The notes under the pieces were generated by a model. The model saw nothing but the letters and a program-made list of their open reading frames with translations. It was not told the origin of the DNA and searched no databases. The translations under genes were made by a program, and so were the position numbers. From the NCBI GenBank assembly GCA_027886865.1, contig JAPCJR010000001.1, positions 101,369-165,368 of the forward strand: DNA of 64,000 bases. The letters run 5' to 3'. Each line of letters opens with the position of its first letter. The first letter of the stretch is position 1. Shown here in pieces: positions 1 to 64,000 of the stretch. The DNA comes from Nitrososphaerota archaeon (lineage in GTDB: Archaea > Thermoproteota > Nitrososphaeria > Nitrososphaerales > UBA183).

Positions 1-2
1 GC

Positions 3-788
3 TCGATCAGGATTGGGCCTCTCGTTACTACACCTATCGGCGCGCGCTATCATCCCGCGATCGTCGCCCAGGCCAGCGCCACTCTGGACAACATGTACCC
101 CGGGAGGTTCCTTCTGGGTGTGGGTAGCGGTGAGGCGCTGAACGAACGGCCATTCTGGAACGGACGATGGCCTGAATGGGAGGAGAGGATGGAGAGGCTC
201 GTCGAGGGAGTCGAGCTGATAAGAAGGCTCTGGGACTCGGATCGTCCGTTCGCGTTCAAAGGCAAGTACTATTCTGCGGACTTTTACTACATGTACACCA
301 AACCGAAGAAGCGGATCCCGATCTACTTCTCGGCCGTCGGGAAGAGGGCCGCTTACAACGCAGGGCTCTGCGCCGACACGTTGGTCACGATCTGCCCGCG
401 CAACGACGAGGAGAGGTTCAGGGACGTCATTATTCCCGAGTTCAAGAAGGGTCTGAAGAAGGCGGGGAAGAGGAAGGGAGGGGTGCAGGCGCATGTCAGC
501 TTCACCTTTAAGGACCCCGCTCAGCTCAGAAAGGAGGCGCATGGCTCCCTCGGCTGGTTACGGAAGGACTCGTGGAGCATCAAAGACCCCATCGCCGTCG
601 AGAGCGCGGGGGAGAAGGTGACCGACGACGAATTGAGGAAAGGGATGCTCTTCTGTAAAGGCTGGCCGGACCTGGTCAAGGCCCTCCAGATCTACGTCGA
701 CGCAGGGGCGACCGAGATATGCCTTTCCTCCGGGGCGGACAAGGCGCAGATAAGACAGATCGGGGAGAACGTACTCTCTGTCTTCTGA
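3..788 (+). CDS. LLM-class (luciferase-like) F420/flavin-dependent oxidoreductase, 5' partial
   Basis: The reading frame is open from the left edge, so the N-terminus lies outside the window; the first internal ATG (93) is not the start because clear family sequence precedes it (GPLVTTPIGARYHP, then the DNMYPGRFLLGVGSGEALNE segment typical of F420-dependent glucose-6-phosphate dehydrogenase and methylene-H4MPT reductase relatives). These TIM-barrel enzymes move hydride between F420 (or FMN) and a substrate, in the cytoplasm. The substrate cannot be told from sequence. It is followed after 5 bases by the D-threonine-aldolase-like gene on the same strand, so the two are probably co-transcribed. 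Confidence 0.85.
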   Translation, partial: SIRIGPLVTTPIGARYHPAIVAQASATLDNMYPGRFLLGVGSGEALNERPFWNGRWPEWEERMERLVEGVELIRRLWDSDRPFAFKGKYYSADFYYMYTKPKKRIPIYFSAVGKRAAYNAGLCADTLVTICPRNDEERFRDVIIPEFKKGLKKAGKRKGGVQAHVSFTFKDPAQLRKEAHGSLGWLRKDSWSIKDPIAVESAGEKVTDDELRKGMLFCKGWPDLVKALQIYVDAGATEICLSSGADKAQIRQIGENVLSVF

Positions 789-793
789 GAGCG

Positions 794-1891
794 ATGACAA
801 TGAAAACAAGTGAATATGAAACGCCCGTACTCCTCCTTGACGTGGACGCGCTGGACCGGAACATAGCCCGGATGGGCGCGTTCTTCCACGGGAAGAAGGC
901 GACCCTGAGGCCTCACGTGAAGGTCCACAAGTCTCCGTGGCTCGCACTGAAGCAGATAGCGGCGGGAGCCGGCGGGATCACGTGCGCCAAGGTCAGCGAG
1001 GCCGAGGTGATGATGTCAGGAGGGGTGGATGACATAATGATCGCTAACGAGATAGTTGGCGAAGACAAGGTCAGGAGGCTGGTCAAGCTTGCCAACCTCT
1101 GCAAGCTCACCGTGGCGGTAGACGATCTCGAGAACGCGAGGCAGATCTCCTCATTCGCGTCTCAGGAGGGCTCAAACGTGCACGTGCTGGTCGACCTGAA
1201 CCTCAGCGGAGCGATCACCGGCATCCTCGACAGGACGGGCGTCCTACCCGGAAAGGAAGCGGTGACCCTCGCCCAGGATATCTCGAAGTTGCCGAACCTG
1301 AGGCTCAGCGGCGTGATTGGGTACGAAGGCTCTCTGGGCGCTTTTCCCGACGAGAAGTCCAAGGTAGAAGGAGGCAAGAAGGCCCTCGGTCTGCTCGTCC
1401 AGACCGCCGAAGCCATGTCGGCCTCCGGACTGAAGGTCGAAGTCGTGAGTTGCGGAGGAACGATGTCCTACAAGACGGCGGCCGACTTCCCGGGCATCAC
1501 CGAGGTGCAGGCCGGCGGGTATGTCTTCATGGACCTGGGCTACCGCAGGTCGGGCATCGACTTTGAGACGTCGCTCACGCTCCTGACGAGGGTGGTCAGC
1601 AGGCCGAGGGCGGACAAGGCGATCATAGACGCCGGCTTCAAGACCATAAGCGCCGAGTCTGGCCTTCCGGGAGTGAAAGGAAGAGACGACCTAGAGGTCA
1701 CGTTGCTCAACGCGGAACACGGTCACATGCGCGTGAAAGACCCGTCTCGCGGTCCGAGGAGGGCGGAGAGGCTGGAGCTTTTGCCTACGCACGCCGATAC
1801 GACGACCTGCCTTCACGACGAGTACGTCCTGGTCCGGCGCGGGGAGGTGGAAGGGACGGTGAAGGTCGCTGCGCGCGGGAAGCTTCAGTAG
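794..1891 (+). CDS. D-threonine aldolase / D-serine dehydratase-like PLP enzyme (DSD1 family)
   Basis: 365 residues, full length for the family. An alanine-racemase-type N-terminal barrel carries the PLP lysine in RPHVKVHK (Lys43); the C-terminal beta domain ends with a His-x-Asp pair (PTHADTTTC). D-threonine aldolases bind a divalent metal through His-x-Asp, whereas D-serine dehydratases use His-x-Cys, so aldolase-type chemistry (D-beta-hydroxy amino acid to glycine plus aldehyde) is favoured. ATG 794 is chosen because it closely follows the upstream stop; ATG 800 is possible. The last 107 bases are also read on the opposite strand by the neighbouring dehydrogenase. Confidence 0.82.
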   Translation: MTMKTSEYETPVLLLDVDALDRNIARMGAFFHGKKATLRPHVKVHKSPWLALKQIAAGAGGITCAKVSEAEVMMSGGVDDIMIANEIVGEDKVRRLVKLANLCKLTVAVDDLENARQISSFASQEGSNVHVLVDLNLSGAITGILDRTGVLPGKEAVTLAQDISKLPNLRLSGVIGYEGSLGAFPDEKSKVEGGKKALGLLVQTAEAMSASGLKVEVVSCGGTMSYKTAADFPGITEVQAGGYVFMDLGYRRSGIDFETSLTLLTRVVSRPRADKAIIDAGFKTISAESGLPGVKGRDDLEVTLLNAEHGHMRVKDPSRGPRRAERLELLPTHADTTTCLHDEYVLVRRGEVEGTVKVAARGKLQ

Positions 1892-2792
1892 GACCTCCGG
1901 AACGGATCTCATCGAGAAAGAGATAGAGCGCAGAGGTATCGTACTCCTCGTAGCCCAGTTCTACAGCCTTGGATATGTAGCGGCTGGCGAGCTCGGCGAG
2001 CGAGAGCTGCGCCCCGTCTTTCATGGCGCTCTCTAGTATGATTCCCAGGTCCTTCTTGAGGTTCCTCATCGAGGCTCCCCCCTTCAGTTCGCCGGAGATC
2101 ACGACCGAAGCGAAGTGACGGAAGACAGGTGAGTCGCCCCAGCTCATCGAGATTATCTTCTGGAGATCCTCTACCTTCATGCCCATCTTCTTGGCCCAGA
2201 GGTAGGCTTCGGTTATCCCTACGAAGTAGACTCCGACGAGCGCCTGATTGAAGAGTTTGACCCTCAACCCGGAGCCTGACCCGCCCAGATAGAAGATGTT
2301 CTTCCCCATCTTGGAGAGCACATCCCGACATTTCTCGAAAGCCCTCTGGTCACCACCCACCATTATCGAGAGGGTCCCGGCGGCGGCTCCTTCTGGGCCA
2401 CCGCTGACAGGGGCGTCGAGGAAGTACATCCCCTTGGTGCGGAGCTTCTCCGCCACATTAATCGCCGTGCCCGGATCTATGGTGCTGGTGTCTATCACGA
2501 TGCCACCCTTGGCGAGTCCGTGAACCAGCCCTTTCTTTCCCAGGACGACCGCCTCAACCGCTTTGGAGTCCAGGAGGGCTAGCACCACCGTCCTGCAGCT
2601 CCTTGCAAGCTCCTCCGGGGAGGCCGCCGCGATGGCACCCTCTCTGACAAGCTCCTCGACAGGTTGAGGGCTCCGGTTGTACACTACGACTTCGTACCCG
2701 GCCCGGAGCAGGTTCTTCGCCATCCTCTTTCCCATGACGCCGAGACCGACGAACCCTACCCTGGAGGGCCGCGGGCGGCTCAAAGCTTCCAA
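1785..2792 (-). CDS. NAD(P)-dependent beta-hydroxyacid dehydrogenase, 3-hydroxyisobutyrate dehydrogenase family
   Basis: N-terminal Rossmann motif GFVGLGVMGKRMAKNL, substrate segment DAPVSGGPEGAAAG, and the catalytic-lysine region (GSGSGLRVKLFNQAL) identify the beta-HAD family, which oxidises small 3-hydroxy acids such as 3-hydroxyisobutyrate or tartronate semialdehyde. The family core ends near FLDEIRSGG; about 35 further residues rich in Pro and Arg read through the 3' end of the opposing gene before a stop. A TATA-like box at about 2814-2826 puts the transcript start near 2795, so TTG 2792 (or 2783) is preferred over the upstream GTG 2807. Confidence 0.83.
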   Translation of the reverse strand: MEALSRPRPSRVGFVGLGVMGKRMAKNLLRAGYEVVVYNRSPQPVEELVREGAIAAASPEELARSCRTVVLALLDSKAVEAVVLGKKGLVHGLAKGGIVIDTSTIDPGTAINVAEKLRTKGMYFLDAPVSGGPEGAAAGTLSIMVGGDQRAFEKCRDVLSKMGKNIFYLGGSGSGLRVKLFNQALVGVYFVGITEAYLWAKKMGMKVEDLQKIISMSWGDSPVFRHFASVVISGELKGGASMRNLKKDLGIILESAMKDGAQLSLAELASRYISKAVELGYEEYDTSALYLFLDEIRSGGPTEASRAQRPSPSLPPPRAGPGRTRREGRSSYRRA

Positions 2793-2847
2793 ACGTCCTC
2801 CGAGCACGGCGATTGAGATTTAACTTTTCTAGAAATCGGTTGTTTTT

Positions 2848-2885
2848 GGGAGCCTTGAAGAAGCCGAGGCTTCTGCGCTGCTCCC
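2848..2885. other. Nested perfect inverted repeat in a divergent intergenic region
   Basis: GGGAGC (2848-2853) pairs with GCTCCC (2880-2885), and inside it AGAAGCC (2859-2865) pairs perfectly with GGCTTCT (2868-2874) around a two-base loop, with symmetric five-base internal loops. It lies upstream of both flanking promoters, so it is neither a terminator nor part of either predicted leader. It could be a protein-binding site or a short structured RNA. Nothing else was seen in 2808-3006 apart from the promoters. Confidence 0.5.
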
Positions 2886-3006
2886 AGACTTGGATTCATA
2901 CCGGGGATACTGTCAAATCTCTGTTGATATGGTGTTTCTCTCCGTGTCAGCCGGTATGCTTCTTGTATCCTATCTGCTTAACTAGGATTATGCAAGCATT
3001 CGCATC

Positions 3007-3474
3007 ATGGCCGAGAAGCAGCTGATAAAGACGGTCAACGTTGCGGCAAATCCCGATGAAGTCTGGGACGCATGGACCACCGTTGAGGGGATCAGGACGT
3101 TCTTCGCTCCCGATGCGCGGTTGGAACTCAGACCAGGCGGCCTCTACGAAATCTATTTCGACACTGAGCAGCCCGAGGGTCTAAAGGGGAGCGAGGGATG
3201 CAGAATCCTCAGCTTTGTCCCTTCGAGAATGCTATCGTTCACTTGGGGCGCGCCCCCGCGGTTTCCCCGGGCGCGCAGAGCGAACGCGCAATGGGTTGTG
3301 ATCTTCCTCGAGCCTTCGGGCGGAGGGACCAGCGTAACGCTAATCGAACTCGGCTGGGAGGATGGAGAGGAGAGCGATGCGGTCTACCGGTACTTTGACC
3401 GAGCATGGGCGACGGTCCTTGCACTCTTGGCGCGCAGCTTCTCAAGTGGACCCGTGGACTGGGCGAACCCGTAG
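3007..3474 (+). CDS. SRPBCC (START-like, AHSA1-type) domain protein
   Basis: 155 residues forming one hydrophobic-cavity fold: N-terminal strand IKTVNVAANPDEVWDAWTT, the WTT-helix, FFAPDARLELRPGGLYE and a C-terminal helix (WATVLALLARSF). Such proteins bind small hydrophobic ligands or act as Aha1-like chaperone partners; the ligand is unknown. ATG 3007 sits about 25 bases after an AT-rich TATA-like stretch (near 2977-2985), consistent with a leaderless message. Confidence 0.7.
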   Translation: MAEKQLIKTVNVAANPDEVWDAWTTVEGIRTFFAPDARLELRPGGLYEIYFDTEQPEGLKGSEGCRILSFVPSRMLSFTWGAPPRFPRARRANAQWVVIFLEPSGGGTSVTLIELGWEDGEESDAVYRYFDRAWATVLALLARSFSSGPVDWANP

Positions 3475-3539
3475 CAGGCCATGCGAATCATTCCGTCGAA
3501 TGACGCAAGATTCAGCTAGGCATCTGAAGAAAGGAGAAT

Positions 3540-4517
3540 CTACCGGGGGACGGGCGCCGCTTCTTCGAGCAGTTTTTCCGCTTTGAGGTCATCCCAGACC
3601 CCGTGCGGTATCTTCATCCTCAGGGAGCGAGCGTTGTCTTCGACCTCTTCCGGGGACCTGCTCCCGGGTATCACCGACGTGACCGCCGGGTTCGCGAGGA
3701 TGAACTGCAGTGCGGCGGCCTTGAGGGGAACCGAGTAACCATCACAGACTTTCTTGATCTTCCTCGCCTTCTCCACCAGCGCTGGAGGCGCGTTCTCGTA
3801 GTTGTATGTGACGCCCTTCTTCAGGTCAGAGGCAAGAATCCCGCTGTTGAACGGGCCGCCGATGATTATCCCTATCTCCGCGTCCTCGCAGAAGGGGATG
3901 AACTCTTCGAGCGCCCCCTGCTCGAGGAGCGTGTATCGTCCCGCGATAAGGAAACAGTCGAACTGGGCCTTCTTTGCCAGCTTCAACGCAGTCTCATAGC
4001 TGTTCAGGCCTGCTCCTATGGCCTTGGTCGCTCCCTTCTCCTTCAGCTTGGCGACTGCAGGCTGGGACTCCTTCAGGGCCTGCGGTATGTCGTCGTCGCA
4101 ATCGTGTATGAGGAGTATGTCCACGGAATCCAGCCGCAGCCTCTTCTTGCTGTCCTCGAAGGACTTGATTATCCCTGCGCCGCTGAAATCAAAGACCGGC
4201 TCGACCTTCGGGGCTCCCTTCCAGGGGGCCGGCCCCGAGTACGGTACGAGGACCCTCCCGACCTTCGTAGAGATCGTGAACTTGTTTCTTTTTACGCCAT
4301 CAAAGGCCGCTCCCATCCTCCTTTCGCTCTCGCCGCGCCCGTAGAGAGGTGCGGTGTCGACGTGCTCCATGCCCACCTCGAGGGCCTTCCGCACCGTCGC
4401 GACGGCGACCTCGTCCGAGACAGACTCGTACATGTGGCCCAACGCGCCGCCTCCGAGGCCGACTCTGCTAATCTCAAGCTTGGTAGCGCCTACGCGCGCC
4501 CTGCCAAAATCACTCAT
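3540..4517 (-). CDS. Aldo/keto reductase, D-threo-aldose 1-dehydrogenase-like
   Basis: 325-residue TIM-barrel oxidoreductase. The catalytic tetrad is visible: Asp and Tyr in DTAPLYGRGESE, Lys in STKVGR, and His in LLIHDCD. The C-terminal NADP-binding region reads VTSVIPGSRSPEEVEDN. The overall layout (VGRVLVPYSG insertion, FDFSGAGIIKSFEDSKKRL) resembles L-fucose/D-threo-aldose dehydrogenases, which oxidise sugars to lactones. It ends against the SRPBCC gene and is divergent from a second aldo/keto reductase. Confidence 0.83.
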   Translation of the reverse strand: MSDFGRARVGATKLEISRVGLGGGALGHMYESVSDEVAVATVRKALEVGMEHVDTAPLYGRGESERRMGAAFDGVKRNKFTISTKVGRVLVPYSGPAPWKGAPKVEPVFDFSGAGIIKSFEDSKKRLRLDSVDILLIHDCDDDIPQALKESQPAVAKLKEKGATKAIGAGLNSYETALKLAKKAQFDCFLIAGRYTLLEQGALEEFIPFCEDAEIGIIIGGPFNSGILASDLKKGVTYNYENAPPALVEKARKIKKVCDGYSVPLKAAALQFILANPAVTSVIPGSRSPEEVEDNARSLRMKIPHGVWDDLKAEKLLEEAAPVPR

Positions 4518-4627
4518 CGTAGGCCGGACCTAGCCCGCGGATAAATGAGTCTTTCCAGACCATTGAAACCGAAAATCCGTGTCTTAGGAACAAAACGCTG
4601 ATAGCGTGGACGTCTTCAGAGGATGGT

Positions 4628-5611
4628 ATGGAATACGTCAGACTCGGACAGGCAGGGGTCAAGGTCTCCAGAATCTGTCTGGGCTGCATGACATTCGGGA
4701 ACTCGGCCAACTGGATGGTCGAGCAGGAGGGCGCGGTCCCAGTGCTGAAGCGGGCGTGGGACCTTGGAATAAATTTCTATGACACGGCGAACGTCTACTC
4801 CCGCGGCAGGTCCGAGGAGATCCTTGGGAACTTCCTCAAGGGCTCGAGGGAGGACGCCGTCATCGCGACGAAAGTCTACAATACGATGGGCGATGGCGTC
4901 AACCAGCGGGGCCTCTCGAGCAAGCACATACACTGGCAGCTTGGTGAGTCCCTGAAGAGGCTGGGCACTGACTACATCGACCTCTACCAGACCCACAGAT
5001 GGGACTACGAGACACCCATCGCAGAAACGCTTGCGACCATGACCGAGCTCGTGAAAGGCGGCAGGGTCCGGTACATCGGTGCATCCAGTATGTGGGCCTG
5101 GCAGTTCGCTAAGGCGCTCCACACGAGCGACGTCAACGGATACGCGCGGTTCGTGAGCATGCAGAACCTGTACAACCTAATCTATCGCGAAGAAGAGAGG
5201 GAGATGAACCCGCTCTGTATGGACGAGAAGGTTGCGCTGATTCCTTGGAGCCCGACGGCCGCGGGAATCCTGTCTGGGAAGTACTTCGAGGACGGGAAGA
5301 TCGTAGTGGCGTCCAGCGCCAGCGGAAGGGTAGCCCCTGGGTCGATGGCTCACGAAAGGTACGTGGGGAAGGCTTCCAACGATGAGGTCGTCAAGAGGAC
5401 GAAGGAGCTAGCAGCGAACAAGGGAGCGACTCCTACGCAGGTGGCGATAGCGTGGCTGCTCTTCAAGGGTGCGACCTCACCTATCGTTGGGACGACCAAG
5501 GTCGAGCACCTCGAGGAGTTTGTGGGCTCGCTGGACGTCAAGGTGTCACCGGAGGACGCGAAGTACCTGGAGGAGCCTTACGTCCCGCAGCCGGTTACGG
5601 GGCACGAGTAG
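4628..5611 (+). CDS. Aldo/keto reductase (YajO/Tas-like)
   Basis: 327 residues. Tetrad residues: Asp and Tyr in FYDTANVYSRGRSEE, Lys in IATKVYN, His in LYQTHRWD; NADP-site segment SPIVGTTKVEHLEE. It belongs to the AKR branch that includes YajO and general aldehyde reductases; the substrate is not assignable. ATG 4628 begins the MEYVRLGQAGVKVS segment that matches the family start. Divergent from the aldo/keto reductase at 3540-4517 across about 110 bases; convergent with the S53 peptidase. Confidence 0.83.
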   Translation: MEYVRLGQAGVKVSRICLGCMTFGNSANWMVEQEGAVPVLKRAWDLGINFYDTANVYSRGRSEEILGNFLKGSREDAVIATKVYNTMGDGVNQRGLSSKHIHWQLGESLKRLGTDYIDLYQTHRWDYETPIAETLATMTELVKGGRVRYIGASSMWAWQFAKALHTSDVNGYARFVSMQNLYNLIYREEEREMNPLCMDEKVALIPWSPTAAGILSGKYFEDGKIVVASSASGRVAPGSMAHERYVGKASNDEVVKRTKELAANKGATPTQVAIAWLLFKGATSPIVGTTKVEHLEEFVGSLDVKVSPEDAKYLEEPYVPQPVTGHE

Positions 5612-5619
5612 AGGGTCGA

Positions 5620-7221
5620 TCAGCGTTTCGGGACTTTGCCGGCAGCACTCGGTGACAGCGCGGCGAGCAGTTTTGCCCCGTCCGGGCTTCCCCAGCCTGT
5701 GCAGGCGTCCCAGCCGGGGCCCGCACGATACGCGCCGTTGGTACCGGAGACTACATCGCGGAACGCCTGAGCGGATGCCTTCCCGTAGAGCAGCGGGTTG
5801 ATGAAGCCTGCCGGCTTCCCTATGCTCTGGTTGATCAATGCGAGCAGGCCCGTCCAGAGCGGCGCGACGGCGCTCGTCCCGCCGACCGTGGTCTGCTTTC
5901 CGTCAACCCGGATGCTGTAACCCGTCTGAGGGTCCGCGTCCCCCGAGACGTCGGGGACTCCCCGTCCGGTCTTCCCTCCGGGATTTGCGGAAGGTGGGAC
6001 GCCGGCGCCGGCCTGCCATGAGGGCGGCGGGAAGACGTCGCTGACGCCTCCTCCGGTCGCTCCGCCGTTGGGCAGGTCATCCCAAACGACCTGGTTCGTT
6101 ATCTTCCCACCACTGGCGCCTAGGTGGGTTCCCCCGCAGCCGACGGCATACTGTGAGGACGCCGGAAAGTCAACGTGAGCGAGACCGTCGCTGACACCGT
6201 CGGAAGAACCGCCATCGCCTGAGGCAACGCACACCGTAACTCCGAGCGCCGAGGCATCCTGGAGGGCCTGGTCGAGGGCCTTGATGCCCTGTGACGTCCA
6301 CTCGGACTCGGCACTGCCCCAGCTGATGGACACGACGGAGGGTTTCCCTCCGGGACCGTGCACGGCTGCATTGATCGCGTCCACGAAGCCGGCGTCCGTG
6401 TTGGGTGCGAAGTAGACGAGAATCTCCGTTTTGGGTGCTATCGTCCCCACGACTTCGATGTCGAGCAGGACCTCGCCGTCTGGGCCGTTCGAGTCCCCGG
6501 TGGGAGAGTTGGATGCGCCATCCACAGGCACCGAGGTCACCGAGGGGGGCGCAATCCCGAGATTGGAGCAGTATGCCTGGATATCCTTCAGCGAATACCC
6601 GCCGCCTAGCTCGACTATGCCGACCGACTGATCGGACCCGTCCAGCCCTGAGGGGAAATCATAGAGGCCGGCGACCTGGGGAGGGGTGTAGGATACGCCC
6701 CCGGAGATGGACGGGTTGAAGCGGATGTGTGCGCGCGCCTGCGGGCGATTGTCTAGCCCTAGCACCGCGCTCACAATCGGCGCGAGCTCGGCGGAGAGGT
6801 ATATCGCTCCGAGGCGGCCGCGATAGTTGCCCCTCTCCGGGTGCGTGTAACGGGATAGGCTCACGCCGAAAGCAGCGCTGAACTGCGCAATCGTGCCCGA
6901 CAGGATAACGGAGCGCTTCGCCGAGCTCTCCTGGAGGACCTTCAGGGAGGCGTCACGGGCGAAGTCGCTCACCTTCGCCAGCTCCTCCCGCGTCGACCCA
7001 AAGGTCGCAGCGAACTCCGACCTCGTCGGGGAGGAGCGGTCGCGCGGCAGCTGGGAGCCCAGCCGTGTCACCAGCGAAAGCTCTCTTTCTGGCGAGCGGG
7101 GCCGCAGCACCAGCGTGACGAGTATGCTCTCTTCTGGGTCGAGCCTTCCCGAGATGCGGGAGCCCGCCATCGGCTTGCGCTCGCTCCCCGTCAGGGGTAT
7201 GCGTGGAGCTGGGGTGGACAT
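5620..7221 (-). CDS. S53 family (sedolisin/kumamolisin-type) serine-carboxyl peptidase with propeptide
   Basis: 533 residues: an activation propeptide (about 25-165) followed by the subtilisin-like catalytic domain (about 175-530). The S53 residues are all present: Glu250 and Asp254 in the E-x3-D motif of GEVLLDIE, oxyanion Asp336 in ASGDGGS, nucleophile Ser450 in GGTSAVAPLW, and the C-terminal calcium site (FRDVVSGTNG, then GWDACTGWGSPDG). These are acid endopeptidases, self-activated by propeptide removal. No signal peptide is visible, although most relatives are exported, so the export route is unclear. Confidence 0.9.
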   Translation of the reverse strand: MSTPAPRIPLTGSERKPMAGSRISGRLDPEESILVTLVLRPRSPERELSLVTRLGSQLPRDRSSPTRSEFAATFGSTREELAKVSDFARDASLKVLQESSAKRSVILSGTIAQFSAAFGVSLSRYTHPERGNYRGRLGAIYLSAELAPIVSAVLGLDNRPQARAHIRFNPSISGGVSYTPPQVAGLYDFPSGLDGSDQSVGIVELGGGYSLKDIQAYCSNLGIAPPSVTSVPVDGASNSPTGDSNGPDGEVLLDIEVVGTIAPKTEILVYFAPNTDAGFVDAINAAVHGPGGKPSVVSISWGSAESEWTSQGIKALDQALQDASALGVTVCVASGDGGSSDGVSDGLAHVDFPASSQYAVGCGGTHLGASGGKITNQVVWDDLPNGGATGGGVSDVFPPPSWQAGAGVPPSANPGGKTGRGVPDVSGDADPQTGYSIRVDGKQTTVGGTSAVAPLWTGLLALINQSIGKPAGFINPLLYGKASAQAFRDVVSGTNGAYRAGPGWDACTGWGSPDGAKLLAALSPSAAGKVPKR

Positions 7222-7271
7222 GGCGGATAACTACTCTACGCAGTGTTATGAAGCTAGTCTAGGTACGGGCC

Positions 7272-7499
7272 CTACATTCCCTTCCGGAATTCCTTTACCT
7301 CTCCGGTCGTCGCATCAACGACCAGGTAGGCGGTGTCGGGAAACATTGCCTTTGGTTTCTTGTACTCCACGTCTACGCTCCAAGTTCCCTTCACTTCTTC
7401 CAGCTTCGCCGAGGTGATATCGAAATCGTCGGCGCCCACGGCCAATTTGACGTGCTCGGCGACTCTCTTCTTCAGGTCGTCAAAGTTCAGAGTTGGCAA
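7272..7499 (-). CDS. Small PepSY-like protein
   Basis: 75 residues with the pattern of a PepSY-type fold: helix, then WSVDVEYKK and AYLVVDATTGEVKEF, where the VD-x-x-TGEV turn is typical. No signal peptide or membrane segment, so it is presumably cytoplasmic. The TTG start at 7499 follows a TATA-like box (CTTATATGAG, about 7535-7544) close to the expected distance. Function unknown. Confidence 0.6.
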   Translation of the reverse strand: MPTLNFDDLKKRVAEHVKLAVGADDFDITSAKLEEVKGTWSVDVEYKKPKAMFPDTAYLVVDATTGEVKEFRKGM

Positions 7500-7690
7500 T
7501 TGTCTATGCGACCTGTCGTATCGGAGCAGCTCGGCTCATATAAGGTTGAATTGGCAGGTCTCAATCGGGCTATTTCTTCGGTCGCCACCTGCTCGTGGCC
7601 GCAGCCCTTCGGAATGTTTCGGTCCATTTTGCGGTGAAACTGCGTCTGGGCCACGCTGCATTTAATAATCAACCCGCTGCCTTTGACGAC

Positions 7691-8635
7691 ATGCAAGCCC
7701 CCTCTTCCGACAAGATCATCCTCACGGCGGCGGTCACCGGTGCCATCCATACGCCCACGATGAGCCCTTACCTCCCGATAACCCCCGAACAGATCGCCGA
7801 TGACGCAGTGCAAGCTGCAGTAGCCGGCGCAGCCATCGTCCACATACACGTCAGGGACCCCGAGACCGGCAAGCCCACGCCCGACCTGGAACTCTATCGC
7901 AAGGTGTTGACGTCAATCAAGAACAGGTCCGATGTGATAATCAACACGACCACCGGGGGCGGGTTTGGGATGAGCCCCCAGGAGAGGCTGAAGGTCGTCC
8001 CTACCTTCAAGCCCGAGCTCGCTTCCTTCAACATGGGCTCCATGAACTTCGGGACCTACCCGCTCCTCCAAAAATACAAGACATGGAAGTTCGACTGGGA
8101 GAAGCAGCACGTCGAATCGACCAAGGACTACATCTTCAGGAACACGTTCGCCAGCATGGAAGAGTTCTGCAAGACCATGAACGAGAACGACACCAAGCCG
8201 GAGCTCGAGTGTTACGATGTCGGGCACATCTACAATGCCCACAAGCTGATCTCGGACGGGCTGCTCAGGACACCGGTGCACATGCAGTTCGTACTCGGCA
8301 TCCTCGGAGGGATAGGCGCGTCCGTCGAGGACCTGCTGTCCATGAAGCAGACGGCGGACAGGGTGATAGGCAGCGAGAACTATACGTGGTCGGTCGCTGG
8401 TCCGGGGAGGTTCCAGTTCGGCTGTTGCATCACCGGAGCGCGGCTGGGCGGCCATGCAAGAGTCGGGCTCGAAGACAACATCTACCTGAGGAAGGGCGTT
8501 CTGGCAAAGAGCAGCGGCGAGCAGGTGACCAGGATGAAGGAGCTCGTCTCCGAGATCACCGGAAGGGAGCACGCGACGCCCGATGAGGCGAGGTCGATGC
8601 TAGGTCTCAAGGGCAAGGATAAGGTAGGCTACTGA
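7691..8635 (+). CDS. Beta-keto acid cleavage enzyme (BKACE; 3-keto-5-aminohexanoate cleavage family)
   Basis: 314 residues. The zinc-binding His pair is in IVHIHVRDPETG and the family core TTTGGG follows. BKACE proteins condense a beta-keto acid with acetyl-CoA to give acetoacetate and a CoA ester; the original member acts in lysine fermentation, but many substrates are known. ATG 7691 is chosen because TTTAATAATC (7661-7670) forms a TATA box at leaderless distance and family similarity starts with KIILTAAVTGAIHTP. Convergent with an SDR 13 bases downstream. Confidence 0.87.
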   Translation: MQAPSSDKIILTAAVTGAIHTPTMSPYLPITPEQIADDAVQAAVAGAAIVHIHVRDPETGKPTPDLELYRKVLTSIKNRSDVIINTTTGGGFGMSPQERLKVVPTFKPELASFNMGSMNFGTYPLLQKYKTWKFDWEKQHVESTKDYIFRNTFASMEEFCKTMNENDTKPELECYDVGHIYNAHKLISDGLLRTPVHMQFVLGILGGIGASVEDLLSMKQTADRVIGSENYTWSVAGPGRFQFGCCITGARLGGHARVGLEDNIYLRKGVLAKSSGEQVTRMKELVSEITGREHATPDEARSMLGLKGKDKVGY

Positions 8636-8648
8636 CCTCGGTTTCCAG

Positions 8649-9431
8649 TTAGTGCATAACCTGTCCACCGCTCACGCAGATGTTCTGGCCGGTGATGTAA
8701 TCGGATTCGTCGGACACGTAGAACGCTATGACCCGAGCGATCTCGTCCGGCTCGCCCCACCTCTTCCAGGGAGTCTTCTTGACCGCTGCGTCGATGAACT
8801 CCGGGGTCACCTTCTGGAAGAAGCCGGTCTTGATGAGGCCGGGAGAGACGCAGTTCACGCGTATCTTGTACGGCGCCACCTCCCGCGCTATAGCCTTGGT
8901 GAACTCGATGATGCCCGCCTTGGCTGCCGCGTAGACCGCGAACAGGTCCCCGCCGACGTTCGAGTCGCCGAGGCCCTGTGTGGAGCCGAGGTTCACGATG
9001 TTTCCTGACTTCCTTGGAATCATGTGTCGCAGCGCGTGCTGCGTGCAGTTGAGGGCTGTGTAGAGGTTGTTGGCGAGGGTGAGGTCCCATTTCTCCCTCT
9101 CCAGGTCGACGAACGGGGTGCCTCCGAAGCCCATGCTTCCCCCAGCGTTGTTGACCAGGATGTCCAGCTTCCCGAACTGTCTGACCGTGTCCTCGATGAG
9201 CGAGCTCGCGAAATCGTATTTGCTGGCGTCTCCCGGGACGGTGAAGAGCCTCGAATCCTCCACTCCTCGGGCTTTTGCGTCTGCCCTGAGCTGGACGAGC
9301 CTGTCTTGGTACAGGTCTGCTCCGGCGACGCTCGCGCCCCCGGCCAGGAACATGAGGGCAGTAGCCCTACCGATCCCGCTTCCCGCACCTGTGATGACCG
9401 CCGTCTTCCCCTGGAGAGTGCCGTTGCCCAT
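8649..9431 (-). CDS. Short-chain dehydrogenase/reductase (SDR)
   Basis: 260 residues, classical SDR: cofactor motif TGAGSGIG near residue 16, NNAG at about 93, Ser in LGSTQG, Tyr-x3-Lys as YAAAK, and the C-terminal SDYITGQNICVSGG. Oxidises or reduces an alcohol/carbonyl with NAD(P); substrate not assignable. A TATA-like box on the minus strand (about 9459-9467) fits leaderless translation from ATG 9431. The next gene upstream is a divergent alcohol dehydrogenase. Confidence 0.85.
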   Translation of the reverse strand: MGNGTLQGKTAVITGAGSGIGRATALMFLAGGASVAGADLYQDRLVQLRADAKARGVEDSRLFTVPGDASKYDFASSLIEDTVRQFGKLDILVNNAGGSMGFGGTPFVDLEREKWDLTLANNLYTALNCTQHALRHMIPRKSGNIVNLGSTQGLGDSNVGGDLFAVYAAAKAGIIEFTKAIAREVAPYKIRVNCVSPGLIKTGFFQKVTPEFIDAAVKKTPWKRWGEPDEIARVIAFYVSDESDYITGQNICVSGGQVMH

Positions 9432-9523
9432 GACGGCGATGTTACGAGAGGCCGGTCTTAAATGATGAGAGGCGCTTCCCTCCTCGAAACCGGTTTAACT
9501 CATCCGGAGGGAATAGGGCCGCA

Positions 9524-10525
9524 ATGAAAGCGATAGTCATGAACAGGGTGGCGCCGCTTGCTGATAATCCGGTCGAGTACAGAGAATTCAAAGATCCTGT
9601 GATAGCCCCGAACGAAGTCTTGGTCAGAGTGACCGCCTGCGGCGTGTGTCACTCGAACATTCACCTCATAGAAGGGGAACTGATGAAGTGGGGGCTCCCC
9701 GCGAGCCTGCCGCTGATACCCGGACACGAGATAGTCGGGATAGTGACCGCCGTCGGTCAGGAAGTCGATGACGTCAAGCTCGGACAGAGAGTGGGTATCT
9801 CGGTCATCTGGGAGACGTGCAGGAAGTGTGAGTACTGCCTGAGAGGTGATGAGAACCTGTGCCCGGACAGGAAGATATCGGGCGAAGGCGTGCACGGAGG
9901 CTACGCCGAGTACACGAAGGCTCCCCACGATTTCGTCTACCCGATACCCGACGGCCTCAAGGACGTCGAGGCGGCGACTCTATTCTGCCCGGGAGTCACC
10001 GCGTACCGGGCCGTCGAGAGGGCGAACATCCAGCCTGGTGAGAACGTGATGATAATCGGCATTGGGGGCGTCGGACACTTCTCTGTCCAGTTCGCAAAGC
10101 TCAAGGGCGCCAGGGTCACGGCCGTCGACATATCCGAGGCCCAGCTGAACCTTGCGAGGGAGATGGGCGCAGACAACGCGGTCCTCTCGGGCAAGGCGGA
10201 GGAGTTCACACGGTCGGACAAGCCTACGAAGGTCATCATGCACACGCCGGCCCAGTCGGCCCTCGACCTCGCAACGCGCGTGGTCAAGAACAGGGGGACG
10301 ATACTCATGGCGGTGTTTGGCACGGTGCTGGTCGGTTTCGGGGGCGAGGTGACCATAGTGACCAGCATGGCGGGGTCGAAGAAGGACATCGCCGGGGTTC
10401 TGGAGATGGCGTCCCACGGCAGGGTCAAGGTGAAAGCCACGGCCTATCCGCTGAGCCAGGGAGTCGAGGTCCTCAAGAAGCTGAACAGGGGAGAGATAGT
10501 CGGACGCGCGGTGCTGGTACCGTAG
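9524..10525 (+). CDS. Zinc-dependent medium-chain alcohol dehydrogenase
   Basis: 333 residues. Catalytic zinc ligand Cys39 (ACGVCHSN), His68-Glu69 in GHE, and the four structural-zinc cysteines at 99, 102, 105 and 113 (TCRKCEYCLRGDENLC) are present, with the NAD(P) motif GIGGVGHFSVQ. It interconverts alcohols and aldehydes or ketones. GGTTTAAC before the gene (about 9491-9498) is a TATA-like box 26-30 bases before ATG 9524, implying a leaderless message. It sits next to an SDR, BKACE and RraA-type aldolase, a carbonyl-metabolism neighbourhood. Confidence 0.88.
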   Translation: MKAIVMNRVAPLADNPVEYREFKDPVIAPNEVLVRVTACGVCHSNIHLIEGELMKWGLPASLPLIPGHEIVGIVTAVGQEVDDVKLGQRVGISVIWETCRKCEYCLRGDENLCPDRKISGEGVHGGYAEYTKAPHDFVYPIPDGLKDVEAATLFCPGVTAYRAVERANIQPGENVMIIGIGGVGHFSVQFAKLKGARVTAVDISEAQLNLAREMGADNAVLSGKAEEFTRSDKPTKVIMHTPAQSALDLATRVVKNRGTILMAVFGTVLVGFGGEVTIVTSMAGSKKDIAGVLEMASHGRVKVKATAYPLSQGVEVLKKLNRGEIVGRAVLVP

Positions 10526-10701
10526 GTAGCCGGAACAGCTTTCGGATTCGAGCCAAGCCGCTGTGGTCCACATTCGGAGGGGGGTTCACAGCCCGATGGC
10601 GAGCAGAGTGTCGTCCGCCTGCGACCCATATCAGGACAAGACCCCACGTCATGTCTATCTCTGCACGTGCCACGGGCGTCTCGAGCGATGCATTGAAGGT
10701 C

Positions 10702-10773
10702 CTACGTCTCAAGGCTCATTATCGCCAGAAGCCACACCGTCGATGCCGCGATGGCGATGTGGCCGAAGTTCAA
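10702..10773 (-). CDS. Candidate 23-residue single-pass membrane peptide
   Basis: Within the otherwise gene-free 10526-10848 stretch, a TTG-started frame encodes a peptide whose centre (IAIAASTVWLLAIMSL) is one membrane-length hydrophobic helix. A TATA-like box on the same strand (CGTATTTACTAAC, about 10802-10812) would start transcription near 10780, only a few bases before the TTG. The same AT-rich stretch may serve the opposite gene. No family is recognised; it could be chance. Nothing else was seen in this gap. Confidence 0.3.
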   Translation of the reverse strand: MNFGHIAIAASTVWLLAIMSLET

Positions 10774-10848
10774 CGCGCATCAGCTAGAGCGAGCTCAGGT
10801 TAGTAAATACGAGCCCGACTCTACGTTCATATTCAAGCTCCGGGCACG

Positions 10849-11247
10849 ATGAAACGTGGACGACGTGAAGGTTCGACCTGGGGCGCCAGCAATTTGAAGA
10901 TGCCAAAGGCCGACAAGGAAGTCGAGGCGTTCTTCAGGTCCATACTACCCGATGACCCTCGCATAACCGTCAAGCCGATGTTCGGCCACGCGGCGGCGTT
11001 CGTGAACGGGAACATGTTCGCCGGTACGTTCGGGAAAGAGATGTTTGTGAGGCTGTCGGATGAAGACGGCTCCGCCCTGATGAAGGAGAAGGGTGCGTCG
11101 GGTTTCGCTCCCATGAAGGGCAGGCCGATGAAGGGCTACGTGGTCATCCCTGATTCGTGGACCGCGACCCCGGCCAAGGCCCGCTCGTGGGTCTCCAAGT
11201 CGCTCGCGTGGGCAGGCTCTATGCAGCCCAAGAAGAAGAAAGCCTAG
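10849..11247 (+). CDS. TfoX/Sxy N-terminal domain protein
   Basis: 132 residues from ATG 10849; the recognisable domain begins near KEVEAFFRSILPDDPRITVKPMFGHAAAFVNGNMFAG, so the internal ATG at 10900 is an alternative start. This fold occurs in bacterial competence regulators and, alone, in many archaeal proteins of unknown role. The Lys-rich tail (KKKK) may touch nucleic acid. Its stop codon overlaps the stop of the convergent RraA-like gene by four bases. Confidence 0.7.
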   Translation: MKRGRREGSTWGASNLKMPKADKEVEAFFRSILPDDPRITVKPMFGHAAAFVNGNMFAGTFGKEMFVRLSDEDGSALMKEKGASGFAPMKGRPMKGYVVIPDSWTATPAKARSWVSKSLAWAGSMQPKKKKA

Positions 11248-11966
11248 TAGCCTTTCGACCCAGACTTCCACTTCTGAAGGCTGAATCCCGGCTCATGGAA
11301 GGTCGCTTGGAACTTCTTCTCGCGGCTGATGAGCTCGGTCGCATAGCTGAGGACCTGCGGCAGTTTGTCCGCCGGGAACTTGCACGCCCCACACTGGTCC
11401 ATGTGGATGATGTCTCCCGGCACGACGGTCATGCCGGCGACCTTCACCGGAATCCCCGCGCCCCTCAGCTGGGTCGGGCCGTGGCCGGAGGTCATCCCGC
11501 TCGCCAGATACTGCATGTTCATCTCTTTGATCTCCACATAGTCTCTGATCGGGCCGTCCGTCAGGACGCCGTCCACCCCCAATGCCTTGAACTCAGTTGT
11601 CATGTTGCCGCCGAAGAGTCCGGAGAGGTTCTCGAGACCTTCGGAATAGGTCTGTTTCGCCACCAGTACCACGGGCTTTGGCGTCTTGTCAAGATGGTCG
11701 GGAAGGGCCCACGGGTCAAGCTTGGTGTGCTCGGCCCTTTCGTCGGAGTACCATGCGGTCGCTGCATACCCGCACACGGGCGGATACTCCGGGTAGATGC
11801 AACGGATTGAGGTATCGGTGTAATACTCTCCGCGCCACGCGTCGTACAGCTTCAGGCAGATGTCGCTCTCGGGGTAGGTAGCTACGACGTTGCAGATCGT
11901 TGCCGTGTCAAACTTCCTGAGTTCTCCGATGATCCTTACCTGCTCCTTCTGGTTCTCCGAGCTCAT
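11244..11966 (-). CDS. RraA-family aldolase / demethylmenaquinone methyltransferase-like protein
   Basis: 240 residues. The diagnostic active-site segment is present: G-x-N-MTTEFKALGVDGVLTDGPIRDY, with the RD pair that supports metal-dependent retro-aldol or decarboxylase activity in 4-hydroxy-4-methyl-2-oxoglutarate/oxaloacetate aldolases. RraA homologues without that site act as RNase E inhibitors, but archaea lack RNase E and the site is intact, so an enzyme is more likely. Ends tail-to-tail on the TfoX-domain gene. Confidence 0.78.
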   Translation of the reverse strand: MSSENQKEQVRIIGELRKFDTATICNVVATYPESDICLKLYDAWRGEYYTDTSIRCIYPEYPPVCGYAATAWYSDERAEHTKLDPWALPDHLDKTPKPVVLVAKQTYSEGLENLSGLFGGNMTTEFKALGVDGVLTDGPIRDYVEIKEMNMQYLASGMTSGHGPTQLRGAGIPVKVAGMTVVPGDIIHMDQCGACKFPADKLPQVLSYATELISREKKFQATFHEPGFSLQKWKSGSKGY

Positions 11967-12037
11967 CAGTACGCGCCTGCTCTCCTTTCATCTTAAGTCT
12001 TCTGAGCGAGAGCCGATCCCATCGAAGATTTGCTAAC

Positions 12038-12070
12038 GATTCGGGAACGATTATGGAAATCGGTTAAGTA
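12038..12070 (+). promoter_or_regulatory. Shared 33-bp promoter element, copy 1 (upstream of ABC exporter)
   Basis: Reads GATT, one base, GGGAAC, then ATTATGGAAAT and finally TTAAGTA. The same words recur at the same spacing at 16744-16776 (+) and 16631-16663 (-). Two GGRAA words 11-12 bases apart (about one helical turn) sit just before a TATA-like stretch, the layout of an activator or repressor site on an archaeal core promoter. Predicted transcript start is near 12093. Confidence 0.55.
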
Positions 12071-12118
12071 GCGTTGCGAGGGTCGAACTCCGAACAGAAG
12101 CTTTGCTCGCAGAGACTA

Positions 12119-12214
12119 ATGGACCACCGCACACGCATAGGTCTTCATGCCACAATTTCCTGCGCGAACACTTACGCTTCCAAGGCGGGAGACAGTAGAA
12201 TTTGTCCTCGATGA
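12119..12214 (+). CDS. Candidate 31-codon leader ORF
   Basis: An ATG-started frame in the leader of the ABC permease ends with TGA overlapping the permease start in an ATGA arrangement (12211-12214), the classic geometry for translational coupling. The encoded peptide is basic, has two cysteines and matches no family I know. It explains why the promoter element lies about 110 bases before the permease. It may be regulatory or chance. Confidence 0.3.
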   Translation: MDHRTRIGLHATISCANTYASKAGDSRICPR

Positions 12215-13464
12215 GCATGGCTTACCGGAGCTTGAGGCGGAGGAAAGTGAGGACCGCCCTTACCGTATCGGGTATCGTCACGGGCGTCGCGCTGATACTT
12301 GTGCTCTTTTCCCTTACCGCAGGAGCTTCGACTCAAACCAACGGACTGGTGAGGAGCCTTTCTCCGGCCCAGATAACGGTAACGAACTCGACCAGACCAA
12401 GCTTTCCCGGCGGTACGGGCGCTGGTGGTTTCCCAGGAGGAGGAGGCGCCGGCTTTGGAGGCGGTTTTGGAGGCTTCTTTACAGGCTCCGAAACGTTGAG
12501 CCAGTCCCTCGCAGATCAGATAGGAAACATAACAGGCGTCTACGCGGTTACCGCGCAGCTCTCAGTCACAGGATACGTGGGCGGAAGCAACGCATTCGTG
12601 TATGGAATCCAGCCCAGCACATACACTGAAGTGACCGGTGGACTCACCATAGTCGGCGGGACCATGCTCTCGTCCCCGTCTACGAGCTTCCAAGTCGTCC
12701 TAGGGCAGACGCTAGCTCAGAACCTGAACGCGGCGGTGGGATCCGTCGTCACAATCGGACAGAACAGCACAGGTGGAGAAGCTTTTACCGTTGCGGGAAT
12801 CTATTCTGCAGGGAACGCCTTCGAAGATAGGTCGGCCTACATCCCACTCTCCAGCGCCCAGAGCATATCGAATGATGCGGGCAAGGTCACCGACATTTAC
12901 GTCAAGGCGAACAGCGCCAGCTATGTCAGCACGATCGCTTCGGAGATAACGTCCTCTATTCCGGGTGTCAGCGCGCTGACCGCGAGCTCGGCTACGCTGT
13001 CTGCCTCTTCGCTCTCCGGGACGCTTACGACGTTCTTTACGGTCATAGGTCTCGCCGCCCTGCTCGCCGGAGGTTTCGGCGTCATCAACACCATGATGAT
13101 GTCGGCGACCGAGAGGACGCGTGAAATAGGGACGCTCCGTGCCATAGGCGCCAGGAAGAGCCAGGTGCTGAAGCTGTTCATCAGTGAGGCCTTCCTCATC
13201 GGGCTGATAGGCGGCGGTGCCGGGGTGCTGGTCGGAGTGGTCGTAGCTCTCGTGCTGCCCTCGTTCACCGGGGCTGCGAGCTCGACAGGCTTCGGAGGGA
13301 GGGGTGTCGGCGGCCTATTCGGCGGCGCTCTCACACCAACACTGACTCCTGAGATTATTCTGCTGAGCTTGGGTCTGGGGATCGCGGTCGGAGTCCTAGC
13401 AGGACTTTATCCCGCCTGGCGCGCGTCGAGGTTGGACCCGGTGGAGGCCTTGCGACATGTCTGA
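12211..13464 (+). CDS. ABC transporter permease, MacB/FtsX family
   Basis: About 417 residues with the MacB-like order: N-terminal membrane helix (ALTVSGIVTGVALILVLFSL), a large extracytoplasmic domain (about 45-270), then three helices, ending YPAWRASRLDPVEALRHV, the signature end of FtsX-type permeases. Such permeases work mechanically on extracytoplasmic substrates rather than as simple pores. A Gly-Phe-rich insert (about residues 65-95) in the outer domain is unusual. ATG 12211 is chosen over TTG 12202 because of the ATGA overlap with the leader ORF. The ATPase gene overlaps its end by eight bases. Confidence 0.85.
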   Translation: MSMAYRSLRRRKVRTALTVSGIVTGVALILVLFSLTAGASTQTNGLVRSLSPAQITVTNSTRPSFPGGTGAGGFPGGGGAGFGGGFGGFFTGSETLSQSLADQIGNITGVYAVTAQLSVTGYVGGSNAFVYGIQPSTYTEVTGGLTIVGGTMLSSPSTSFQVVLGQTLAQNLNAAVGSVVTIGQNSTGGEAFTVAGIYSAGNAFEDRSAYIPLSSAQSISNDAGKVTDIYVKANSASYVSTIASEITSSIPGVSALTASSATLSASSLSGTLTTFFTVIGLAALLAGGFGVINTMMMSATERTREIGTLRAIGARKSQVLKLFISEAFLIGLIGGGAGVLVGVVVALVLPSFTGAASSTGFGGRGVGGLFGGALTPTLTPEIILLSLGLGIAVGVLAGLYPAWRASRLDPVEALRHV

Positions 13465-14266
13465 GAGCGGCTCCTCAGCGCCAGTCGTCCAGGCCATAGC
13501 GGTCACAAAGCAATACAAGCATGGACACATCCATGTCGACTCCCGAAGGAGCGATGCTCGACCTGCGAAAGAGCGGGTCCGGTTCGTCCCAGCTCTGAAT
13601 GGGATAGACTTGACAGTGGCAAAAGGCGAGATTATCGGTATAGTCGGGCCGTCGGGGTCGGGAAAGACCACGCTACTAAACATGATTGGTGGCCTTGACA
13701 GACCGTCGCACGGGCAAGTCCTGGTAGACAACGTCGACCTGACGACGTTCAACGACGATCAGCTTGCCGACTATAGACTGCGGAAGATTGGGTTCATCTT
13801 CCAATTCTACAACTTGATACCCACTTTGACCGCGCTAGAGAATGTCGAGCTTCCTATGAACCTGGCCGGCGTGCCAAAACAGGAGCAAGAGACTCGCGCC
13901 GTCGAACTTCTGCGGATTGTGGGTCTGGAGTCTAGAGTGGACCATATGCCAGTTGAAATGAGCGGCGGAGAGCAGCAAAGAGTCGCGGTGGCAAGGGCGC
14001 TCGCGAATAATCCGTCAGTGATACTGGGGGACGAACCGACCGGCGACCTGGACTCCAAGTCCGCCGAGGCGTTAATGGACCTTATTGTGTCCCTACGCAA
14101 AGACAGGAAGATGACATTCATCCTGGTCACCCACGACCCGCTTGTTGTGATAGAGTGCGACCGCGTCTATTCCGTGAGGGATGGAAAGGTACTACGTATG
14201 CAAACCAAGGCGGAGAACAGGAAGAACATCGGCGATGAAAGATCGATGCTCAACAAGCTGTACTGA
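13457..14266 (+). CDS. ABC transporter ATP-binding protein, MacB/LolD type
   Basis: 269 residues: Walker A GPSGSGKTTLL, Q-loop region FIFQFYNLIPTLTALENVELP (LolD/MacB hallmark), signature MSGGEQQRVAVARALA, Walker B VILGDEPTGDLD and the switch His in LVTHDP. It powers the permease encoded just upstream, with which it overlaps by eight bases. An extra basic stretch between residues 22 and 45 (HVDSRRSDARPAKERVR) interrupts the usual N-terminal strand region; its role is unknown. Confidence 0.9.
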   Translation: MSESGSSAPVVQAIAVTKQYKHGHIHVDSRRSDARPAKERVRFVPALNGIDLTVAKGEIIGIVGPSGSGKTTLLNMIGGLDRPSHGQVLVDNVDLTTFNDDQLADYRLRKIGFIFQFYNLIPTLTALENVELPMNLAGVPKQEQETRAVELLRIVGLESRVDHMPVEMSGGEQQRVAVARALANNPSVILGDEPTGDLDSKSAEALMDLIVSLRKDRKMTFILVTHDPLVVIECDRVYSVRDGKVLRMQTKAENRKNIGDERSMLNKLY

Positions 14267-14413
14267 AGGCCCGCGCAGTTAACCCCTTCCGGATACGAAT
14301 TGTGCCGGATGCCCAGGATCTCGTAGAACATCTTGAGAAAGAGACCCGCGGCTGCAGGGAACGAATCGTCAAGGGTACCTACGAAGGCTCAAGTCGCGCT
14401 GGTGAGACTTTGG

Positions 14414-14875
14414 TTATTCCAAGCTGAGATACAGGAAGATTGTGTAGGCGCAGATCGTGACAAAATCCGCGGCGAAACTCGAGTATCCGGGTCCGGGCAG
14501 TGACACCTGCCCGATGAAGCTGTCGGTGACCGGGTATGAAACCAGCGCCTGGAGGAGGAGCGCGCTCAGCACTACCACGAGGCCGAGCGCGAAATTAGCC
14601 TTCGTCTCGGCATATAACTTGCAGTAGATTACGACAAGCGCGATGAGCAGCGCCACTTCCACGGTCGTCAGGATAACATGGTACTCAAAGAGCGGGTTTG
14701 TGGGAAACGGGTGGAAGTAACCGAACGGCCCACCGCCGAACTGCGAGGGGGGCTGTGTCGGCGTCGCTAGTGAAATCGCTTCGCCGGCCACGAGGCCGAC
14801 GAGGAGCACCACAAGCACCCACACCTTCTGGAGGTAGGACCGCTTCTGCGGGATAGGTCCTTCACTTGCGGTCAT
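14414..14875 (-). CDS. Four-helix membrane protein of unknown function
   Basis: 153 residues with hydrophobic segments at about 17-37, 68-85, 93-112 and 130-150; the first loop is rich in Pro, Gly and Phe. No family recognised. It lies three bases after the stop of a winged-helix regulator, so the two form an operon, a frequent archaeal pairing in which a membrane protein and a small DNA-binding protein are co-expressed. Possibly a sensor or partner for that regulator (inference). The 14267-14413 stretch holds nothing recognisable. Confidence 0.6.
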   Translation of the reverse strand: MTASEGPIPQKRSYLQKVWVLVVLLVGLVAGEAISLATPTQPPSQFGGGPFGYFHPFPTNPLFEYHVILTTVEVALLIALVVIYCKLYAETKANFALGLVVVLSALLLQALVSYPVTDSFIGQVSLPGPGYSSFAADFVTICAYTIFLYLSLE

Positions 14876-14878
14876 GGG

Positions 14879-15265
14879 TTATCCTCCGGCCCCACTCTTC
14901 ATCCCCTTGTTTCTCTTCAATATAGCCTCAAGCTTGTCCCAGTGCGCCTCCATGTTCTCCGACACGAAATAGACCTTACCGTACTTGTCCCCTTCGGTGA
15001 GTACCAGCCGGTTCGATTCTAGCACCTTGAGATGGTGTCGGACGGTCGTGTAGTCGACGTGGAGCGCTAGGCACAGTTGCTGCGCATTCCTAGGCTCCTT
15101 TCGGATGCTGAAAAGGACCAGGGCCCTCGTTCGCGCTCCTGCGCTCCCGGCGAAGAGCCACCATAGGAGCCGCTCGAAGGAGTCCATCGTGAAGCTGGTC
15201 GCGGCGCCTATCAATAATTCTATCGAAGCCGGTTTCCCCAGGGCGCTCGCGCTGCGTCTGTTCAT
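14879..15265 (-). CDS. ArsR-like winged-helix transcription regulator
   Basis: 128 residues. The winged helix reads RTRALVLFSIRKEPRNAQQLCLALHVDYTTVRHHLKVLESNRLV with the wing GDKYGKVYFVSE. The recognition helix DYTTVRHHLKVLE is typical of archaeal ArsR-type repressors. Family similarity starts at MDSFERLLWWLFAG (ATG 15187), so the first 26 residues may be untranslated. Co-transcribed with the downstream membrane protein; target unknown. Confidence 0.75.
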   Translation of the reverse strand: MNRRSASALGKPASIELLIGAATSFTMDSFERLLWWLFAGSAGARTRALVLFSIRKEPRNAQQLCLALHVDYTTVRHHLKVLESNRLVLTEGDKYGKVYFVSENMEAHWDKLEAILKRNKGMKSGAGG

Positions 15266-15285
15266 GGATACCAGCGGTCACCAGT

Positions 15286-16584
15286 CTATGCCGCAGGCCT
15301 AGTCCCAAGCGTGAGATCGACCGTCGTCAGCTGGCCCGACCTGATTATTCCCAGCTGGACCATCTGGCCGGCGACGGTATACTCCTCGAGATAGCTCGAG
15401 AGCGCGTCCCCGTTGATTATCTTCGTTCCGTTGATGGAGATGATTATGTCGCCTCCGACGAGGTACTGCGCGCCATCGGCCGTGACGGTGGTGGTGCCTG
15501 CCTTGAGGCCGGCGGTGGCTGCGGGGCCGCCGCTCACGACATCCTCGATGAGAACGCCGTATGTCACGTTGGTATCAGAGTCTTGTGCGAGCTGGTAGTT
15601 CATATCGGCCGTCTCAATGCCGAGATACGCGTGTCCGTCATAGGTCCCGGTGGTTATCAGCGACGGCATCTCCTTGAGGATGGTGCTCGAGGGTATTGCG
15701 AAGCCGATTCCCTCTGAACCGTTAACCGTGGCCGTGGTTATGCCTATCACGTCCCCATTCTCGTTCAGTAGTGGTCCTCCGGAGTTGCCGGGGTTTATCG
15801 GGGCGCTGAACTGGATGATGTCGGAGATTGAGAAGCCGTTCGTGGTCGCCTCTTCTATCGTCCTTCCGAGCTGGCTCACGATTCCAAAGGTTATGGACCC
15901 TGATAGGCCGTACGGGTTACCGATTACCACGACGGGTTGTCCCACGGCGACGTTATTCGAGGAGACCAGTTGGAGCGGTACGAATTCCCTGGTAGGTGCG
16001 GTCGGAACCGTTACTATGGCTAGGTCGCTGTAGACGTCGCTGCCGATGACCTTGACCGGATATGAGTCACCGTCAGCGAAGGTGGCAGTAATGTTGCTGA
16101 CTCCATTGACGACGTGATCATTCGTCACGATGTAGTACCGGTTAGAGTACAGAGTCACGAATCCGGAACCCAGGACCGTCTCGACCCCAGATTCCGTGCC
16201 GAAGAGACCGGCAGCCGAAACTAGCTCTGTGCCCTGTATCGTTACCACGCTAGCGTTGTCGACTGCGTAGATCTGCTCGGCGTTGATTGATTGAGATATG
16301 GAGCTGTTTCCCTGTGACGTTGTAGAGACAGCGGCGAGCTGAGACTGAAGTTCGTTGTTGGTGGCCTGCAGGCTGGATACGGAACTCTGCAGGCTACTGA
16401 TGGTCGCGCTGCTCGCGCTGTTACTGGTCGCCGCCGCCTGCGCGAAGTACACCAAACCGGAACCGAGAATCAGGGCCACGACTACCAAGGTAACTACAAT
16501 CTTGCGGCTTCCCGAAGGAACGTTCTGCTCAGGGGTCGTCTGCATGCGAATCCAACCGACTAGCTCGCTTCTCTCCGCCGACAT
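15286..16584 (-). CDS. Membrane-anchored HtrA/DegP-like serine protease with PDZ domain
   Basis: 432 residues from ATG 16584: one membrane helix (KIVVTLVVVALILGSGLVYF, about 25-45), a Ser/Leu/Gln coiled-coil stalk, a trypsin-like protease domain with His in IVTNDHVV, Asp in YSDLAIV and Ser in NPGNSGGPLL, and a C-terminal PDZ domain. It should face the outside of the cell and degrade or refold damaged envelope proteins. ATG 16584 is preferred over the longer frame (to 16722) because the TATA-like box at about 16631-16638 puts transcription start near 16607. Confidence 0.9.
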   Translation of the reverse strand: MSAERSELVGWIRMQTTPEQNVPSGSRKIVVTLVVVALILGSGLVYFAQAAATSNSASSATISSLQSSVSSLQATNNELQSQLAAVSTTSQGNSSISQSINAEQIYAVDNASVVTIQGTELVSAAGLFGTESGVETVLGSGFVTLYSNRYYIVTNDHVVNGVSNITATFADGDSYPVKVIGSDVYSDLAIVTVPTAPTREFVPLQLVSSNNVAVGQPVVVIGNPYGLSGSITFGIVSQLGRTIEEATTNGFSISDIIQFSAPINPGNSGGPLLNENGDVIGITTATVNGSEGIGFAIPSSTILKEMPSLITTGTYDGHAYLGIETADMNYQLAQDSDTNVTYGVLIEDVVSGGPAATAGLKAGTTTVTADGAQYLVGGDIIISINGTKIINGDALSSYLEEYTVAGQMVQLGIIRSGQLTTVDLTLGTRPAA

Positions 16585-16630
16585 CCGGACCGGAGGTTCT
16601 GAGACATGGCTACCGAGGCGCAACTGATGA

Positions 16631-16663
16631 TATTTAGGAACTTTCCCGAATGGTTCCCAAATC
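16631..16663 (-). promoter_or_regulatory. Shared 33-bp promoter element, copy 2 (upstream of HtrA)
   Basis: On the minus strand it reads GATTTGGGAACCATTCGGGA followed by AAG, then a TATA-like CTAAATA. It matches copy 1 at 23 of 33 positions with no gaps. The two GGGAA words are 11 bases apart. The element ends about 25 bases before the predicted HtrA transcript start. Confidence 0.55.
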
Positions 16664-16743
16664 TTTAGAGAATCTATCGGTGCGGCGCTGCCTGCAATAA
16701 GCCGAACTGCACCGGCAATCAAATCCGGCGGGGATTCACTAAC

Positions 16744-16776
16744 GATTAAGGGTGAATTATGGAAATTGGCTAATTA
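16744..16776 (+). promoter_or_regulatory. Shared 33-bp promoter element, copy 3 (upstream of secreted Ser/Thr-rich protein)
   Basis: Reads GATTAAGGG, then AATTATGGAAATTGG, then TAATTA. The CTAACGATT start and the TTATGGAAATYGGYTAA block are shared with copy 1 at identical spacing. Copies 2 and 3 lie back to back in the 16585-16817 intergenic region, so one regulator could control both divergent genes. Confidence 0.55.
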
Positions 16777-16817
16777 CGACACCGGGTTCCGATTTGTTCG
16801 TGGAGGTGAAAACGAAA

Positions 16818-17075
16818 ATGAGTCTCAAACTCAGCACAGACAGAAGGAGCGTCCTAATCGCGTCAGTAGTGACAATCGCAATCCTCGCAGCCCTTTCGTC
16901 CCTCACGTTCGCAGCGGCCCAGACAAACTCAACGTCAACTTCCAGCACGGCATCTTCGAGCGGCACCGGTCAGCCCACATCTTCCGGCACTTCTGGCAAC
17001 TGTCCCAACATGTCAAGTAGCGGAACTAGCTCAGGAGCTAGCTCGACATCCAGCGGGACGACAGCGTCCACTTAG
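16818..17075 (+). CDS. Small secreted or membrane-anchored Ser/Thr-rich protein
   Basis: 85 residues: a basic N-terminus, one hydrophobic segment (VLIASVVTIAILAALSSLTFA, about 12-32), then about 50 residues that are almost only Ser, Thr and Gly with one Cys-Pro. It looks like a signal peptide or anchor followed by an O-glycosylatable stalk. ATG 16818 is chosen over the earlier in-frame start (16752) because a strong ribosome-binding site GGAGGTGA lies at 16802-16809, one of few clear Shine-Dalgarno sequences here. Shares its promoter element with HtrA. Confidence 0.65.
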   Translation: MSLKLSTDRRSVLIASVVTIAILAALSSLTFAAAQTNSTSTSSTASSSGTGQPTSSGTSGNCPNMSSSGTSSGASSTSSGTTAST

Positions 17076-17092
17076 GAACTTGAAGCGCGTCG

Positions 17093-17140
17093 GTCAGAGG
17101 ATGCTCCTTGTCTTCGCGTCCCGAGGAGCATCCTCCTGAC
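17093..17140 (+). terminator. Long hairpin after the Ser/Thr-rich gene, likely terminator or processing site
   Basis: The left arm GTCAGAGGATGCTCCT (17093-17108) pairs with AGGAGCATCCTCCTGAC (17124-17140) with one bulged C: 16 base pairs around a 15-base loop, followed by a T-rich tract. It starts 17 bases after the stop codon. The rest of 17141-17352 shows only an orphan TATA-like ATATTAAAT (about 17202-17210) and no convincing gene. Confidence 0.6.
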
Positions 17141-17352
17141 TTGACTCCTTTCTTGGAATATGACTGTGTTTTTCGCTACCTTCACGGTTTTTGCAGTTCA
17201 AATATTAAATCGTCGCCCGGACCGGCTAGGCTACACCATCGTTCGCTTCTGCCGGTCTCGGTCATCATGAGCGACGGCGGGAGCAGACCCTCCGGAACAT
17301 GACGCGTATACGAGCGCGGCGGTCTCTAAGGACCATCCATCGCCCAAGAAGC

Positions 17353-18120
17353 TCAATGGAACGTGAGCAGGAAAAGGATCAGAAATGGCCCGTAAATCAG
17401 GATGGCGAGGCACGGGAACAGCAACCACAGCCTGGAGCCGCTCGGAGGTCTCTTCGCCCAAAATTCCTCGTATGATTTCCTCACAGCCAGCGCCGGCAGG
17501 ACCACGATTGGTGAGTAGACCAGCGTGAAGATTGGGATGAGGATGAGCAAGAAGAGCCATCCGGATGCGAGGGTCCCTCCGATCAACGAACCGAGCAGGC
17601 CGTCTGACATCAACTCGTAGACCCCGCCCAGGAGAAGCAGTTGGAACAGGCTTGGTCTCACGTGCTTGAGGGCCACGCCGAGGAACAACAACAAGAGCAG
17701 GTACCAAGGCATCGTCTCGAGCAGGTCCATGGCGAGGTTCGGGCTGGCCGCAGCGCCTACTGCGCCAGTCACGTGCTCCCACGCCACGTATTCAGCTTCC
17801 ACGAAGGCGGCGCCCAAACCTCCGGCTAAGAAGAGCTTCGCCGACGGACTCATCTGAAGTCCATACCAGAACTTCTGGAGGTCTACCCTCCTCCAGATGC
17901 CGAACATCAAGGTCCCCACGCATGTGGAGATTGCGGCCAACTGTGTCAGTTCGTAAGGCGCTGGGTCGTAGAGCAGGGTGTACGGCACAAGTATCACGGC
18001 GTAGCCAGAGACCATCAGAACGTACAGCCTACGGGACAGCCTTCCCCATACAATGTCCTTCCAGGAACGAGGGCGACCGATGCCAGAAGGCGCCTCGGCG
18101 CCTGGGGAGTTCTGCGTCAA
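17353..18120 (-). CDS. Multi-pass membrane protein of unknown function
   Basis: 255 residues with about seven hydrophobic segments (roughly 31-50, 60-75, 93-110, 133-152, 158-175, 183-205 and 228-252). Cytoplasmic-type basic residues occur at the N-terminus and in the loop RKSYEEFWAKRPPSGSR. No known family recognised. TTG 18120 is about 11 bases after the transcript start predicted from the TATA-like CTTTATCTAG (about 18152-18161). Could be a transporter or enzyme; nothing in the context decides. Confidence 0.6.
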   Translation of the reverse strand: MTQNSPGAEAPSGIGRPRSWKDIVWGRLSRRLYVLMVSGYAVILVPYTLLYDPAPYELTQLAAISTCVGTLMFGIWRRVDLQKFWYGLQMSPSAKLFLAGGLGAAFVEAEYVAWEHVTGAVGAAASPNLAMDLLETMPWYLLLLLFLGVALKHVRPSLFQLLLLGGVYELMSDGLLGSLIGGTLASGWLFLLILIPIFTLVYSPIVVLPALAVRKSYEEFWAKRPPSGSRLWLLFPCLAILIYGPFLILFLLTFH

Positions 18121-18216
18121 CCGTGGGCCACCTGAATCTATGCACGGGCTGCGCTAGATAAAGGGACGCGACCCCGTGTGACCTCTAAATACCCGGGCCA
18201 CGTCAGTCCCTTGACG

Positions 18217-18705
18217 ATGAACGTCCTCGTCACAGCGGACACGCATATCCCCGACTGGTACGACTCTCTCCCGAGCAGACTCATCGAAGACGCGAAGAAA
18301 TCGGACCTTATCCTTCTTGCCGGCGACATAGTCTCGGAGGAGGTCATCGACATTCTTGAGAAGTGCGCCCCGGTCGAGGCTGTCCACGGGAATTTCTGCC
18401 ATGCAGACCTGAAGAAGACGCTGCCTGCAAAGAAGGTACTGGAACTCGCAGGATGGAAAGTGGGGCTCACCCACGGCCACCTCGGAAGAGGCCGGAACTC
18501 CGACGAGATGTCGGTGAGCCTTTTCGAGGAGCCGCTGGACCTCGTGGTGCACGGCCACACCCACCATCACCATCGGACAATGATTGGGGATATCCTGGTC
18601 GTGGAACCCGGTTCTCCTCTCGACACGCGGTTCACCTCAGTCCATTCGTACGCGCTGCTGAGGTTGGGCGATGAAATCACTGTAGAGTTCGTTGTGCTCG
18701 ACTGA
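18217..18705 (+). CDS. YfcE/MJ0936-type metallophosphoesterase
   Basis: 162 residues, full length for small archaeal phosphodiesterases. All metal-site motifs are present in order: Asp-x-His (TADTHIPD), GD (LLAGDIVS), GN-x-H region (VHGNFCHAD), His (GLTHGH) and GHTH (VVHGHTHHHH). It hydrolyses phosphodiesters with Mn2+ or Ni2+; the natural substrate is unknown. CTCTAAATAC (18183-18192) is a TATA box at leaderless distance from ATG 18217. Confidence 0.88.
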   Translation: MNVLVTADTHIPDWYDSLPSRLIEDAKKSDLILLAGDIVSEEVIDILEKCAPVEAVHGNFCHADLKKTLPAKKVLELAGWKVGLTHGHLGRGRNSDEMSVSLFEEPLDLVVHGHTHHHHRTMIGDILVVEPGSPLDTRFTSVHSYALLRLGDEITVEFVVLD

Positions 18706-18774
18706 ATCCATGGGTGGCGACCAGCCGGCCGGTGGCAGCTCCCGGGAATACGGCGTAGAGCGCTACGATGGGCT

Positions 18775-19173
18775 CTATTCCGCATCCTGCCAGATCATGA
18801 GCTGGTTGCCCTCGGAGTCTTTGAAGAAGGCCTCTGAGCCCCACTCATGCTTCGCGATGGGACCGTCAATCTTCGTATCCGGTGTCACCTTCTCCGCCCG
18901 GCTGAACTTCACGCCCTTGCTCTTGAGACCGGCCACGGCAGCCTTGATGTCGTCGACGATGAATGAGTTGTACGCGAGCTCGCGCTTCTCCCACGACTCG
19001 GGGACGATCAGCCAGAACTCTGCCCTCCCGACCTTCAATGAGGCGAACGAGCCTTCCATGTCTCCCTTTCCCCTGCTCGTCAGCTTCCCTCCGAGCGCCT
19101 CCGTGTAGAACTTCACCGCCCTGTCCATCTTCTTGACGGTGACGAGCGTTACGAAGCCTGATTTCTCTAGCAT
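18775..19173 (-). CDS. Glyoxalase/VOC superfamily protein
   Basis: 132 residues with two beta-alpha-beta-beta-beta modules: the first has MDRAVKFYTEALGGKLTSRG, the second has VDDIKAAVAGLKSKGVKF and ends with AFFKDSEGNQLMIWQ, the VOC signature (DPDGN-like). Metal ligands are not obvious enough to name an enzyme; similar proteins are lyases, dioxygenases or resistance proteins. TATA-like ACTTATAGAC (about 19195-19203) supports ATG 19173. Confidence 0.75.
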   Translation of the reverse strand: MLEKSGFVTLVTVKKMDRAVKFYTEALGGKLTSRGKGDMEGSFASLKVGRAEFWLIVPESWEKRELAYNSFIVDDIKAAVAGLKSKGVKFSRAEKVTPDTKIDGPIAKHEWGSEAFFKDSEGNQLMIWQDAE

Positions 19174-19226
19174 GCCTGCATGGTGTGTCCCGCCGTCTAT
19201 AAGTTAGATTTGGATTCGAGGTGACG

Positions 19227-20210
19227 CTAGCTGCAGCCTGACAGCTCTCTCGCCACGGCAGACCAGGCGGCGTCCACGTTACGGGCATCATAGCCTCCGC
19301 CGCCCATAGCGAGGATATGCCCTTCGCATATATCGTGGGCGAGCTGGTGAAGCCTTTTGGCAGCGTACCCGTGTGCGCCAGAAGAGTACTGGAGATGCGT
19401 CAGCGGGTCTCCCCGGAGACCATCGGCCCCGCACTGGAGGAAGATGAATTCTGGCTCGAAACCCAGCAAGAACTTGTAGGCCCTATCGAACGCTTTGATG
19501 AACTCGGCGTCGCCAGAGCCAGGACTGAGCGGCAGATTCAGCTTGGTCCCTGCGGCTGCGCCCTTGCCCGTCTCGCTGGCGTCCCCGGTCCCGGGGAAGA
19601 GGGAACGTCCATCCTCGTGGACATCGGCGATGATGACACGGGGGTCAGACTCAAAGCCATAGAAGACACCGTCACCGTGATGGGCGTCGATGTCGACATA
19701 CGCTACCTTGGTTATGCCGTCCTGCTGCAGCGCTCGGGATATCGCGATGGCGGCATCGTCGAAGACGCAGAAACCGGAGGCCCTGTTCCGCGCCGCGTGG
19801 TGGAGTCCCCCCACCGGGTTGAAGAAGTGCCTGAACTTACCCTGCAAGACGGCGTCCAGGCCATAGAGGGTGCTCCCGACGGTGTAGAGGGAGGCTTCGT
19901 AGACACCGGGGAACGACGGCGTGTCGGGAAAGTCGAGGTAGCCTTCTCCCGATCGCGATGATTCTATCACGAAATCGATGTACTCCTCAGTGTGGAAGAG
20001 CCGCAGGTCCTCCTTCGTGGCCTTCTTCGGCGTTATGACCGCCAGGTCACGCGTCGGTCCCTCCCGGGCGTCTTCAGCCATGGCGGCAATCGACTCTTCA
20101 AAGAGCCGAGTCCGGCCGTTGTTCATCGGGTGGCCTCCTGGAAACGAATAGAGCGCGGACTCCGGGCCGTAGCTGATACCTAGATTGACCCTTGCCGTGG
20201 GGAGCGACAT
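19227..20210 (-). CDS. Histone-deacetylase family protein (AcuC/HDAC-like)
   Basis: 327 residues. Zinc-dependent deacetylase motifs are intact: GGLHHAARNRASGFCVFDDAAIA (HH and the aromatic lining), the metal-binding DIDAHHGDGV, a second metal-site stretch in QCGADGLRGDPL, and the glycine loop MGGGGYD. These enzymes remove acyl groups from protein lysines or polyamines; the target here could be chromatin proteins or acetyl-CoA synthetase (inference). ATG 20210 is chosen because a TATA-like TTCATATGAA (20231-20240) precedes it at leaderless distance. Confidence 0.88.
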   Translation of the reverse strand: MSLPTARVNLGISYGPESALYSFPGGHPMNNGRTRLFEESIAAMAEDAREGPTRDLAVITPKKATKEDLRLFHTEEYIDFVIESSRSGEGYLDFPDTPSFPGVYEASLYTVGSTLYGLDAVLQGKFRHFFNPVGGLHHAARNRASGFCVFDDAAIAISRALQQDGITKVAYVDIDAHHGDGVFYGFESDPRVIIADVHEDGRSLFPGTGDASETGKGAAAGTKLNLPLSPGSGDAEFIKAFDRAYKFLLGFEPEFIFLQCGADGLRGDPLTHLQYSSGAHGYAAKRLHQLAHDICEGHILAMGGGGYDARNVDAAWSAVARELSGCS

Positions 20211-20253
20211 CACATACGCGATCCCGCGCCCTTCATATGAACAATCCTGAATG

Positions 20254-20472
20254 CTAACGTCGGTGATCGCGCGCGGCGTCCTTTGCTGTGGGCGCAAAAG
20301 CCTTCTTGACTTTTCGGATCAGATGCCCGACGAGGAAGACTAGTATTCCGACCGCGAAGAACGATGCAGCTCCTTCTAGCGTACTGATAGTGATTCCGCT
20401 GTAGTATAGCGGGAGGAATCCGAAGGCAAAGATCAGAACACCAGCTATCATCAGGGTAAGGGACCACTTCAA
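20254..20472 (-). CDS. Small two-helix membrane protein
   Basis: 72 residues with two hydrophobic helices (about 5-24 and 34-53) and a basic, charged tail (RKVKKAFAPTAKDAARDHRR) expected in the cytoplasm. No family recognised. Located between the HDAC-like gene and an SRPBCC gene on the same strand. Confidence 0.5.
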   Translation of the reverse strand: MKWSLTLMIAGVLIFAFGFLPLYYSGITISTLEGAASFFAVGILVFLVGHLIRKVKKAFAPTAKDAARDHRR

Positions 20473-20519
20473 TCAGACCGGATATCCTCTTGCGTGAGTG
20501 GCATGGGTCCAGCCTTGAG

Positions 20520-21017
20520 CTAATCAGGTTTTCGATGCTCTTGGGGAGCTGGCGGAGGTCCGTTCCTGGCCTTGGCGAGGAGACCCTCCAGCCACAGCTG
20601 GTGGTATCTTTCCATGTTCCCCGGCCTGAAAGAGTTGCTCACTCGCGCGAGTATCCCGTTCTGGCTCTCCTCGGTCAGGACGTAACATCCTGACAGCCTT
20701 TTCTGGATCAGCCATGCGTGATAGACGTCAATCCCCATTGATGACGCGCTCCATGCAAGACGCTCATCGGGCACGAACTCTTCCACCTTCGAGCTCAGCC
20801 TGACGCCGAAGGTCGTCCAGCGGAACCTAGTCCCGAGCTGAAGTTCGTGTCCCTCTCCTTCAATCTTTACGCTCCTTGCGTTGACATACCAGGTCGGCCA
20901 AAGGTCGGCACGGACAAGCCACGCCCAGACCGTTTCAGGTCCGGCGGGTATCTCGAGCTCGTTCCGCGCGTGCACAGAAGTCCGTTCAGGGCTGTACTTC
21001 TCGGGCCAGCGGATCAT
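20520..21017 (-). CDS. SRPBCC (polyketide cyclase-like) family protein
   Basis: 165 residues: IPAGPETVWAWLVRADLWPTWYVNARSVKIEGEG gives the typical first strand, V-shaped helices and W-P-x-WY turn; the long C-terminal helix follows MERYHQLWLEGLLAKARN. A ligand-binding fold of unknown specificity. TATA-like CATAATACC near 21043-21050 supports ATG 21017. Divergent from an F420-type nitroreductase-family gene. Confidence 0.68.
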   Translation of the reverse strand: MIRWPEKYSPERTSVHARNELEIPAGPETVWAWLVRADLWPTWYVNARSVKIEGEGHELQLGTRFRWTTFGVRLSSKVEEFVPDERLAWSASSMGIDVYHAWLIQKRLSGCYVLTEESQNGILARVSNSFRPGNMERYHQLWLEGLLAKARNGPPPAPQEHRKPD

Positions 21018-21120
21018 CGAGACGACATTCTGTGGAAGCCGGTATTATGGGTTCCACGCCGCGAGTCGGGTACACAAGGTATGTTTTAGTCACAGCGCCT
21101 CGGCGGACACTCGATGATGA

Positions 21121-21447
21121 GTGGTGCCCGGACGCGACTCTGATTTTCTCTATCTCACGACGCTCGGGTGGAAGTCGGGGAAGCCCCATCGGATCGAGAT
21201 ATGGTTCGCAGAGTACGAAGGCAAGTACTACATCGTGGCCGAATACTGGCTCAAGGCCCATTGGATTCAGAATGCCAAGCGCGAGCCGAAGATCAGCTTG
21301 ACGGTGGCGGGCAAGGATATCGAAGGGACGGCCAGGGTGGTCGACAGGTTGGCAGAGCCTGCTCTTGCTGGCGAGGTCGCGGCCCGGATGAAGGCGAAGT
21401 ATGGTTGGGGCGACGGCCTAGTTCTGGAACTTACACCCCGAAGTTGA
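21121..21447 (+). CDS. Deazaflavin (F420)-dependent nitroreductase family protein
   Basis: 108 residues of a split beta-barrel: DFLYLTTLGWKSGKPHRIEIWFAEYEGKYYIVAEY is the family core, with the G-x-K/R-SGKPH phosphate-contacting segment, then AHWIQNAKREPKISLTVAGK. Relatives (Ddn/DUF385) reduce quinones or nitro groups with F420H2. GTG 21121 follows an in-frame TGA directly, so the protein cannot begin earlier; it is slightly short at the N-terminus compared with the family. Confidence 0.72.
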   Translation: MVPGRDSDFLYLTTLGWKSGKPHRIEIWFAEYEGKYYIVAEYWLKAHWIQNAKREPKISLTVAGKDIEGTARVVDRLAEPALAGEVAARMKAKYGWGDGLVLELTPRS

Positions 21448-21466
21448 CTTGCTCCCGTCGCCAGAC

Positions 21467-21913
21467 CTAACTCACTGAGAAATTGTAGCGGTCGGCCATC
21501 TTCGAGCGAAGGATCGACTGGAGCTTCGGCAGGTCGTCCTCGGGAATCTTGACCCGCACCTTCCTTCCCTCGACCGAAACCGTCAATCGCGTCCCCTTGA
21601 TATCCGCCCGGGAGACCACCGAGTAGGGGATCCGGAGGGTCACGAGTCCTTTCTGCTGGAGTTCCTGCACGGGTATGTCGGCCACCGTCTCGCGCCTCCG
21701 TTTTGCGAGGTTCCCGCTCGTCACGTAGATTATCCCGGCCACAACGGCCCCGATGCCCACCCCGAGGATTCCCAAGATGGCCGTCAAACCCACGAGGATC
21801 ACAATTCCGACCAACGTGATCGTCTGTGGGACGAGCCTGACCTTGAGGATCGCGTCGTCCGTGAACCAGTAGTCGTGATAGGAACCACCCCAGATTCGCA
21901 AGACTTGGTCCAA
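21467..21913 (-). CDS. Membrane protein with PH-like cytoplasmic domain
   Basis: 148 residues: two adjacent hydrophobic segments (about 32-47 and 48-64) inserted in a domain whose strands DYWFTDDAILKV and LVTLRIPYSVVSRADIKGTRLTVSVEGRKVRVKI resemble bacterial PH-like membrane proteins. Function unknown. TTG 21913 lies about 26 bases after a strong TATA box (TTTATATAG, about 21935-21943), so a leaderless start is likely. Confidence 0.6.
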   Translation of the reverse strand: MDQVLRIWGGSYHDYWFTDDAILKVRLVPQTITLVGIVILVGLTAILGILGVGIGAVVAGIIYVTSGNLAKRRRETVADIPVQELQQKGLVTLRIPYSVVSRADIKGTRLTVSVEGRKVRVKIPEDDLPKLQSILRSKMADRYNFSVS

Positions 21914-21989
21914 GCGAGCAGTAGCCTGGGATTTTTCTATATAAACGGGAGAAGCTGGCGACCAAACGTGGTCGTAGCTTCGGGGGGGC

Positions 21990-22289
21990 CTACTCGTTCA
22001 TGAATCTCTTGATACCGGTCCCGAACATCAGCATCATCAGCCAGAACCCTGCAAGGAGGGTCGGCAGAGCGTAGTCGCTATACAAGTTGAGCGCGACCAG
22101 GCCTGCGACTATCACCGTAGCGGCGACAAAGTTCGAAAGACCCCAGAGCACATTGGTCCTCGGAGAAGACTTCTGCCCGAAAGGGCTCCTGAAGACCTTC
22201 CCGGCCGCACCGAATGCGAAATGCGGCACGCCGTTTCCGAGTAGGAAGCCGATCAGGAAATACCAGATTAGGAAGAGCTGTAGGGACAA
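21990..22289 (-). CDS. Three-helix membrane protein of unknown function
   Basis: 99 residues with hydrophobic segments at about 4-25, 50-70 and 74-92. The region GNGVPHFAFGAAGKVFRSPFG between helices 1 and 2 is distinctive and recurs in a family of small bacterial and archaeal membrane proteins without known role. TTG start; weak promoter. Confidence 0.55.
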   Translation of the reverse strand: MSLQLFLIWYFLIGFLLGNGVPHFAFGAAGKVFRSPFGQKSSPRTNVLWGLSNFVAATVIVAGLVALNLYSDYALPTLLAGFWLMMLMFGTGIKRFMNE

Positions 22290-22323
22290 CCAGGTGAATC
22301 CTAAGCCAGCGGAGAGGAAACAC

Positions 22324-22560
22324 TCACTTGGTGTGAGCCGGCTTGTAGACGAACGATTCGACTAGGATTCTGACGTCTTTTCCCTGCTTCCTTGATTGCT
22401 TCGAGATCTCGTCCCGCCTTCCCGGGGGGATCTTGTTCCAGTATCTTGCCACGTCGTCTTTTACCTCGTAGACATAGTACTCGCCCTGCTTGAATGGGGC
22501 ATCGCGGCCTTTCTCCACTATCGGTGCCGCCCCGTCGTCCTTGACTCTGATTGAAGTCAT
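22324..22560 (-). CDS. Small soluble protein of unknown function
   Basis: 78 residues, charged, with a strand-like GEYYVYEVKDDVARYWNKI and a helix rich in Lys and Arg. No known family. TATA-like CTTTTAACCC (about 22582-22591) supports ATG 22560 as a leaderless start. Confidence 0.5.
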   Translation of the reverse strand: MTSIRVKDDGAAPIVEKGRDAPFKQGEYYVYEVKDDVARYWNKIPPGRRDEISKQSRKQGKDVRILVESFVYKPAHTK

Positions 22561-22648
22561 GCCGTCTACCCCGTTGGAATCGGGTTAAAAGAGCGACCGT
22601 TGGCCTTGACCGAGCTTACGGGTCCGGGACGCCGGTGGTGGGAGGGCC

Positions 22649-23947
22649 TCATCTTCCTGCCTCACGGATGGCTATCTCCATTGCGGCTACCCCAAAGTCG
22701 ATCTCCCTCTTCGAGATTATGAGAGGCGGCTCGAGCCTGAGCACGTTGCCGTAGAGCCCGCCCACGCCTATCAGGAAGCCCCTCTCCTTCATGAGGCTCT
22801 TGACCTTGGCGGCCTCCTTGGACGCCGGGGTCTTCTTGCTGTCCTTGACTAGCTCGACCCCTATCATGAGCCCCTTGCCGCGGACCTCGCCGATGAGGGG
22901 CTGCTTCTCACCGATCTCCTTCAGCGCGCGCATCGTGTGGTCACCGACCTTCCGCGCGTTTTCCTCAAGCCTCTCCTCCTTGATTACCTCTAGGGTCGCG
23001 ATCGCCGCCGCGCACGCGACGGGGTTCCCTCCGAACGTGGAGAAGTGGTCGCCTTCCTGGAACGCAGAGGCGACGTCGTCGGTCGCTATGAACCCGCCGA
23101 GCGGGAGCCCTCCGCCGATTCCCTTCGCGAATGCCATGATGTCCGGCTCGATGCCCCAGAGCTGCGAAGCGAACATCCGGCCGCTGCGCGCCACCCCCGA
23201 CTGTATCTCGTCTATCGCGAGTAGTATCTGCCTCTCGCGGCAAATCTGCTGTATCCTCGGGAGATACGTGTCAGGCGGCGTGATGATGCCGCCTTCTCCC
23301 ATTATCGGCTCGATCAGGACCGCTGCGACGTCTCCCGGGGCATAGTTGTCGACCAGTTCAGCCATCTCGTCGGCGCAGACCTTGCCGAACTCGTCGGGAG
23401 TGAGGCTGCCACCCCTCCTGTAGTGGTAGGGGGCTGGCGCATGGAAGATGCCCGGATATGACGCGTAGTGACCCAGGTGCTCCTTGTACTTGCTCTGCCC
23501 CGTCAGCGACAGCGTGAGCGCCAGCCTGCCGTGGAACGACCCTTCCAGAGAGATGAGCGTTGAGCCGTTCTTTCCGCGCGCGTAAGCGTACTTCTTCGCT
23601 AGCTTGACCGAGCCGTCGATGGCCTCGCTGCCGCTGTTGGAGAAGAAACTCCTCCGGAGTCCCTTCGGGGCTACCTCTGCGAGCCGCTGCGCCAGGAGCG
23701 ACATCACCTGGCTGTGGTAGTAATTGGAGACGTGCATGAAGAGCCCGGCCTGTTCCCGGACCGCTGCCACCACCTTCGGGTGGCAGTGACCGACGTTGTT
23801 GACGGCTATCCCGGCGAATAGGTCAAGGTAGTCCTTCCCGCTCGCGTCTGTTATCTTGGTCCCCTTTGCGCTCGCGACCACCAGGTCCACCTGATGGGGA
23901 AAGGATTTGATCAGGTACTCGGAGTCGTCCCTAGGCACCGATTTCAA
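22649..23947 (-). CDS. Class III aminotransferase (4-aminobutyrate aminotransferase-like)
   Basis: 432 residues, full length. N-terminal DLFAGIAVNNVGHCHPKV, PLP-stacking region FFSNSGSEAIDGSVKLAKK, PLP Asp in AIDEIQSGVARSG and Schiff-base Lys in MAFAKGIGGGLPLGG mark this fold. GABA, ornithine and beta-alanine transaminases share these features, so the substrate is uncertain. TTG 23947 lies at leaderless distance from GATAATTAG (about 23970-23978). Confidence 0.87.
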   Translation of the reverse strand: MKSVPRDDSEYLIKSFPHQVDLVVASAKGTKITDASGKDYLDLFAGIAVNNVGHCHPKVVAAVREQAGLFMHVSNYYHSQVMSLLAQRLAEVAPKGLRRSFFSNSGSEAIDGSVKLAKKYAYARGKNGSTLISLEGSFHGRLALTLSLTGQSKYKEHLGHYASYPGIFHAPAPYHYRRGGSLTPDEFGKVCADEMAELVDNYAPGDVAAVLIEPIMGEGGIITPPDTYLPRIQQICRERQILLAIDEIQSGVARSGRMFASQLWGIEPDIMAFAKGIGGGLPLGGFIATDDVASAFQEGDHFSTFGGNPVACAAAIATLEVIKEERLEENARKVGDHTMRALKEIGEKQPLIGEVRGKGLMIGVELVKDSKKTPASKEAAKVKSLMKERGFLIGVGGLYGNVLRLEPPLIISKREIDFGVAAMEIAIREAGR

Positions 23948-24092
23948 GCTGAGGATGAGCGGCGGAGGTTCTAATTATCCATTGCACCGCTCACCGTGGA
24001 CGACCCCGTTCTCGACCGAATTGAGAGGAAAGAGAATTTAGGGGTTGCTTCCAGACGTCAGCGCTAGTAGACATGTCTGGGGTTCTTTGTAG

Positions 24093-24554
24093 ATGAGCGG
24101 GGAAGAAGCGATTTCGCGGATGGATGCAATTCTGAAGGACCATGAGAGAAGAATCAGGCTCCTGGAGCAGCAGCTCCGTGGAAAGGAGAGCGCCGAGACA
24201 AAGGTGGTCGCCCCGGCCCCGGTCGCAGCCCCGGCCCCTCCTCCCATCCCGTCGAAACCTACCGTCAGGCAGCTGGTGCTCGAGAAGGGCCCCGTAGACG
24301 ACGTCCAGAGATGCGTGGTGATCGCTTACCATCTGGAGAAACGCGAAGAGTACAAGTCGTTCAACGCCAAGGACATAGAGAAGGGCTTCGTGGACGCGCG
24401 CGAGAAGGTCCCGGGTAACGTAGCCGACAAGATTCTGAAGAACGTGTGGAAGGGCCACATGATGCAGGTCCCGGAAGAGAAAGACGGACTGAAGGCCTAC
24501 GTCCTGACCAACGCCGGGGTAAAGTTCGTCGAGTCCGGTCTGAAGCAGGCATAG
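24093..24554 (+). CDS. Conserved archaeal coiled-coil plus winged-helix-like protein
   Basis: 153 residues: a short N-terminal coiled coil (RMDAILKDHERRIRLLEQQL), a Pro/Ala-rich linker (about 48-62), and an alpha-helical C-terminal domain resembling the C-terminal helical domain of replication/division-type archaeal adaptors, ending YVLTNAGVKFVESGL as winged helices do. No defined function. Divergent from the aminotransferase; preceded by an AT-rich GAATTTAGGG element. Confidence 0.55.
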   Translation: MSGEEAISRMDAILKDHERRIRLLEQQLRGKESAETKVVAPAPVAAPAPPPIPSKPTVRQLVLEKGPVDDVQRCVVIAYHLEKREEYKSFNAKDIEKGFVDAREKVPGNVADKILKNVWKGHMMQVPEEKDGLKAYVLTNAGVKFVESGLKQA

Positions 24555-24605
24555 ACGGGGCGTCCGCCGTAGCGGGCCTACGACAAACCCGGGTCCGATT
24601 TCTCC

Positions 24606-26369
24606 CTATGCCGCGTTCGGCATTTGCAGGGCATCTAGGAAGTATTTCGGGAAGAGATCCCTGTTCTTGGTCACGAACCTCGTGAAGTTGGAATCCAGGA
24701 CGTACGTCGTCGCATGGTCTGTCTCGCTCCTCACGCTCCTCCCGTAGGTCTGAACGAGCCTGAGGGCGGTCTGCCAGTCATACCATGCCGCGTCCTTGTC
24801 CAGCTTGACCCTCGTCCGCCTCTCAGAGAGGTCAGGGTAGGGCACCTTCACGACCACCTGGAACCTCGACATGTCGTCCTTGAGGTCCACGCCCTGATAG
24901 AGGCTGGGTGATATGAGGACGGACGCGCCTGTGTTGCCGTGGGTCTTGAGGAGGGCCGACCTGCTCGAACTGCCCTCGGTGCTCACCAGTCTTGTCCTGT
25001 TGAACGCGGAGATGTGCTCGATGATGTAGTTTGCCTGCTGGTAGGACGTGGTATGGACGACGCCCCTCTCGCCAGAGTGGCGGTCCATTATGCCGTCGAT
25101 GGCCTTGGTAATGCTCTCGAGGGACGAGTCCATGCTGGCCCTGTTGAGGTACGCGATGTCCATCGCGTGGATCCGTCTGTTCTCGACCGGGAAAGTGGAG
25201 TCGGGTATCCTGATGAAGCACGATTCGTCTCGGGTAATGCCGAAGGTCCGGCAGAGGAGCTCGTCGGAAGAGAGCGTGGCGGACATGAGCATGACGGTGT
25301 CCGCCGAGCCGAAGAGTTCCTTCGTGTAGCCGCCCACCTCCAGGGGCTGGAAGACGACCTCCTCGACCGAGTCAGTCCCGTCCGCGCTCACGACCCTCCT
25401 GACCTTGTTCACGACCCAGTTGGTCGGGCTCCCCTTGAGCTCCTCGATGAATCCTTCTAGGGAGCGCTGCGCGCCCTTCGCGGTGGCCACCTTGTCCTGC
25501 ATCTCCGGGTCGTCGAGGCGCATCTCGATGAAGCTGTCGAGCACCTCGTTCGAGTTTCGCAGCACGTCCAGCCACGCCGCTGCGTCCTCCTCTCCCCTCA
25601 GCGGGATCACGGGGTTCTTGTCCCCCATCCCCGCGCGGTAGGATTCCAGCATCGACCTCTTCAGAGAGTACGATGCGAAGCCGACCAGGTGCTTCTCGAG
25701 GTCGTGCGCCTCGTCGCATACCAGCAGCTTCCTCTTGGTGACGTCGTCCGTGTACTGGAGCTCGCTCAGGAAGAAGGAGTAGTTGGCCACCACAATCTTG
25801 GCCCGGAAGGCGTCCCACTTCTGCTCGTAGTACGGGCAGAGCTTGCGGTCCTTCAGATGCTCGCACTTGGAGTTCTTCGTGTGGTGACCGCGCTTGTGCT
25901 CGTCGTATTCTTCGAAGCTGAGGTAGTGCGGGCACTCGTCGAGCGTCCAGTCCACCTCGCACCTTCCCTTGTTGCAGGCGACGTGATGCCCGGTCGACGT
26001 GGGGACGCAGCAAGTGAAGTTGGACTTGCCGATGACGGGCGGGAACGAAAAATCGCTGGAGTACTGGTCCTGGAGCTGCTTCGTCGAGGTCAGGAGGTAG
26101 GCGGTCCCGAGATGCCTGCACAGGGCAGCAGCCACCGCTGACTTCCCGAAGCCCACCGGGGCTTCGAGGAGGATGAACTTTTTCTTCGCCGCCAGCGCAG
26201 CCTCAATCTGCTCCATCACCTCCTTCTGGAATGGCCTGGTGGAACTGAATGGGAAGCTCTCGCTGAGGACGGCCTTCCTCACCTGCTCGGTCGAGCCGCA
26301 CTTCGGGCACTTTGCGAAGCCGCGGATGCCCGTCTTCATGCGGGTGCCGCACTTGGCGCAGAAAATCAT
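24606..26369 (-). CDS. XPD/DinG-type superfamily 2 helicase with N-terminal zinc ribbon
   Basis: 587 residues. An N-terminal zinc ribbon (Cys4, Cys7, Cys21, Cys24) precedes the helicase: Walker A EAPVGFGKSAVA, a cysteine-rich insert (TCCVP ... ACNKGRC ... ECPHY ... KLCPYY) at the iron-sulfur-cluster position of XPD, DEAH box CDEAHDLEK, and motif VI QTYGRSVRSE. XPD and DinG unwind DNA 5' to 3' in repair. ATG 26369 is preferred over GTG 26381 because the TATA-like ACCTAAATCC implies transcription from about 26376. The zinc ribbon is not part of standard XPD. Confidence 0.87.
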   Translation of the reverse strand: MIFCAKCGTRMKTGIRGFAKCPKCGSTEQVRKAVLSESFPFSSTRPFQKEVMEQIEAALAAKKKFILLEAPVGFGKSAVAAALCRHLGTAYLLTSTKQLQDQYSSDFSFPPVIGKSNFTCCVPTSTGHHVACNKGRCEVDWTLDECPHYLSFEEYDEHKRGHHTKNSKCEHLKDRKLCPYYEQKWDAFRAKIVVANYSFFLSELQYTDDVTKRKLLVCDEAHDLEKHLVGFASYSLKRSMLESYRAGMGDKNPVIPLRGEEDAAAWLDVLRNSNEVLDSFIEMRLDDPEMQDKVATAKGAQRSLEGFIEELKGSPTNWVVNKVRRVVSADGTDSVEEVVFQPLEVGGYTKELFGSADTVMLMSATLSSDELLCRTFGITRDESCFIRIPDSTFPVENRRIHAMDIAYLNRASMDSSLESITKAIDGIMDRHSGERGVVHTTSYQQANYIIEHISAFNRTRLVSTEGSSSRSALLKTHGNTGASVLISPSLYQGVDLKDDMSRFQVVVKVPYPDLSERRTRVKLDKDAAWYDWQTALRLVQTYGRSVRSETDHATTYVLDSNFTRFVTKNRDLFPKYFLDALQMPNAA

Positions 26370-26401
26370 CCTCGTTCGCACGACGTCAAGGCATCACGGA
26401 T

Positions 26402-27598
26402 TTAGGTTTGCGCGACCAGAGAGCCGTCTACTTCCTTCCTACCTTTCAGAAAGACAAGGGGCGCCGCCAGCAAGATGGCGACGATGCTTCCTGCCAGCCA
26501 GGCTGAGGGGTAGCCATAGTCGAGGACTATGACCGAGAAATATAGAGGGGACAGGAAAAACCCCACAAACGAGAAGGAATCGACGAACCCGACCGTGAAG
26601 CTCTCGATCTCGCGGGTGGGCGCCCTGTCACGAGCCGCTGAGAACCCGACCGTGAAGAAGATCCCCGTCGCGAGGCCTACCACAAGCACCGAAACGATGG
26701 CCGCGAGAACTGAGTCCAGGGCAGTGATCCCCATTCCGACGGCGAGAAGGGTGACACCGGAGAGGAGGATGCGCTTCTCACTTCGCCCCCGGTCGTAGAG
26801 CCTTCCGAAGAAGGGGCTCGACAACAGCGGGAGCACGTAGGTAAGCCCGCCTATGAGCCCGGCGCTCTCTTCGCCGAGTCCCAGGTGCTGCTCGAGGTAG
26901 TACACCATGAAGTTACCTACGAGAGCCGTCGCGCTCCCTGCTCCCACGAAGGCGAGGCAGATGATGAGGAGCTGCCGGTTGAAGACCACCCTCTTCAGGT
27001 CTGAAATCATGCGAGTCGGCTCTGTCAACTGCGGGTCGGCGGGTAGCAACAGGATCACCACAATCGTGGAAAGCAGGCAGAGCGCCCCGCCGATGAGCAC
27101 GCTGTCCCTCCACCCCAAGGCCACGCTCAGGACCGCCCACCCGAAGACCCCTACTCCTCCCGATATGGAGAACGACGTCGAGACGAGCGCGGCGCCCAGT
27201 CCCGTCGACCCTGCTCTAAGGTTCCTGATCACGAGCACCACTATCGGCGGGAAGGAGAACCCCAGACCCATCCCGGCGAGGAACCGCAGAGCGATCAGGA
27301 CGGCGAAGCTGGGAGACGCCGCGCTGGCTATGACGGCCGCTGAAGTGACTAGACCTCCGACGACAAGCAATTTCTTCGCGCCGATGCGGAAGGCGAGAAT
27401 CCCGCCGGGGAGCTCGAAGAGTCCGTACGCGACGAAGAAGCCGGCCGAGAGCAGTCCAAGACCAAAGAGGGTCTGATGGAACTCAAGCGATATCGGTAGG
27501 TTGAGCGAGGCTATGTTGGTCTGGTTGATGGACATGAGGATGTTCATCAACAGCAGCGCCCCGACTGCCGTTACGTTCGTTCGGCTGCCCGAAGCCAT
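26402..27598 (-). CDS. Major facilitator superfamily transporter
   Basis: 398 residues with 12 predicted membrane helices. Loop motifs fit the MFS: GxLAFRIGAKKLLVVGG in the 2-3 loop and GRLYDRGRSEKR in the 8-9 loop. Probably a proton-coupled importer or exporter of a small solute; no substrate signature. ATG 27598 is chosen because GCTCTTTTAGCGG (centre about 27627) predicts transcription from about 27601. Confidence 0.8.
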   Translation of the reverse strand: MASGSRTNVTAVGALLLMNILMSINQTNIASLNLPISLEFHQTLFGLGLLSAGFFVAYGLFELPGGILAFRIGAKKLLVVGGLVTSAAVIASAASPSFAVLIALRFLAGMGLGFSFPPIVVLVIRNLRAGSTGLGAALVSTSFSISGGVGVFGWAVLSVALGWRDSVLIGGALCLLSTIVVILLLPADPQLTEPTRMISDLKRVVFNRQLLIICLAFVGAGSATALVGNFMVYYLEQHLGLGEESAGLIGGLTYVLPLLSSPFFGRLYDRGRSEKRILLSGVTLLAVGMGITALDSVLAAIVSVLVVGLATGIFFTVGFSAARDRAPTREIESFTVGFVDSFSFVGFFLSPLYFSVIVLDYGYPSAWLAGSIVAILLAAPLVFLKGRKEVDGSLVAQT

Positions 27599-27699
27599 CC
27601 GCCCCCCTCCCATGCTGCTCCGCTAAAAGAGCAAAGGGGTGGTCGGCTCCGGTCCGTCATTCGTGAACGATGCCGTTGATAAGGCGCGCTAGCGCTTAC

Positions 27700-28086
27700 T
27701 CACTTCCAGACTGTCTTGGTCCTGCTCTTTGACAAGCCCCAGCTCCAGGAGAGCTTTGGCTTGATCCTGATGTACTCGCCGTTTCCGAACTCTCCCTTGT
27801 GCTCGACTATGTCTGCCAAGCCGTTTACCCTCACCCCGCGAGGTGTCCAGGGGTCCACGGAGACCAAGTCGTCTATTACCAACGCTACCCGCTTGTTCCC
27901 GTTCTTGATGTTGAGGTAGCGTGGGGTTGAGCGGAGTATCTCCTGTTTGACGCTGCCTATGTAAAAGTACTTGCCATCGAACTCATACCCGACCGGCGCG
28001 ACGTTCGGCTTGCCCTTCGGCGTCGCCGTCGCTACTCTTGCGAGGAACTGTGACTTGAGGTACTTGACCTCGTCCTTGTTGAACAT
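27700..28086 (-). CDS. PPOX-class F420-dependent enzyme (split barrel)
   Basis: 128 residues from MFNKDEVKYL. The core ARVATATPKGKPNVAPVGYEFDGKYFYIG, NKRVALVIDDL and VRVNGLADIVE is typical of FMN/F420-binding pyridoxamine-oxidase-like proteins. Many archaeal members use F420 to reduce small molecules. ATG 28086 is chosen because a TATA-like GCTTTTAGAT lies at about 28109-28118; the longer frame (to 28119) would start inside that promoter. Confidence 0.75.
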   Translation of the reverse strand: MFNKDEVKYLKSQFLARVATATPKGKPNVAPVGYEFDGKYFYIGSVKQEILRSTPRYLNIKNGNKRVALVIDDLVSVDPWTPRGVRVNGLADIVEHKGEFGNGEYIRIKPKLSWSWGLSKSRTKTVWK

Positions 28087-28215
28087 AAGATTTTGTCGTG
28101 CGGGGTCATCTAAAAGCATGCGCCTGCTCGGCCGCGCCGCGTTTGCGACCAGATGCCTTTACTCGAGCTACACGAAGCACGAGATAAATAACCCGGCGGG
28201 GCGTCGTGTCCTGAG

Positions 28216-28716
28216 TTGTACGAGACCGAATCCGAACTGTCGGAACTTGAGACGCTAGTCGAGAAGAGCAAATCCAAGTCCGGCGACCACCTCGACTCGC
28301 TCTTCGGGCAGGGAGAGTGGCTCTCGGGCAGGCAGGTCGCGCACCGCCTTCAGGGGATCGGGAATGTGGCACTGGCCACGGTTAACTCTAAGATGGAGCC
28401 AAGGGTCGCGCCCATGGAGGCCGCCCTCTTCCATGGGAAATTCTACATCGCCGTTCAGAGCGGCTCGACCCGAGTGAGGCAGCTCACCAAGACACCGTCT
28501 GCAAGCCTCGCCTACACCAGGGACGACGACGTGCTGATTACGGTGAACGGGAACGCGACCTTTGTGCAGAGGGGAGAACCGGATTTCGCCGGCCTCGACG
28601 CCGAATGGAGCAAGAAGTACGGAAGAAGCGTCTGGGATACGGTCGTATTCATAAAGATAGAGCCGACCCACATAGTAGCCTTCGCCCTCAATCCGGAACT
28701 CTTCCCCACGGCGTGA
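28216..28716 (+). CDS. Pyridoxamine 5'-phosphate oxidase-like split-barrel protein
   Basis: 166 residues: helical N-terminus, then VALATVNSKMEPRVAPMEAALFHGKFYIAVQ, PSASLAYTRDDDVLITVNGNATFVQ, a flavin/F420-barrel core. A different subfamily from the 27700-28086 neighbour, divergent from it. GAGATAAATAACC (about 28181-28193) is a strong TATA box 25-30 bases before TTG 28216, supporting a leaderless TTG start. The next gene begins four bases after its stop, suggesting an operon with the methyltransferase. Confidence 0.75.
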   Translation: MYETESELSELETLVEKSKSKSGDHLDSLFGQGEWLSGRQVAHRLQGIGNVALATVNSKMEPRVAPMEAALFHGKFYIAVQSGSTRVRQLTKTPSASLAYTRDDDVLITVNGNATFVQRGEPDFAGLDAEWSKKYGRSVWDTVVFIKIEPTHIVAFALNPELFPTA

Positions 28717-28720
28717 AATC

Positions 28721-29314
28721 ATGGAGCGTCTAGGACCCGAAGACTACCTCAGCAACAGGTACATCCGGAAGCTGCTCACGCTGGCGAAGGCCTCAAGGAG
28801 GGACGTCTTTTACGACCTCGGGTGCGGCATGGGCCAGCTCTGCGTGGTCGCCGTCAAGGAGTTCAGCGTGAAAAAATCAGTGGGGATAGAATTGCACAGA
28901 GGACGGGCTTCGAAGGCCGCCGAGCGCGTCCGGAAGCTAGGGCTCGCTGACAGGATCGAGATATGGAACGAGGACTACATGGAGTCAGACCTCCGGGAGG
29001 CGACCGTGGCGTACTGCGGGCACAGCGAACTGGAGGAGGACCTGCCTTATCTCGAGGAGCAGCTGAGGAAGGGGTCCAGGTTCGTCTCCCTCTTCCTGCC
29101 CTTGGTCGGCGTGGTACCTTCCGCAGTGGACTACCCTTTCTACGCGATGGACCTGCCCTTCCGAAAGACCGATGACGTCTCTCTGTGGGTCTCAAAAGTG
29201 CTCTCGAGGAGAGCGACCGTCGAGGAGCTCTACGAGGAACTTGATACAGACAGGGAATACCGTTACGACAAGCGCGCCTTCAAGCGGCTCATGAAGCTCA
29301 GGTTCGAGACGTAG
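28721..29314 (+). CDS. SAM-dependent methyltransferase
   Basis: 197 residues. The SAM motif I is VFYDLGCGMGQLC, followed by KSVGIELHRGRASKA (acidic ribose contact Glu) and ADRIEIWNEDYM. The sequence resembles DOT1-like/protein lysine methyltransferase folds and other small class I enzymes in layout; substrate unknown. Operon with the split-barrel gene immediately upstream. Confidence 0.75.
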   Translation: MERLGPEDYLSNRYIRKLLTLAKASRRDVFYDLGCGMGQLCVVAVKEFSVKKSVGIELHRGRASKAAERVRKLGLADRIEIWNEDYMESDLREATVAYCGHSELEEDLPYLEEQLRKGSRFVSLFLPLVGVVPSAVDYPFYAMDLPFRKTDDVSLWVSKVLSRRATVEELYEELDTDREYRYDKRAFKRLMKLRFET

Positions 29315-29369
29315 CCGTATACTTTCCATCCCTGCCCATCCTAAATAGGTCAGGTGGGCGCTGCAATCC

Positions 29370-29786
29370 ATGGTATTCTTTAAGGATGAAGGAAGCGAAT
29401 TCGACGCGCCGCTTGACAAAGTGTGGAAGCTGAACCAGTCTGAAGGTAGTCATAGCCATCCCAGCCTGAAGAACTCGAACTCCTCGATGGACGGCGAGCA
29501 CACAATTCTGAGCTATGAGACGCAGATGCCCGACGGCAGCTGGGTGAAGAACAAGGTAAGGATGAGCGTTTTCCCACCGATTGGGATCATCTTCGAGACC
29601 CTCGAGGGACCCCTGAAGGGCTCCGTCTCGTTCCAGTACTATACGCCCAAAGGCGCCAAGACCGGCATAACGGTAGTCGGCGAATGGAAGGCATCCGGGA
29701 TTCCTGACGCCCAGCTTCACGCCGTGGGAATGAAGTTCCTGGAGGCAGTCTACAACGAAGACAAGGCGAACCTGGCAAAGATGTAA
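29370..29786 (+). CDS. SRPBCC-like ligand-binding protein
   Basis: 138 residues: starts with a strand and DAPLDKVWKLNQSEGSHSHPS, continues through TILSYETQMPDGSWVKNKVRMSVFPPIGIIFE, and ends in a long helix (AVGMKFLEAVYNEDKANLAKM), the START-like layout. Ligand unknown. CTAAATAGG (about 29340-29349) is at leaderless distance from ATG 29370. Confidence 0.6.
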   Translation: MVFFKDEGSEFDAPLDKVWKLNQSEGSHSHPSLKNSNSSMDGEHTILSYETQMPDGSWVKNKVRMSVFPPIGIIFETLEGPLKGSVSFQYYTPKGAKTGITVVGEWKASGIPDAQLHAVGMKFLEAVYNEDKANLAKM

Positions 29787-29906
29787 AGGAATAACTTCCT
29801 CTCTCCCTCCGGGGACAGGTGCACGCCCCACTCCAGCGGCTCAAGTCGAGGTGAGCGGAATAGCTCCGCGCCATGTTGTTATATACGAAACGGCCAACTC
29901 AGGGCT

Positions 29907-30866
29907 ATGGGAAACTCGCTCAAGCTTGAGGGCATAATCCCTCCCATCGCCACCCCCTTCACAAAATCAGGGGAGATAGACTTCGAGGCTCTGAAGGAAG
30001 AGGCGAGGTATCTTGCGAACACGGGTGTCAACGGGCTGGTCGTAGGAGGCAGCGGAGGGGAAGGCTACGCCATGTCGGCGCACGAGCTCAAGGAAGCCAC
30101 GAACGCGGTCAAATCCACCGTACGGAAGATACGGGGAGAGAGTTTCCCTGTCCTGGCAGGCGTGATCAGGAATTCCACGAGGGAAGCGATAGAGTTCGCC
30201 TCTGCGGCGAAGGAGGGCGGAGCCGACGGACTTCAGATGACCCCTTTCCCGGTATACCTCTACAGGCCGTACATCGAGGAACTCGTCGAGGGGTTCAGAG
30301 AAGTGGGGGCGACGGTGGGCCTGCCAATCGTCATCTACAACGTGGTGCCGACCAACAAGATTTCTGCCCGCGACTTCAGGAAGATGTCTTCCGTGGAACA
30401 GGTTGTCGCCATCAAGCACAGCGGGATAGACATCCACGCCCTCGGAGATGTGATCTTCGAGGTCGGCGACAGGTTCACGATACTCAGCGCGCTGGACGAT
30501 ATGCTCCTCCCTTCGTTCGTCCTCGGCGTCAAGGGTTCGATATGTGGGGCTAGCATGATGCTCCCAGACCTGTGCCTGGAGATGTTCAAACTCTACAAGC
30601 AGGGCAGGGTCGATGAGTGCGTGCCGATTCACTGGAAGATCTTCCGCGTGGTCAGGGCAACCATGCACCGCGGCCCCAACGACATCTTCCCGGACATGAT
30701 AGGGAGGATAAAATTCGCAATCACAGCTCAAGGTCGAAACGTCGGATACATGCGGGCCCCCATGTCGCTGCCCGGCAAGGAGGCCAGGAGCGAGATTCTT
30801 GCTGCGTTGAAGGCTTCCGGGCGCCCTACCAGTCCAGCGGTCGCGCTCGAGATGGCCGCAAAGTAG
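29907..30866 (+). CDS. Dihydrodipicolinate synthase / N-acetylneuraminate lyase family protein
   Basis: 319 residues. GGSGGEGYAMSAHE resembles the family's GTTGE motif, Tyr144 lies in IVIYNVVP, and the Schiff-base lysine is Lys170 in VAIKHSG. Family members join or split pyruvate with an aldehyde: DHDPS, NAL, KDG aldolase, dehydratases. The Thr-Thr pair of true DHDPS is replaced by Gly-Ser, so a sugar-acid aldolase or dehydratase is more likely than lysine biosynthesis. TTATATAC (29879-29886) is a TATA box for leaderless ATG 29907. Confidence 0.85.
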   Translation: MGNSLKLEGIIPPIATPFTKSGEIDFEALKEEARYLANTGVNGLVVGGSGGEGYAMSAHELKEATNAVKSTVRKIRGESFPVLAGVIRNSTREAIEFASAAKEGGADGLQMTPFPVYLYRPYIEELVEGFREVGATVGLPIVIYNVVPTNKISARDFRKMSSVEQVVAIKHSGIDIHALGDVIFEVGDRFTILSALDDMLLPSFVLGVKGSICGASMMLPDLCLEMFKLYKQGRVDECVPIHWKIFRVVRATMHRGPNDIFPDMIGRIKFAITAQGRNVGYMRAPMSLPGKEARSEILAALKASGRPTSPAVALEMAAK

Positions 30867-30947
30867 GCTCCGGGGAACTTTTCACGGAGCCGCCCGGACC
30901 TCAGAAGCCTTTTATCTCCTGAATCATCCCATCGGTTCTGAAGCTGG

Positions 30948-31382
30948 ATGGCAAGAGCTGTTCAGGTGAAAGGTGAGACCCCCCGGCTAGAAGACTATCT
31001 GGAGGCAATCTATCATCTGGAACACGACAAGGGGTACGCGAGCACTCTCGACATCTCGGATACCCTGAAGGTCAAGCCGCCCACGGTCACGATCACGGTC
31101 CAGAAGCTTGCCAGCAAGGGGTATCTCATCTACGAGCCCTACCGCGGGATGACGCTGACCCCCAAGGGCGAGAAGATAGCCCTCTCCGTGATATCGAGGC
31201 ACAACATCATCTCGGAGTTTCTCTCGCTGATCGGCGTGGAGAAGAAGGCCGCGTATGAGGACACGGAGGGGATAGAGCACCACATCCACCCGATAACGAT
31301 ACACAAGATAGAGAAGCTGAGTGATTTCCTGCGCAAGAATCCGGACTATCTGGGCGCGATCAGGAAGTATCTGGACGACTGA
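30948..31382 (+). CDS. DtxR/MntR-family metal-dependent regulator
   Basis: 144 residues: a winged helix (SDTLKVKPPTVTITVQKLASKGYLIYEPYRGMTLT) and an iron-dependence dimer domain, without the SH3 domain of DtxR. The residues that bind manganese in Bacillus MntR are all conserved: Asp16, Glu19, His85, Glu107, Glu110 and His111 (EGIEHH). It is thus expected to repress metal-import genes when Mn2+ (or Fe2+) is bound. No metal transporter is adjacent; a CorA-type gene lies 20 kb away. Symbol left open. Confidence 0.87.
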   Translation: MARAVQVKGETPRLEDYLEAIYHLEHDKGYASTLDISDTLKVKPPTVTITVQKLASKGYLIYEPYRGMTLTPKGEKIALSVISRHNIISEFLSLIGVEKKAAYEDTEGIEHHIHPITIHKIEKLSDFLRKNPDYLGAIRKYLDD

Positions 31383-31441
31383 TCAGCCCCAGCACAGGTC
31401 CGATCGTGGCCCCGCGAGGCGGCAGACAGCAGTAGAGGAGC

Positions 31442-32194
31442 CTATCTCAACGACGCGCCGTTCGATGCGTTGGAACCCATCGACCAGGAAGACCTCTCCG
31501 AATCCGCCGAATTCCTGATCAGGATTTCGCAGTAGTCGTTCGCCTTGGCGCAGCATTTTGTCTCCTCGACGTAGTGGGGGGAATCGAAGACGGTGTCCGC
31601 TATCCCTTTGCAGACCCCCATCAGGAAGTGGCACGGGTCACTGCGGCCGATGCTGGCGTTCCTGCTCCTGCAGAAGACGCAGTTCCAGACCCTCACGGCG
31701 AGCTTCGACCCTTTGGCGATATCACCGGACATCGCGAACTTCCCCCATCCGGCGGTCAGACCCAGATGCTCGAAGTAAGCCGGAAGATTGTCCGGGTTGG
31801 TCGTCACCGACCTGTAATCCAAGGCGGTCGCCCGACCATAGGCTGCGCCCATCTCCGAGAGCAGAGGTGCCGCTCCCTTGAGCAGCTTGGCGAAGAGGTC
31901 CTGCTCGACCGAGTCCCACGACCGGGCGGTCAGGATGAAGACGCGCTTGTTGGCCGGGGTGAAGTTGATAATGCCCTTCGCTTCGTCCCATCTGTAGAGG
32001 CCCTTTACCCCTGCGATGTCCTGAAGGTCCAGCGTCGTGGTGACCAGGTCGCGGTAGCCTGAGCTTCCGGGGGCAGACTCGAGATAGCCGACGATGATCT
32101 TTTCGACGAGTTCTGGGGCCTGCAGTCGCTCCTTCTTCGCGAGCGCTTCAAGTTTCTCGGAGTTCAGGTCGTTGAGCGTGAGAAGGTAGGACAT
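31442..32194 (-). CDS. V4R-domain protein with N-terminal ribbon-helix-helix-like segment
   Basis: 250 residues. N-terminal SYLLTLNDLNSEKLEALAKKERLQAPELVEKIIVGYLES resembles a ribbon-helix-helix dimer unit. The C-terminal half matches V4R (4-vinyl reductase) domains: LLSEMGAAYGRATALDY ... DPCHFLMGVCKGIADTVF ... VEETKCCAKANDYCEILI, with eight cysteines clustered (including VWNCVFC). V4R domains sense small molecules or metals. Likely a cytoplasmic sensor-regulator. TATA geometry favours ATG 32194 over TTG 32206. Confidence 0.68.
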   Translation of the reverse strand: MSYLLTLNDLNSEKLEALAKKERLQAPELVEKIIVGYLESAPGSSGYRDLVTTTLDLQDIAGVKGLYRWDEAKGIINFTPANKRVFILTARSWDSVEQDLFAKLLKGAAPLLSEMGAAYGRATALDYRSVTTNPDNLPAYFEHLGLTAGWGKFAMSGDIAKGSKLAVRVWNCVFCRSRNASIGRSDPCHFLMGVCKGIADTVFDSPHYVEETKCCAKANDYCEILIRNSADSERSSWSMGSNASNGASLR

Positions 32195-32323
32195 GCGTGT
32201 TTTCAAGGCCTCTTCCCCAGTTCGGCTTAAGGGCGCTACGTTTGCGATTGATTCGTTTAATCACAACCGAACACGTGCGCGAACATTATTAGTGAACTCC
32301 GCCTCCAACGATGCTGGAGTCGA

Positions 32324-32851
32324 GTGAACTTGGGTGTCACGAGAACGATTCGCTTGGACGATGACTTGGACGAACTCCTGCAGAGAATCGCGAAGGATGA
32401 GAAGGTGACGGTCAACTCCATCGTCACGAGGTCGCTCAGGAGGTACACGGACTGGGACAGGCATGCTGAGAGGTTCGGCATGATGGCCGTGAGGCCGGCG
32501 ATGCTGACCGAGCTGATGGAGCGGCGGACGCTGGACGAGGCGAGGCAGTTGGGGAGGCTGTCGGCGAAGGAATCGATGAGGCCAGCCGTCGAGTACATCT
32601 TCGTGGACTTCACGCTCCCAAACGTGGTCGAGTTTCTCCGGAGGTTCTCGAAGTACGGCGGCCGATACGAGTTCGAGGACAGCTCGGAGGGCCGAAAGCA
32701 CGTCATCCTGATGAGGCACGCCCTGGGGATGAAGTGGTCGGCATACTACGAGGGCATACTCAAGTGCATCTTCGAGGACGAACTGGGAATCAAGATCAAG
32801 GTGAGCGCCAGTCCCGAAGTGGTCATAGGGAAGTTCGAGCTCCCGGGGTAA
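32324..32851 (+). CDS. Ribbon-helix-helix regulator with conserved C-terminal sensor-like domain
   Basis: 175 residues: RHH segment TRTIRLDDDLDELLQRIAKDEKVTVNSIVTRSLRRY, a helical connector, then an alpha/beta domain (about 85-175) with RKHVILMRHALGMKWSAYYEGILKCIFEDELGIKIKVSASPEVV. The H-x-LG-x-KWS pattern recurs in archaeal proteins of unknown role and recalls V4R-like sensors. GTG start. Divergent from the V4R gene, so the two potential sensors may be functionally linked (inference). Confidence 0.65.
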   Translation: MNLGVTRTIRLDDDLDELLQRIAKDEKVTVNSIVTRSLRRYTDWDRHAERFGMMAVRPAMLTELMERRTLDEARQLGRLSAKESMRPAVEYIFVDFTLPNVVEFLRRFSKYGGRYEFEDSSEGRKHVILMRHALGMKWSAYYEGILKCIFEDELGIKIKVSASPEVVIGKFELPG

Positions 32852-32860
32852 ACCCTTAAC

Positions 32861-33637
32861 TTGACAAATTCGGTCGTAATCTCCAGCTTGAGATTGAAGG
32901 GAAAGATCGCGCTGGTTACCGGCGCGAGCAAGGGGATAGGAGCTTCGATAGCTACGGCCTTTGCGAGAGAGGGAGCACGGGTTCTGGTAAACTACCTCTC
33001 GTCGGAGGCCGGTGCCAAGGAAGTCGTCGATTCTATCCTGAAATCCGGCGGCAAGGCGTGGCTCATCAAGGCGGATATCTCCGACCCACAGGATGTGGGC
33101 AGGATGTTCGATTTCATATCGAAGAAGTTCGGGAGGCTCGACATTCTAATGAACAACGCTGGTGCTGCCGACGCGAGCATATGGAACGCGAAGCTGAGCG
33201 AGATAACGCCGGCGATGTGGCAGAAGGTCATCGCCGTGGACGTGATAGGCGGCTTCCTGTGCGACCAGCGCGCTGCGCTGTTGATGAAAAAGGGCGGGGT
33301 GATGATCAACATCGCCTCCACGCCGGTCCTCGTGGGAGACACGCAGGGGCTGGTGTATGCTTGTGCCAAGGCGTCGGTCCTGACCAAGACAAAGATGCTG
33401 GCCAGGATGCTCGCGCCGAAGATCAGGGTGAACTGCATGATACTTGGCTCGATCGAGACGGGGTGGGTGGATTGGCTGGACAAGGAAACGCTCAAGTCCT
33501 ATGAGAGTTCGATATCGCTGGGAAGGTTCGGGAAGCCTGACGAAGTGGCGAAGGTAGCCGTATTCCTCGCGAGCGACGATTCGAGTTACATCACCGGCGA
33601 GAGCGTAGTCGTCGACGGTGGCGACGTGCTGGACTGA
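32861..33637 (+). CDS. Short-chain dehydrogenase/reductase (SDR)
   Basis: 258 residues: TGASKGIG, LMNNAG, Ser in NIASTP, and YACAK as the Tyr-x3-Lys pair, ending SSYITGESVVVDGGDVLD. Cofactor selectivity: Asn-Tyr after the second strand (VLVNYLSS) suggests NADP. Substrate not assignable. TTG 32861 begins nine bases after the RHH gene's stop, so they may be co-transcribed. Confidence 0.83.
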   Translation: MTNSVVISSLRLKGKIALVTGASKGIGASIATAFAREGARVLVNYLSSEAGAKEVVDSILKSGGKAWLIKADISDPQDVGRMFDFISKKFGRLDILMNNAGAADASIWNAKLSEITPAMWQKVIAVDVIGGFLCDQRAALLMKKGGVMINIASTPVLVGDTQGLVYACAKASVLTKTKMLARMLAPKIRVNCMILGSIETGWVDWLDKETLKSYESSISLGRFGKPDEVAKVAVFLASDDSSYITGESVVVDGGDVLD

Positions 33638-33651
33638 ACCAGGCTTAGGGC

Positions 33652-34023
33652 TTGAACGACAGGATTCAGGGCGTGTTGGAGGTCAGAAAATGCCCTCACG
33701 GGAAGGGAGTCTTCGCGCTTAGGGATTTCAACGAGGGAGAACTAGTAGCGATGGTGGTCGGCGGCAGGTTCGTGGCGCATCCAAGGTCCACGAAGGGTTA
33801 CGCACTCCGCCTGGGGGACGAACTATACTGGGACGAAGCCTCGGTCGAGGACCCAGGCTACTGGAGCAACTTCCTCGACCACACCCGAAACGCGAACTGC
33901 AAATTCGTGGATTTCGAGCCGGACATTCCGGGCGCTAAGCTTGTGGTGACCCGGAAGATGAGGAAGGGCGACGAGATGTTTCTGAACTATCGGGACTACC
34001 ACCCGAGCAATCCCGTCTTCTGA
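33652..34023 (+). CDS. SET-domain protein (putative lysine methyltransferase)
   Basis: 123 residues forming a minimal SET domain: GKGVFALRDFNEGELV (about 17-32) is the N-terminal motif, FLDHTRNANCKF (about 74-85) is the NH-S motif variant with Asp-His-x2-Asn, and GDEMFLNYRDY (about 106-116) is the ExLxxDY-like end with the catalytic-type Tyr. SET proteins transfer methyl groups from SAM to protein lysines. The target in this archaeon is unknown; chromatin proteins such as Cren7/Alba are possibilities. TTG start 15 bases after the SDR stop. Confidence 0.78.
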   Translation: MNDRIQGVLEVRKCPHGKGVFALRDFNEGELVAMVVGGRFVAHPRSTKGYALRLGDELYWDEASVEDPGYWSNFLDHTRNANCKFVDFEPDIPGAKLVVTRKMRKGDEMFLNYRDYHPSNPVF

Positions 34024-34148
34024 AGCGCAAAGGTGCATCGAGCCGATTTCCAGCCGTCGGTGGTTCGCATGCCGTAAATATCTGCCAACACACGACAACT
34101 GACACCTAAATAACCGGCTGGCGATAATTCCGGCAGTAGGAGACGTAT

Positions 34149-34298
34149 TTGTCTACCAAAATTCAGATAAGCGATGAAGCCCGGGCTGGGCTCAACCGCT
34201 ACGCTTCAATCATGAAGAAGAAGCTCGGCAGAAGGGTGACCTTCGACGAAGTGATCAGAGAGCTGCTGGAGGAGGCGGCTCTGCGACCGAGCGCTTAA
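34149..34298 (+). CDS. Small VapB/RHH-like antitoxin-type protein
   Basis: 49 residues from TTG 34149: STKIQISDEARAGLNRYASI, then MKKKLGRRVTFDEVIRELLEEA, the layout of short archaeal DNA-binding antitoxin-like proteins (a strand, then two helices). A TATA-like CCTAAATAAC (34105-34114) lies upstream. No toxin gene (for example PIN domain) is adjacent, so it is either an orphan antitoxin or a small transcription factor. Confidence 0.65.
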   Translation: MSTKIQISDEARAGLNRYASIMKKKLGRRVTFDEVIRELLEEAALRPSA

Positions 34299-34342
34299 CG
34301 CTCCGCAAACGTTCTTCGCGCCGCGATAAGGAGAGGTCGGCG

Positions 34343-35077
34343 CTACACTCGGAACAGTGCGGTCGTTGCGATTCCCGCTAGCGCGCTGAATACGAAGCCT
34401 ATGACCAGGGCCACGACGAGCACCACTATCACATACACGAGTACCTTGTCCTGCGGCGTGTTCAGGAGTATCGGGACTCCCTTGTAGAATATGTAGAGCC
34501 CGTAGAGCAACCCCACGATGACCAGGAGACTGATCGGCGGTATGAGGTACACAATCGATATGAGAAAGACCGGCGTGTAGACGTAAGCCGCGAGCGTCGT
34601 TGCCATATCCTGGCTTACCTTCGTGCCAAATGAAGGCCCGACCTTCCATATCACGATACCCAGAACGAATATGGCTACCAGCTCCAGGATGTAAGCGAAA
34701 ATCGCCGCCGGTATAGCGGAGGCGTACTTCCCGTCATGGGCATAATACCAAAGGTCGCCCAGGAGGGTCGCGAAGAATGGGATCGTCGCCAGAACTGCCA
34801 CGTAGTTAATCATGAGCGACTTCAGGGGAACAGCGGAACGGTTCTCTTTCATGTATCCGACTGGATTCTTGACGATAGCGATCGCGGTCTTGAAGACGCC
34901 CATTATCCTCATCTTGGGACTTCCGCCTTGCGAGGCGACAGGAGAAGACGCGCTGACTGCAGCTGGGGCGGAATCGGAAAGCTTTGCTCCGCAGGATTTG
35001 CAGAACGCGGCATCGTCAGCATTACTTGCTCCGCAGCTTGGACAGTACAACTTCCGTTCTATCGAGATGTCTATCAT
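34343..35077 (-). CDS. Zinc-ribbon Yip1-like membrane protein
   Basis: 244 residues: an N-terminal zinc ribbon (CPSCGASN ... CKSCG), a Ser/Ala-rich linker, then five hydrophobic segments (about 90-108, 122-145, 165-185, 186-205, 213-238) with the Yip1-type KNPVGYMKENR entry motif. Yip1-domain proteins in archaea are of unknown function. The zinc ribbon is expected in the cytoplasm. Confidence 0.68.
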   Translation of the reverse strand: MIDISIERKLYCPSCGASNADDAAFCKSCGAKLSDSAPAAVSASSPVASQGGSPKMRIMGVFKTAIAIVKNPVGYMKENRSAVPLKSLMINYVAVLATIPFFATLLGDLWYYAHDGKYASAIPAAIFAYILELVAIFVLGIVIWKVGPSFGTKVSQDMATTLAAYVYTPVFLISIVYLIPPISLLVIVGLLYGLYIFYKGVPILLNTPQDKVLVYVIVVLVVALVIGFVFSALAGIATTALFRV

Positions 35078-35298
35078 TTAAAGAATCTCCTCGTATCGCG
35101 TCTCCAGACGGACTAGAAACATTTCGAGATTCCAAGAAAAGCAATCATGATTTTTGTCAAAGGATGGTCCGTCGTTTCGTTGTCTTGGATAGACCCGGCA
35201 GCAACGGGCTCTGGGTATCTACGTCGTCGACGACCTGCGCCGGACAATGAGTTGATGATGCTTATAACTCGGCATTCAATCGAGTGGACAAGTTTGCC

Positions 35299-35370
35299 AT
35301 GAAAGGTCCGATTTTCAGCTATCACGATACATCCGCAACCAAACGCGTGGTTGATTGGGAGCTGCGGTAG
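35299..35370 (+). CDS. Candidate 23-codon ORF in frame with the next gene, ended by TAG
   Basis: An ATG at 35299, about 8 bases after the transcript start predicted from CTTATAACTC (35261-35270), opens a frame that ends in TAG (35368-35370). This TAG is in the same frame as the 188-residue gene that begins with TTG only three bases later. Either the transcript carries a short leader peptide, or the gene was longer and has a nonsense change, or the stop is suppressed. The remaining 35078-35298 sequence shows only this promoter. Confidence 0.35.
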   Translation: MKGPIFSYHDTSATKRVVDWELR

Positions 35371-35373
35371 AAC

Positions 35374-35940
35374 TTGGCCGACGTGGAGAAAGAGGCCGAG
35401 ACGGTGCGGGAAGTACTCTCGAGCCTGACGGGAGCGGAGTTCGAGGTCTCGAACACACCGGACGACTTTCGAAACCAGTCGCTCAACCCAAGATGGTTCG
35501 TGAGATGTAAGGACATGAAGCAGGCCCGGAACATCCCGTACCTGAACGAGGCCTGGAAGCAACCAGACGGTACGATATGGCTTGAGTCTCTTCCGCTTGG
35601 CGATACCATTGACTGGATCGAGGCGGCCTACGGGGAGGAATCGGCGGCCAAGTCCATCGACGTAAACTACTCGGACTTTGGTAGCAAGAAGTTCCAGGCC
35701 GAGTTCGGCAGCGAGTATCCTCTGGTCTATCAGAGGATACAGACATACGAAGAGGTCGCGGGAAGGGTCTCGAAGAGCCAGAAGGTCCACGTGGAGCTCA
35801 GGAACAGCGGCTCCAAGGGGATCGTGGTATTCACGTATGCCGCGAGGCTGACCGAGACTGATGCGAAGTCGCTGAGCAAGAAGTTAGAGGCTAGCGTCGA
35901 AGCGCTGAAAGAAGCTTATACGCAAGCGATGCAGGTATAG
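35374..35940 (+). CDS. Conserved protein of unknown function
   Basis: 188 residues, soluble alpha/beta, with SLNPRWFVRCKDMKQARNIPYLNEAW and a long C-terminal helix (DAKSLSKKLEASVEALKEAYTQAMQV). No family recognised. TTG 35374 follows an in-frame TAG by one codon; the only promoter seen is about 110 bases upstream, so translation from this TTG would be on a leadered message, unlike most genes here. Confidence 0.55.
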   Translation: MADVEKEAETVREVLSSLTGAEFEVSNTPDDFRNQSLNPRWFVRCKDMKQARNIPYLNEAWKQPDGTIWLESLPLGDTIDWIEAAYGEESAAKSIDVNYSDFGSKKFQAEFGSEYPLVYQRIQTYEEVAGRVSKSQKVHVELRNSGSKGIVVFTYAARLTETDAKSLSKKLEASVEALKEAYTQAMQV

Positions 35941-36001
35941 CGGTATCTTGTTGTCTTCTCCGGTTTCGTGCTGCTTATCTGTGGTGCAATAGTGATTGGG
36001 C

Positions 36002-36166
36002 ATGTCAGAATGCAAACTGTGCGATAGAGAGAAGTCCATCCTTTCGGTAACGGGGATGCAGATTCCCGTGGGGGAGAGGTGCTACACCAAACTCATCACG
36101 AAAGAGGTGCTGTGGAACCCTGAGACGAAGCTCAAGAAGATAGAAGAGATGCTGAAGATAGGTTGA
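36002..36166 (+). CDS. Small Cys-x2-Cys protein
   Basis: 54 residues starting MSECKLCDREKSILSV; the CKLC pair plus a later Cys (GERCYTKL) suggests metal binding, and the C-terminal half is a Lys-rich helix (TKLKKIEEMLKIG). Too short to appear among long ORFs, but codon use matches the neighbours and an AT-rich CTTATC stretch lies upstream. Function unknown. Ends four bases from the convergent phosphoesterase gene. Confidence 0.5.
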   Translation: MSECKLCDREKSILSVTGMQIPVGERCYTKLITKEVLWNPETKLKKIEEMLKIG

Positions 36167-36169
36167 GGC

Positions 36170-36958
36170 TTAGAGCTTCGTAGCCCTTTCCGTAATCTCT
36201 GACCCTTCGAAGACGAACAGCCTGGGTTTCCCGCCTTCGATGCGAACGTAGGTGTTGTGGACTGGCATGGTGGTGATCCACGAGCCCGTGTTCGCGACGT
36301 TCTCTGCCACGCTCACGAACGGCCTGTGCGTGTGCCCGAAGACTAGAATCTCGCCGGGTTTGACCGCCGCTCCCGCCTTCTTTTCTACCCCACCAAGATT
36401 TTCTTTGAGCCTTTCCTGCGGGTCGAGCTGCAGCATCTCGGTCGTGCGACGGATGCTTCCCCTGTTCACGAGCATCGTCAAGACGTATCTCAGGTCGCCC
36501 TTGTCACGGGTCAGGGACGCCCAGATGTGATTGTCGCGGTCACCCTTCTCATCCGACATGGCGTGGCAGAGGGATTCCATGAAGTGCTCCCTTTGCATCT
36601 CGTCGAACTCCCAGCCGTGCATGAACCTGCACGTGACTCCGTCCTGTTGTAGCTCGAGGTCCCTCAGGAAATTCACCGGATATCCCCGGCCCTGCAGCTT
36701 GAGGACGTGGAAGTCATGGTTTCCGGCGATGTAGTAGACCTTCATCTTCTTCTGCAGGAGGATAATCTGGTCGAGGACGTCCTTGTTCTCGAGGAAAACG
36801 CCGGAGGCGTCCCTCCTCCACATGTCCACGACGTCTCCCAGGAGGACCAGGTCTGTCACTGTGGCGTCAGACTGGAGCTGGGTGAGAAAGCGGAGAAACG
36901 CTGCCTTATCCGCAGTTTCTATTCCGAGGTGCTGGTCCGAGACCGCGATGATTGCCAA
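36170..36958 (-). CDS. Metallophosphoesterase (LpxH/UDP-diacylglucosamine hydrolase-like fold)
   Basis: 262 residues. Calcineurin-like motifs in order: SDQHLG, LLGDVVDMWRR, IAGNHDFHV, MHGWEFD and FGHTHRP. The DxWR after the GD motif is as in LpxH, but archaea do not make lipid A, so another phosphodiester or pyrophosphate is the substrate. ACCTATTTAAC (about 36987-36997) is a TATA box for leaderless ATG 36958. Confidence 0.83.
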   Translation of the reverse strand: MAIIAVSDQHLGIETADKAAFLRFLTQLQSDATVTDLVLLGDVVDMWRRDASGVFLENKDVLDQIILLQKKMKVYYIAGNHDFHVLKLQGRGYPVNFLRDLELQQDGVTCRFMHGWEFDEMQREHFMESLCHAMSDEKGDRDNHIWASLTRDKGDLRYVLTMLVNRGSIRRTTEMLQLDPQERLKENLGGVEKKAGAAVKPGEILVFGHTHRPFVSVAENVANTGSWITTMPVHNTYVRIEGGKPRLFVFEGSEITERATKL

Positions 36959-37145
36959 TGAGACTCTTTGCGACTCGCCTGGCTCTGTTAAATAGGTCTT
37001 GTCGAGACGATTCTATAGGCTGGGTCACGAAGCCAGCAGCTGGTGTGCGGAATTTCCTGGTCTAAACCCCCCCGAGCAGAGTCCTGCTGAGCGTTCGACA
37101 CATCAGAACTATATCCTCCCGCCGCATTCCATCTATCGGTAGTTC

Positions 37146-37787
37146 ATGATTCCGAAATCTGCCATCCTGGCTGTCGTCGTGATAGCCGTGCTCGCAGGGG
37201 CGGCTTACTATTCGACGTCGTCTCCAGGGACGGTGACGAGTTCAAGTACCGTTACGACCAGCACGAGTTGCACGACCGCGACTTCGAGCAGCTCAGTCTC
37301 CTCGGGTTCGTCGAGCTCCGCTATCTCGTCCACGAGCTCGACCAGCACGACGAGGACTGCGACGAACGGCCCGTTCACGTTCTCCCCGAGCTCGCCAGTC
37401 AGGATAGACTCGGTGACAGCGACCGCAGCGACTCAAAGCGACGGAAGCGTCTTCGTGACCTTCCAGGTTCTCTTCGAGAACGACGGGGCCGCCCCGGTCT
37501 ACGTCCTCGGAGGCTGCGGGGGCGGCCTGTCCTCCTCGATCTCCGGCAATTCCAGCGTCCTTAGCCGGGTCCCGGGTGGTCCTCTCTGCGACTGTGCGGC
37601 AATTGTGGTCACGTTAGACCAGGGGCAGAACCACACCTCCACCAACCCCGGCTGCTGGAGCGGCTACAACTACGAACTCGTGGGACACGGATCGGTCACG
37701 ATGAACATGACCCTGGAGTGGTCTTCCAACGGACAGGACCTGCTGGGGACAAACTCGACATCGATCCAGGCTGAGTTCACGCTCTAG
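37146..37787 (+). CDS. Secreted or membrane-anchored Ser/Thr-stalk protein
   Basis: 213 residues: N-terminal hydrophobic segment (AILAVVVIAVLAGAAYY), a Ser/Thr-only stalk (about 27-72), and a beta-rich outer domain with six cysteines (CGGG, LCDC, GCW) likely to form disulfides. Probably displayed on the outside with a glycosylated stalk. Function of the outer domain is unknown. TATA-like ACTATATCC (about 37108-37116). Confidence 0.65.
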   Translation: MIPKSAILAVVVIAVLAGAAYYSTSSPGTVTSSSTVTTSTSCTTATSSSSVSSGSSSSAISSTSSTSTTRTATNGPFTFSPSSPVRIDSVTATAATQSDGSVFVTFQVLFENDGAAPVYVLGGCGGGLSSSISGNSSVLSRVPGGPLCDCAAIVVTLDQGQNHTSTNPGCWSGYNYELVGHGSVTMNMTLEWSSNGQDLLGTNSTSIQAEFTL

Positions 37788-37826
37788 CACTGAACGCATT
37801 TATCCAGAGCAGCTTCACCTCATCCG

Positions 37827-38672
37827 ATGAAAGTCGGGCTCGCTCTCCGTTCTACTGTCTTCAGCCCTTCGTCGATAGCCAGGATGATCCCGATGCTGGA
37901 CAAGTCCGAAATCGATTCCGTCTGGTTCCCGAGCGTCGGGAAGGCGTTCGACGCGCTCGACATGTGCGGCATTTCACTCGGAGAGAGCCGCAGACTGCGC
38001 GTCGGCACCGGGGTGATAAAGTCAAACGATTATGACGACGCCCAGCTGCTCGCACGCGTGCACACGCTGAGCGAGGGTTCCGGAGGAAGGTTCGTCCTGG
38101 GCGTGGGGACCGGGTCAGGGACCGGAAAATCCGCCATCGACGGGCTCGTCGAGCTCGCGAGGAGGCTCCGTGCCGGCTATCCCGAGCATCGGAGGCCCCC
38201 GGTATTCTTCGCCGCGCTGAAGGGGAGGATACTCCGGGCTGCTTACTTGAACGCGGAGGGCGCGATTCTCAATTTCTGCCCGCCCGACTATGTGGAGAGG
38301 ATAATCCCGAAGGGTGCGCGCAGGGACGGGTTCACCCTTGCATGCTACGTCAAGCTCTTCTTCGCTGAGGAGGAGCCCGTCGCCAAGAAGATGCTGGTCG
38401 ACGAGATGAAGATGTACGATGGCTTCCCGCAGTATCACGTAATGTTCGAGGAGATCGGAGTATCGGACGCCATAAGCGGGCTTGACTCGGAGTCGGCCAT
38501 CCCTGACAAACTTCTCGAGATATCGCTGGCCAACCCCAGCGACGGTCAAATGGAGCGCCTCGTCGACCGTTTCGCCCGCGCCGGCGTCGACCTTCCGATA
38601 ATTTACCCGTATGTCTCGGGAGATGAGGGTTACAAGAAGGCCGTCGTCGAGAGGCTCTGCAACCTAGTCTAA
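37827..38672 (+). CDS. LLM-class F420-dependent oxidoreductase (Mer-like)
   Basis: 281-residue TIM barrel. Markers: DSVWFPSVGKAFDALDMCGISLGESRRLRVGTGVI, SGGRFVLGVGTGSGTGKSAIDG (the cofactor loop) and the C-terminal PYVSGDEGYKKAVVERL. Same superfamily as the enzyme at the left edge but a separate branch. Substrate unknown. CATTTATCC (37797-37805) is a TATA box for leaderless ATG 37827. Confidence 0.8.
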   Translation: MKVGLALRSTVFSPSSIARMIPMLDKSEIDSVWFPSVGKAFDALDMCGISLGESRRLRVGTGVIKSNDYDDAQLLARVHTLSEGSGGRFVLGVGTGSGTGKSAIDGLVELARRLRAGYPEHRRPPVFFAALKGRILRAAYLNAEGAILNFCPPDYVERIIPKGARRDGFTLACYVKLFFAEEEPVAKKMLVDEMKMYDGFPQYHVMFEEIGVSDAISGLDSESAIPDKLLEISLANPSDGQMERLVDRFARAGVDLPIIYPYVSGDEGYKKAVVERLCNLV

Positions 38673-38744
38673 GATCGAATCAAGCGGCTATCGATATGTG
38701 AAGCCCTTGGGCATGCGACTAGGGGGTTCGGGAGCGCATTGCTA

Positions 38745-39602
38745 TCAGCCGAGGAAATCCGAGACCATGTTGGCAACCTCGGTCGGTTTCTCTTCAAGCA
38801 GGAAATGCCCTGTGTTCTCAAGCGTCACGAGCTTCGACCCCTTGATGTCCTGATTCAGGCGGCCACCCGTGCCAGACGGTATGAATGGGTCGTTCGTTCC
38901 CGATACGAGCAATGTGGGCATCTCGAGCGCCCGGACCCTTGATAGCAGCTTATCCGTGCCCTTCTGGATCAGACTGAGGCTGTCTTTCGAGCAGAGCGTC
39001 GCCATGTTCTTTATGGCTCGCTTGACGAAGAAGACGTACTGCCCGAGCTCCTCTGGGGTGAGCACGGTCTCCTGCCTCGGCGCGATAAGATGCTTCACCT
39101 GCCCTGGGCTGATGAAGCTGCCCGCAAGCGTCCGGTAAAGCCCGCTGTCGGCCATCCTGCGAACCTGAGAGTACGCTGGGCTCCGCTTTACGTGGTCTAT
39201 CCAGTCGGGATAGATCGACGTGTTCATCACGACCAGCTTCGAGACCGACACTGGATTCCCGGCGGCGTAGCGTAGCGCGAGCATCCCTCCCCAATCGTAC
39301 GCGACAAGTCTGAACTGCTCCATCTTCATCATGGATACAAAATCGTCGATGAATGGGAACAGCTTAGCGACGGTCGGTGCGCTTCCCTTGGGGATATCGG
39401 AGTAACCGAACCCGTAAAGATCTGGCGCAATCACAAGGCCCAGCTTCGAAAGAGGGGCAATGAGCTTGCGCCAGTCGTAGGACGAGGTCGGGAACCCGTG
39501 GAGAAGGAGTATCGGCTCCCCGGCGCCGGCCTTCCGGTAGAATACTCTGTTTCCTTTGACGTCGACGAAGCTTCCGACCTCCTCAGGGTTGTCGAGAGGC
39601 AC
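38745..39602 (-). CDS. Alpha/beta hydrolase, epoxide hydrolase / haloalkane dehalogenase-like
   Basis: 285 residues from GTG 39602. The HGFP oxyanion motif, the nucleophile elbow AYDWGGMLA (Asp rather than Ser), the acid in GTNDPF and His in NTGHFLLEE place it with epoxide hydrolases and haloalkane dehalogenases, which attack through an aspartate. The open frame continues upstream to 39908 through the preceding gene, but similarity starts at GSFVDVKGNRVFYRKAG; no ATG is nearby, so the start is uncertain. Probably co-transcribed with the upstream GT-C-like gene. Confidence 0.8.
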   Translation of the reverse strand: MPLDNPEEVGSFVDVKGNRVFYRKAGAGEPILLLHGFPTSSYDWRKLIAPLSKLGLVIAPDLYGFGYSDIPKGSAPTVAKLFPFIDDFVSMMKMEQFRLVAYDWGGMLALRYAAGNPVSVSKLVVMNTSIYPDWIDHVKRSPAYSQVRRMADSGLYRTLAGSFISPGQVKHLIAPRQETVLTPEELGQYVFFVKRAIKNMATLCSKDSLSLIQKGTDKLLSRVRALEMPTLLVSGTNDPFIPSGTGGRLNQDIKGSKLVTLENTGHFLLEEKPTEVANMVSDFLG

Positions 39603-39661
39603 GTTCCAGCTCGTGAGCTCAGAGGTAATACGCCTTCCACCGCTCCCTAGATGTGTTTCAG

Positions 39662-40600
39662 CTAAGGCTGGGCTTCGGCGGGAGCGCGTGGCCTTCCGGT
39701 CGCGGATATCCTGAGGTTGGAGAACACTTCGGCCCAGGCCGCGGTCACTTCGCCGCGGTTCATTATCCAGAGAGCCAATACGGGTGTGATTGGGATAAGC
39801 GCATAGGGATAGAGGATCGAGCTCAGTCCCGTGCTGAATACCATCCCGATGAACCCCGCCCCCATCCCTGGCGAGAGAACCAGGATTGAGTTCGAGGCGA
39901 CGAGGCACACTGCAAAGGACGTCGCCGCGACGCCCAGCCTGCTCCTGTTGTACATCACGAACAGCGGCACCGCGAAGATGCCGAACCTAGGGTCGAAGAA
40001 GGACAGGCCGAGCAGAGCTCCGGAGAGGGCGGGCAACTTCAGGCTCCCGGCATAGAGCGCGGACAGGATCAGGAACGTCTCGAAGACCTTGGCCTGACCC
40101 TGGCTCCACTGCCAGAAGTACGGGATAGACATCCCCCACCCGGGGGCAGGTATGGGAAGCGTAAGCACGAGGATTGTGACCAGTGAAGCTATCAGCATTC
40201 CCTTGGCGCTTGTGAGCCGGTACACCAGGAACCCGATGAACGGGAGCAACGAGAACTGCAAGACATCGAATCCAGTGATGGCTCTCTGATAGGTGAGCAG
40301 GGCGAACGGCGAGATCATCAGCAGGAACGAGGGCAGATACTTGTATTGCTCCTGGACCGGGAAGACGTGTATCTCTCCGTCACTGACAAATCCGCGTGTG
40401 TAGAGTTGAGAAGGGTCGTGAAAGAGGCGCCAGATACCCACGTAGTAGGCCGAGAAGTCCTTCGCGAGCAGCTGGGAGGAGCCCGGGTCCACGTTGGGAG
40501 GAAAAGCGGCTAGAAAGGTGAAGGTGCACAACACAGCCGCGGCGGTCGCGCATGCGACGAGGATGGCCATCGTCCTTTGGCCGACGCGTTCGCCCGACAT
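39662..40600 (-). CDS. GT-C type membrane glycosyltransferase (GT87/DUF2029-like)
   Basis: 312 residues, about nine membrane helices. KDFSAYYVGIWRLFHDPSQLYTRG matches the D-F-x-x-YY motif after helix 1 of DUF2029 enzymes, and the WQWSQGQAKVFETFLILSALYAG segment matches their Q-x-N/K region. GT87 enzymes transfer mannose or arabinose from polyprenyl-phosphate sugars outside the membrane. Shorter than typical (about 400), so possibly incomplete. Promoter CATAATTAG (about 40625-40633), with an operator-like palindrome before ATG 40600. Confidence 0.65.
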   Translation of the reverse strand: MSGERVGQRTMAILVACATAAAVLCTFTFLAAFPPNVDPGSSQLLAKDFSAYYVGIWRLFHDPSQLYTRGFVSDGEIHVFPVQEQYKYLPSFLLMISPFALLTYQRAITGFDVLQFSLLPFIGFLVYRLTSAKGMLIASLVTILVLTLPIPAPGWGMSIPYFWQWSQGQAKVFETFLILSALYAGSLKLPALSGALLGLSFFDPRFGIFAVPLFVMYNRSRLGVAATSFAVCLVASNSILVLSPGMGAGFIGMVFSTGLSSILYPYALIPITPVLALWIMNRGEVTAAWAEVFSNLRISATGRPRAPAEAQP

Positions 40601-40603
40601 CGC

Positions 40604-40620
40604 GTCACCCTCTGGGTGAC
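40604..40620 (-). promoter_or_regulatory. Perfect palindrome at transcript start of the GT87-like gene (putative operator)
   Basis: GTCACCC (40604-40610), three bases, then GGGTGAC (40614-40620): a perfect 7-base inverted repeat lying between the minus-strand TATA-like box (about 40625-40633) and the start codon at 40600. A dimeric repressor bound here would cover the transcription start. Confidence 0.5.
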
Positions 40621-40832
40621 CTTGCTAATTATGGCCGACGGATACGGTACGGCCTGAAAACTGGTGGATTGTACGCTCAGGCTGAGAAGGCGACCTCTGC
40701 GTCGGAGGAAGCTCAAGGATGGGCAAAATCCCCATAGATGGAGGTGCTGGCTGGTCAGGTCAATAGCCTTAACTACTAGACGGCGGGACCGTGGCTTACT
40801 GGATGGAATAACGGTAGGAGCGTGAATATTGA

Positions 40833-41150
40833 ATGAGTTTCGGACAACGAGGAGGAGGATACGGCAGTCGTAGTGGTGGAGGATTCGGTGGCAGAAGTAG
40901 CTCCGGTTCTTTCAACAAGCCCGTTGAAGTCGGCAAGGAATACAATGTTAGTATCACCGACACCAGCAGGCGCGGCGACGGTATCGCCAAGGTCGATGGA
41001 TTTGTGATCTTTGTACCCGGTACAAAGTTAGGCCAAAACGTAAGAGTTAAGGTCACGCAGGTCTCGGACCGCTATGCGTCAGGACAGGTCATAGAGGGTC
41101 CAGCAACGGCTACGGCACCAGCCTCTGACAGTACAGAGAAGACCGCGTAG
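40833..41150 (+). CDS. TRAM-domain RNA-binding protein with Gly/Arg-rich N-terminus
   Basis: 105 residues: a low-complexity N-terminus (about 1-32) with RGGGYGSRSGGG and GGRSSSGS, then one TRAM domain (VEVGKEYNVSITDTSRRGDGIAKVDGFVIFVPGTKLGQNVRVKVTQ in two pieces around residues 36-85), then an Ala/Thr-rich tail. Stand-alone archaeal TRAM proteins are cold-shock-like RNA chaperones. The RGG-type extension is unlike most. Leader of about 35 bases from CCTTAACTAC (about 40768). Confidence 0.85.
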   Translation: MSFGQRGGGYGSRSGGGFGGRSSSGSFNKPVEVGKEYNVSITDTSRRGDGIAKVDGFVIFVPGTKLGQNVRVKVTQVSDRYASGQVIEGPATATAPASDSTEKTA

Positions 41151-41268
41151 CAGCAGATCGTAAGGTCTGCCCGACAATGACTGGTTGGTCCAGCCGGATC
41201 AACCCGCCCCTTTCTTATTATCATGAACTGTGTTACTCCTAGATTCTAGACCGTGTACGCATTCCAAA

Positions 41269-42201
41269 TTATCCCGCTTTCTTGCCCGGTGGCATGCTCC
41301 CGTGTGGCTGTTTCTTTGGATGCATCGCGTGCTCGACCTCCCGTTTTTTCTGGGGGCTGGCCGACATCCAGAGCTCCTGGACTTTTGAGACGTATTCGTC
41401 GGTGTCCTTCTCTACGGCATGATACGCCTCAAGGTCGACCGTAATCCTCCTCAGCAGGTCGTCCGGAGAGTCAGAAGCAGGTGACTCCTGTCCTCGGTAG
41501 ATGTGCGCTTTGAGCAGTGGCCCGAAGCCGCTACTGGTCGGGGCCAATATCGAGGCGAAGCGGACCAGCTCGTCCAGATTTGAGGTCGACGCGAAGACGC
41601 CCCTGAGGACGGCCTCTCTCCGTCTGGCGAGTGCTGAGAACCAGAAGTAGTTCCACATGAAGACATAGCCTCCAAGGGGGGATTGCTTCCCTGCCGCCGG
41701 CTCGGATCCCTGCTTCAGCCGCTCCACCGCTTCAGCTATGCGGGCGACGAGCGCGGGCGCAGGAACTGCCGGGAGAAGGAAGAACCTGAACCATTGAGCC
41801 CAATCGGCTATGAACTCTGTGTTCGAGCGGTCGCCTGCCAAGCTGTAGAGCCCTGACGTGCGGTCGAGCTTGTCCACCAGCTCCTTCAGCGTATCGAATT
41901 CCAGCCCAGGTCTCCCGAAGGCCTCCCATATCTCAGCCTCCGCCAGTGCAGCGTCAAACCAGGCCACGTTCCCTGGGTCGAATGATTCGGCGAGGCTCCT
42001 CCCTTGGAGGAACTCGAACCTTGCGCCTGCCCAGTCGCCCTCCTCTCGTGCGACTATCCCCTTCCATCTCCTAAGAGTGCAGGCGAGGAAGGACCCGCGC
42101 GCTGCTTCGTGGCCGTATTCCTCTATGGCCTTCTCCAGCGTCGAGATCGCCTCCTTCCGGATCGAGACCCGTTCCCTCTCCTTCTCGTCGGAGGAACTCA
42201 T
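41269..42201 (-). CDS. Alpha-helical protein of unknown function (TPR-like)
   Basis: 310 residues, almost all helical, Ala/Glu/Arg-rich, with repeated helix pairs (ISTLEKAIEEYGHEAARGSFLACTLRR; DWAGARFEFLQGRSLAESF; AEIWEAFGRPGLEFDTLKELVDKL) that recall tetratricopeptide-like repeats. No enzyme motif. The frame is open to 42360; ATG 42201 is chosen, though GTG 42237 fits a possible TATA at about 42282-42290. The 42202-42475 stretch otherwise holds only the promoters of the two divergent genes. Confidence 0.55.
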   Translation of the reverse strand: MSSSDEKERERVSIRKEAISTLEKAIEEYGHEAARGSFLACTLRRWKGIVAREEGDWAGARFEFLQGRSLAESFDPGNVAWFDAALAEAEIWEAFGRPGLEFDTLKELVDKLDRTSGLYSLAGDRSNTEFIADWAQWFRFFLLPAVPAPALVARIAEAVERLKQGSEPAAGKQSPLGGYVFMWNYFWFSALARRREAVLRGVFASTSNLDELVRFASILAPTSSGFGPLLKAHIYRGQESPASDSPDDLLRRITVDLEAYHAVEKDTDEYVSKVQELWMSASPQKKREVEHAMHPKKQPHGSMPPGKKAG

Positions 42202-42475
42202 CCAGAGCAGAAAGGCTTGCCTTTCGCTGCTTGAAGTCACGGGAGGGTCAACCGGAACCGGAGGATGTTGGGGTTCGCACCCTAAAAGGGGTTCTGAAGG
42301 GTTCCCGCTCCTCCTTCGGCGTTTCACGCCTTGGCCCTGTTTCCTCCCCGAACTTTGCAAACACGATCTGACGTTAGGAAGACCGACCCAGCGTCAAGAA
42401 AAGACGGACTTCATTCCTCTGACGAGGGCTCAAGACTTATTACCGGAAGGTCGTCTCGCTCGAACGTAACCGTTT

Positions 42476-43231
42476 TTGCGAATCCAAAGGACCTCGAACG
42501 CTCCCCTCGCGCCACGACAGCGGCCCGGAATTGGAATAATCGTTATCGTGGTTGTACTGGTGGTCATAATCGCAGTGGCAGCTGCGACCGCATACTACGT
42601 GGTATTTACTAGCACCTCGACGTCTACGAACCAGACCTCCACTCAGGGCTCGAGCAGCAGCTCGTCCCAGCCATCATCTGCATCCACCGCCACATCCACC
42701 ATCATCTCTTCGACCACCCTCACCATAGTCTCGACGACGAGCACTCCAGGACAGAAGATGTACAACGGCACGTTCCAGTTCACCAACCCGGAGGGTCCGT
42801 TCGGAGAACTGACATTCAGCAACAACGACACGGTCAGGGAATACACCTCGGTGCAGGTGGCGTCGGGTACATTCAGCTTCTCGCTCAATGCTGACAACCT
42901 CTCTGGATCAGGGACCGGGCGGGGGACGTTGACGGTGACCACGACGGGGTTCTGCAGCGGACGCACCACCCTTTCCTATACGTTCGGGATACCTGACGTG
43001 GCCATACTCGGAGGTAACATTACGGTCTTCATCGGAAACCCCGCGCCTCTGAACTTCACGGTGCCGCTCACCTGCACTGTTCAGCCGAACCAAGGGTCGT
43101 CTAACGGTGATACGTTCCCGTTCCTCGCCATCTATCCAAACGAGCTCAGCGTGCCGGCCATCCCCGCGATGGTAAATGAAAACCTCACCGGCGGCATATC
43201 CTATCAGTATACCATCACCCCAGCCAATTAG
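42476..43231 (+). CDS. Membrane-anchored Ser/Thr-stalk protein
   Basis: 251 residues: short basic N-terminus, membrane helix (GIIVIVVVLVVIIAVAAATAYYVV), Ser/Thr stalk (about 46-90), then a beta-sandwich-like outer domain with three cysteines and several Asn-x-Ser/Thr sites. Expected outside the cell. CTTATTACC (about 42435-42443) predicts transcription near 42466, ten bases before TTG 42476. Similar in layout, not in sequence, to the 37146 and 45195 genes. Confidence 0.65.
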   Translation: MRIQRTSNAPLAPRQRPGIGIIVIVVVLVVIIAVAAATAYYVVFTSTSTSTNQTSTQGSSSSSSQPSSASTATSTIISSTTLTIVSTTSTPGQKMYNGTFQFTNPEGPFGELTFSNNDTVREYTSVQVASGTFSFSLNADNLSGSGTGRGTLTVTTTGFCSGRTTLSYTFGIPDVAILGGNITVFIGNPAPLNFTVPLTCTVQPNQGSSNGDTFPFLAIYPNELSVPAIPAMVNENLTGGISYQYTITPAN

Positions 43232-43272
43232 GCGGGCGGCCGGAACGGATAGCATCATTCACGGGTAGTATT

Positions 43273-43857
43273 CTATTTCGAGGTGATGGCTGAAAGCCAC
43301 GCGTAGCCGCCCTCTTTGTGGAACGCGCTCTCGAACCGCGCCTCCCGTATCCAGTCGACCTTCCATCCCTCGCTGAAGGTGGACACGATCTCATCCTTTG
43401 TGACCCGCCTTGGGCCGCCCCAGCCCGTCGGCTCCTTGTCGCTGAAGCAGAGCATGAAGTATGTGCCGCCTTTGTTCAGCGCAGACCTGAGGCTCTTCGC
43501 GAAGATGACCCGTTCCTTATCATCGAAGACGTGGAAGAGACCCGAGTCCGTTATCGTATCGAACTTCTGTTTCAGCTTCTCCAGGTGAAGAGCATCCCCA
43601 ACGATGAAGGTCGCTCCGGAGCCCCTCTCCGCGGCCTTCTTCTTCGCCTTCTCGATTGCGAGTGGAGCGGCGTCTACGCCCCGCGCCTCCAGGCCCAGCC
43701 CCGCGAAGAGGATTGCATTTTCGCCGGTGCCGCAGCCAACGTCCAAGACCTTGCCTCGGATCTCCCCTTCGTCTGCGAGCCTGACGAACTCGGCCTGCGG
43801 ATGGCCCACGTCCCAGGGTGGGGTGCCCCGGTAAGATTCGTTGAAAAAAGCGGTCAT
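43273..43857 (-). CDS. Class I methyltransferase, thiopurine/chalcogen methyltransferase-like
   Basis: 194 residues. PPWDVGHPQAEFVRLADEG followed by the SAM motif VLDVGCGTGENAILFAGLG and GVDAAPLAIEKAKKKA is typical of TPMT-like enzymes and tellurite/selenite methyltransferases. It may detoxify metalloids or small thiols; specificity is not shown. Convergent with the stalk-protein gene. Confidence 0.78.
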   Translation of the reverse strand: MTAFFNESYRGTPPWDVGHPQAEFVRLADEGEIRGKVLDVGCGTGENAILFAGLGLEARGVDAAPLAIEKAKKKAAERGSGATFIVGDALHLEKLKQKFDTITDSGLFHVFDDKERVIFAKSLRSALNKGGTYFMLCFSDKEPTGWGGPRRVTKDEIVSTFSEGWKVDWIREARFESAFHKEGGYAWLSAITSK

Positions 43858-43994
43858 CCGGACCCGCGACTTGATCGATGGCTCATAATCCTATCGCATG
43901 GAGCTCTTTGGGATAATTGCGAAAAGAGGGCCGAGTCACTGTATGAGACTAACCTCTATATCGGATAACGAGCGCAGGTAGGGTCGAAGTCAGA

Positions 43995-44747
43995 TTGAGG
44001 AACTCTCTGAAGACCAAGCTCAAGGAGGGAAAGGTCGTCTATGGAATTGGGATGTCGATTGCTAATCCTGAAGTGACCGAGATCATTGGAAAGATGGGTT
44101 TCGACTGGGGGTTCATCGACACCGAGCACTCACCCTTGGAGGTGAAGGATGTCCAGTTGATGATGCAGGTCATGAGCTCATCCGCCACTGTCCCGATTGT
44201 GAGGGTCCCTTGGAATGACATGGTTATGATAAAGAGAGCGCTCGACATCGGCGCCTACGGGATAATCATTCCCTGGGTGAACACTAGAGAGGACGCTGTG
44301 CGAGCGGTCCAGGCAGTGAGGTACCCGCCAAAGGGTCTGAGGGGCTTCGGCCCAAGACGGGCGTTGCTTGTCGACCCAGACTATGTTAAGACCGCAGACG
44401 ACGAGTTGCTGCTCTGCGTCCAGATAGAGTCTCAGCAGGCGCTTGACAATATCGACGAGATCCTCTCGGTCGAAGGCGTCGATGCCATCATGATCGGGCC
44501 GTACGACCTCTCGCTGTCCCTTGGGGTGTTCACCGAATGGGAGAGTCCCAAGTTCAAGTCGGCAATCCAAAGGATTCTGGATTCGTGTGCCCGTCACAAG
44601 GTCGCCCCCGGAACGTACGCTCCGGATGATATTGAGAAGAGAATTGGGGAAGGCTTTAGGTTTATGTACGTGGCTAACGATACTGCGCTCCTCGGTAATG
44701 CCGGAGCCGAGGTCCTCAAACGGTGCAGGGCGATTCAAGGGAGATAG
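43995..44747 (+). CDS. HpcH/HpaI family class II pyruvate aldolase
   Basis: 250 residues: DWGFIDTEHSPLEVKDVQLMM carries the catalytic His, VRVPWNDMVMIKRALDIGAYGIIIPWVNT the metal-side region, FGPRRA the Arg region, and CVQIESQQALDNIDEI plus IMIGPYDLSLSLG the Glu and Asp metal ligands. Members cleave 4-hydroxy-2-ketoheptanedioate or 2-keto-3-deoxy sugar acids to pyruvate and an aldehyde. TTG 43995 lies about 10 bases after the start predicted from CTCTATATCGG (about 43954-43964). Confidence 0.87.
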   Translation: MRNSLKTKLKEGKVVYGIGMSIANPEVTEIIGKMGFDWGFIDTEHSPLEVKDVQLMMQVMSSSATVPIVRVPWNDMVMIKRALDIGAYGIIIPWVNTREDAVRAVQAVRYPPKGLRGFGPRRALLVDPDYVKTADDELLLCVQIESQQALDNIDEILSVEGVDAIMIGPYDLSLSLGVFTEWESPKFKSAIQRILDSCARHKVAPGTYAPDDIEKRIGEGFRFMYVANDTALLGNAGAEVLKRCRAIQGR

Positions 44748-44833
44748 GACGCGGCTAATTTCTTCATCTAGCCAGCCGCCGTCTGCCACAACTAGCGCCG
44801 GTGACGACCGCTGCCTTATCGTCGAGACGAAAA

Positions 44834-45145
44834 TTACACCTGTATAGCGGCGCCGAGTCCAAGAAGGAGGGCGCCGGCGACCAGCAAGGCTGCAGCGACG
44901 TGAGATAGTAGCTTCTTCTGGGATTCATTCCTCCTGATCAATCCGGCGATCCCCGCGATCAGGGCGAGTTCGATCACGAGGAGCTGAGAATCGAAGAGCA
45001 TCTTGAGCCAGACTGTCGTCGCGCCGCTTCCGCCGAGCATGGCCAGCAGTGTGAGCATCGTCGCAGCCGTCCCGGAGACCGCGGCTGCCAGAATGTCGTA
45101 GTGTGGTTCGTGGAGAGGCCGCGAAGCCAGGGTCATGCGATTCAT
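44834..45145 (-). CDS. Three-helix membrane protein of unknown function
   Basis: 103 residues from ATG 45145 (MNRMTLASRPLHEPHYDI): hydrophobic segments at about 18-38, 45-66 and 78-100. The longer frame is rejected because a strong TATA box (AATATTTATT, about 45164-45174) lies just upstream of this ATG. No family recognised. Confidence 0.55.
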   Translation of the reverse strand: MNRMTLASRPLHEPHYDILAAAVSGTAATMLTLLAMLGGSGATTVWLKMLFDSQLLVIELALIAGIAGLIRRNESQKKLLSHVAAALLVAGALLLGLGAAIQV

Positions 45146-45194
45146 CCGGGATTGACGGATTGAATAAATATTTTCTCGGCCGGACGCAGCGATC

Positions 45195-46133
45195 TCAACT
45201 GTCCATCGACATCGAGTTGGTGTATGTGGGGCAGCTGTTGTCAAGGCATTGTGTGGTCGCCTGAACACCTGACGGCACATAGAAGGTGACGTACGTAGTG
45301 ATCTCGGGTTGGATCACAATGGTAGCGTTGTATGACTGTCCCGAGTACACGAACGAGACCGCGAACGAGCCCGCATAGGGGAGGCCGTCGCCACCCGGCA
45401 CTTGGACCCATCCGGTGGAGTTCGTGCTCAATGTCGGGAGCGAGGCGGTCCCGCAGGGCTGACCGTCCACAGTGGGGCCCTTATGGATCGCCTGAATCTG
45501 CTGACCCTGAACCGGCACGCCTTGGTCGGTCACGACCTCGAGGAACAGGGGACCTCCCTCGCCGGTCACCGTACAGGTTACCGACTGAGTCGTATGGATG
45601 GACTGGGTGGACTGCGTCGTAGTAGGATTCTCGGGGATGAAGACCGCGTTAGGGCAGACTGGATCCCCGGACACCTCAGGTGATATGCAATACTCAGTAG
45701 AGTTGGTGTACCAGACGGTGTAGACGATGTTGTACTGGCCGGTGAAAGTGTAATTTGAGACGTAGTAGTAGCTGCCGCCGTAAAGGATCAGTATCGCGGT
45801 CGAGGACTGGTTCACGGCTGAGGTGCAACCCCCGTGTACAGCGCAGCCTGGGATGCTGACGGCCCCTCCGCGGACCGTGGCGTCGGGATTGATGAGCAGC
45901 GCATATGGCTGGCCCTCCGTAACATTCATCGTGACCGTGTGGTTCGAGACGACGACATCGGTGACGGTGGAGGCTGCGTTGGTAACCGTGCTCGTTGTAG
46001 CGATGATGCTGGTGCTCGTGACCGTCCGTGCGGCTCCGAGCGCGGACGAACTGAGGACTGCAGTAGCGACTACGACTGCCGCTACGACGATTGCCAGCGC
46101 GACGCGCGTATAGCCCATGGCAGGCTTGTTCAT
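45195..46133 (-). CDS. Secreted beta-rich protein with Thr/Ser-rich N-terminal stalk
   Basis: 312 residues from ATG 46133: membrane/signal helix (VALAIVVAAVVVATAVLSSSALG), short Thr/Ser stalk, then a beta-rich region with Tyr-rich strands (GGSYYYVSNYTFTGQYNIVYTVWYTN), six or more cysteines and a second Ig-like part (LFLEVVTDQGVPVQGQQIQAI) typical of surface adhesive or carboxypeptidase-regulatory-like domains. Probably cell-surface. ATG 46133 fits CCATTAATGA (about 46158-46166). Confidence 0.65.
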   Translation of the reverse strand: MNKPAMGYTRVALAIVVAAVVVATAVLSSSALGAARTVTSTSIIATTSTVTNAASTVTDVVVSNHTVTMNVTEGQPYALLINPDATVRGGAVSIPGCAVHGGCTSAVNQSSTAILILYGGSYYYVSNYTFTGQYNIVYTVWYTNSTEYCISPEVSGDPVCPNAVFIPENPTTTQSTQSIHTTQSVTCTVTGEGGPLFLEVVTDQGVPVQGQQIQAIHKGPTVDGQPCGTASLPTLSTNSTGWVQVPGGDGLPYAGSFAVSFVYSGQSYNATIVIQPEITTYVTFYVPSGVQATTQCLDNSCPTYTNSMSMDS

Positions 46134-46196
46134 CGGGATGGGAGGGTGGCGTGCTTTCATTAATGGTTTTGTGCAAATCCGGAAAGGGGGCCGGGG

Positions 46197-46517
46197 CTAT
46201 CTGCCCGAAGGAGCTGAAGTGGAGTCGAAGATTTCGCCGAAAGCCTTTCTGAAGTACTCCAAAGACTTTAACAGGCCCGCACGTCCACGGTCGGTCAACT
46301 CGTACACTTTGTTGCGGCCCTCCATGTGAGACTCGATTATGCCGCGGTCTGCCAGGTCCTTGAGTGCAGGATAGATCGTCCCCGGATTCGGCTTCCCGCC
46401 CCTTTGCTCTCCTATCGCGGCGGCAAGTTCCTGTCCATACATCGGTCGCTTGGAGAGGAGCCACAATATCGTGAAAGAGAGCATGCCGCGCATGTCGCAC
46501 ACGTCTTCTTCGGGCAA
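46197..46517 (-). CDS. PadR-family transcription regulator
   Basis: 106 residues from TTG 46517: MRGMLSFTILWLLSKRPMYGQELAAAIGEQRG, KPNPGTIYPALKDLADRGIIES and RNKVYELTDRGRAGL are the PadR winged-helix hallmark, with a C-terminal dimer helix. PadR proteins are usually repressors that release DNA on ligand binding. The longer frame to 46628 crosses the promoter (TATA-like ACTATATATC, about 46541-46550) and is rejected; ATG 46493 is an alternative start. Divergent from the Rieske gene, which it probably controls. Confidence 0.83.
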   Translation of the reverse strand: MPEEDVCDMRGMLSFTILWLLSKRPMYGQELAAAIGEQRGGKPNPGTIYPALKDLADRGIIESHMEGRNKVYELTDRGRAGLLKSLEYFRKAFGEIFDSTSAPSGR

Positions 46518-46553
46518 CCCTTTGGTCCGTTGTGCGCTTCGATATATAGTGAA

Positions 46554-46569
46554 TATTGGACGTTCAATA
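46554..46569. promoter_or_regulatory. Putative PadR operator between divergent genes
   Basis: TATTGGAC/GTTCAATA is a 16-base palindrome matching at seven of eight positions per arm. It sits between the minus-strand TATA box of the PadR gene (about 46541-46550) and the plus-strand TATA (CTTATATCG, 46572-46580) of the Rieske gene. An ATATTGG/CCAATAT pair (46553-46559 and about 46586-46592) adds a second symmetric word. The position suits joint control of both genes. Confidence 0.6.
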
Positions 46570-46608
46570 GGCTTATATCGGTTGACCAATATATGATGTC
46601 CGATAGTT

Positions 46609-46980
46609 ATGCATGAGACGTCTAACACTTCGAAGGTAGGTCAGGAGAGTTTCGTCACGGTCGCCGCAGACAATCAGGTCCCCGAAGGGACGATGTTCGG
46701 CGTCGCCGTCGCTGGCAATGCGATTCTGTTATCGAAGATTGGAGGGAAAATCTATGCGATGGATGCTGTGTGCTCCCACTACTATGGATACCTCCCGAAG
46801 GGGAGCTTGAGGGACCATACGGTAGTCTGTCCCGTGCACAAGGCCGAGTACGACATCGCCACAGGGAAAGTCACGAAGAACGTACCGGCCCTGATGAAGC
46901 TCTTCATGCACAGGGAAGCGACAGACGTGCGCACCTATGAAGTCGAAGTGGTCGACAACAACGTCCGTGTAAAGGTCTAA
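46609..46980 (+). CDS. Rieske-type [2Fe-2S] ferredoxin
   Basis: 123 residues. Cluster ligands Cys55-x-His57 (VCSHYYG) and Cys74-x2-His77 (VCPVHKAEYD) are spaced as in soluble Rieske ferredoxins. No membrane segment, so it is a cytoplasmic electron carrier, usually for an oxygenase or nitrite-reductase-like enzyme. It is slightly long at both ends; the ALMKLFMHREA stretch before the last strand is unusual. ATG 46609 is at leaderless distance from its TATA box. Confidence 0.88.
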   Translation: MHETSNTSKVGQESFVTVAADNQVPEGTMFGVAVAGNAILLSKIGGKIYAMDAVCSHYYGYLPKGSLRDHTVVCPVHKAEYDIATGKVTKNVPALMKLFMHREATDVRTYEVEVVDNNVRVKV

Positions 46981-47116
46981 CAACTCGCATAGACGCGCCG
47001 GACAGTTATGGCGCCTCAGGCCGTCCCTGGGGCTCGACGCACTTCGGTTGTCAACGTGGCCTGCGGTTGTAAGCCTACAAACCCTCTTATCCCGCAATGA
47101 CCCCAAAGGTGAGACG

Positions 47117-47203
47117 TTGACTGGACTCGCGGAAGGGTCACAGAGAATCGCTCGGTCCGGAAGGCGCGTTCAAGACGTCGTCGGCGAGGATTCCTTTGGT
47201 TAA
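47117..47203 (+). CDS. Candidate 28-codon leader ORF
   Basis: A TTG-started frame lies just after the transcript start (about 47113) predicted from CCTCTTATCC (about 47083-47092); its stop overlaps the TTG of the following membrane gene by eight bases. The overlap could couple translation. The peptide is Arg-rich and matches nothing known. Low certainty. Nothing else was seen in 46981-47195. Confidence 0.25.
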   Translation: MTGLAEGSQRIARSGRRVQDVVGEDSFG

Positions 47204-48032
47204 CACGAGTGACCTGACCGAGGACAGACCTATGTCCACGTCGAAGGAGCCGAGAGGTCGGGATTTGGTCCTCCATGCTGCGGTCATCTCTGCACCGCTG
47301 ATCTTCTTTACTTCAATCGTCTTCTTGTTCTCTGAGTACCGGATCAGCCCGAACCCAGCGGTCGAGGCTTCAGCCGCGAATCCTCTCGGTCTCCTCACCT
47401 CGAACTTTGTGTATGATGGCTCGATCAATGTCGAGAACATCGTCCTGTCCTCGGTGTTCCTCCTGGTGGTCTGTCTCTATTATCCAAGAGAACTCCGGAT
47501 ATTCATGGTGTACTTCGTGCCCATCGTTGCGGTGGCCGCTGGTGGCCTTGCAGAGCTTACGGCGATATCGTCGCCGTATGTCAGCATCCATGTCTGCGCC
47601 CAATCCTGCTCATTTTACGGGATGTCTGCGGTCGCCAGCGCGATGGTCGGGTTCACCGTCGCGAGCTTCTTCATTTGCTTCGGCCTGATCGTCGTTCAGC
47701 GGACCACCGGAAGGCCGGTCATCAGGAAGAGCGACATCTTCACTGAAAGGACCGGGCTGCGTGGTCAGGCAATCCTGGTGTCTGCATTTGTAGTATACGT
47801 GGTACTCCTGTTATTCTTCTCCGGTGCTATCGCCCTGCCGAGCGCTCCGTCCGGCCATCAGTCCCCTGGGGGTTCTTCTCCTCCTCCTGCAATATTCACC
47901 CAGACCGCGCCGGTCGCACTAGTTCATACGGCGAGCATCACCTACGGGTTCCTGCTATGTCTTGCGACCTTTGCGCTGGTAAACCGTAGGTACCATGTCT
48001 TCGTTTCACCGGCGGGACAAGACCGAGTTTGA
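47196..48032 (+). CDS. Multi-pass membrane protein, rhomboid-like
   Basis: 278 residues with about six membrane helices. SCSFYGMSAVASAMVGFTVASFF has a Gly-x-Ser at the place of the rhomboid serine and ALVHTASITYGFLLCLATFAL has a His in a later helix as in the rhomboid Ser-His dyad, but other rhomboid motifs are weak. It could be an inactive relative or unrelated. TTG 47196 (overlapping the leader ORF) or ATG 47232 may be the start. Confidence 0.5.
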   Translation: MVNTSDLTEDRPMSTSKEPRGRDLVLHAAVISAPLIFFTSIVFLFSEYRISPNPAVEASAANPLGLLTSNFVYDGSINVENIVLSSVFLLVVCLYYPRELRIFMVYFVPIVAVAAGGLAELTAISSPYVSIHVCAQSCSFYGMSAVASAMVGFTVASFFICFGLIVVQRTTGRPVIRKSDIFTERTGLRGQAILVSAFVVYVVLLLFFSGAIALPSAPSGHQSPGGSSPPPAIFTQTAPVALVHTASITYGFLLCLATFALVNRRYHVFVSPAGQDRV

Positions 48033-48071
48033 AAACGCGGGAAAGAACACGGGTGTCATCATCCATCGGTT

Positions 48072-48470
48072 CTAGCTCAGGACGGCGACGAGTTCAATCT
48101 CTACGAGGAATGCCGGGTCGGCGAGGGCTGTGACCCCGACAAAGGTGCTTGCCGGAGGCTCATCGCCCTCTACGAACTCCGTTCGCACCTTTCTGATGAC
48201 GTCGATTTTCTCGGGATTGGTGCTGTACGTGTTCAGCTTGACGACGTTCTTGAACGACGCCCCCTGTGACTTCAGTATCGCGAGAAGGTTAGCGTATACC
48301 TGCCGGGTCTGGACTTCCAGGTCGCCCCTGCCCACGATCTCGCCTTTCTGGTTCTTTGAGACCTGTCCGGATACGTAGAGTATCTTCTGCGGGTCTTCGA
48401 CCGAGACGACATGGGTGTATCCCGCTGGGGCGGCGACCTCGCTGGGATTGATGAACGATATCTTCGTCAT
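48072..48470 (-). CDS. RidA (YjgF/YER057c/UK114) family protein
   Basis: 132 residues: INPSEVAAPAGYTHVVSV, YVSGQVSKNQKGEIVGRGDLEVQTRQVYANLLAILKSQGASFKNVVKLNTY and the end PAFLVEIELVAVL. The family's key Arg region appears as DVIRKVRTEFV and the ligand-site PAST-x-V as PPASTFVGV. RidA proteins hydrolyse reactive enamines/imines from amino-acid enzymes. ATG 48470 is close behind a T-rich TATA-like box (about 48486-48495). Confidence 0.82.
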   Translation of the reverse strand: MTKISFINPSEVAAPAGYTHVVSVEDPQKILYVSGQVSKNQKGEIVGRGDLEVQTRQVYANLLAILKSQGASFKNVVKLNTYSTNPEKIDVIRKVRTEFVEGDEPPASTFVGVTALADPAFLVEIELVAVLS

Positions 48471-48608
48471 GGTGGGGTAAGGCTGGATTCGGATAAAAAA
48501 ATGTTCTACGGCCCAGCCACGGTGCCGACTCTTCGAGGAGTTGTAGAGCCTTGATGGGTGGCTCTCGAAAGCCTAATACAAACATCGTAGGAAGTTGCGT
48601 GACATTTC

Positions 48609-49191
48609 GTGAGGAAAGTCGTCCTCTTCATGGTCGTATCCCTGGACGGGTTCGTCGGAGGACCGAACGGAGAGCTGGACTGGGAAGTCAGGGACGAGGA
48701 GGTGAGCAAGTCTCTCATTGCTGACTTGCTGTCTACCGCGGATACCATGTTGCTCGGTCGCGTCCTCTATCAGGGTTTTCAGCAGGCATGGCCGGCGATG
48801 GCTGCGAATCCATCGAGCCCGAAGGAATTGGTCGACTTCGCACTGGATAGAGCACACGCCGAAGATCGTATTCTCGAAGACGCTCGAAAAAGCTGAGTGG
48901 CAGAATTCAAGGCTGGTCTCGGTCAAGACCGACGATGACGTTGCGAAGGAGGTCGTAAGGTTGAAAGAGCAGCCCGGCGGCGACATGGTGGTATTCGGAG
49001 GGGCCCGTTTTGCGCAGACTCTGAGCAAGCTGGGCGTGATCGACGAATATCGGCTCAAGCTTCAACCTGTGGCCCTGGGCGCCGGGCTTCCGTTGTTCAA
49101 AGATTTCAGGAGCAGGGTGGGCCTGAGACTGGTCAAATCGCAGGCGTTCAAGTCAGGGGTCGTCGCCCTCTGCTATCAGCCGGCAAAGTGA
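48609..49191 (+). pseudogene. Dihydrofolate-reductase-like (RibD C-terminal domain) gene broken by one frameshift
   Basis: GTG 48609 opens a frame with the family start VVLFMVVSLDGFVGGPNGELDWE and GRVLYQGF, ending at 48896. From about 48840 the homologous sequence continues in the next frame (WIEHTPKIVFSKTLEKAEWQ, then MVVFGGARFAQTL and the C-terminal LKLQPVALGAGLPLF) to 49191. Together the pieces give about 193 residues, the normal length of the DfrA/YyaP-like group. One small indel near GCACTGGATAGAG separates them: either a real mutation, a sequencing error or programmed frameshifting. Confidence 0.8.
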
Positions 49192-49273
49192 TTCTTTGGG
49201 ATATAGCTGGGCCTTGGTCTGCGGATATGGGTCGACCTGATGAATAGGTGCCAGAGGTCCTGCGTCCGGTCTC

Positions 49274-49636
49274 TCAGAGGCCCGTTTTCGGAATGAATTT
49301 GAGAGATATGGAATTGGCGCAGTGCCGCGTGTTCTTTGCGGTGAACCCTTCCCCCAGGAAGACATGGCCAAGGTGACCTCCGCAGTTGGCGCACTCTATC
49401 TCCGTCCTGTCTCCGTCGGCGTCAGTGACCCTCTTGACAGCCCCCGGTATCTCGTCATCGAAGGCGGGCCACCCACACCTGGCGTCGAACTTAGCCTCAG
49501 ACCGGTAGAGGGGTGTGTCGCACCTCCTGCAGATGTATGTCCCAGGCCTGAAGTTGGTCTCATACTCGCCGGAGAAGGGCATCTCCGTCCCCTTGTGGAC
49601 TATGACTTCTTCCTCTTCGGGGGTCAGCTTGTTCAT
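49274..49636 (-). CDS. msrB: Peptide-methionine (R)-S-oxide reductase (MsrB)
   Basis: 120 residues, typical length. Zinc-binding pairs CRRC and CANC, the motif [20 protein letters not shown] and the catalytic Cys in [12 protein letters not shown] identify MsrB, which repairs R-methionine sulfoxide in proteins in the cytoplasm. ATG 49636 is used; TTG 49642 two codons earlier is equally possible given CTTAATATCC (about 49679). Confidence 0.92.
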
Positions 49637-49745
49637 AGGCAACGCGTAAACGCTTCGCTATTTTCAGCGCTCTCCTGGATATTAAGTGCGCCGGTGCGCG
49701 AGCGTTCCCGGCGCATAGGTAGCAGCGTGCGACGAGCACCTCAGC

Positions 49746-50657
49746 TTATGTCATTAGTTCGTCTATCTTCCTCACGACGTCGTCGCCGACGCTGCGATTC
49801 GCAATGGCGACCGTCTCGGGTAGCTGGTCTGCCCTGGACGCCCCCACTATCACCGAGGTCACCGCTTCTTTCTTCAGCAGCCATCCGATGGCCAGTTCCA
49901 TCAACGAGACGTTGGCTTCGGCAGCTATGGTCTGGAGCCTTTCCAGCCGGTCGTAATTCTTCGCGTCGAACGAAGCAAGATACCGCTGGTTGTACGCGCC
50001 GCGAGAACCTTGAGGGGCGGGTCGGTCCCTCGAATACTTCCCGACGAGGAATCCGCCCATCAGGGGGCTGTACGGGAACACCCCCAGGTTCTCTCTCTTG
50101 CAGTAGGGGATGACGTCAGCTTCGGCGCTCCTCTGTATCATGTTGTACTCCGGCTGGTCCGCTATGAACTGCTCATACCCTCTGCTCTCGCAGACTTTGC
50201 GGGCCTTATCCATCTGCGTCCCGCTGAAGTTGGAGCAGGCGATGTGGCGCAGCTTCCCCTGGTGCACCAGGTCGTTGAGCGTGGACATCGTTTCTTCCAG
50301 AGGGGTGGCTTCGTCGAAGGCGTGGATGTAGTACAGGTCGATACGGTCCGTGCGAAGCCTTTCTAGGCTCCGGTTCACCTTGGCGATTATGTTCCTGCTG
50401 GAGGCGCCCCCTTCGAGCCCGACCTTGCTCGCAAGGACCACATCGTTGCGATATCCCTCGACGGCCTTCCCGATTATCTCCTCAGACTTTCCATCGGTAT
50501 ACACGTCCGCGGTGTCTATGGCGTTTATCCCTAGGTCGATGGCCTTCTTGATCATCCTGATGGTCTCATCCTCCGAGACCTGTCTGCCGAAGTTATTGCT
50601 ACCGAGGGACAGCATAGACACCCTGAGGGCGGACTTGCCTACGTTCTTGTATCTCAA
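49746..50657 (-). CDS. Aldo/keto reductase
   Basis: 303 residues. Tetrad: Asp and Tyr in AIDTADVYTDGKSEE, Lys in LASKVGL, His in YYIHAFDE; cofactor site VTSVIVGASRADQL. Third aldo/keto reductase of the window; belongs to the Kv-beta/YhdN-like branch (general aldehyde reductases). TTG start. Substrate unknown. Confidence 0.83.
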   Translation of the reverse strand: MRYKNVGKSALRVSMLSLGSNNFGRQVSEDETIRMIKKAIDLGINAIDTADVYTDGKSEEIIGKAVEGYRNDVVLASKVGLEGGASSRNIIAKVNRSLERLRTDRIDLYYIHAFDEATPLEETMSTLNDLVHQGKLRHIACSNFSGTQMDKARKVCESRGYEQFIADQPEYNMIQRSAEADVIPYCKRENLGVFPYSPLMGGFLVGKYSRDRPAPQGSRGAYNQRYLASFDAKNYDRLERLQTIAAEANVSLMELAIGWLLKKEAVTSVIVGASRADQLPETVAIANRSVGDDVVRKIDELMT

Positions 50658-50841
50658 GAAAACAGCCGATTCTCGCCATCCTGGGTCGGGTTATGAGTCT
50701 TGTGCGCGGGAGAGGCGCGACACCCTGTATTGGCGTAAAGTGCTCGTCGCGCCTCCAGGGAGCCGGCGGCGATTACTGAACTCTACCCTGATTTGTAAGA
50801 ATCGATAAATAGAGAACCAGCCAAAAAACGGCAGGCAATTC

Positions 50842-51033
50842 TTGGCAAAGTACGAGTGCTGCGACACGAAATTCAAAGACGGTCACGAACTCACGGAGCA
50901 CGTCAGGACCATACACCAGATAGGTCCGTTCGGGGTCGAATACGCCTGCTGTGGGTCCAACTTCACCGAGTCTAAGCAGCTGAGGGAACATATGAAGTCG
51001 GCTCACAAGCTGGACCTGAAAGCCGAGGTCTGA
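50842..51033 (+). CDS. Tandem CC/HH zinc-finger-like small protein
   Basis: 63 residues consisting of two 30-residue repeats: YECCDTKFKDGHELTEHVRTIH and YACCGSNFTESKQLREHMKSAH. Each has adjacent cysteines (6-7; 36-37), a Phe, a Leu and His-x4-His (20,25; 50,55) at identical spacing, as in C2H2 fingers but with a zero-residue Cys-Cys gap. Could bind nucleic acid or protein. ATCGATAAATAGAG (about 50801-50814) is a strong TATA box for TTG 50842. Confidence 0.75.
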   Translation: MAKYECCDTKFKDGHELTEHVRTIHQIGPFGVEYACCGSNFTESKQLREHMKSAHKLDLKAEV

Positions 51034-51102
51034 CCAGGGCCTCCTCCCTGGAATAGAATCGGGGCGCTGGACTGTGCTCAGCTGGTTTTGAGAAGCCGCA
51101 CC

Positions 51103-51648
51103 TTAGTTTGTCCTGTTCGACTGGATGAAGTAAGAGAATGAACTATTGGTCAAGGTCTTCGTTTCAAACCTGCCCTGCTCCTTCAACATCTCCGCGAGCT
51201 GGTTCATCTCCAGGAACTTGAGGTGCGAACGCATGATTCCGTTCTCGAAGAATCTGAGGTACCGCCCCTGGGCGGAACTGGGCTGGATCTCCACGATGAG
51301 AAGCAAGCCCATCGGCTTCAGAATCCTTGCGAACTCTTTGACCGCCCTTCGCTGGTCAGAGAAATGGTGCAGCGCCATGGTGGAGTAGACCTTGTCGAAA
51401 TGCGAGTCAGGAAAAGGTAGGTCCTCAGAGTTTGCCTGGCTGCTCTTCAACGCCGGATACGCTTCCTGCATCCTCGCTATTCGCTTTTTGTCAGTGTCGA
51501 CGGCGTAGACCTCACATTTGCCCTCGGACCTGACCAGGTCGGCGAGAGTGCCCCACCCCGCGCCGACGTCGAGGATTCTCTCCCCGGGTCTCGGAGCCAA
51601 CAATTCGAAGAAAGTGGTCCGGTTAGATTCCGAGTCGAGCCAGGGCAT
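51103..51648 (-). CDS. Class I SAM-dependent methyltransferase (UbiE-like)
   Basis: 181 residues from ATG 51648. ERILDVGAGWGTLADLVR is motif I, VYAVDTDKKRIARM motif II, ANSEDLPFPDSHFDKVYSTMALHHFSD motif post-II, and FARILKPMGLLLIVE the common C-terminal strand region. Substrate unknown. The frame is open to 52011, but a TATA-like CTTTTATCC (about 51680-51688) places the start near 51648. The divergent 51649-51901 stretch shows only promoters. Confidence 0.8.
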   Translation of the reverse strand: MPWLDSESNRTTFFELLAPRPGERILDVGAGWGTLADLVRSEGKCEVYAVDTDKKRIARMQEAYPALKSSQANSEDLPFPDSHFDKVYSTMALHHFSDQRRAVKEFARILKPMGLLLIVEIQPSSAQGRYLRFFENGIMRSHLKFLEMNQLAEMLKEQGRFETKTLTNSSFSYFIQSNRTN

Positions 51649-51901
51649 CCCTCTCTGCGGGTCGAAGATGCTTGTGGATGGATAAAAGCATCGGCGGCGC
51701 TGACTGATTGTCTGAAGTCCTTTTTGCGCGGAAACCCTGATTTTCGTTCCGTCTCGTGGACATCCAGATTCCAGCTCGGTCCGACCCTGAGCTCGCAGTG
51801 ATGAGTGACGGGGTCCACTCGCGTATCCCGGATGTTGAACACGACCACTTCTTGCAGCGCAGCACATAAGCCAATTATACTGATGATGCGCCGACAGACC
51901 T

Positions 51902-52879
51902 ATGGCCAGTCCTCCACCGGGACAAAGGTCCGCGAGCGGTGCAGAAGACGGGAGGGTCTCGACTATCACCAACGGGGCGATCAAGTGGACGGAGATCCTC
52001 GACCCCACCACGACCGAGATGGCGATGCTCGCAAGCGAATATCATTTTCACCCTCTGGACCTGGAAGACTCCCTTTCTCCAAGGCAGCTGACGAAGGTGG
52101 AAGACCACGGAGACCACATATTCATCTCTCTGCATTTTCCGGAAGAGGCCGGTAAAGGGATCATCGTCTCCAGGGAGGTCTCCATGTTCATGGGGAAAGA
52201 CTACCTGGTGACCATCCACCCGTCCAGCCTCAAGGGCATTTCGGCACTGTTCCGGTCCTGCAGAGACGACGAAAGCGAACGCGCCGAGCTCATGAAGTCC
52301 TCGGCCTACCTCGGGTACCGGATAATCGACGGGCTGGTCGACGGTCTCTTCGCGATTCTGGACGACGTCCAGGCGAGCCTCGACAGCATCGAGGCCGTGG
52401 TGTTCGATGAGGTCAAGTCCACGGCTGGTGCCATAAATTCAGCGCGCCGCCAGATAGCCATCCTGAGAAGGGTCGTTTACCCGCTGGCGTTGTACCTGCC
52501 GGAGCTTGTGAAGGCACAGAAGTTCAGCAGCGAAGACCTGTCACTCTACTTCAGCGACATCCGCCACAAGGTAGGGAAGGCATCGGGGACGATAGAGGAG
52601 ATGAAGGAGATGGTCGAGATATACAAGGACACTGACTTCGTCACGAGCAGCAACCGGACGAACACCGTGCTTTCCATACTTACAATCATCTTCACGCTGA
52701 CCATACCCGCGACGGTAATCAGCTCAATCTATGGGATGAACGTACCTCTCCCAGGCGGCGCCGTGCTGGGACCGCAGGGGTTCCTAGGAATCTATACGTC
52801 TGCGATATTCATCTTGTTGGTGATGCTCATTCCGGCTGTGGCAATGGTGCTGTACTTCAGACGCGTCGGCTGGTTCTAA
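51902..52879 (+). CDS. CorA-family divalent metal ion transporter
   Basis: 325 residues: a large cytoplasmic domain with long helices (about 1-255), two C-terminal membrane helices (VLSILTIIFTLTIPATVISSI, then AIFILLVMLIPAVAMVLYF) and the selectivity motif YGMNV between them. These pentamers move Mg2+ (or Co2+/Ni2+/Zn2+) across the cell membrane. The short loop after GMN (PLPGGAVLGPQGFLG) lacks the usual acidic MPEL. CCAATTATACTG supplies a TATA box for ATG 51902. Confidence 0.88.
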   Translation: MASPPPGQRSASGAEDGRVSTITNGAIKWTEILDPTTTEMAMLASEYHFHPLDLEDSLSPRQLTKVEDHGDHIFISLHFPEEAGKGIIVSREVSMFMGKDYLVTIHPSSLKGISALFRSCRDDESERAELMKSSAYLGYRIIDGLVDGLFAILDDVQASLDSIEAVVFDEVKSTAGAINSARRQIAILRRVVYPLALYLPELVKAQKFSSEDLSLYFSDIRHKVGKASGTIEEMKEMVEIYKDTDFVTSSNRTNTVLSILTIIFTLTIPATVISSIYGMNVPLPGGAVLGPQGFLGIYTSAIFILLVMLIPAVAMVLYFRRVGWF

Positions 52880-52926
52880 GCTTTACAGGACCGGGAGGGT
52901 CAACGACTTCTCGAACGGTTGGCGCT

Positions 52927-53745
52927 TCAGGCAGACGACTGCGCGAACGCTGTGACCTTTCTCACGAACTCTCCGGGATCGGAGACGTGAGGCGCGTGGC
53001 CCGTGCCGGGGTCGAAGTCCACCTTCGAACCAGGAATGGTCTGAGCTAGTTTTTCGATGACGCGCTTGGAGCCCTGCATCCCCCTTCCTCCGTACGTCAG
53101 GAGGGCGGGCTTCCTGAATCGCGCGAGCGCTTCCAAATCGACGCTGGAACCTGCGCTGTCCCTGGTCTCGTCCAGCCATGTGTCGGCGTTCGCGATCATC
53201 CTTTCCCTTGACTGCGCGGACATCCTCTCCCACCCTCCCGGTCCGAAGGTCAGAGTCTCGACGAAGAGACGGGCGGCACCGGCCCTGTCGCCGCTCTCCA
53301 GCACCCGGATCACCTGCTCCCTTCGCTTCCTCCCTTCGGCAAGTGCCGGCAAGACTGAGGGGTCTCCCGTTATCAGGTCGAACAGCGGAGGCTCGTGGAC
53401 CATCAGGCTTCGGAAGACCTGCGGCTGAGCTGCAGCCAGCTTCAGGGCTATCGACCCTCCGAAGGAGTTCCCCACGACGTGAGCGGGGACCATGTCTAGC
53501 CGTGTGAGCAACGCAGCGGCGTCCAGGGCGTCTTCTTCGCCGCTCCCCTGGGTGCCGGTCTTCCCGCTCCTTCCGTGCCCGCGCCTATCGTAGCTCACGA
53601 CGCGGAAGCTCTCGGAGAGACCCGCGACCACGGGACTCCAGTTTGAATGGTCTGTCCAGGAGCCGTGGATGAGCACGATTGGATCCCCATGGTCGCCCGT
53701 CAGTTCGTAGTACAGGTCGACCCCGTTGGCGTTCGTAATCGGCAA
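52927..53745 (-). CDS. Alpha/beta hydrolase (Ser nucleophile)
   Basis: 272 residues: HGSWTDHSNW oxyanion region, SYDRRGHGRSG, nucleophile elbow VVGNSFGGS, and the His in GTGHAPHVSDP. The acid is probably an Asp or Gly-Gly variant near LLTYGGRG, where the usual G-x-x-D is replaced (YGGRGMQG), so the charge relay may differ. Esterase, lactonase or C-C hydrolase are all possible. Lies between CorA and SagB-type genes on the minus strand. Confidence 0.78.
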   Translation of the reverse strand: MPITNANGVDLYYELTGDHGDPIVLIHGSWTDHSNWSPVVAGLSESFRVVSYDRRGHGRSGKTGTQGSGEEDALDAAALLTRLDMVPAHVVGNSFGGSIALKLAAAQPQVFRSLMVHEPPLFDLITGDPSVLPALAEGRKRREQVIRVLESGDRAGAARLFVETLTFGPGGWERMSAQSRERMIANADTWLDETRDSAGSSVDLEALARFRKPALLTYGGRGMQGSKRVIEKLAQTIPGSKVDFDPGTGHAPHVSDPGEFVRKVTAFAQSSA

Positions 53746-53821
53746 GCCAGATAGGTTCCTCGTAGCGGACAGTTAGTCGTTGCGCTCCGGCGGGGAATAT
53801 CGACCTCATGTCGGCTTGTCG

Positions 53822-55453
53822 TCAGCGGTCGATTGAACTGGCGAGCATCTGCTCTCTGGCGAGCCTCTTTGGGAGCATCTTCCCGGACCTGGCCTTGTAG
53901 TCGGGGATGCCGATGCCCAGCGCCATCATCGGGGTCGTCTCGGCCGCCCGGGGAGAGAAGAATTCGGTCACTGCTTCGTCGTAAAACGTCGTCCCTGACG
54001 CTCCCAGCCCCTGCGCATAGCTCGCCAGATACATCTTCCCGGCGACCACTCCGGCTTCGAATTGGGCGGCTCTGTACCCGCGGTCTCCGAAGAGGTGCAG
54101 GACCTCGCTCAGGTCCGTCATAAGGAAGACGACGGCGCCCGCCCCGGTGAAGAGCGGTTGTTCGAGGCAGAGATACCCCGCCATCTCCCTGAACTCGCCC
54201 GCCTTCAGCTGCTCGAGCGAGCCGGAGGTGCGGTCAAGACGGTAGCTCCCGCTGGGCAGGTCTTTCACAGCGTTTGAGATCAGGTAGACGTCCAGCAGGG
54301 TCGGCGGAACCGCAAAGTCGAGCGGGACCCCTCTAGTGGAGTGATAGAGCACGTTGGACAGCTGCTCGTAGGTTATCGACTCAGAAGAGAACCTCCGGGT
54401 CGACCCCCTCTTCAGTATGACCTTGGCGAGGTCGGGTCCTTGGTCTGGCCGGGGCATGCTCTGGTCCAGAGGAAAGCTTCGGTCCGATGACGGCGGCGCG
54501 GCGAGGCTGGGCACCTTCTGCTCTCCCGGACTGATCCACGCCCTCACGCCGCTGAAGTCCAGGAGACGGGAGGCTTCGTACGCTTCCCAGACCTGCGGAT
54601 ACTCCACCTCGCTTTGGGAGAGGCGGATGAAGGCGGGGTCGATGGGGGGTGGGGGCTCATTCCCTGGTAATCCCCCGGTGACCGAGCGTGTCGTCCCTGC
54701 GGCGGACACCCCGACCGGACATATCGCGATGGCCGCCTCCTGCCTCGCCCTCAGGCCGAGGAGCCTGTTCACGGCCTCGTCCTCGAAACCAAGCACCACC
54801 GACGAGCGAAGCCCCGCCGAGTTGGCCGTGGCCAGGAGATTCGCGGCGATCACGCCGCCGTCCCAGAACCAGTGTCTGTATGAACGGTCCTGGTACTTCC
54901 AGGAGTTCCTCCAGGCGATCGACGTGAGGACTATGGAGGCGGGAGCTGCTGAGATGTCGGAGCGGGACCCCGCATACGAAGACAGCGCTGGCGTCCAGTC
55001 TCCGCTCCTGAGCCGGGAAAGCGAGAAGTCACCAGGGGAGAAGTGATACACCCCAGCTTGAAGGCCCTCGAGGTCCCGACAGACCACATAGAGTTCGATG
55101 GGATAGAGCGCTCCGGTGGCCGGCGCCGCCCTCATGTAGAGAGCGTCGTGCCCCGGGACTCTGACCTCACGCGTTATCCCTGCCGAGAAGAACAGGAGCT
55201 CCGCGAGGGTACCGAGGCCCAGCCCGGTCGATGTCCTCTCCTTTGGCACACCCCTGCTGATGGATACGAGCGCGTTCAGCGTCGGCCTGAGAAATTCGGT
55301 CGGGAGGTCCTGCAGGGGCGCCCCCGTGTACAACTTGAAGGGGCTCGGTTTGTTCTCCCAGTCCAGATAGTGTCCCGAGGCCCGCAGGCTGATCTTGGAG
55401 TGCTTTGTGGCTTCGTGGAACTCCAGGGCCCTGTTTCCCCGTCCGCTCTGCAT
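53822..55453 (-). CDS. SagB-type dehydrogenase, two tandem nitroreductase domains
   Basis: 543 residues: two FMN-nitroreductase-like halves. The first has RTSTGLGLGTLAELLFFSAGI and RAAPATGALYPIELYVVC; the second has RGSTRRFSSESITYEQLSNVLYHSTRGVP, DVYLISNAVKDLPSGSYRLD and FYDEAVTEFF. SagB/ThcOx proteins oxidise azoline rings in modified peptides, but many archaeal members are alone and of unknown role. No YcaO or precursor gene is evident beside it. TATA-like CTTTATCG (about 55479-55486) supports ATG 55453. Confidence 0.82.
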   Translation of the reverse strand: MQSGRGNRALEFHEATKHSKISLRASGHYLDWENKPSPFKLYTGAPLQDLPTEFLRPTLNALVSISRGVPKERTSTGLGLGTLAELLFFSAGITREVRVPGHDALYMRAAPATGALYPIELYVVCRDLEGLQAGVYHFSPGDFSLSRLRSGDWTPALSSYAGSRSDISAAPASIVLTSIAWRNSWKYQDRSYRHWFWDGGVIAANLLATANSAGLRSSVVLGFEDEAVNRLLGLRARQEAAIAICPVGVSAAGTTRSVTGGLPGNEPPPPIDPAFIRLSQSEVEYPQVWEAYEASRLLDFSGVRAWISPGEQKVPSLAAPPSSDRSFPLDQSMPRPDQGPDLAKVILKRGSTRRFSSESITYEQLSNVLYHSTRGVPLDFAVPPTLLDVYLISNAVKDLPSGSYRLDRTSGSLEQLKAGEFREMAGYLCLEQPLFTGAGAVVFLMTDLSEVLHLFGDRGYRAAQFEAGVVAGKMYLASYAQGLGASGTTFYDEAVTEFFSPRAAETTPMMALGIGIPDYKARSGKMLPKRLAREQMLASSIDR

Positions 55454-55545
55454 GATGATGTTGAACGGCCTTCGAACGATAAAGAATGTTTCTGCGTGGC
55501 TTTCCGCTCCGCATCGGATTCAAACAAGATCCCGCATTTCATGAT

Positions 55546-55656
55546 TTGACTTGGAGGGAATCCACGGTCATTGGGGAGATGGAGATGGACGAGGAGGAAT
55601 CCGCTGGGTCCTGCAGTGCCTGCGTCCGTCTTGTCGTCTCGGACAGCGAATCATAA
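55546..55656 (+). CDS. Candidate 36-residue acidic peptide with C-terminal Cys/Ser core
   Basis: In the 55454-55732 gap, a TTG-started frame runs to TAA at 55654-55656. The peptide has an acidic middle (EMEMDEEES), then AG-SCSACVRLVVSDSES. It is divergent from the SagB-type gene. Acidic leader then Cys/Ser-rich end is the plan of azole-forming peptide precursors, but no clear TATA box is seen and the frame could be chance. Apart from this the gap holds AT-rich promoter sequence for the next gene. Confidence 0.2.
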   Translation: MTWRESTVIGEMEMDEEESAGSCSACVRLVVSDSES

Positions 55657-55732
55657 TCAAATTATATTGACGTCGTGCTGAAAATCTGTTAACCATGGCT
55701 TTCAAATATCGAAAATTTCGCTTCGTATCGCG

Positions 55733-56005
55733 TTGCAGCCGCACAGTAGGGTCGAGGTCTTGACCCGAATCATGCTCTTGGCCAAGGGTGGGGCCACGAA
55801 GATGAGGATAGTGGACGAAAGCTCGCTCACATCATCGCATGTCGAACAGTGTCTTTGGTTCCTGCAGCTCTCAGGCCTCCTTCGGAAGAAAGAGGGAGGC
55901 GAGGTCTTCTGTCCGACTAGGAAGGGGGCGAGCCTGATAAAAGACTATGAGCGCATCAACCAGACGATTGAATGGCGGCTGCTGGTAAGTCCATTGACGC
56001 GCTAA
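55733..56005 (+). CDS. Archaeal winged-helix DNA-binding protein
   Basis: 90 residues: RVEVLTRIMLLAKGGATKMRIVDESSLTSSHVEQCLWFLQLSGLLRK, then wing EVFCPTRKGASLIKDYE. This is the common small winged-helix type of TACK archaea (Sso10a-like layout: gene regulators with T-x-KG after the wing). TTG 55733 is about 26 bases after AAATATCG (55703-55710), a leaderless start. Regulates unknown targets; neighbours are a cupin and the SagB-type gene. Confidence 0.72.
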   Translation: MQPHSRVEVLTRIMLLAKGGATKMRIVDESSLTSSHVEQCLWFLQLSGLLRKKEGGEVFCPTRKGASLIKDYERINQTIEWRLLVSPLTR

Positions 56006-56066
56006 GTCCGCAGAAGTCATTTTCGAGGATAAGACTAATTAAATCGCGGCCCAGTCGACGATTTCC

Positions 56067-56435
56067 ATGCCAAAGCATGAGGTCAAGAACATGTCTGCCT
56101 CGACTGAGGTCCGGAAATTTGAGCATGCAAAGATCGAACTGGTGAATATCGCGGGTACTACCGTGGGACGGTTTGTGTTGCAAAAGGGATGGAAATGGTC
56201 GAACGATATCAAACCGGTGGTCAAGACAGAGTGGTGCGAGGCTCCGCATCTCCAGTACGTAATCTCGGGCAGGTATCGCGTCAAGATGAAGGACGGGACT
56301 GAATTTGAAATCGGGCCCGGAGATGTGGCATCAGTACCGCCTGGACACGACGCCTGGGTCGTCGGCGAAGAGCCGCTCGTCGGCATTGAGTTCGTCGGTG
56401 CTAGAACCGCCGCTGAAGGACCGAAGAAAGCTTAG
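56067..56435 (+). CDS. Cupin-domain protein
   Basis: 122 residues. APHLQYVISGRYRVKMKDGTEFEIGPGDVASVPPGHDAWVVGEEP spans cupin motifs 1 and 2 with His in motif 1 (PHLQYV) and His in motif 2 (PPGHDAW); the usual first HxH is reduced to a single His, so metal binding is uncertain. Could be a small-molecule sensor or isomerase. GACTAATTAAATC (about 56033-56045) provides a TATA box for ATG 56067. Confidence 0.75.
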   Translation: MPKHEVKNMSASTEVRKFEHAKIELVNIAGTTVGRFVLQKGWKWSNDIKPVVKTEWCEAPHLQYVISGRYRVKMKDGTEFEIGPGDVASVPPGHDAWVVGEEPLVGIEFVGARTAAEGPKKA

Positions 56436-56527
56436 ACGGTCACGTCTAATGAAACGCACGTGATGCACAAATCTGGTCACTCTTCTGTCGGGAATCCAAT
56501 CCGGAGACATGACACGACTGTGCTTAC

Positions 56528-56899
56528 CTAGTTCGGTGCCAGGCCTGCGTTCACCTTTCTGACGGTCAGGAATGTGTCTACCATGCTGTAAAGCCAGAAG
56601 ATGGGATAGAGGATCACTCCAATCTCAAAGAGAACGGTCAGCAGTAGTATTATGCCAATGACGATGAACCTGCGGCCTCTCCTCTTCTGGCCGGAGTAAT
56701 ACTGGCCCAGGCCAGGGAAGATGAAGGAGAAGACGAGCGCGACCAGTAAGTTCTTTGTCACCTGCGGTCCGGCGCCCGTCTGAGAAACGGTTCCGAACCC
56801 CGGTGCTGGTTGGTTACTGGCGGGAACGAGAGCTCCACAATAGGGACAAAAGGTATCATCCGCAGGGATTTGTTTGCCACAACTAGCGCAGAAAGGCAT
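56528..56899 (-). CDS. Zinc-ribbon TM2-like membrane protein
   Basis: 123 residues: zinc ribbon FCASCGKQIPADDTFCPYCGALVP (four Cys), a linker, then two membrane helices (LLVALVFSFIFPGLGQYYSGQ and RFIVIGIILLLTVLFEIGVILYPIFW) with GLGQ-x-YSGQKRRG between, the TM2-domain pattern. Function unknown; similar zinc-ribbon membrane proteins are common in archaea, including 34343-35077 here. Confidence 0.75.
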   Translation of the reverse strand: MPFCASCGKQIPADDTFCPYCGALVPASNQPAPGFGTVSQTGAGPQVTKNLLVALVFSFIFPGLGQYYSGQKRRGRRFIVIGIILLLTVLFEIGVILYPIFWLYSMVDTFLTVRKVNAGLAPN

Positions 56900-56964
56900 C
56901 GGCGTGAAGGTGGTTCTCTCCCTCCGTATTTAACGAAACATATGGGTTAAGCCGGGCGTGGGAT

Positions 56965-57297
56965 ATGACCGTGCAATCCTCCGCAAACTTCAATTCGGAG
57001 TTAGTTTTCTCCAGAACAGGAGCATGTGACCATATGAGCGATCTATTCTTTGACCGGATGGCCAGGGAGCTCATCGCGCTATTCGTCGAGGCGAGGAAGG
57101 AGAAGGTCCAGCATGAGCTGGACGAGGAAGTCGAGAGGATCTCTGGTCAGGAATGTGACGACGCGGCCAGGACGCTCTCGAAGACCGAGTTCAAGAGAGT
57201 GGCGGAGGAGGCCATGGAGAACATAAGAAAGCGCAAGAAGAAGGCGACCCTCGAGAACTCTTCACAGGGCACGATGAGAGTGCCGGCCTATGCTTAG
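56965..57297 (+). CDS. Small helical protein of unknown function
   Basis: 110 residues from ATG 56965, or 87 from ATG 57034 (MSDLFFDRMARELIALFVEA), which has AGGAG about 10 bases before it. Strongly helical and charged: ARKEKVQHELDEEVERISGQ, then EFKRVAEEAMENIRKRKKKATLE. It could be a nucleic-acid-bound or structural protein; no family recognised. Confidence 0.5.
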   Translation: MTVQSSANFNSELVFSRTGACDHMSDLFFDRMARELIALFVEARKEKVQHELDEEVERISGQECDDAARTLSKTEFKRVAEEAMENIRKRKKKATLENSSQGTMRVPAYA

Positions 57298-57445
57298 GTC
57301 AGCCTGATAGGAGCTCCGCTGTGAGAGAGCGCGTAGCCACAGTTCCTTCATATCGATCACTTCATGATACGGGCTCGAGTAGGAAGAAGATTCCCCTTCC
57401 GTCTCAGCACGAAGCTAAATAGCTCCAATCTTCCGTCACGCAAGG

Positions 57446-60214
57446 TTGGGAACCGATGAAAGGGAGGGCCGGTTCAGGTTCGGCCGCATAACAGCCTGGT
57501 TTCTCTTAGCGGTAATAGCCGTAATCATAGTTCTCTCCATCGCATGGGTCATCCTCGAGTGGTCGATTGCCGAGTACGTCTACTCGACCAAAGCGGGTCT
57601 GGACTGGTTTAGCATCACTTTCTATCACGACTATCTGTTCATCGCCGCCGGGCTCTTCGCGCTGCTCCTGATCAACCCCAAGGTGGGACAGAGCGACCTT
57701 TTGCGGCTCATCAGCGCGATTGGCCGGGGCGTTCGAAGACGAGATTTAGAGTATGAGTCTGTGCCGGCGGAGACCCCCAAGACTGGCGGGAGGGTGATGG
57801 GCAAGTGGCTCTGGGCCCTCTGGCAGACGCTCAAATGGGCGCTGGGATTCTACTTGTTCGTGGGCATCCACGGCTTCCCGCTGCTGGGGGAGATCATGAA
57901 TCCGATCATGATGGCGACCATGGGGCTGGGAAGCTGGACGGAGGTCCCGCGGGTATTCCTCCTGCCGCTGTTCCCGGCCTCGGGGCAGGATCTTGTCCAG
58001 CTCATGCCTTCGATGCAGATTCAGTACAACGTGCTCTCGTACGCCGTCTCCGCTTTCCTGCTCGTGTTCGCCATTCGAATGATCATGCGGATTGGCGCAA
58101 ATCTCACGACGAGGAGGAGCGATGTGTGGCTGAAGGAGTTATTGGCGCTTGCCGCTGCCATAGTGGCCAGCGTCCTTCTCGGAGCTCCTTATTGGCTGAT
58201 GAACATATCGACACCGTACGCGTATGGATTCACCTGGGTGGTCTTCCTCCTGATGATAGTGGGCATAGGATATGTCTCCCAGAGGAGGAACCTGCTGGCG
58301 AGGAGGGTCTATATCTTCAAGGGGCTCGCCGTGGTGCTTGCGGTCCTCCTGGTGGTCTCCACGGGGGCCGGCATCTACCTGTACGCAAATTGGAACAACA
58401 ACTACCTGTCATACCAGTGGACCCCGCAGACGCAAAAGGAAATCACCGTCACGCGATGGGCGGCCGGCCTTAACAACATCCAGGTCAGCAATATCACGGA
58501 CCTTCCCACCAGCAACCCGTCCACCACGTTGAATCTCGTCAGGCAGTGGGACCAGTCGTCCGCCACGGTCACGAACACCAAGGAGATAGGAGCTTACAAC
58601 TGGATGGGTCTTGCGAGCTCGGAGATAGTATTCTACAACAACACGGAGTACTGGGTCTCGCCGACCACCCCCACCTTCCCGTCGACGGACTGGATCAGCG
58701 AGCACCTGATCTACACGCACGCAGCCAAGGTCCTAGTGATAAACACGCACACCGGTTCGGTGATAAACGCGACTACCGCCTTCGGAGTCCCCACCGAGCC
58801 TCTGATCTATTACGGTGAAGGAGCAGGCTTCAACCAGAGCGTGTACGTGCACGTTCCGGGCTACGACGAGGTCCAGAATGTCTCCTACCCGGGAGCCCCT
58901 GACTATGTCCTGAGCGGCTGGCAGAAGTCATTGTGGTTCACCTTCGCCGAGGGACAGCTCGGTTTCGCCTTCTCGAGCCGCTCGATCGACATGCTCTGGA
59001 ACAGGAACATCGTCAACAGGGTCGGAGACATACTCATCCCGGGTCTCACCACGGACCCCGCAGCCTACATCGTCTCGGACGGAAAGAACCTGTACTACGC
59101 TGTCCAGGTCTACATAGATTCTCCGCTGCAGTCAAGCTTCTCGGCCAGTCCCTACCTGAGGTTCTTCGGCGTGGTCCTGGTAAACATTCAGGACGGGTCG
59201 ATGCAGGGTTACACCGTTTCCAGCCTTATGGGCGGGACCAACAGCAGCGACTTCCTCACGCAGTACTACCAGAACTATTACAGTAGCTGGCACGCTCCTC
59301 CCGCGTGGTTGGTGTCGCAGATACGCTACCCGGAGCAGCTCCTCGGGACCCCCACCGTCTCCGGTCAGCTCGACTATGACTTCACTTACCACGTTAGCGA
59401 CCCGTTCGTCTTCAGGTCGGGGACCCAGTTTTACGAGAGACCGGCGAACAACACGGTACAGTATATCCCGTTCGCCGTCGGGAACGAGGTGAACTTCGTA
59501 GGGTTGCAGCTGGTGCAGTATCAGGGCGCCGTGAGTAAGAACCTCGCGGGCATGTATGTCGCCTATGGAGGAGACAAGCTCGGGCAGATAGTTCTTTATC
59601 AGAACCCGTCAGCCTCGACGCCGATAATCGGGCCCTCTGCGGCAGAGAACGCCCTCAACACCAACAGTCAGGTGAGGACCCAGCTCACCCTCCTGCCCAA
59701 CAACCGGATCGGTTCATATCTCCTTTACTCGGTTGGCGGGGTGCTCACGTACTTCGTCGCCGTGTACACGAACCCTGGCACGTCAGGAGTAGTCACGCAA
59801 CTGGCCTTCATGACCTCTGTCAATCCAAACACCGGGACTGTCGCAGTCGGGCCGAACGCCGCAGTAGCATTCCAGAACCTGGGGGTGAGCAGTCAGTCCC
59901 AGGTATCGACGTCAGACAAGGGTACTACGCTCCACCAAATCGACGGTCTCATCTCCTCGGAGGGTTACAACCTCGTCAACGCCACCTCTGTCAACCCCAC
60001 GGTCTGGATAAACGTCGGTATGGTCTCCTTCAGCGGCGCGGGCGCCAACGCGACCATCGCGCAGGTGCAGGGTCTGCTGCAACAATACGGACCTGGAAGC
60101 GTGGCTAAGACGGTCTACGAATGGGTGGACAGCTCTGGGAACATCAACTTCGGAGTGATAGTAGCGACAGGCCAGGCCGTCACCGAGCTCTACTACGTAA
60201 CGATCACGCCGTGA
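57446..60214 (+). CDS. UPF0182 (COG1615) family large membrane protein
   Basis: 922 residues: seven membrane helices (first ITAWFLLAVIAVIIVLSIAW, last VYIFKGLAVVLAVLLVVSTGAG near 290-320), then an outer domain of about 600 residues with WISEHLIYTHA, GAPDYVLSGWQ and SDPFVFRSGTQFYERP, which fit the family. UPF0182 proteins are widespread in Actinobacteria, Cyanobacteria and some archaea, with unknown function. The TTG start lies 25-30 bases after AGCTAAATAGC (about 57412-57422). Confidence 0.82.
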   Translation: MGTDEREGRFRFGRITAWFLLAVIAVIIVLSIAWVILEWSIAEYVYSTKAGLDWFSITFYHDYLFIAAGLFALLLINPKVGQSDLLRLISAIGRGVRRRDLEYESVPAETPKTGGRVMGKWLWALWQTLKWALGFYLFVGIHGFPLLGEIMNPIMMATMGLGSWTEVPRVFLLPLFPASGQDLVQLMPSMQIQYNVLSYAVSAFLLVFAIRMIMRIGANLTTRRSDVWLKELLALAAAIVASVLLGAPYWLMNISTPYAYGFTWVVFLLMIVGIGYVSQRRNLLARRVYIFKGLAVVLAVLLVVSTGAGIYLYANWNNNYLSYQWTPQTQKEITVTRWAAGLNNIQVSNITDLPTSNPSTTLNLVRQWDQSSATVTNTKEIGAYNWMGLASSEIVFYNNTEYWVSPTTPTFPSTDWISEHLIYTHAAKVLVINTHTGSVINATTAFGVPTEPLIYYGEGAGFNQSVYVHVPGYDEVQNVSYPGAPDYVLSGWQKSLWFTFAEGQLGFAFSSRSIDMLWNRNIVNRVGDILIPGLTTDPAAYIVSDGKNLYYAVQVYIDSPLQSSFSASPYLRFFGVVLVNIQDGSMQGYTVSSLMGGTNSSDFLTQYYQNYYSSWHAPPAWLVSQIRYPEQLLGTPTVSGQLDYDFTYHVSDPFVFRSGTQFYERPANNTVQYIPFAVGNEVNFVGLQLVQYQGAVSKNLAGMYVAYGGDKLGQIVLYQNPSASTPIIGPSAAENALNTNSQVRTQLTLLPNNRIGSYLLYSVGGVLTYFVAVYTNPGTSGVVTQLAFMTSVNPNTGTVAVGPNAAVAFQNLGVSSQSQVSTSDKGTTLHQIDGLISSEGYNLVNATSVNPTVWINVGMVSFSGAGANATIAQVQGLLQQYGPGSVAKTVYEWVDSSGNINFGVIVATGQAVTELYYVTITP

Positions 60215-60220
60215 GCGCTC

Positions 60221-60508
60221 TCAGCGCCTCGCGAACACGACGACCACGACGAGTATCAGCGCGATGAGGCCGAGCACCACGAGACGCATCGTCCCGTTGC
60301 GCTCCCAAATCATCGTGTTCGCGCTTATGGCGTCGATCGGGTTCCTCGAGTTAAGCAACCTCGCCAGACGCAGCGCCTCTTCGTAGACGAACTTTCCTCG
60401 GTCGACGAGAATTAGGTCGTCGCCCTGCATGACGAAGGAATGGCCCCTGACTGCCAGCGGCAGCTTGGACCTCCTGTTGGCCCACTCGCGAAACTGCTCG
60501 ACGCTCAT
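60221..60508 (-). CDS. Small tail-anchored membrane protein
   Basis: 95 residues: a soluble part (about 1-72) with FVMQGDDLILVDRGKFVYEEALRLARLLN and a single C-terminal membrane helix (LVVLGLIALILVVVVVFARR), the plan of a tail-anchored protein facing the cytoplasm. No family recognised. Convergent with the UPF0182 gene, separated by six bases. Confidence 0.55.
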   Translation of the reverse strand: MSVEQFREWANRRSKLPLAVRGHSFVMQGDDLILVDRGKFVYEEALRLARLLNSRNPIDAISANTMIWERNGTMRLVVLGLIALILVVVVVFARR

Positions 60509-60706
60509 TCTCTATTCTTCCCCTGCCTGCGATTCGGGGATGTTTTTCTCTCTTTTGGGTAGGTCCTGCGCGCCTCCACCAGGGGATACCACATCACACG
60601 AGGAGCTATAGCCGGGGCCCAAATTTCACTGAAAGAACTCGCAGTCATTCAACACGGCAAGACCCAAACGCTTTAAGAGCGTCAGGAGCTGAATGAACCA
60701 CAGACA

Positions 60707-61729
60707 TTGCAGACCAGCCAACTTGAGCGTGTGGGAATAGGAGTCTTCCCGACGCCGTTCGAGTCGATGCCGAGGCTACAAGCAGAACTCGGAGGACCTA
60801 AACTCTATGTGAAGCGCGACGACCTGACCGGTGTCGCCCTCGGAGGCAACAAGGTGAGGCAGCTCGACTACATACTGGTCGAGGCGAAGAAGATGAAGGC
60901 GGACTACGTCATAACGACTTGTGGGGTTCAGTCCAACTGGTCGAGGCAGACGGTGGCCCTGGCCACCAAGATGGGCATGAAGTCCCTGCTGGTCTTGCGG
61001 ACGGCGCAGTTCAAGACGAAACCCAAGGTCTACGACGGCAACATCCTCCTTGACCACATAATGGGTGCCGACGTCAGAGTAATCAGGATGAAGATCAGCG
61101 AGGACCCGACGCCCATCCTGGAAGAGGAGGCCGAGAAGCTGCGCAGGAAGGGGCACAACCCCCTGGTCCTGGGACCATCGGCCTCGGTCTCTCCGGTCGC
61201 CACCGCGGCCTACGCTGACGGTTTCAGGGAGCTAGCTGGCCAGGCCAGGGCGGCCGGGGTTGCGCTCGACGCCATGTTCGTCGCTGCGGGGGCTGGCCCG
61301 ACCCAGGCTGGGCTGATACTCGGAGCAAAGATGATGGGCATGAAGACGAAGATAGTGGGCATAAACGTCGGGGCGTACTCCACGAAGAAAGTGACCCAGG
61401 TGATATTGAGCTCCTCCGAGGGCGCGGCCAAGCTTCTCGGCACGAAGGCCAGAGTTGAGAGTAGCGACGTCATCATCAAAGACGACTACGCTGGAAAGGA
61501 CTACGGGATACCCACCAACGAGTCCAACGACGCGCTGAGGCTCGCCGCGAGGACGGATGCGCTCATCATCGACCCGGTCTACACGGCCAAGACGATGGCA
61601 GGGATGGTTGACATGGTCAGGAACGGGGAGTTCGGAGGGGGCCAGAACGTCTGCTTCCTGCATACGGGAGGAGTGCCGGCACTGTTCGCTTACAAGCAGT
61701 ATTTCCAGCCGAAACACAGAGCGCGCTGA
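60707..61729 (+). CDS. D-cysteine desulfhydrase / ACC deaminase family PLP enzyme
   Basis: 340 residues, fold-type II PLP enzyme. Schiff-base Lys49 in VALGGNKVRQLDY, the substrate region TTCGVQSNWSRQTVALA, and the PLP phosphate loop with the later MFVAAGAGPTQAGLILGAK. Either D-cysteine desulfhydrase (D-Cys to pyruvate, H2S and NH3) or ACC deaminase; the NWSRQ segment resembles the desulfhydrase type. TTG 60707 follows CTTTAAGAG (about 60671-60679). Confidence 0.85.
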   Translation: MQTSQLERVGIGVFPTPFESMPRLQAELGGPKLYVKRDDLTGVALGGNKVRQLDYILVEAKKMKADYVITTCGVQSNWSRQTVALATKMGMKSLLVLRTAQFKTKPKVYDGNILLDHIMGADVRVIRMKISEDPTPILEEEAEKLRRKGHNPLVLGPSASVSPVATAAYADGFRELAGQARAAGVALDAMFVAAGAGPTQAGLILGAKMMGMKTKIVGINVGAYSTKKVTQVILSSSEGAAKLLGTKARVESSDVIIKDDYAGKDYGIPTNESNDALRLAARTDALIIDPVYTAKTMAGMVDMVRNGEFGGGQNVCFLHTGGVPALFAYKQYFQPKHRAR

Positions 61730-61777
61730 GAGTAAGTCTTTCTGAGCGGCTCATGAAGGGCCCCAAAGCTGAGGGGT

Positions 61778-62470
61778 TTACTCGCTGCCTTCGGCCATCG
61801 ACAGCCCTACTTCCTGGAATTGGTAGGGTTCTACCGCTGGTAAGTCCGCTTTGAAGGTGGAAAGGGCATCCGTGCTGGGCAGGGGTGCCTTCTCCTCGAT
61901 ATCCTCAAGGAACCCAATTGCGCGCCTCAGTTCATCGAGCTCCCTGGCGTCGGCCTCCAGCTCGACTCGGCCGAACTCCTCCGTCACAAGGTAACTCCCC
62001 TCGTCGATCTCAGACGAGGCGTGCTGGACCTTGATTATTCCGACAAAGTCAGAGACGCTCTGGAATTGAGATTCGACCTCTTTCAGCCTGGCTTCGATCT
62101 TCACCCTCAACCTTTCATGGCTGGCGCGTGCCGCAGCGATTTGTCCCATCACCTCTTCGAGGACCTTGGGATTCGTATCAGGGCTCCGTGATAACTCCTC
62201 AATCGCCCTCTCCCGTTTGCTGAGGGACTGCATCTCCCTAGCCAGACTCTGGGCCTCTGTCCTCCATTCGGGTACCACCACAAAATAGGATTTGTGCTTT
62301 GCCAGCCTCTTTACTGAGTAGACAATAAACCTCCCTCCGCTCTCCCTTACGCCTATAGATTCGATCCCGCCTTCCAAGTTGAAGACGACGCCTACGATCT
62401 CTCCCATATCCCTTCCATAGGTGTCTTTGACCGGCGTCCAGACCGTATCCTCGTGGCTTTCCGTCTGCAT
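61778..62470 (-). CDS. CdvA-like cell division protein (PRC-barrel plus coiled coil)
   Basis: 230 residues from ATG 62470. N-terminal PRC-barrel (VWTPVKDTYGRDMGEIVGVVFNLEGGIESIGVRE ... VVVPEWRTEAQSLAREM), a long coiled coil (about 85-185), then an acidic C-terminus. This matches the layout and the key segments of thaumarchaeal and crenarchaeal CdvA, the membrane recruiter that starts the ESCRT-III (CdvB) ring. CdvB/CdvC are not in this window. The TATA-like AGATAAAATGG (62494-62503) supports ATG 62470 and excludes longer starts. Confidence 0.68.
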   Translation of the reverse strand: MQTESHEDTVWTPVKDTYGRDMGEIVGVVFNLEGGIESIGVRESGGRFIVYSVKRLAKHKSYFVVVPEWRTEAQSLAREMQSLSKRERAIEELSRSPDTNPKVLEEVMGQIAAARASHERLRVKIEARLKEVESQFQSVSDFVGIIKVQHASSEIDEGSYLVTEEFGRVELEADARELDELRRAIGFLEDIEEKAPLPSTDALSTFKADLPAVEPYQFQEVGLSMAEGSE

Positions 62471-62632
62471 GTGGCTAATTCCCCTCGTCCCCATTTTATC
62501 TGATGTGTGAACTGAGTTTCTTCCGTTGGTCAACAAGTTTGCATTGTTTTGAGGCCGTTACCGGGCCACCGGTCAAAACACAGAGGCAGGACCGAAATGC
62601 GTAAATCGTTCTCGCCTGCAAACTCAAGTCCG

Positions 62633-62734
62633 TTGACGGTCGCTAAGAAGAAGGCGAAGAAACCAGTGAAGAAGACCCAGAAAAAATCGAAGGGTACCGG
62701 AAGCAACTACGGAATATTGATCAACGAAAAGTGA
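62633..62734 (+). CDS. Candidate small Lys-rich protein
   Basis: 33 residues from TTG 62633: a Lys-rich stretch (AKKKAKKPVKKTQKKSKGTG) then SNYGILINEK. A TATA-like GTAAATCG (about 62601-62608) lies about 26 bases upstream. A longer frame starts at ATG 62597. Basic tails of this sort occur in DNA-binding proteins; function unknown. Confidence 0.4.
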   Translation: MTVAKKKAKKPVKKTQKKSKGTGSNYGILINEK

Positions 62735-62812
62735 CTTTCCGGGACTTGCGGGACCCCTGGGGAGTCTCACCGGAAAACTATTTACAAATCAGGGACGGAA
62801 TTCAGGTTTAGA

Positions 62813-63097
62813 TTGCCTACAAGGGAGCTCGCGACTTTTGATGATTTTCGGAAGGCAAGGCTCGACGACGCCGGGTTCATCGTGATCACCGGCAGCGCTC
62901 GTTCGGCCATAGTCCACAAGCTGAACGGGCGTTGCATCACGGCGGACAACTTCAGGGTCAAGGTGATGGTGGACGGGAAGGTCACGGGAAAGTACTACTG
63001 GGCAGACAGTCTCTCAAGCGCTGCCACGGAACTGGGGGCTGCACTCTGCAAGATCTGCAAGCCGCATCGGCCGGAGAAGGAAACATGGAGAACCTAG
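62813..63097 (+). CDS. Small conserved-looking protein of unknown function
   Basis: 94 residues with a mixed alpha/beta pattern: FIVITGSARSAIVHKLNGRCITADNFRVKVMVDGKVTGKYYWADSLSSAA, then CKICKPH at the end. Cys and His positions (RC, CKIC, KPH) could bind a metal. ACTATTTACA (about 62777-62786) fits a leaderless TTG 62813. No family recognised. 63098-63206 holds no convincing gene. Confidence 0.5.
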   Translation: MPTRELATFDDFRKARLDDAGFIVITGSARSAIVHKLNGRCITADNFRVKVMVDGKVTGKYYWADSLSSAATELGAALCKICKPHRPEKETWRT

Positions 63098-63206
63098 GCG
63101 GAGAGATGTCTCCACCGAGGGCTAACTGCGCCTCCGCAGGGGATATCAGGTCGGCAACGATGACATTCACCGGAGCCGGACGTAATGGAGGCTGCGCTGG
63201 AAGAAC

Positions 63207-64000
63207 TTAGCCGTCGGGGATTATCAACACCGACTCGGTGCCCTCAGTCACAAAAATCTCGCCCTTGACGGAGTCGTAGACGACGTCCAACGGGTCGCCT
63301 GTCGCGGTGACGTTCGCGACGACTGTGTTGGTGCTGTCGGATATCACAGAGATGGAGTTGGAGATGGAATTGGCCACGAAAATCTGGCTCTTGATGGGAT
63401 CATACGCGATGCCGAACGGTGCATCCCCCACGGTCACGTTCGCGACCACAGTGTTTGTACGGTCGGATATGATGGAGACCGAACCCGTGCCTTCATTGGT
63501 CACAAACACTTCGCCCTTGGCAGAGTCGTAGGCTACCCCGTAAGGGGTATAGCCCACAGTGATGTTCGCGATGACCGTGTTCGTACTGTCTGATATTACG
63601 GAGACGGTGTTGGAGATATCATCGGCCACGAAGAGCTCGCCCTTTCCCGGGTCGTAGACGATAGCATAGGGGAAGCCGCCCATGTTCACAGTTGCGACTA
63701 CGGTGTTGGTGCTGTCGGAAATGATGGAGATGGAAGAGGCTTCGTAGTTTGCCACGAAAATCTCTCCCTTGGCTGGATTATAGGCGATACCAATCGGTAT
63801 GCTTCCCACGGTGACGTTCGCGACGACGGTGTTCGTTCGGTCAGATATCACGGCGACCGTATCCGAACTTTCACTGGTCACGAACGCTTCGCCCCTGGTG
63901 GAGTCGTAGGCGACGCCGAACGGGTGTTGCCCTACGGTCACGTTCGCGACTACGGTGTTGGTGCTGTCGGAAATGATGGAGATGGTGCCGGCCTGTGAAT
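63207..64000 (-). CDS. YVTN-type beta-propeller protein, 5' partial
   Basis: Reading frame continues past the right edge, so the start is missing. It consists of about six 42-residue repeats of the type TVGxxPxGVAYDSxKGExFVTN / ISDSTNTVVANV, the YVTN family of beta-propeller blades, ending with a short cap (VTEGTESVLIIPDG). Such propellers are usually surface or exported binding domains in archaea. The underlying DNA is a tandem 126-bp repeat. Confidence 0.85.
   Translation of the reverse strand, partial: SQAGTISIISDSTNTVVANVTVGQHPFGVAYDSTRGEAFVTSESSDTVAVISDRTNTVVANVTVGSIPIGIAYNPAKGEIFVANYEASSISIISDSTNTVVATVNMGGFPYAIVYDPGKGELFVADDISNTVSVISDSTNTVIANITVGYTPYGVAYDSAKGEVFVTNEGTGSVSIISDRTNTVVANVTVGDAPFGIAYDPIKSQIFVANSISNSISVISDSTNTVVANVTATGDPLDVVYDSVKGEIFVTEGTESVLIIPDG
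63207..64000 (-). repeat. Tandem 126-bp repeat encoding beta-propeller blades
   Basis: Words such as GTGTTGGTGCTGTCGGA and GTCACGTTCGCGAC recur every 126 bases through the gene, which corresponds to 42 codons. The copies are similar but not identical. It is a coding repeat, not a CRISPR. Confidence 0.75.

Follow-up and report, generated by a model that had tools for sequence, protein, structure and literature searches.

Three copies of a 44-bp promoter module and a candidate local envelope regulon in a Nitrososphaerota archaeon

Genes and promoter modules at the locus

The window, a 64,000-nucleotide stretch of a contig from a Nitrososphaerota archaeon (assembly GCA_027886865.1, contig JAPCJR010000001.1), holds three copies of a promoter module of 44 bp, in which three 11-bp units of the same direction (about GATTnnGGAAm) are followed, in a fourth block, by a TATA-like box (Table 1). 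Copy 1 leads to a permease and an ATPase, together a MacB-type exporter operon; copy 2 leads to an HtrA-like protease, then, 20 bp on, to a winged-helix (wHTH) protein and, 3 bp further, to a small membrane protein, the three genes likely forming an operon; and copy 3 leads to an 85-aa Ser/Thr-rich protein. A sequence-only reading had placed one promoter element in front of three envelope genes. A position-specific element is indeed common to the exporter operon, the HtrA operon and the secreted-protein gene, and three units are served, but these are transcription units and the genes number six.

Table 1. Genes and promoter features around the three module copies (positions are those of the window)
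Feature	Position	Strand	Sequence or basis
Full module, copy 1	12027-12070	+	GATTTGCTAAC GATTCGGGAAC GATTATGGAAA + fourth block TCGGTTAAGTA
Unit array, copy 1	12027-12059	+	GATTTGCTAAC GATTCGGGAAC GATTATGGAAA
TATA-like box, copy 1	12063-12070	+	GTTAAGTA; from sequence
Possible 31-aa leader ORF	12119-12214	+	ORF only; its TGA and the permease ATG at 12211 overlap (ATGA)
MacB/FtsX-type permease	12211-13464	+	PF12704, PF02687; alternative TTG start 12202
ABC ATPase of exporter	13457-14266	+	PF00005; frame overlaps permease by 8 bp
Small membrane protein	14414-14875	-	labelled PF26119 in the protein database; model with four main helices
ArsR-like winged-helix (wHTH) protein, candidate regulator	14879-15265	-	PF01022; model
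HtrA-like protease with PDZ domain	15286-16584	-	PF13365, PF13180; second possible start 16545
TATA-like box, copy 2	16631-16638	-	CCTAAATA; from sequence
Unit array, copy 2	16642-16674	-	GATTCTCTAAA GATTTGGGAAC CATTCGGGAAA
Full module, copy 2	16674-16631	-	GATTCTCTAAA GATTTGGGAAC CATTCGGGAAA + fourth block GTTCCTAAATA
Full module, copy 3	16733-16776	+	GATTCACTAAC GATTAAGGGTG AATTATGGAAA + fourth block TTGGCTAATTA
Unit array, copy 3	16733-16765	+	GATTCACTAAC GATTAAGGGTG AATTATGGAAA
TATA-like box, copy 3	16769-16776	+	GCTAATTA; from sequence
85-aa Ser/Thr-rich protein, export-like N-terminus	16818-17075	+	translation

As in MacB-type systems, the exporter combines MacB_PCD and FtsX domains with an ABC ATPase (PF12704, PF02687, PF00005); it stays below the NCBIfam cut-offs for MacB (80.9 bits vs 966) and LolCE (112.3 vs 362.45). 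The protease has the trypsin-like and PDZ domains of the HtrA/DegP type, and H144, D174 and S255, which we take to be the catalytic triad, are invariant in 15 aligned sequences; its score for TIGR02037 is 227.8 bits against a cut-off of 416.2, and the listed equivalogs are likewise below theirs. Its upstream start is kept in a near relative (P0239). For the membrane protein, Pfam returned no family, although the protein database gives it the label PF26119, and Foldseek matched its model (mean pLDDT 72) to no PDB entry below E 2.2. The 85-aa protein has no Pfam family at E <= 0.001. Searches of the window gave no Rfam family at or above its gathering score and, with ARAGORN, no tRNA.

The direction of the units is the same and their register to the TATA-like box base-exact in all three copies. 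The module ends 48, 46 and 41 nt before the next ATG in copies 1, 2 and 3, copy 1 being measured to the leader ORF and copy 2 to the upstream HtrA start. Elsewhere in the window, inspection by eye shows that upstream regions often have a TATA-like box ending about 20-30 nt ahead of the start codon, and the module promoters may therefore have short leaders and the others none.

The promoter element had originally been described as 33 bp long, with copies at 12038-12070 (+), 16631-16663 (-) and 16744-16776 (+). All three lie there, and copies 1 and 2 agree at 23 of 33 positions, just as had been counted; the corresponding figures are 24/33 for copies 1 and 3 and 21/33 for copies 2 and 3. The GGG that was assigned to +6 to +8 is found in copies 1 and 2, but copy 3 has AGG there and its GGG at +7 to +9. 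The element itself is real but was drawn too short: the module starts 11 bp further upstream, with an overlooked unit GATTYNCTAAM.

Repeat architecture and chance expectation

The distinction between 33 and 44 bp matters for the statistics. By simple binomial estimates over 64 kb and both strands, chance alone should give about 618 pairs with 23/33 identities and about 3.6 triples with 19/33 three-way identities, and the evidence from the 33-bp stretch alone is thus weak and within chance. For the full module, 27 of the 44 columns are invariant across the three copies, against 4/44 in the upstream flank and 3/44 in the downstream flank, and the chance expectation for a triple with 27/44 invariant columns is about 1e-6. 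Scored with leave-one-out matrices, the three copies reach 42.7, 35.5 and 40.1; the runners-up elsewhere in the window score 15.4, 14.1 and 13.7, and the highest values in 200 Markov-1 simulated windows are 19.3, 20.9 and 18.8. The pattern GATTN7GATTNNGGN4ATTNNGGAAA fits the three copies with no mismatch, and no other site in the window comes within three (shuffle mean 0.03). We regard the case for a genuine 44-bp element as solid, as sure as sequence by itself allows.

The internal structure of the module is repetitive. Self-similarity of the three 60-bp regions is greatest at a shift of 11 bp (58/147), a value equalled by 2 of 2000 column shuffles at that shift and by 31 of 2000 at the best of shifts 5-22; if all these shifts are allowed, the support for an 11-bp periodicity is modest. 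In each of the three units, the variable columns cluster at positions 5 and 6; a pair of neighbouring positions that vary in every unit arose in 424 of 100000 permutations, and 1478 of 100000 were as concentrated overall. An inverted-repeat operator was considered and rejected, the element having no conserved dyad beyond that of column shuffles, 1709 of 2000 of which equalled the best one. The pattern is one of phased half-sites in tandem, not a palindrome, and has the form of a direct-repeat operator with an 11-bp phase, as in OmpR/PhoB-type response regulators. The GGAAA of unit 3 occupies the position of the BRE, and in all three copies the array has the placement of a TFB-RF1-type site, just upstream of BRE/TATA in a fixed register, the TATA-like boxes being inferred from sequence.

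The candidate regulator and its conservation

The wHTH protein, of 128 aa, matches the ArsR-type HTH family PF01022 with 30.5 bits (cut-off 22), and in structure comparison its model (mean pLDDT 79.5) comes nearest to CzrA and SmtB, equalled by chains of the PadR and MarR types. The metal-sensor signature NF033788 scores 24.5 bits against a cut-off of 55, no cysteine is invariant across 28 aligned relatives, and Pfam finds HTH families only and no receiver domain. Altogether 511 relatives were found at E <= 0.001, and the stretch DSFERLLWWLFAGSAGA is invariant in the 28 that were aligned; those with an organism label, a minority among the matches listed, are assigned to Nitrososphaerota, Nitrososphaerales or Thaumarchaeota. 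ArsR-type dimers usually read palindromes, and the element, a putative wHTH operator at most, is not a palindromic operator of the ArsR/SmtB kind; its direct repeats would fit an OmpR/PhoB-like tandem reading better than the usual ArsR dimer. The wHTH protein is a plausible candidate reader of the element.

Whether the genes travel together was judged from equal sizes of the longest contig of each protein cluster, comparing 120 of 511 wHTH matches, 120 of 7997 HtrA matches and the 117 of 118 membrane-protein matches with a size. Among the matches listed, wHTH and membrane protein share 22 contig sizes, wHTH and HtrA 8, membrane protein and HtrA 10, and all three genes 3. In controls with sizes shifted by 1-40, the means for the three pairs were 2.4, 0.74 and 0.83 and the maxima 6, 3 and 3. 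Source labels agree for 21 of the 22, 8 of the 8 and 10 of the 10 shared sizes, respectively. Since 15 of the 22 sizes shared by wHTH and membrane protein are at most 3,050 bases (14 of these with agreeing sources), the two genes must lie near each other in these cases. In other Nitrososphaerota, relatives of all three proteins thus share contigs; because of this, and because the wHTH gene stands second in the HtrA operon, the candidate regulator is probably under its own element. The HtrA search of genome contigs gave 42 loci, all of them bacterial by their titles, with no orthologous archaeal promoter among them.

A possible second instance comes from a viral collection, where the HtrA alignment search gave 27 loci and no relatives of wHTH, membrane protein or permease were found. 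The one of these loci examined closely, L045, is an 11.8-kb contig whose HtrA is 49% identical to that of the window (167/343) and which, judged by this protein, is probably archaeal. Its HtrA lies 23 bp behind an ORF similar to the final part of the exporter ATPase in the window (31% over 58 residues), in which Pfam finds no ABC family at E <= 0.001, and is followed by a gene with an export-like N-terminus. When 71 loci (857,449 bases) were scanned with the 44-bp matrix, the best match was L045:2069-2112, GATTAGGGATT GAGTCTGGTGT AATTCTGGAAA ACGGTTTAATA, which ends 37 nt before the ATG of the secreted-protein gene. With the background of the window, the match scores 21.7 and the next best match 21.4, a thin lead, and its 33-bp repeat part alone, at 14.7, is outside the top four; with a locus-specific background, it comes first by three scores (18.9 vs 14.0, 16.7 vs 13.3 and 22.7 vs 11.1). 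With the 44-bp matrix, the score of the match was reached by 3 of 10000 simulated L045 sequences and by 4 of 40 simulated sets of all 71 loci; with the unit array plus TATA block, the figures were 0 of 10000 and 0 of 40. The sequence evidence that L045 carries a similar module is fairly strong, though short of proof. No wHTH relative is found within the 11.8-kb record, which is a fragment.

A loosened repeat pattern matched two loci. One match (L075) lies antisense within an ORF and was set aside as chance; the other (L076) is the whole contig of L045, and its return is no new evidence as the pattern had been loosened to include L045.

Proposed mechanism and alternatives

A shared local regulon is likely. 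Our preferred explanation, held tentatively and at a little less than even probability, is a local envelope regulon under autoregulation: the wHTH protein, signalled by the membrane protein, would bind in tandem and recruit TFB/TBP. The protein would occupy the units head-to-tail, along a single face of the DNA, at a site next to or over the BRE position, and once bound would recruit TFB/TBP and activate transcription; the membrane protein, as a putative sensor or tether, would signal trouble outside the membrane. In this way the wHTH protein could raise its own HtrA operon, the exporter operon and the secreted-protein unit. The fixed direction, the 11-bp phase and the exact register in three promoters, four with L045, fit a one-face tandem binder contacting the basal machinery. 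By analogy with TFB-RF1, activation is slightly favoured over repression; a role in envelope stress is guessed from the kinds of genes present. Some observations stand against this explanation: unit 3 over the BRE position would also suit a repressor, the palindrome habit of ArsR-type proteins contrasts with an element lacking a conserved dyad, and the L045 fragment has no wHTH relative.

The regulon might be the same but the wHTH protein a repressor, which would cover the array and the BRE, block TFB and let go under stress, its own operon being autorepressed. ArsR-family proteins are mostly repressors. The GGAAA of unit 3, at the BRE position, fits the Pyrococcus BRE consensus VRAAA as given in the cited passages (PMC5937170), and the overlap of the Stf76 site with the BRE suggests negative control to its authors, according to the part of that article cited here (PMC4027180). 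A simple block of TFB, however, needs no two further upstream units in fixed direction and phase, and we consider repression, though the nearest competitor of activation, rather unlikely.

About as unlikely is that the element has another reader, be it a regulator not linked to the locus or a special TFB that would take the array as an extended BRE, with the wHTH protein acting elsewhere. Nitrososphaerota have several TFBs, direct repeats suit OmpR/PhoB-like tandem reading more than the usual ArsR dimer, and L045 combines a similar module with an 11.8-kb record free of wHTH relatives; yet one of the elements precedes the very operon that contains the wHTH gene, and this gene keeps company with those for HtrA and the membrane protein. 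Finally, promoter segments copied without shared control, or a chance likeness, could be suspected from three copies within 5 kb and a 33-bp likeness that by itself is within chance, but the expectation for the 44-bp triple, the identity stopping at the module edges, the divergence following unit positions and the similar module in L045 make this highly improbable.

Comparison with known systems

In bacteria, the control of envelope damage is textbook knowledge, while to our knowledge little is known of how archaea sense damage outside the membrane. No archaeal HtrA regulon and no 44-bp element was found among the literature matches listed (PMC titles and abstract openings, subscription journals being mostly outside); bacteria are known to have systems of this kind, and the archaeal version is without a report among these matches. 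In a broader and more doubtful reading, the locus would be the archaeal counterpart of bacterial envelope-stress regulons: a conserved HtrA - wHTH - membrane protein operon with a one-domain ArsR-fold reader of triple 11-bp repeats, controlled by a membrane partner, and a repeat code shared with the L045 lineage. If true, the programme would be old, the code being common to Nitrososphaerota and the distant L045 lineage; and were the wHTH protein the reader, it would be a case of an ArsR fold acting on direct repeats. As a conserved set of protease, candidate regulator and membrane partner is accompanied by an exact DNA code and by two additional target units, regulator, operator and regulon are all directly testable.

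Parallels for single features exist in several systems, each described here from passages of the cited article. Within the same phylum, copper-downregulated genes of Nitrososphaera viennensis, including surface-protein genes, have the promoter motif RATTTAAABATAGATTTAAATAATAAS (PMC7785015); by our reading, it is a direct repeat too, but with a 12-bp phase, and it has an AT-rich core and belongs to other genes, and the cited text names no regulator. In Pyrococcus furiosus, TFB-RF1 has its site immediately ahead of BRE/TATA and from there switches on an ABC exporter operon as well as its own (PMC5937170). It resembles the proposed system as an archaeal regulator that is co-transcribed with a hypothetical gene and has an exporter target; its site differs in being a palindrome, TCTG-N5-CAGA, at weak-BRE promoters, and the cited passages mention no HtrA (PMC5937170). 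The small wHTH protein Stf76 of the Sulfolobus plasmid-virus pSSVx binds TTAA-N7-TTAA direct repeats at its own promoter and is thus an archaeal winged helix reading a direct repeat of 11-bp phase; it differs in being the 76-aa product of a plasmid-virus gene, with another motif and other genes (PMC4027180).

Two further parallels are bacterial. The winged helices of PhoP, of the OmpR/PhoB type, bind 7-bp motifs with 4-bp spacers head-to-tail, with higher affinity for three and four motifs in a row than for two; the element shares the head-to-tail direct repeats and the 11-bp phase, whereas these regulators are bacterial, have a receiver domain and read another motif (PMC4832192). The CiaR regulon of Streptococcus, which includes htrA, has the direct repeat TTTAAG-N5-TTTAAG in its promoters (PMC3091779). 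CiaR is a bacterial two-component regulator of the OmpR type, with two units at a sigma-factor promoter, where the window has three units, an archaeal TATA-type promoter and a candidate regulator without a receiver domain; common to both are, as far as the cited passages go, a direct repeat of 11-bp phase and an HtrA-type serine protease among the targets (PMC3091779).

Genes around the promoter modules

The permease ATG downstream of promoter copy 1 is overlapped by the stop codon of a possible 31-aa ORF (ATGA), and as the start of this ORF lies at about the same distance from its module as those of the other two module-headed genes, it might be a translated leader. Relatives of the small membrane protein from the likely HtrA operon and of the ArsR-like winged-helix protein are located on the same contigs, and nearly all of 34 aligned membrane-protein sequences end in a C-terminal SLE or SLD. 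Farther along the window, a Pfam search with the 922-aa ORF returned zero families at E <= 0.001. Proteases with a pro-kumamolisin activation domain usually work in acid, and the one encoded in the window hints at an acidic habitat.

Features in the window and on the module-bearing contig L076
Feature	Position	Strand	Remark
Protease with pro-kumamolisin activation domain	5620-7221	-	PF09286
Possible 31-aa ORF	12119-12214	+	between promoter copy 1 and MacB-type permease
Small membrane protein	14414-14875	-	family PF26119 (database label)
922-aa ORF	57446-60214	+	strong codon signal
Terminase-like gene	L076:86-1306	-	by eye
1191-aa repeat-rich secreted protein	L076:2184-5759	-	by eye

The module-bearing viral-collection contig

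Because of its terminase-like gene and repeat-rich secreted protein, L076, the whole contig of the HtrA-bearing L045, may represent an archaeal provirus edge. The tblastn HtrA match in L045 extended as far as 1748; by eye, L045:1590-1757, 3' of the HtrA gene, resembles a second, partial HtrA C-terminal end.

Comparison with a copper-related motif

A published motif precedes copper-downregulated genes in Nitrososphaera viennensis (PMC7785015). Like our element, the motif as it appears there is readable as a GATT-headed direct repeat, but with a 12-bp phase in place of 11-bp units.
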